DNA of 13,810 bases. Origin: Brevibacterium sp. UMB1308A. GTDB taxonomy: Bacteria; Actinomycetota; Actinomycetes; Actinomycetales; Brevibacteriaceae. Positions 1 through 13,810 of the stretch are shown here, piece by piece. Numbering within the stretch: the stretch's first letter is position 1; each line of letters starts with the position of its first letter. The notes beneath the pieces are model-generated. The model worked only from the letters and a program-made list of their open reading frames with translations. It ran no database searches and had not been told where the DNA came from. The stretch lies in the NCBI RefSeq assembly GCF_030230605.1, contig NZ_JASPDO010000038.1, positions 1-13,810 on the forward strand. Reading direction: 5' to 3'. A program made the translations under genes and the position numbers.

Positions 1-25
1 ACGATGTCCCGAGACTTCACAACGC
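1..25. repeat. Insertion-sequence-like motif abutting tRNA-Ser
   Basis: Bases 1-25 match 13241-13265 in the same orientation with 23 of 25 identities; the shared part includes CGAGACTTCACAACGC. Read on the minus strand it follows directly from the tRNA-Ser 3' end and contains TGTGAAGTCTCGGGACATCGT. From memory this resembles the subterminal motifs of IS481-family elements in actinobacteria; no transposase is visible. It may be the inner end of an element lying left of the window, or a dispersed relic. Confidence 0.5.
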
Positions 26-113
26 GGAGTCGGTGGGATTTGTACCCACGGTCCCCAATTCAAGGGACTCCACCTTAGCAGGGTGGTGCTTTCGGCCGCT
101 CAGCCACGACTCC
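25..113 (-). tRNA. tRNA-Ser (anticodon GCT)
   Basis: On the minus strand this folds into a class II tRNA of 89 nt including the discriminator. The acceptor arms GGAGTCG (113-107) and CGACTCC (32-26) pair fully, with discriminator G at 25. The D-stem is GCT/AGC with a G18-G19 pair in its loop. The anticodon stem CCACC/GGTGG encloses loop CTGCTAA, with anticodon GCT at 79-77, so it reads AGC and AGT codons. The long variable arm pairs GTCCC with GGGAC. The T-stem GTGGG/CCCAC encloses TACAAAT, so position 55 is A instead of the near-universal U. CCA is not encoded (CGT follows). The type and anticodon are certain. Confidence 0.95.
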
Positions 114-164
114 AACTGTTTTCACGCCCGTCAACTCAAGGCCAAAAAGCGCGTAACCACATAA

Positions 165-193
165 AGGTTACCCAAGGGCTCGGCTTCGAGCAA
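165..193 (-). promoter_or_regulatory. Candidate promoter of tRNA-Ser
   Basis: On the minus strand TTGCTC (193-188) is followed after 17 bases by TAACCT (170-165), about 50 bases before the tRNA. The -10 overlaps an inverted repeat, GTAACC at 153-158 and GGTTAC at 166-171. The rest of 114-384 shows no gene that I can support. Confidence 0.3.
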
Positions 194-317
194 AATGCGA
201 GGCAGCCACACCGCCTGAACCAGGCTCGACTGTCACCTTCGCCCGGTACCCACAGCCACAAAGTGAACACCATGCATCTATACGGAACACGTTCATACAG
301 TTTGCAGTAAAAGAGAC

Positions 318-323
318 TAAAAT
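318..323 (+). promoter_or_regulatory. Candidate -10 of the LCP operon
   Basis: TAAAAT lies in an AT-rich stretch 62 bases before the chosen GTG start. No -35 element is convincing: the best is a weak TACAGT-like stretch about 17 bases upstream. A second AT-rich hexamer, TTAAAT at 344-349, is an alternative. Confidence 0.25.
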
Positions 324-384
324 ACTCGTGGACTCAATGAGCCTTAAATAATTTGAGTTGTGTTTTGTCAACCGAGGAGTACGT

Positions 385-2403
385 GTGGCGCAGACAGGCG
401 AGGAACAACCTCAATCGGGTACACCTAAACCCGTCAAGCAGTTCCGCGCTTCGTCACGGCCCAGCTTTCGGGGACAACACTCCACCTCAGAAAACCAGAA
501 CTCAGCCGGTCAGCGCTCAGAGGTACGCGCGGATCACAGTTCAGCGTCTAACAGCAACGGCTCTGCACCCCAGTTCCGCACCCGCCGCGAACGGCTGGCC
601 AACGAAAACCGCCACCCAGCCCAAACTCCTCCCGCACCGCAAACTCCCCCCGCCCAAACACCAAGCGTCTCGCCTGCACCGGCAAAACCGTCAGCCCCGG
701 CAACTCCCGCTCAAACACCGCCCCACACTCCCAACCAACCTGAACCCCCAGCTTCACGCAATCGACCTGAGTCGGTGAGTGCAAGTGATCACGTCAACGC
801 GGAGCCACCACGGCATGCAAATAATTCACGCGTAAACCTCGCCAATTTGCGGACCCGCAAACCCACGGACGGCGAGCGCCACACAAAACAGCGTTATGAC
901 GCGTTCCCTAAAGTGGTGGGCTGGACAAGCTTGGGCACCCTGTTGCCCGGTTTAGCAATAGTGAGAAAAGACCGCTCCAGTAAATTGGGCTGGTTCCTGC
1001 TCATCGGGTTCTGCGCCGGCATTCTTATCACGGGAATCATGACCCTGGCGCTCGGACCAATCCGCGTGATCGCCCGCGTCATCTCCAGCCCCACCATTTT
1101 GAACATCCTCGCGTTCATGCTGCTGGCAGGGCTGATCATTTGGGTGCTCGTCATCATCCGGTCCTACATCGTCAGCTCCCGCGGTGCCACAATGTCGAAC
1201 CAGCAGCGCGTCCTGTCAGGCGTGCTTGTGGTCTCACTCATGCTGATCGTCGCGATCCCCCTGGGCATCGGTGGAGCCTACTCAAAAGTCTCCAGCAACA
1301 CGGTCTCAAAGATCTTCGGTCCAGACGGCGCACCCGGAGGCACGGGCAAGGAACAAGTATGGGCTGACAAACCCCGCATCAATGTGTTCCTCATTGGACG
1401 TGACAACGGCGAGAACCGCACAGGAACACGCCCTGACACCATGTTGGTCGCCTCGATCGACACCCGCAACGGCAAGAGCACACTCATTTCCGTGCCCCGT
1501 AACCTCACGTACCCCATCTTCCCGGAAGACTCGAAACTCGCCCAGGCGTTCCCTGACGGGTTCAACGCATACGGCGAAGAAAGCCTCATCAACTCAGTGT
1601 GGTCGTGGGCCGAGGACAACCCAGAGTCCGTAGGTGATGCACACGGCCTGGAAACCGGCATGTGGGCAACCATGCAGGCAGTTGAGGGCTCTCTAGACAT
1701 CAAGCTTGACTACTGGGCGTCGGTTGACATGCAAGGTTTCCGGGACCTAGTGAATGCAATGGGCGGGGTCAAGATTGACGTCGAGCGCCCCATTCCCATG
1801 GGTGGTGGTCAAAACCAGCACACAGGAGCGAAGAACCGAATCTTCGGTTGGATCGACCCCGGTGAACAAAAACTCAGCGGGCTACAGGCTTTGTGGTACG
1901 TGCGGTCACGTGACGGGTCAGACAACTACGACCGTATGTGTCGCCAGCAGCGGATGCTCAAAACCACTTTGGAGCAGGTCAACCCATCAGAACTGGCGTT
2001 GAAGTTCCCCCAACTGGCGAACTCCTCAACAAAGAATGTCGCAACGGACATCAACCAGAAGGAACTGGGTGGTTTCGTTGAGTTGGCGTGGGAAATGAAG
2101 AACACCAAGATCAAGTCCGCGCAGATCAACAACGAAGTCACGCCTACGTATCGCCCGGATTACGACGAACTTCACAAGTGGGTCAAGGACCAGATCGACC
2201 CGCAGAAGCCCAGTCAGAAAGAAGAATCCAAGGACAAAGGCAAGGACGAAGAGGAACCTCAGCCCACTGAGGAACCCACAGAAGAAACGGGTGCCCCAGC
2301 GCCTGGTATCGAAGATGACGAGGGCAAGTGCTACCCCTCTGGTTACACCCCCGGTGACCCATGGCCCGGCTACCCTGGGCCAGGTAACCACGGAGACCAC
2401 TGA
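385..2403 (+). CDS. LytR-CpsA-Psr (LCP) family cell-wall polymer transferase
   Basis: Predicted 672-residue membrane protein of the LCP family. These enzymes move polyprenyl-phosphate-linked glycopolymers onto peptidoglycan outside the cell. I start at GTG 385 because GAGGAG (374-379) sits five bases upstream; a TTG at 358 is in frame but lacks such a site. From this start, residues 1-165 are Pro/Gln/Ser-rich and probably disordered and cytoplasmic. Hydrophobic segments lie near 180-193, 203-225, 237-261 and 277-299. The LCP catalytic domain spans about 330-525, with TGTRPDTMLV (Arg349, Asp351), SVPRN (Arg372), DYWASVDM and WYVRSRDGSDNYDR (Arg507, Arg509), all family signatures for pyrophosphate and metal binding. 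The tail (about 600-672) is Lys/Glu-rich, then Pro/Gly-rich. The stop overlaps the next start (TGATG), so the two are probably translationally coupled. The polymer transferred cannot be read from sequence. Confidence 0.93.
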   Translation: MAQTGEEQPQSGTPKPVKQFRASSRPSFRGQHSTSENQNSAGQRSEVRADHSSASNSNGSAPQFRTRRERLANENRHPAQTPPAPQTPPAQTPSVSPAPAKPSAPATPAQTPPHTPNQPEPPASRNRPESVSASDHVNAEPPRHANNSRVNLANLRTRKPTDGERHTKQRYDAFPKVVGWTSLGTLLPGLAIVRKDRSSKLGWFLLIGFCAGILITGIMTLALGPIRVIARVISSPTILNILAFMLLAGLIIWVLVIIRSYIVSSRGATMSNQQRVLSGVLVVSLMLIVAIPLGIGGAYSKVSSNTVSKIFGPDGAPGGTGKEQVWADKPRINVFLIGRDNGENRTGTRPDTMLVASIDTRNGKSTLISVPRNLTYPIFPEDSKLAQAFPDGFNAYGEESLINSVWSWAEDNPESVGDAHGLETGMWATMQAVEGSLDIKLDYWASVDMQGFRDLVNAMGGVKIDVERPIPMGGGQNQHTGAKNRIFGWIDPGEQKLSGLQALWYVRSRDGSDNYDRMCRQQRMLKTTLEQVNPSELALKFPQLANSSTKNVATDINQKELGGFVELAWEMKNTKIKSAQINNEVTPTYRPDYDELHKWVKDQIDPQKPSQKEESKDKGKDEEEPQPTEEPTEETGAPAPGIEDDEGKCYPSGYTPGDPWPGYPGPGNHGDH

Positions 2404-4346
2404 TGGCGCATCTCAGTGTCGCTGTCATTGGTGCCGGCCCACGCGGTCTGTCCGTGTGCGAACGTTTAACCGCCCTGGCACCGGAGTATAAGCACCCGGT
2501 CACTATCCACGTGATCGACCCGTATGCGCCGGGCCCGGGCCGCGTGTGGGACACTGAGCAGTCCCCTGAACTGCTCATGAACACCACCATCAGTGAGCAA
2601 ACGATTTTCCCTGACGGTTCGTGCGATATCTCCCCTACGAACACCGGCCCGTCCATGCGCGACTGGTACCTAGCTACTGACGGCACAGAAGACCCTGACA
2701 CCACGTTCTGTTCGCGCACCCTGTACGGCGAATATCTGTCTGATGCGTTTGCCCGCGTCCGCGAAAACGCGACGGAAAACGTCACAATCGAAGTCCACCG
2801 TGCCCAGGCTTTGCGTATCGCTGACCCCGGTTCCCCTGTTGAGCTGTCCCAGATCGTGCGCTTGTCCGATGACACCTCGGTCACGGTCGATGCCGTTGTG
2901 TTGTGTGTGGGCCACATTCCGTCCCGTCTCACTGACGAGCGCATCCAGTTAGACCGCTACGCCACTGCCAACGGCCTGAACTACTGCCCGCCGTCGCTCC
3001 CGGCGGAAACCCCTGTCGACCGGGTTGCTGCAGGTGAGACCGTCATTTTCCGTGGCTTTGGGCTCAACTATTTTGACTTACAGGCGTTGTTGACCCACGG
3101 CCGAGGTGGCACCTTCGTCCCGCGCACCCCTTCCCCTGACCGTGGTGGTAAGTGCGAGCCCTGGGAGTTGGAATATGTTCCCAGCGGCAAGGAGCCTGTT
3201 CTTGCGCCCAGTTCACGGCGGGGTATTCCGTACCGGTGCAAGCCGGTGACGCCTGATCACCCCATGGAGCCGTACGCTTTGCGGTTTTTCACTGAAGACA
3301 ACGTCACCACATTGTCCAGCGGGAAGCTTCTGCACTTCGATGATCAGTTGTGGCCGTTGATTCTCACGGATCTGCGGTATGCGTGGTACGCAGCCCTGTA
3401 CCGCAGCCAGCCGGAACTGTTTTTGCGTGACCCGGCCCCGTTGAAGGAGGCGTTGACCGAGGCGGTCGACCGGCACCTTGCCCGGCGCTCGGGTGCGGAG
3501 ACCCAGGGGCGTGTGACGGGGCGTGAGACCCATGAGGCTCCTGCACTACACGAAGTCCTCGATTCGGTGGTTCCACGTGAGCACCAGCTGGATCTGCAAG
3601 CGCTTTTACGTCCTCTTAACGACAAAGAGTTTGAGAGCCGGGACCAGCTGACAGCGTGGATTAACGGCTTCCTCGAACAGGAACTCCGGGACGCGTACGC
3701 GGGGCCGGAGTTGGCTCCGAGCAAAGCAGTTTTTGCTGTTTTGTGGGCTGCGCGCAGCTTCTTGAAGGAACTTGTGGCTGACGGCCGGGTGAGTCCCGCC
3801 AGCTTTGCGACCGAGGTGCGAGGCTGGTTTGAATCTTTTGTTTCCGGCATCTGTGATGGGCCGCCACCACAACGGTTCGCTGAGTTGTTGGCGCTGAGCA
3901 AGGCGGGCCTGGTGACGTATGTTGGCCCGCAGGTGAAAATCGACACCAGTGATGAGGAACCTGCATTCATTGCCTCGACGCCGGCCGTAAAAGGGGACAT
4001 CGTTGCCCACAACCTGATCGATGCAGCTTCGCCCACTAATCACATTCGGTTAGCTGATGACGAGTTGATCACGTCCATGTTGGATCGTGGGCAGCTCACT
4101 GTCGCAACGATCACTAGCGATGAAGGTACCCTGTTGCCCACCTCGGGCCCGTTAGTCGAACCCGCCACGTTGCGCACAGTCGATTCCCGAGGGCGGGTTC
4201 ACCCAAACCGGTACGTCATGTCGATTCAATTGTCGTCGCTACAACTGGGCTTGGCGATCGCAGCAAACCCGGACTCTAATGCTCGGACCCTGCGCGACGC
4301 TCACGGCGTTGCCCGTCGCATTTACGGCCTGGAATCAGAGCGCTAA
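2403..4346 (+). CDS. FAD/NAD(P)-binding protein (NAD_binding_9-like)
   Basis: Predicted soluble flavoprotein of 647 residues. The N-terminus has a Rossmann dinucleotide-binding motif, VAVIGAGPRG (Gly10, Gly12, Gly15), and an acidic end to the second strand (VIDPYAPGPGRVW). Further features of this family are LLMNTT near 58-62, DAVVLCVGH near 163-171 and GETVIFRGFGLNYFDLQ near 211-227. Proteins of this type are commonly annotated only as FAD/NAD(P)-binding (Pfam NAD_binding_9); their substrates are mostly unknown. No signal peptide or membrane segment is visible, so it is probably cytoplasmic. The ATG overlaps the LCP stop by one base, with GGAG about ten bases upstream. This tight coupling suggests a role linked to the envelope, but that is inference. 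Transcription probably ends at the hairpin just downstream. Confidence 0.85.
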   Translation: MAHLSVAVIGAGPRGLSVCERLTALAPEYKHPVTIHVIDPYAPGPGRVWDTEQSPELLMNTTISEQTIFPDGSCDISPTNTGPSMRDWYLATDGTEDPDTTFCSRTLYGEYLSDAFARVRENATENVTIEVHRAQALRIADPGSPVELSQIVRLSDDTSVTVDAVVLCVGHIPSRLTDERIQLDRYATANGLNYCPPSLPAETPVDRVAAGETVIFRGFGLNYFDLQALLTHGRGGTFVPRTPSPDRGGKCEPWELEYVPSGKEPVLAPSSRRGIPYRCKPVTPDHPMEPYALRFFTEDNVTTLSSGKLLHFDDQLWPLILTDLRYAWYAALYRSQPELFLRDPAPLKEALTEAVDRHLARRSGAETQGRVTGRETHEAPALHEVLDSVVPREHQLDLQALLRPLNDKEFESRDQLTAWINGFLEQELRDAYAGPELAPSKAVFAVLWAARSFLKELVADGRVSPASFATEVRGWFESFVSGICDGPPPQRFAELLALSKAGLVTYVGPQVKIDTSDEEPAFIASTPAVKGDIVAHNLIDAASPTNHIRLADDELITSMLDRGQLTVATITSDEGTLLPTSGPLVEPATLRTVDSRGRVHPNRYVMSIQLSSLQLGLAIAANPDSNARTLRDAHGVARRIYGLESER

Positions 4347-4348
4347 GG

Positions 4349-4388
4349 CTGGCGGCCTAGCTACCCCTCTGAGCAACTAGGCCGCCAG
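4349..4388. terminator. 12-bp hairpin between convergent operons
   Basis: CTGGCGGCCTAG (4349-4360) pairs perfectly with CTAGGCCGCCAG (4377-4388) around a 16-base loop. It starts three bases after the flavoprotein stop and lies 42 bases from the yhgE-like stop on the other strand. It has no U-tract on either strand, as is common in actinobacteria. A bidirectional terminator is likely. Confidence 0.75.
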
Positions 4389-4429
4389 TTCAACGTCCAC
4401 GCGACTTCTCCGCGTGATCCACCCGTGGT

Positions 4430-7063
4430 CTACGCGTGGGCGACAGACGCTACGGACTTCACGCTCCGGGCGCGCGCAACCGCAACAACCGATGCGCCAA
4501 CACCTAGCAGGAGCCACAGGAACAGCGTGCCCCATGCCCCACCGGCACCGGGTGTGCCAGTCACAATCGCAACAGCACCCTCGATTCCGTGTGCAGGCGG
4601 CATGAACCCTGCCAGACCGGTGAGCACCTGAGGTGGGGTGGTGAACAAGTGCGCGGCCACGGCCACCACAATCATGACCAGTGAGATCATCTGACCGAAA
4701 GCACCAAACAGTCCCACCAGCGCAAAATTCAACACGGTGAACACGAGGCTGGCAAACAGTGCGAACGCAAACAAGTGAACACCCTTGGAGACCGGAATGT
4801 CCATGACCGGGACTGCCAGCGCAGTAACCAACAACGCCTGAACAGCCGCAACAGCCAAGCCGGGTACCAGACCGCGGAGCATGATCGCTACGCTGCTTCG
4901 GCGTGAGGTCAGCGCTGTCGCTGAGACTGCGCGCACCACCGTGTAGGTGAGGAGCGAGCCAACCCACAGGGCCAAGATCAACATGTGTACAACGGCTTGT
5001 GCCAGCGCTCCGTTCACGAACTTGGTGCTCGAACCGTCGATCGCAGCGGAAACCACAGTGGACAGTTTGTCGCGTTCTGGAGCAGTGTAGCTGGGGATCT
5101 TTTCCTTGCCTTCTTCGATCCCGTCAGCAAACTTGCCGGTTCCATCTGCGAGTTTGTCGGCGCCGTCGGCCAGCTGCCGGGTTCCGGTGCTGAGCTTCTG
5201 AGCCCCGTCGGCGGCTTGCGAAACACCAAAAACGTACTGGCGGAGACCTCGGGACAGTTCGTGTCCACCGTCTGACAGCTTGTCAGCCCCGTCGGAAAGT
5301 TTCACGGCACCGTCCGAAAGCTTTTTGGAGCCGTCGGCGGCTGTTCCGATTCCGTCTACCAGCGGTCCGGTTCCCTTTGCGAGCTTGCTGGTTCCATCCG
5401 CCAGTTTCTGTGAACCGTCGACCAGTTTGTCGCCGTTCTTTGACAGTTTGTTCGCCCCGTCAGACAGGTCACTAGCGCCCTTGCGCAACTGCTTGGAACC
5501 GTCCAGCAGTTGGTCGGTGCCCTTCTTGAACTTATCCAGTTTCTGTTCCAGTTCGTCCAAGTTCTTCCCGACGTCACCCAAGTCGATGTTCTTGTACTTG
5601 TCGAGCGTTTTCTTAATCTCGGTGATGTGTTCGTTGATGCGCTTAGCAGCTTCGTCCAGCGATTCGGAACCGTCAATGATGGACTTACCCGTCGAAGGGT
5701 CCTTCTTGTCGAGCCCGTCAGCTGCGGACTTCAGGCCTTTGACATACCCGTTGACCAGCCCAGACACGTATGCGCTTTCAACCACATCGCATGCTGGGTC
5801 CTTCGTGCCTTCAGGCAGTTTCTGGCAGATCTTGCCACGGATCTGTGCGGCCTGGTCCTGAGTGATAATGCCCAGCTTTGCCGCCTGGTTCAGATTGGTG
5901 ACCTTGCTGGCATCAATCTTTTTCGCCTGAGCGCGCAGTTCCTTTTGGTACTCCGAAAGCCCACTCTTGAGGCTTTCGATACCTTTTTTGAAACGCTCCA
6001 AGTCTTTTTCGTTGTCTGCGATCTTATTGAGCCCATCGGAGTTCTGCAGTTTCCGCAGTTCATCCAGGTCAATTTTTTCAAGTTCAGCCGTGAAGTCGCG
6101 GACCTTAATAACGACGTCATCAATGTTGCCGGTGTACTCGTTGACACCCTTGGACAGTTCGCCGGCTCCGTCAGCAAGTTGGTCCACTCCGCCGGTGTAC
6201 TTTTCAACACCGTCTGACAGGTCCTTTGCACCCTTAGCAAGCTGCTGACTTTGCTTAGGCAGGTCCTTGGTTTTGGTCTTCATTTCGCCGAGGCCGTTAG
6301 ACAGTTGGCTAGCCCCGTCGGAGAGGTCTCCCGCTCCCTTAGACAGCGCCCCGGCACCGTTGGCAAGTTGGGTCGCTCCACTAGTGAGTTTGCCGCCGTT
6401 GGCGTCAAGCTGCCCGAGGCCGTTAGACAGTTGGCCGGCCCCGTCGGCAAGTTCTGAAGTTCCGTGGGACAGTTGCCCCGCACCGTCGTTGAGTTCGCCG
6501 GCCGCGTCACTCATGGTGCGCATTTGGTCCTTCATGTCGTTGAACCCAACGAACACATTGTCAAGGAACTTTTCACTCATGTCCGTGTTGAATTTGGTAC
6601 GCGCAGCATCAATGAGTGCACGTGAAACCACCGCGTTGTTCACGGGAGAGACGTCTGAGGTTTGCACCCGGATCGTCGCTTGCTTGACGTCCATGGGGTC
6701 GTCTTTTGCGGTGGAGAGAACTTCGCGTGAGAAACCTTCGGGGATGGTGACGACAGCGGCATACTTCCCGCTTTCAAGACCTTCTTGGGCGTCCTCGTCA
6801 GTCGATTGCACCCAGCGATAGTTTTCCGTATCCATGTCGACGAGCGCTGCAGAAAGCTGGCGGCCCATGGGGACGCGTTTGCCGTCAATCTCGGTTCCGT
6901 CGTCGTTGTTCACAATCGCTGCGGTGATCTCACCAAAACGGTCGTCGGCTCCACGGGTCGCAAGAACAAAGCCACCCGCGATGAGAACCGGCACAAGGAT
7001 GAGACCAACGAGCGACCACAGGGTTACTCGTTTCCCTGAAAATGCTCTTTCTAGAATTGGCAT
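4430..7063 (-). CDS. YhgE/Pip family membrane protein with LSDG-type repeats
   Basis: Predicted 877-residue membrane protein. One N-terminal membrane segment (about 14-36) leads to an extracytoplasmic domain, and five or six C-terminal segments (about 686-708, 728-753, 762-784, 790-806, 845-863) resemble an ABC-2 permease. This is the YhgE/Pip plan, shared with Lactococcus phage-infection protein Pip and with YueB/EsaA of type VIIb secretion. The outer domain has two blocks of LSDGA/LADGA/LSNGL units (about 188-308 and 515-650), predicted to form a long helical stalk. Between them is a charged segment with only two cysteines (413, 425), which could form a disulfide. ATG 7063 overlaps the preceding TAA (TAATG) and has a strong GGAGGA site, so translation is coupled to the MMPL gene. 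The role is probably export or envelope assembly; the substrate is unknown. Confidence 0.9.
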   Translation of the reverse strand: MPILERAFSGKRVTLWSLVGLILVPVLIAGGFVLATRGADDRFGEITAAIVNNDDGTEIDGKRVPMGRQLSAALVDMDTENYRWVQSTDEDAQEGLESGKYAAVVTIPEGFSREVLSTAKDDPMDVKQATIRVQTSDVSPVNNAVVSRALIDAARTKFNTDMSEKFLDNVFVGFNDMKDQMRTMSDAAGELNDGAGQLSHGTSELADGAGQLSNGLGQLDANGGKLTSGATQLANGAGALSKGAGDLSDGASQLSNGLGEMKTKTKDLPKQSQQLAKGAKDLSDGVEKYTGGVDQLADGAGELSKGVNEYTGNIDDVVIKVRDFTAELEKIDLDELRKLQNSDGLNKIADNEKDLERFKKGIESLKSGLSEYQKELRAQAKKIDASKVTNLNQAAKLGIITQDQAAQIRGKICQKLPEGTKDPACDVVESAYVSGLVNGYVKGLKSAADGLDKKDPSTGKSIIDGSESLDEAAKRINEHITEIKKTLDKYKNIDLGDVGKNLDELEQKLDKFKKGTDQLLDGSKQLRKGASDLSDGANKLSKNGDKLVDGSQKLADGTSKLAKGTGPLVDGIGTAADGSKKLSDGAVKLSDGADKLSDGGHELSRGLRQYVFGVSQAADGAQKLSTGTRQLADGADKLADGTGKFADGIEEGKEKIPSYTAPERDKLSTVVSAAIDGSSTKFVNGALAQAVVHMLILALWVGSLLTYTVVRAVSATALTSRRSSVAIMLRGLVPGLAVAAVQALLVTALAVPVMDIPVSKGVHLFAFALFASLVFTVLNFALVGLFGAFGQMISLVMIVVAVAAHLFTTPPQVLTGLAGFMPPAHGIEGAVAIVTGTPGAGGAWGTLFLWLLLGVGASVVAVARARSVKSVASVAHA
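5114..5521 (-). repeat. Second LSDG repeat block in the yhgE-like gene
   Basis: Codons 515-650 encode successive short units such as LRKGASDLSDGANKL and AVKLSDGADKLSDGG, mostly with 7- or 11-residue spacing. At DNA level this gives many near-copies of GTCGGAAAG and CCGTC on the plus strand. The repetition makes the region prone to slippage and to length variation between strains. Confidence 0.8.
6140..6502 (-). repeat. First LSDG repeat block in the yhgE-like gene
   Basis: Codons 188-308 encode units such as LNDGAGQLSHG, LADGAGQLSNG and LSKGAGDLSDG. They belong to the same repeat family as the second block, but about 200 non-repetitive residues lie between the two. Such Gly-Ala helical repeats are typical of the outer domain of YhgE/Pip proteins. 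Confidence 0.8.
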
Positions 7064-9927
7064 TACTGTGCTCCTCCAAACGCATGAGCAGGAACGTGTT
7101 CGGTACGGTTGTGATCGTCCAAGTTCAACAAGGTGTAGTCCATTCCGCTGGGAATCATCCAGTCAACGTCCGGGTTGTGCAATCCCAGAATCACTGCTGA
7201 GCCACGGGCAGTAGCAACATCAACCAGGTTCTTTATAGCCTTCGCAGTGGCGTGGTCGTTCGGGGCATCAGCGTGGTCAATGACGACAACGGGCGGAAGC
7301 TTCTTGATGAACCCGCGGATGTACTCAGGCTTTGGCACCAACGCGTCCTCACTGTGTCGTAACGTCAAGAATGGGGTGGAACGACGAACCTTGTTCGCCT
7401 GTTCCGGTAGAACGTATTCGCCCACTTTCAGCTCCCCGTCTTCCAACGGCGCACGCCCGGCAAGTGCCAAGAGCAAGGCGGTACGACCTCGGCCGCTCAC
7501 CGCTAACAACTCACCCGGTTGCAACGCCACATTGACGTCCTCAAACAGTGGTCCGCCGGTTCCGTACACGCTCAAGTTTTCGCCGTAGATCCGGTAGTCG
7601 GTGTCGGTTTCTGGCCAGTTCTGTAGCTTCACCTGGTGGTACAGACCCTCCCCTTCCACGTCGAAGTGCGGAAGGATGCGTTCCAACCACTTGGGCAGCC
7701 ACCACGCGTGCTCACCCAGCAGGGTCATAACGGCTGGAACCAGGGTCATGCGCACAAGGAACGCATCGACGGCAATACCAACGGCCAAGCCCAGCGCGAT
7801 CGACTTAATGATGGCCTCACCGGTGGGCACGAATGCCGCGAACACGCAGAACATAATGATTGCCGCGGCAGTCACCACAGACGCCGAGCTCATGAAGCCC
7901 TTCTTCACAGCCTCGCGAGCGGGTGTTCCGTGCGCATACGCCTCACGCATACCCGACACCAAGAACACTTCATAGTCCATGGCCAGACCGAACAGAATAC
8001 CCATGAGAATAATGGGCAAGAAGCTGATCACTGGGCCAACGTGATCCAGGTTGAGCGCAGTTGCGCCGTGTCCTTCGATGAACACCAGCTCAACCACACC
8101 GAACCCGGCAATCACAGATAAAAGGAACCCTGCGGTGGCCTTGATGGGAACCCACAATGACCTGAACACCATCATGAGCAACACCAGCGACAGGCCCACG
8201 ACGAACAGACCAAACGGCACAAGCGCGCGCCCCAGCTGAGCCGACACGTCAATCGCAACTGCCGTCGCACCGGTCACTGCGGTTTGGTAGCCGTACTTTT
8301 CTTTGATCTTGGGCTCCATGTCGCGGAGCTCTTCCACGATTTTTTCGGTCTCAGGGTCACTGGGACCTGTTTCTGGAATGATCTGGAACATGGCCGTGTC
8401 TGCATTTTCGTTAGGTACGGCCAGGATGACCTTTTTGACACCAGGGATCTTCTTGATCTCATCTTCGATCTTTTCGACGTCGTCCAGAGGGTCGTCACTG
8501 GTGACAATTTCGGCGGTCATGACCAGTGGTCCGTTGTGGCCGGGGCCAAATTTTTTGTCGATCAAGTCAAAGGTTGTACGCGCCGGGGTTCCTTCCGGCT
8601 GACCACCGTTGTCAGGCAACGCGAGCTGAAGTTTAGATGCCGGGATCGCGAAAACGCTCAAGGCACCCACGACCACAATGATGGTGATGAGTGGGAACTT
8701 GGTCGCGGCCGTCACCCAGCCCCGGTAGAACTTGGTTGCGAACGTTTCCTTCTGGGCGAGGTTGGAACCTTCCGCCAAGGAGGTTGCCGTTGCTGTCTGA
8801 TCGGCAGGTTTTCCGTTTTTAGCTTGGTTCTTAGCCGCTTTCTTTTGAGCTTTCTTCTGAGCCTTGCGTAACGGGTTGATGCGTTCGCCAATGAAGCCCA
8901 GGATCGCGGGCACAAGAGTCAGAGCGACTCCTACTGCAACCGCCACGGTCGCGGCTGCACCGAATCCCATGACTGCCAGGAATGGCATTCCGGTGAGTGA
9001 GAGTCCCACGAGCGCAATGATCACAGTGATCCCTGCAAACACCACAGCCGAACCAGCTGTAGCGTTTGCGCGCGCGACTGATTCTTCTGCGTCGTGGCCT
9101 TCGAGCATAAAGGAGCGGGCACGGGAAATGATGAACAGCGCGTAGTCAATACCCACCGCAAGCCCCAGCATGAGTGCCAGCATGGGGGCGGTAGATGACA
9201 CGGTTGAAAACGCGGTGAGCCCTACGATGCCCAGCAGTCCGATAATCACACCGACAACTGCGGTGACCAGGGGAACACCGGCGGCTAGCGCTGAACCAAA
9301 AGTGAAAAGTAGCACGCAGAACGCGATCGCTACACCGATACCTTCAACCCACGAAATGTGGACACTGGTGGTTTTGAAGACTTCTCCACCCGCGCTGACC
9401 GTGGATCCTTCAGGGAGGGCGTCGCGGAGTTGGTCGGTTTGCTTTTGGAGGGTTTCACGGTCTTCGTCCGTGAGTTCTTCAACCGGCGAATCGTACGACA
9501 CGTTGATGATGGCCGCGTTCTTATCGTCATTGATGTTGCCGTGTACGTGTTCACTAAACGGTGAGGTCACACCCTCAACGTTCTCCACGTCTTCGAGACG
9601 CTCAACCGCGTTTTCGATCTCCTTCTTGTATATCCCCTGGTCCACGCTCTCATTGTTGGCACTCACCACGATGATGTCTGCGCGCGCGCCGGATGCTTGC
9701 GGGAACGTGAGTCTCATCGAGTCAAGAGCTTCCTGCGACTCTGCACCAGGCAGTTCGAACTTGTCGTCGAACTTGTTAGCAAAGAGCCCCACAAAAGCAC
9801 CCATTAACACGATGATCAGCAGCCACACACCGGAAGTGACAAGGCGATGCCGGTATGTTGCGCGACCTAATCCATAGAGAAAAGAAGACACAGATTCGCT
9901 TTCGGTTGCTTGGGGAGATCGAGCCAA
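7063..9927 (-). CDS. MMPL/RND transporter with C-terminal pseudo-ABC ATPase domain
   Basis: Predicted 954-residue exporter. Two MMPL halves are visible: a membrane segment at 31-50, an outer loop to about 190, a membrane bundle at 195-350 containing DYALFI (Asp261), a Lys/Ala-rich cytoplasmic linker (354-380), a second loop, and a second bundle at 565-735 containing DYEVFL (Asp651). These DY motifs mark the proton relay of MMPL proteins, so transport should be proton-driven. Residues 778-940 then resemble an ABC nucleotide-binding domain (GENLSVYGTGG, VNVALQPGELLAVSGRGRTALL, VVVIDHAD, VILGLHN), but the key residues are lost. The start is TTG 9927 without a clear ribosome site; GTG 9891 is an alternative. 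A TGA lies just upstream in frame. It is first in an operon with the yhgE-like gene and divergent from TetR. The substrate is unknown. Confidence 0.9.
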   Translation of the reverse strand: MARSPQATESESVSSFLYGLGRATYRHRLVTSGVWLLIIVLMGAFVGLFANKFDDKFELPGAESQEALDSMRLTFPQASGARADIIVVSANNESVDQGIYKKEIENAVERLEDVENVEGVTSPFSEHVHGNINDDKNAAIINVSYDSPVEELTDEDRETLQKQTDQLRDALPEGSTVSAGGEVFKTTSVHISWVEGIGVAIAFCVLLFTFGSALAAGVPLVTAVVGVIIGLLGIVGLTAFSTVSSTAPMLALMLGLAVGIDYALFIISRARSFMLEGHDAEESVARANATAGSAVVFAGITVIIALVGLSLTGMPFLAVMGFGAAATVAVAVGVALTLVPAILGFIGERINPLRKAQKKAQKKAAKNQAKNGKPADQTATATSLAEGSNLAQKETFATKFYRGWVTAATKFPLITIIVVVGALSVFAIPASKLQLALPDNGGQPEGTPARTTFDLIDKKFGPGHNGPLVMTAEIVTSDDPLDDVEKIEDEIKKIPGVKKVILAVPNENADTAMFQIIPETGPSDPETEKIVEELRDMEPKIKEKYGYQTAVTGATAVAIDVSAQLGRALVPFGLFVVGLSLVLLMMVFRSLWVPIKATAGFLLSVIAGFGVVELVFIEGHGATALNLDHVGPVISFLPIILMGILFGLAMDYEVFLVSGMREAYAHGTPAREAVKKGFMSSASVVTAAAIIMFCVFAAFVPTGEAIIKSIALGLAVGIAVDAFLVRMTLVPAVMTLLGEHAWWLPKWLERILPHFDVEGEGLYHQVKLQNWPETDTDYRIYGENLSVYGTGGPLFEDVNVALQPGELLAVSGRGRTALLLALAGRAPLEDGELKVGEYVLPEQANKVRRSTPFLTLRHSEDALVPKPEYIRGFIKKLPPVVVIDHADAPNDHATAKAIKNLVDVATARGSAVILGLHNPDVDWMIPSGMDYTLLNLDDHNRTEHVPAHAFGGAQ
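7108..7596 (-). other. Degenerate ABC-ATPase-like domain fused to MMPL
   Basis: This encodes residues 778-940 of the MMPL protein. The Walker A counterpart is SGRGRTALL (811-819), with Arg where the catalytic Lys should be. Walker B reads VVVIDHAD (880-887), with His after the Asp in place of the catalytic Glu. No LSGGQ signature is present, but an H-loop-like VILGLHN (His917) remains. It may bind nucleotide weakly, or act as a structural partner for YhgE. Confidence 0.7.
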
Positions 9928-9944
9928 GCGGGCTCAACCACTTT

Positions 9945-9975
9945 TTGTGAACTTTAAGTTTGTACTCGATACAAT
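9945..9975 (+). promoter_or_regulatory. Candidate tetR promoter
   Basis: TTGTGA (9945-9950) and TACAAT (9970-9975) are 19 bases apart, a little long, and read toward the TetR gene. The -10 lies inside the inverted repeat at 9966-9985, which would let the repressor block its own transcription. The divergent operon promoter must use the same 99-base gap, but I cannot choose one -10 for it. Confidence 0.4.
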
Positions 9976-9985
9976 ACTGTATCGA
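9966..9985. promoter_or_regulatory. Probable TetR operator
   Basis: TCGATACA (9966-9973) and TGTATCGA (9978-9985) form a perfect 8-bp inverted repeat around ATAC. It lies midway between the divergent starts of tetR (10027) and the MMPL gene (9927), the usual place and size for a TetR-family operator. Binding there would control both directions. The palindrome is seen; the binding is inferred. Confidence 0.75.
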
Positions 9986-10026
9986 AAACATTTGAGTTTT
10001 AAAGAAGTATTCAGAAAGAGCCCCCG

Positions 10027-10800
10027 ATGACCCTCCACCCTGGCGTAGCACCAACCGCCCGTCGGCAGCGAACACGCAACCGTCTCCTCGGGGCGGCAGT
10101 GACTGCTTTTGCCCGCAACGGCATTGTCAGCACGCCCATCGAAGAGTTGTGCGAAGAAGCCGGCATGACACGTGGAGCTTTCTACTCAAACTTCACATCA
10201 ACCGACGAACTCGTGGTGAATCTCATTGACTGTGCCGTTGAACACACCATCGCCGGAATCCGGGGAGTCATCGCAACCACCGAAGACACGTACTCAACAG
10301 ACCAAGCCACACACACCTCGGACCCCAGCACACGCTTCATCAACCTACGCAAGTCCGCCAAGACCGCATTCACCACACAACGCCTAGGCTGGACCACCTC
10401 GGTCGCGTGGACCATCACGGAAGCCGAAATCGAGCTTTACTCAATTCGCAACCCCGACGTCCGCGAACGCTACCTGGAATTACAGAACGCACAGGTGCGG
10501 GCAGTGGGAGTGGAAGTCGAACAGCTCCTCGCACGGCACGGCGCACGCACCACGATTCCTATCCAAACCGCGATCCGACACCTCGCCGCGACCGACATTC
10601 GGACGGCACGCCAGTCCATCCCACCTCGGGCAGTTGAGCTTGCACCCACTCCGGACGCCAGCGAACTGGTCTCCCACATCATGGGCAAGCCCGGAGCAGC
10701 TTTCGACACATCCAAGCTTCCTGAACACTCACTGTTGCACCCGGTCGAACGCGACTTAGGGCCTGTACTGGACCTCCTGAGCATGATGGTGGAGTTTTAG
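10027..10800 (+). CDS. TetR family transcriptional regulator
   Basis: Predicted DNA-binding repressor of 257 residues, longer than the usual 190-220. Residues 12-60 form the TetR N-terminal domain: RRQRTRNRLLGAAVTAF as helix 1, then a helix-turn-helix with TPIEELCEEAGMTRGAFYSNF, where MTRGAFYSNF is the typical recognition helix. The rest is a helical ligand and dimer domain with no recognisable ligand signature. ATG 10027 is chosen as the first start in the helix 1 frame; a weak AAAGAG lies about eight bases upstream. The gene diverges from the MMPL-yhgE operon across a 99-base gap with a palindrome, so autoregulation and control of that operon are likely. The inducer is unknown; a lipophilic substrate of the exporter is a reasonable guess. 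Confidence 0.92.
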   Translation: MTLHPGVAPTARRQRTRNRLLGAAVTAFARNGIVSTPIEELCEEAGMTRGAFYSNFTSTDELVVNLIDCAVEHTIAGIRGVIATTEDTYSTDQATHTSDPSTRFINLRKSAKTAFTTQRLGWTTSVAWTITEAEIELYSIRNPDVRERYLELQNAQVRAVGVEVEQLLARHGARTTIPIQTAIRHLAATDIRTARQSIPPRAVELAPTPDASELVSHIMGKPGAAFDTSKLPEHSLLHPVERDLGPVLDLLSMMVEF

Positions 10801-10815
10801 GGGGCATAAGACCGT

Positions 10816-10821
10816 TAGGCT
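10816..10821 (+). promoter_or_regulatory. Leaderless-type promoter -10
   Basis: TAGGCT ends six bases before the ATG at 10828, and no Shine-Dalgarno sequence intervenes. A TAnnnT hexamer at this spacing puts the transcript start on or next to the A of ATG, as in leaderless actinobacterial genes. No clear -35 is visible. Confidence 0.5.
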
Positions 10822-10827
10822 GAAAAC

Positions 10828-11796
10828 ATGAGTGATCACGCGAATGAATTTTCGACCTTCATGGCAAGCATGCCCCTGCGACTCACCTCGTTCATCGAGT
10901 CTGACCTACCTGAATCGGTGACGCTTGAGAACGACGAAACGCGCGAATTCCGCAAAGACCTCTCCCCTGCCTCGCTCCCGTGGATTGAAGCGTTCGCCAA
11001 TTCTGTCCTGGCGTCTCCCGCGGTGGCCGTAGCGCCAGAAAACCAGAAGTTCACAGAAAACCTCATGCGGTATGTGGGCGAGGTTTTCCTGCGTGGGCTG
11101 GGCGGCGCGTGGGACTACGATGAATCCGGCGAGGTGGGCGAAGGTTTCCCGTTTATTCGCCCCGACTCACCGGACGGGGAGTGTGAAGGTGAACCGATCT
11201 CGATGATCGGCCTCGTGATGACCGCGTTGCAGGCACGCAACGGGCAAGTGTTCATCAGTCGCTATGCGCAAGAGCTGGAGAAGTTCGGAGAAGACGGGCC
11301 GCGTCGTTCCTGTTCAGCCGTGGATGACACTGCTGACGGTGGGGCTGGGGCGCCTATGGAAGAAGAGGAACGTAGCTTCTTGGCCACGTTCCTCCCCACG
11401 GTTGAGTCCGGGGTTGCCGCGTGGGTTCAGGATCAGGCTGCGCCACACGAATGGACATTTGGCACAGAAGGCCTGCTCAAACTGAGCAAGCAACTTGTTG
11501 CCCGGTACTCAACGGTGGATGAGATGCTCGCTGATAGATCAGACTTCTACATTCAGGGCGCCCTGCGGTTTGCCGGCGAAACTTTCCGCCGGGAAGGCAA
11601 AGGCGCGTGGCGCTACGGGACTCGGTTCGACACCGACGACCCGCGACAGAAGCAACCGTTCGTCCACTTCTCCCAGATCGAGGTGGACGTGGTCCCGTGG
11701 GCGATTCTCACCTCGGCGTTCAAAGACCCCCACGCGCCTTCCGAGGCCTTGGACGCACTGCGTTCGCAAGTGGCCGGCGCGGAGGCGGGCGCCTAG
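10828..11796 (+). CDS. Hypothetical protein with internal duplication
   Basis: I do not recognise a named family. The 322-residue protein is acidic, has no signal peptide or membrane segment, and is probably cytoplasmic. It consists of two related halves. About residues 50-150 contain FTENLMRYVGEVFLRGLGGAWDY, then GFPFIRP. About residues 215-305 contain GALRFAGETFRREGKGAWRY, then QPFVHF. The halves share the pattern G-E-x-F-R-x-G-x-GAW-x-Y followed by PF(I/V), and are joined by an acidic linker (160-182). The start is ATG 10828, 27 bases after tetR; a -10 hexamer six bases upstream and no ribosome site suggest leaderless translation and separate transcription from tetR. It converges with the C45-family gene, leaving a 10-base gap. 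A function cannot be assigned. Confidence 0.85.
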   Translation: MSDHANEFSTFMASMPLRLTSFIESDLPESVTLENDETREFRKDLSPASLPWIEAFANSVLASPAVAVAPENQKFTENLMRYVGEVFLRGLGGAWDYDESGEVGEGFPFIRPDSPDGECEGEPISMIGLVMTALQARNGQVFISRYAQELEKFGEDGPRRSCSAVDDTADGGAGAPMEEEERSFLATFLPTVESGVAAWVQDQAAPHEWTFGTEGLLKLSKQLVARYSTVDEMLADRSDFYIQGALRFAGETFRREGKGAWRYGTRFDTDDPRQKQPFVHFSQIEVDVVPWAILTSAFKDPHAPSEALDALRSQVAGAEAGA

Positions 11797-11806
11797 CTCT
11801 GTGGCC

Positions 11807-12889
11807 CTAGTTCTGCGAGACCGTGAAGCTCACGGTCATGTCCGACGCGAACTGGGGCGCGCCTGGGCTCAGGTCGATGCGGCGGTTGGCAGGGTCGATG
11901 CGCACGGTCACCAGTGTGGCGCCTTTGTTGGGTGCAGCTGGATCCGGGAGCACGCTGACCAGGCCGTCTTCCAGCGGTGAGCACAGAACCTGCAGCATGT
12001 CGTCCAGGCCGTGTGGTTCCCCCGCCGAGGTGGTCGCCGCCTCCAGGTAGTCCATGCGGTCGTGCGTGTTGGAGTCGGGGGTCAGCAGTTGCGCGCCGTC
12101 TGTTTGGCTTGGGCATGCGAAGTGGTTGGTGCGTAGTGCCCAACCGTCGCGTGAGTTGAGCGCCACTTGGTGTGGGTTGATTTCCATGTTGACGGCCCGG
12201 TTGCGGTCAAGGACGGTGATGATTGAGGACGCCGAGGTGGGCGCGTCCTTGGCGATGCTGATGGCTTCGTCAACTGAGCTGGCGGCGCTAAGGATCCGGG
12301 CGAGTACCGCGTGGATGGGCACACCTCCGGGGGCATCGTCGGCGTTTTTGAGGATGTTCAGGTGGACGCCTAGTCCGGCGGAGTTGAGGCCGATTTTCCC
12401 GGTCATACCGTGTTCGGCGAAACCTGCGTAGGACTGGCCGCCGGGCAGGGCCGCGACACGGTGGAAGTGCCAGTTGCGCACCAGTTCGGGTTTCCAGTCC
12501 CAGGTTTGGGCCGACATGGTTCGGCCGAGCTGTTGGAACGTCACGGTGCTGCATTCTTGTGGCTGTTCTTTTGCCAGTGTGAGGATTTCGGTTCGCCCCA
12601 CGATGAGACCCAGGTCTGCCGCGGTGATACCGGATCCGGCGGCTACGCCCAGAAGTTCGAGGTGTTGGTCGGGGTCCCAGTTGCGGATCGCATCCATGGA
12701 TGCGCGCGCGGCTGCAGTGGCATCTGTTTCGGAAATTCCTTGTGTGGAGTAGAGCTCGCTGTACGCGCGCACGGTTGCGCGGATGTGTGCTGCGATTTGC
12801 GAGGCTCTGGCCATTCCGCGCTGCCGAGGTTCTGTACCGTCTACGTAGATCGTCTCGGTTCGAACCAGATGCGGTTGGTTTTTCTTCAT
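11807..12889 (-). CDS. Peptidase C45 / acyl-CoA:6-APA acyltransferase-like Ntn hydrolase
   Basis: Predicted 360-residue autoproteolytic Ntn hydrolase related to fungal isopenicillin-N acyltransferase (family C45). The family cleaves itself before an internal Cys, which becomes the nucleophile. Here Cys113 in QPQECSTVTF is the candidate, after LIVGRTEIL (Arg99), and is followed by SAQTWDW, GMTGKIGLNSAGLGVHLNIL and TNHF, all hallmarks of the family. The residue before Cys113 is Glu, where fungal enzymes have Gly. No signal peptide is seen, so it is probably cytoplasmic. ATG 12889 is chosen because GGGAGG lies five bases upstream; the frame stays open to 13183, but that stretch is repeat DNA. 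Candidate activities are N-acyl transfer or amide hydrolysis of an unknown substrate; antibiotic synthesis is not implied by any neighbour. Confidence 0.87.
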   Translation of the reverse strand: MKKNQPHLVRTETIYVDGTEPRQRGMARASQIAAHIRATVRAYSELYSTQGISETDATAAARASMDAIRNWDPDQHLELLGVAAGSGITAADLGLIVGRTEILTLAKEQPQECSTVTFQQLGRTMSAQTWDWKPELVRNWHFHRVAALPGGQSYAGFAEHGMTGKIGLNSAGLGVHLNILKNADDAPGGVPIHAVLARILSAASSVDEAISIAKDAPTSASSIITVLDRNRAVNMEINPHQVALNSRDGWALRTNHFACPSQTDGAQLLTPDSNTHDRMDYLEAATTSAGEPHGLDDMLQVLCSPLEDGLVSVLPDPAAPNKGATLVTVRIDPANRRIDLSPGAPQFASDMTVSFTVSQN

Positions 12890-12937
12890 TGATCCTCCCG
12901 GTGCCACTTGGGTCTGCAGTGCGTGTGGCTTGCAGGG

Positions 12938-12943
12938 CTTATA
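12938..12943 (-). promoter_or_regulatory. Candidate -10 of the C45-family gene
   Basis: On the minus strand TATAAG (in GGAATATAAGCC) lies about 50 bases before the ATG at 12889. The -35 position holds TACGGG, which is weak. It is the most AT-rich hexamer between the hairpin at 12975-13011 and the gene. Confidence 0.3.
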
Positions 12944-12974
12944 TTCCGTATGGCCTTTAGCCCGTAGAGCCTGT

Positions 12975-13011
12975 CGCTTTCTGGCCACCATACATGGGAA
13001 CGGCCAAAGCG
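12975..13011. repeat. Hairpin upstream of the C45-family gene
   Basis: CGCTTT and GGCC (12975-12980, 12983-12986) pair with GGCC and AAAGCG (13002-13005, 13006-13011), giving ten base pairs with a two-base bulge. It lies between repeat module copy 1 and the gene's candidate promoter. It may be a terminator or the outer edge of the module. Confidence 0.45.
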
Positions 13012-13021
13012 AAACGGCGCA

Positions 13022-13173
13022 CCACCCGTGCAGAAGCCGTTTACCCAACACAGTTCGATCCCCTGTGTTGAGCAAACGCTCTTTTTGTTCGTTTTGTTTA
13101 CGTTTTCGGCCCAAAATCGGCCAGTTACCCAACACAGCAAACGAAAGGCAGCTCACCTGTGGTGAGTAACTGG
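13022..13173. repeat. Structured repeat module, copy 1
   Basis: The module has three parts. Hairpin 1 pairs 13038-13053 with 13063-13078 (14 of 16 positions). The core, 13081-13128, matches 13570-13617 in 45 of 48 bases and includes TTTTTGTTCGTTTTGTT and CCAAAATCGGCCAGTTAC. Hairpin 2 pairs 13121-13137 with 13157-13173 (15 of 17 positions). The arm sequence ACCCAACACAG occurs in both hairpins. CCACCC near 13022 begins the shared part. I see no supported gene inside it and do not recognise the family. Confidence 0.85.
13038..13086 (+). terminator. Hairpin followed by T-run (module copy 1)
   Basis: The stem CGTTT plus CAACACAG pairs with CTGTGTTG plus AAACG around a nine-base loop and a 3x3 internal loop. 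It is followed by CTCTTTTT (13079-13086) on the plus strand. It has the form of an intrinsic terminator, but no plus-strand gene leads into it. Confidence 0.4.
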
Positions 13174-13189
13174 GTTGGAGCAAATAGGG

Positions 13190-13373
13190 GAACGATGACC
13201 CGACACATCACTACACAAAAAATCTCAGGACATCGAGTGAACAATGTTCCGAGACTTCACAACGCCGCGAGTGTGGCGTCTGGTTCAGGACATCGTTCAC
13301 CTTTAAACCCGTGAACCCGCCAGCAGGTGTGTCACGACATCGTTCTGCTCATGTGTCGCGTCATCGTTCACAC
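13190..13373. repeat. Cluster of degenerate IS481-like motifs
   Basis: Six related motifs with the core GAACGATGTCC / GGACATCGTTC lie within 184 bases: plus-oriented at 13190-13206 and 13237-13263, minus-oriented at 13224-13242, 13285-13300, 13331-13345 and 13354-13371. The second and third overlap head to head. From memory, clustered motifs of this type sit at the ends of IS481-family elements in actinobacteria. No transposase is present, so this is probably a relic or a landing site. Confidence 0.5.
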
Positions 13374-13488
13374 CCCGGACCTTTACCCTAGAGCTTCTCT
13401 CCCGAACTGATGACAGTAATGCACCGACCACCACGGCCAGCAGAGTGCCCCGAACAGGTGCGGCCACCTCGACCCCAAAGCGTAAGTG
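13372..13488 (-). pseudogene. Possible remnant of a membrane-protein gene
   Basis: One minus-strand frame encodes RFGVEVAAPVRG followed by a hydrophobic stretch, TLLAVVVGALLSSV, and a basic tail (RERSSRVKV). It looks like a single membrane helix with a positive flank. No start codon or ribosome site belongs to it, and it is bounded by repeat module copy 2 and the IS-like motifs. It could be a gene fragment or chance. The rest of 13374-13514 shows nothing I can name. Confidence 0.2.
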
Positions 13489-13514
13489 GCTCCAGTCGAA
13501 TCTGCCTACTGTAG

Positions 13515-13660
13515 CCACCCAGAACCCGTTTACTCTACAACCCTCGAACAGGATTGTAGAGTAAACACCCTTTTTGTTCGTTTTGTTCACGTTTTTGGGC
13601 CAAAATCGGCCAGTTACTCTACAACCCTCGAGAAAAATGAACTTGGAGTGTAGAGAAAAC
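13515..13660. repeat. Structured repeat module, copy 2
   Basis: Same plan as copy 1. Hairpin 1 is a perfect 13-bp stem: GTTTACTCTACAA (13528-13540) with 13554-13566. The conserved core is 13570-13617. Hairpin 2 pairs CTCTACA (13617-13623) with TGTAGAG (13649-13655), with GTT/AAC at the base. The arm GTTTACTCTACAACCCTCGA (13528-13547) recurs at 13613-13631 with one T missing. Relative to copy 1, an A-T pair has become T-A in both hairpins (13047/13069 versus 13536/13558, and 13131/13163 versus 13620/13652). Confidence 0.85.
13528..13575 (+). terminator. Hairpin followed by T-run (module copy 2)
   Basis: A perfect 13-bp stem with a 13-base loop is followed by ACCCTTTTT on the plus strand. It is the strongest terminator-shaped element in the right-hand region. 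No plus-strand gene ends here, so it may end a small RNA or act as part of the module. Confidence 0.45.
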
Positions 13661-13680
13661 CACCTGACACGCCCAACCCA

Positions 13681-13757
13681 TACACACATTTTGAGCATTA
13701 ACCCCATTATGATGCGTAGTTTCGCTCGCTTTGGGGTTATAGGCCAAAAAGTGTGTA
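13681..13757. repeat. Long imperfect hairpin
   Basis: TACACAC (13681-13687) pairs with GTGTGTA (13751-13757), TTTTG (13689-13693) with CAAAA (13745-13749), and TAACCCCA (13699-13706) with TGGGGTTA (13732-13739). That makes 20 base pairs with a single mismatch and a 5x5 internal loop, enclosing a 25-base apical loop. It could be a small non-autonomous element or an RNA structure. No family is recognised. Confidence 0.6.
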
Positions 13758-13794
13758 CGGTAGGGGCTTCTTGCCCAGTGTTCCGTAGGGCTTC
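13758..13794 (+). repeat. Short direct repeat at the right end
   Basis: CGGTAGGGGCTTC (13758-13770) recurs as CCGTAGGGCTTC (13783-13794) just after the long hairpin. A related string, TTCCGTATGGCCTTTAG, occurs at 12944-12960. The last 16 bases of the window show nothing further. Confidence 0.35.
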
Positions 13795-13810
13795 AGGCGG
13801 TTATACATGC

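Follow-up and report, generated by a model that had tools for sequence, protein, structure and literature searches.

The two hairpin modules towards the right end of the window (the whole 13,810-nucleotide stretch of Brevibacterium sp. UMB1308A DNA that was analysed) are probably copies of a lineage-specific, dispersed and mobile intergenic repeat which resembles the REP and BIME elements, and in which copies of one arm class replace copies of another. We favour this reading because the repeat is dispersed, is present at some sites and absent from their counterparts, comes in two arm classes that differ at some orthologous sites, occurs as single-hairpin derivatives and carries an insertion sequence (IS) in its hairpin loops.

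The two copies in the window

A first-pass annotation, made from the letters of the sequence, had described two structured modules 489 bp apart that share a 48-bp core while their hairpin arms co-vary. A repeat search of the window recovered 13031-13134 and 13520-13623 as a pair (79% over 104 bases) with the same spacing of 489, and comparison by eye of 13081-13128 with 13570-13617 gave 3 differences, in agreement with the 45 of 48 identical positions claimed. The two base-pair flips on which that annotation rested, A13047/T13069 against T13536/A13558 in hairpin 1 and A13131/T13163 against T13620/A13652 in hairpin 2, are also correct on the sequence. Copy 1 has unpaired changes as well, with A13043 opposite C13073 and C13045 opposite A13071 in hairpin 1, and C13129 opposite A13165 and A13132 opposite G13162 in hairpin 2. 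A covariance model that includes both copies matched copy 1 at 13038-13177 (136.5 bits) and copy 2 at 13527-13666 (147.4 bits). The parts of the two copies are as follows.

13037..13173, + strand: copy 1 of the double-hairpin repeat, C class, from CCG to TGG (sequence)
13039..13053, + strand: copy 1, hairpin 1 left arm (arm 1), GTTTACCCAACACAG (sequence, alignment)
13063..13077, + strand: copy 1, hairpin 1 right arm (arm 2), CTGTGTTGAGCAAAC (sequence, alignment)
13082..13106, + strand: copy 1, T-rich linker, the best-kept block of the family (mean pairwise identity 0.94)
13108..13122, + strand: copy 1, small GGCC...GGCC hairpin (70.5% of cells paired)
13124..13137, + strand: copy 1, hairpin 2 left arm (arm 3), GTTACCCAACACAG (sequence, alignment)
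13157..13170, + strand: copy 1, hairpin 2 right arm (arm 4), CTGTGGTGAGTAAC (sequence, alignment)
13526..13660, + strand: copy 2 of the double-hairpin repeat, T class (sequence)
13528..13539, + strand: copy 2, hairpin 1 left arm, GTTTACTCTACA (sequence)
13555..13566, + strand: copy 2, hairpin 1 right arm, TGTAGAGTAAAC (sequence)
13571..13595, + strand: copy 2, T-rich linker (sequence, alignment)
13613..13623, + strand: copy 2, hairpin 2 left arm, GTTACTCTACA (sequence)
13649..13660, + strand: copy 2, hairpin 2 right arm, TGTAGAGAAAAC (sequence)

A dispersed family in two sister species

Among the genomes compared, the window was closest to G001 (23% of sampled words in common), which is taken as Brevibacterium mcbrellneri ATCC 49030 and is a draft of ~100 contigs. 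The second genome that holds the family, G026, belongs to a sister of B. mcbrellneri in the same genus and is a single contig of 2.41 Mb; both are genomes of skin bacteria. Copies in the window's own strain were counted within the window. The T-rich linker pattern, allowing up to 3 mismatches, occurs at 20 places in G001 and 21 in G026, and its reversed control gave 0 matches in these two genomes. With up to 2 mismatches it was found in none of the 55 other Brevibacterium genomes, leaving 2 of the 57 genomes of the genus positive. A search of 99 genomes with copy 1 returned multiple copies in G001 and G026 and only 18-30 base matches (E 0.02-0.09) in the six further genomes among the matches listed, and an exact pattern run across a collection of genome contigs was found in B. 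mcbrellneri only, in 14 stretches.

The covariance-model search for homologues that had been proposed in the first-pass annotation found the family in G001 and G026 and, beyond them, one weak match in 57 genomes. The model was built from 39 copies and scored candidates of a first look, at most 57 per genome, under strict filters that weak relatives may escape; among the candidates scored there were 23 matches in G001, 24 in G026 and the weak one in G005. All 20 and 21 linker places are among these matches, and the extra ones in G001 and G026 are weak, one lying near a single hairpin in L108 and the others being opposite-strand echoes of the palindromes. The G005 match looks like chance, as it is devoid of any arm and would by eye pass for coding sequence.

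Altogether 43 copies were read out, including the 2 in the window, and the 39 intact ones form alignment A1, from which four IS-interrupted copies (two in L074 and one each in L077 and L098) are omitted. The copy set includes orthologs and its members are not independent. Arm 4 of L087 is shifted by one base in A1, so that this copy is counted as mixed though its arm 4 letters are of the T class, and L103, which has a G at the class position, is counted as T. The repeat is ~145 bases long and consists of hairpin 1, the T-rich linker and hairpin 2, with arm 1 (GTTTAC...), a loop of ~15 bases, arm 2, the linker, the GGCC hairpin, arm 3, a loop of ~25 bases and arm 4 following one another. Both hairpins have the same orientation (arms + - + -), and the GGCC hairpin pairs more weakly than these main hairpins. 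Mean pairwise identity over the 39 intact copies is 0.94 for the linker, 0.70-0.84 for the arms and 0.57 and 0.46 for the loops. That the linker is the best-kept part is unexplained by a purely hairpin-based account.

Reading frames, as called mechanically, overlap 5 of the 43 copies. In G026 the spread is uneven, with no linker match from 1.85 Mb to the end or in the first 190 kb, ~31% of the chromosome. For 38 of the 43 copies a frame was called on either side, and these frames are convergent in 14 cases, same-direction in 19 and divergent in 5 (mechanical calls), a placement that would suit a host-function palindrome at gene ends, serving at the transcript end or in nucleoid or gyrase binding as proposed for REPs. 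The bias is weak, however, with 22 of 38 hairpin-1-side neighbours directed towards the element; a simple scan of 12880-13810 found no promoter-like or terminator-like site, and an intrinsic terminator was rejected on the same scan. As several sites also differ between the sister species, a host function is an unlikely explanation of the repeat.

Arm classes and orthologous sites

The arms fall into two classes, CTCTACA (T class) and CCCAACA or CCCACCA (C class). The two hairpins of a copy agree in class in 35 of the 39 (Fisher p ~8e-7; copies not independent), and the share of the classes differs between the two genomes, with 16 TT to 2 CC in G001 (16 TT among 19 intact copies) against 4 TT to 11 CC in G026 (Fisher p 0.0004; again with copies not independent). 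The tails of the arms had been said to match within a copy but not between copies. This stands for the window, where CAG follows both left arms of copy 1 and ACCCTCGA both left arms of copy 2, but across the family it is a tendency and not a rule, the 4-base tail being exactly shared in 14 of 39 copies. The match exceeds permutation in the 14 C-class copies, some of them near-identical to each other, and is not above permutation in the 20 T-class copies (permutation p 0.35).

Orthologous sites were compared via their flanks. The class is kept at four orthologous pairs, namely L070/L101, L075/L090, window copy 2/L089 and L084/L088 (only the upstream flank of the last aligns, from 115-186 bases away), and this retention would count against a mobile repeat with class replacement. 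Elsewhere the class differs. L071 (C) stands against L093 (T), with two copies there in G001, each matching one flank; two neighbouring L074 copies (C) stand against L100 (T), one aligning with both flanks and the other with one, the IS replacing its second flank. L080 and L099 differ in class at hairpin 1 only, with ~146 extra bases upstream in L099, and L085 and L102 differ too, their flanks aligning only from some 90-330 bases away. At L100, a C-class hairpin-2 remnant is readable beside one T copy, which would suit the overwriting of a C copy by a T copy.

Empty sites were also found, with L078 filled and L031 empty, and L081 filled and L119 empty. At the site of the window, copy 1 is absent from G026, which has no counterpart there of copy 2 or its flank either; G001 has copy 2 (138 of 138 aligned bases identical) and, where copy 1 would lie, a single hairpin in which arm 1 is followed by the hairpin-2 loop and arm 4. 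A second single hairpin lies in L108, with arm 1 fused to the hairpin-2 loop, and deletion between the direct repeats formed by arm 1 and arm 3 would account for both.

Close to its edges the element has inverted repeats, namely the outer arms, and a near 6-base repeat, GCGAGC/GCGGGC, flanks the insert at L078/L031, as would befit a miniature element (MITE) of a conventional DDE transposase with arms 1 and 4 as its terminal inverted repeats (CCGTTTAC...GTAACTGG). At L081/L119, by contrast, no flanking repeat was seen and the left edge of the insert lies ~25 bases further out. A target-site duplication could not be pinned down at the two empty sites and their left edges differ, so that these sites do not demonstrate insertion by a single defined enzyme, a point against the mobile-repeat reading as well. 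Moreover, the inner arms 2 and 3 are conserved to the same degree as the outer ones, and outside the copies the exact arm patterns in G001 and G026 occur as one inverted pair around a transposase, which is an IS3-family element whose own ends sit inside the hairpin. We therefore consider a MITE of this kind doubtful, at about the same level as a host function.

An IS3-family element in the hairpin loops

The element lies in G026 between two arms 1.48 kb apart. Its transposase matches NCBIfam transpos_IS3 (E 8.8e-93) and Pfam rve and HTH, and the features of the IS3 family were found, these being a transposase with an rve core, short inverted ends and a short target duplication. The three copies in G026 are identical over 1439 bases, which points to recent IS activity in this C-rich sister. 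In G001 only IS pieces were seen, with one partial relative at 86% and one distant at 37%; two pieces run off contig ends after 106 bases each, and whole copies may hide in the gaps of the draft.

When up to 3 mismatches were allowed, G001 and G026 together gave 5 left and 5 right IS ends. Of these 10, 9 abut a hairpin loop, the exception being a diverged end on G001 contig C31. The arms flanking all nine loop-abutting ends are of the C class by eye. The L118 copy is bounded by a clean 3-base duplication, AAT. The flanks of the two other G026 copies (C1 1270956-1272394 and 1329813-1331251, in opposite orientation and ~57 kb apart) mismatch, yet match when exchanged (GAT with GAT, TTC with TTC), a pattern that would be consistent with a ~57 kb inversion by recombination between the two copies. 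Six insertion sites are discernible if no further exchange is assumed. When interrupted copies are included, the C-class share is 15 of 21 in G026 and 6 of 22 in G001, and all six sites would be of the C class by chance at ~0.007, a rough figure since the sites also enter the shares.

We rejected the repeat being a deletion derivative of the IS3 element, as the IS ends (TGGACTGC...AGTCCA) are unlike the arms and lie within the loop. A known insertion-sequence end explaining the whole module, against which the first-pass annotation had set its proposal, was not found either, because the IS sits inside the loops and the hairpins are not made by it. Given the nine IS ends in C-class hairpins, the C-rich G026 with its recent IS and the T-rich G001 with its pieces, the arm classes themselves could have been shaped by the IS, using a double-hairpin element that is without a RAYT as its target. 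On this view, by switching class across its four arms the repeat would escape the IS, and a candidate mobiliser would have to accept both classes via the T-rich linker. The position of the G001 pieces at contig ends lowers the probability of this scenario, which we regard as distinctly improbable.

Pairing, covariation and the RNA question

The co-variation had been taken to argue for selected structure, or for conversion among arms. A structured RNA (cis-regulator or small RNA), with stems selected pair by pair, is in line with several of the measurements. Compared with dinucleotide shuffles, the window copies have the better folds (z -2.8 for copy 1 and -3.6 for copy 2). Over the 39 copies, 103 double-change cells were counted against a shuffle mean of 58.7, and the covariation score was 0.188 against 0.103 in shuffles, neither value being reached in any of 500 shuffles; the conservation of the linker is also strong. 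The drawn structure pairs 78.4% of cells in these copies, against 32-42% after a shift of one side by 1-3 columns, so that its pairing is well beyond chance. Some selection on the palindromes is therefore likely, which counts against the mobile-repeat reading.

Other measurements speak against selection of the stems as RNA. Double changes occur in 18 pairs, a number that 45 of 500 shuffles attain, and 473 of 500 attain the 36 further pair types. RNAalifold predicted only 5 pairs on the 39 copies, an outcome that weakens a common RNA structure and also the drawn structure, and the minimum-energy folds of both window copies are without hairpin 2 as drawn, part of which appears in the centroid of copy 2. 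Within the arms, 48 of 60 double-change cells fall at two class-defining positions (22 of 27 in hairpin 1 and 26 of 33 in hairpin 2). The arm pairs of the 20 TT copies are free of double changes, and in the 14 CC copies a single arm pair shows them (A-T to C-G, 4 cells, three of them in near-identical copies). The double changes being mostly at class positions and absent from the TT set, the two flips noted between the window copies are one old class difference present in both hairpins. The stem extensions are more variable, with double changes and 40-66% Watson-Crick cells. A.C mismatches exceed G.U in the hairpin-1 arms (18 against 2), which leaves selection on RNA unsupported, with the caveat that RNA from the - strand would read A.C as G.U; the hairpin-2 arms show no difference (10 against 8). 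Uncompensated arm changes, named in the first-pass annotation as the finding that would speak against it, are frequent, with 287 of 1326 cells unpaired. At the gathering cut-off, Rfam matched only a tRNA-Ser in the window and nothing at the modules, and both the scan for promoter-like and terminator-like sites and the differing sites between species also tell against an RNA. A structured RNA selected pair by pair is thus very unlikely. The comparison with relatives favours conversion, and replacement among copies would account for the co-variation better than RNA selection, because class replacement, empty sites and single-hairpin derivatives all occur at orthologous sites.

Comparison with known palindromic repeats

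The Brevibacterium repeat shares with REP, BIME and REPIN elements its short intergenic palindromes, several copies, doublets, mosaics with other repeats and use as an IS target. REPIN doublets are mostly of one sequence group and seldom mixed (PMC3116915), and on that description they show the same pattern as the class concordance found here. The two hairpins of the Brevibacterium repeat share an orientation, unlike the inverted doublet of a REPIN, and its linker is more conserved than its hairpins, in which it differs from REPs and REPINs alike. REPs usually exceed 100 copies per genome according to a second report (PMC2817692), whereas here there are ~20; so few copies for a REP family count against the mobile-repeat reading. 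So does the result for the Y1 transposase domain (PF01797, E 0.001), which was found in neither of the two genomes, G001 (a draft) and G026, and in 5 of 14 known genomes in a control search. A RAYT or IS200-type mobiliser was rejected on this result, and a RAYT may have been present formerly and later lost.

No GTAG tag common to all copies beside the stem was seen by eye on A1; GTAG lies inside the stem in T-class right arms and, again by eye, is absent from C-class arms (TGTTGAG, TGGTGGG). The repeat is a dispersed, multi-copy intergenic palindrome as the GTAG-REPs are, and judged on the features tested it falls outside that family. It would appear to work like a REP or BIME, while the GTAG, Y1 and doublet features do not show it to be one.

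Insertion into REP palindromes has been reported for IS1397, ISKpn1 and ISPsy8 of the IS3 family and for IS621 and ISPpu9 of the IS110 family, and resembles that of the Brevibacterium IS. For ISPsy8, an IS3-family element described as highly selective for palindromes, 5 of 5 copies lie in REPs (PMC1525189). The case described here differs in the bacterial group, in an unrelated palindrome, in insertion into the loop and in nine loop-abutting ends in one class. The CGTC-tagged palindromic repeats, whose dedicated transposase is seemingly absent (PMC3733652), are alike in being a palindromic family seemingly without such an enzyme; the Brevibacterium repeat differs in having two hairpins on a fixed linker, and no CGTC tag was seen at its hairpin ends on a casual look. 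In literature of mostly open-access scope, we found no such repeats by title or start of abstract for B. mcbrellneri, no palindromic-repeat or MITE work on Brevibacterium and, in the text portions searchable, no REP, RAYT or REPIN work naming Actinobacteria.

Neighbouring sequence

Between the two copies, the segment 13190-13369 of the window carries a MITE-like 19-base inverted pair that is 95% complementary (GAACGATGACCCGACACAT / ATGTGTCGCGTCATCGTTC), and its first part follows several double-hairpin copies at other loci. A second palindrome, AAGTCTCGGGACATCG...CGATGTCCCGAGACTT, lies at 13221-13257 and 1-23 of the window and at 1399-1438 of L120, and recurs beside copies. In L120 it is 6 bases from a tRNA-Ser (tga) at 1304-1392, and at the start of the window part of a copy likewise adjoins a tRNA-Ser; it resembles a terminator hairpin that is shared. 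Upstream of four copies (L084, L085, L086 and L072) there is a third repeat of hairpin-like form, GGCGCAAAGCGAGCGAAACTGCGC...GCGCAGTTTCGCTCGCTTTGCGCC, one arm of which matches window 13712-13733 at 21 of 22 bases. The intergenic regions look like mosaics. The genes at 358-12889 of the window are, by Pfam, LytR-CpsA-Psr, FAD/NAD(P)-binding, an ABC-2 membrane protein, MMPL, TetR and an acyl-transferase (AAT), and the frame 10828-11796 gave no Pfam match. The ABC-2 membrane protein has a long coil-like middle, and its gene has DNA repeats spaced in multiples of 21.

Proposed spread and turnover

We propose that a candidate enzyme recognising the palindromic arms, and perhaps the linker, would spread the copies of the mobile repeat, and that these would overwrite each other by recombination, by conversion or by insertion into older copies. 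On this reading the arms would co-vary mainly through inheritance and replacement of the palindrome as a unit, and not through RNA selection on each copy, and the IS would use the hairpin loops to land in. The data do not distinguish conversion from a new insertion on top of an older copy. A structured RNA, a DDE-transposase MITE and a host function can each overlap with a mobile repeat. Phage or plasmid origin was rejected, with no plasmid match and 0 occurrences of one exact pattern in viral contigs.

These modules serve as a worked example: what looks like covariation between two copies stems mainly from switching between classes that already existed and is no evidence for RNA, a trap for scans of sequence. 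They add to Brevibacterium a palindrome family that varies in presence and absence between sister species, although both genomes are without the usual REP transposase, and an IS3-family element whose chosen loops have so far all belonged to a single class of the palindrome.
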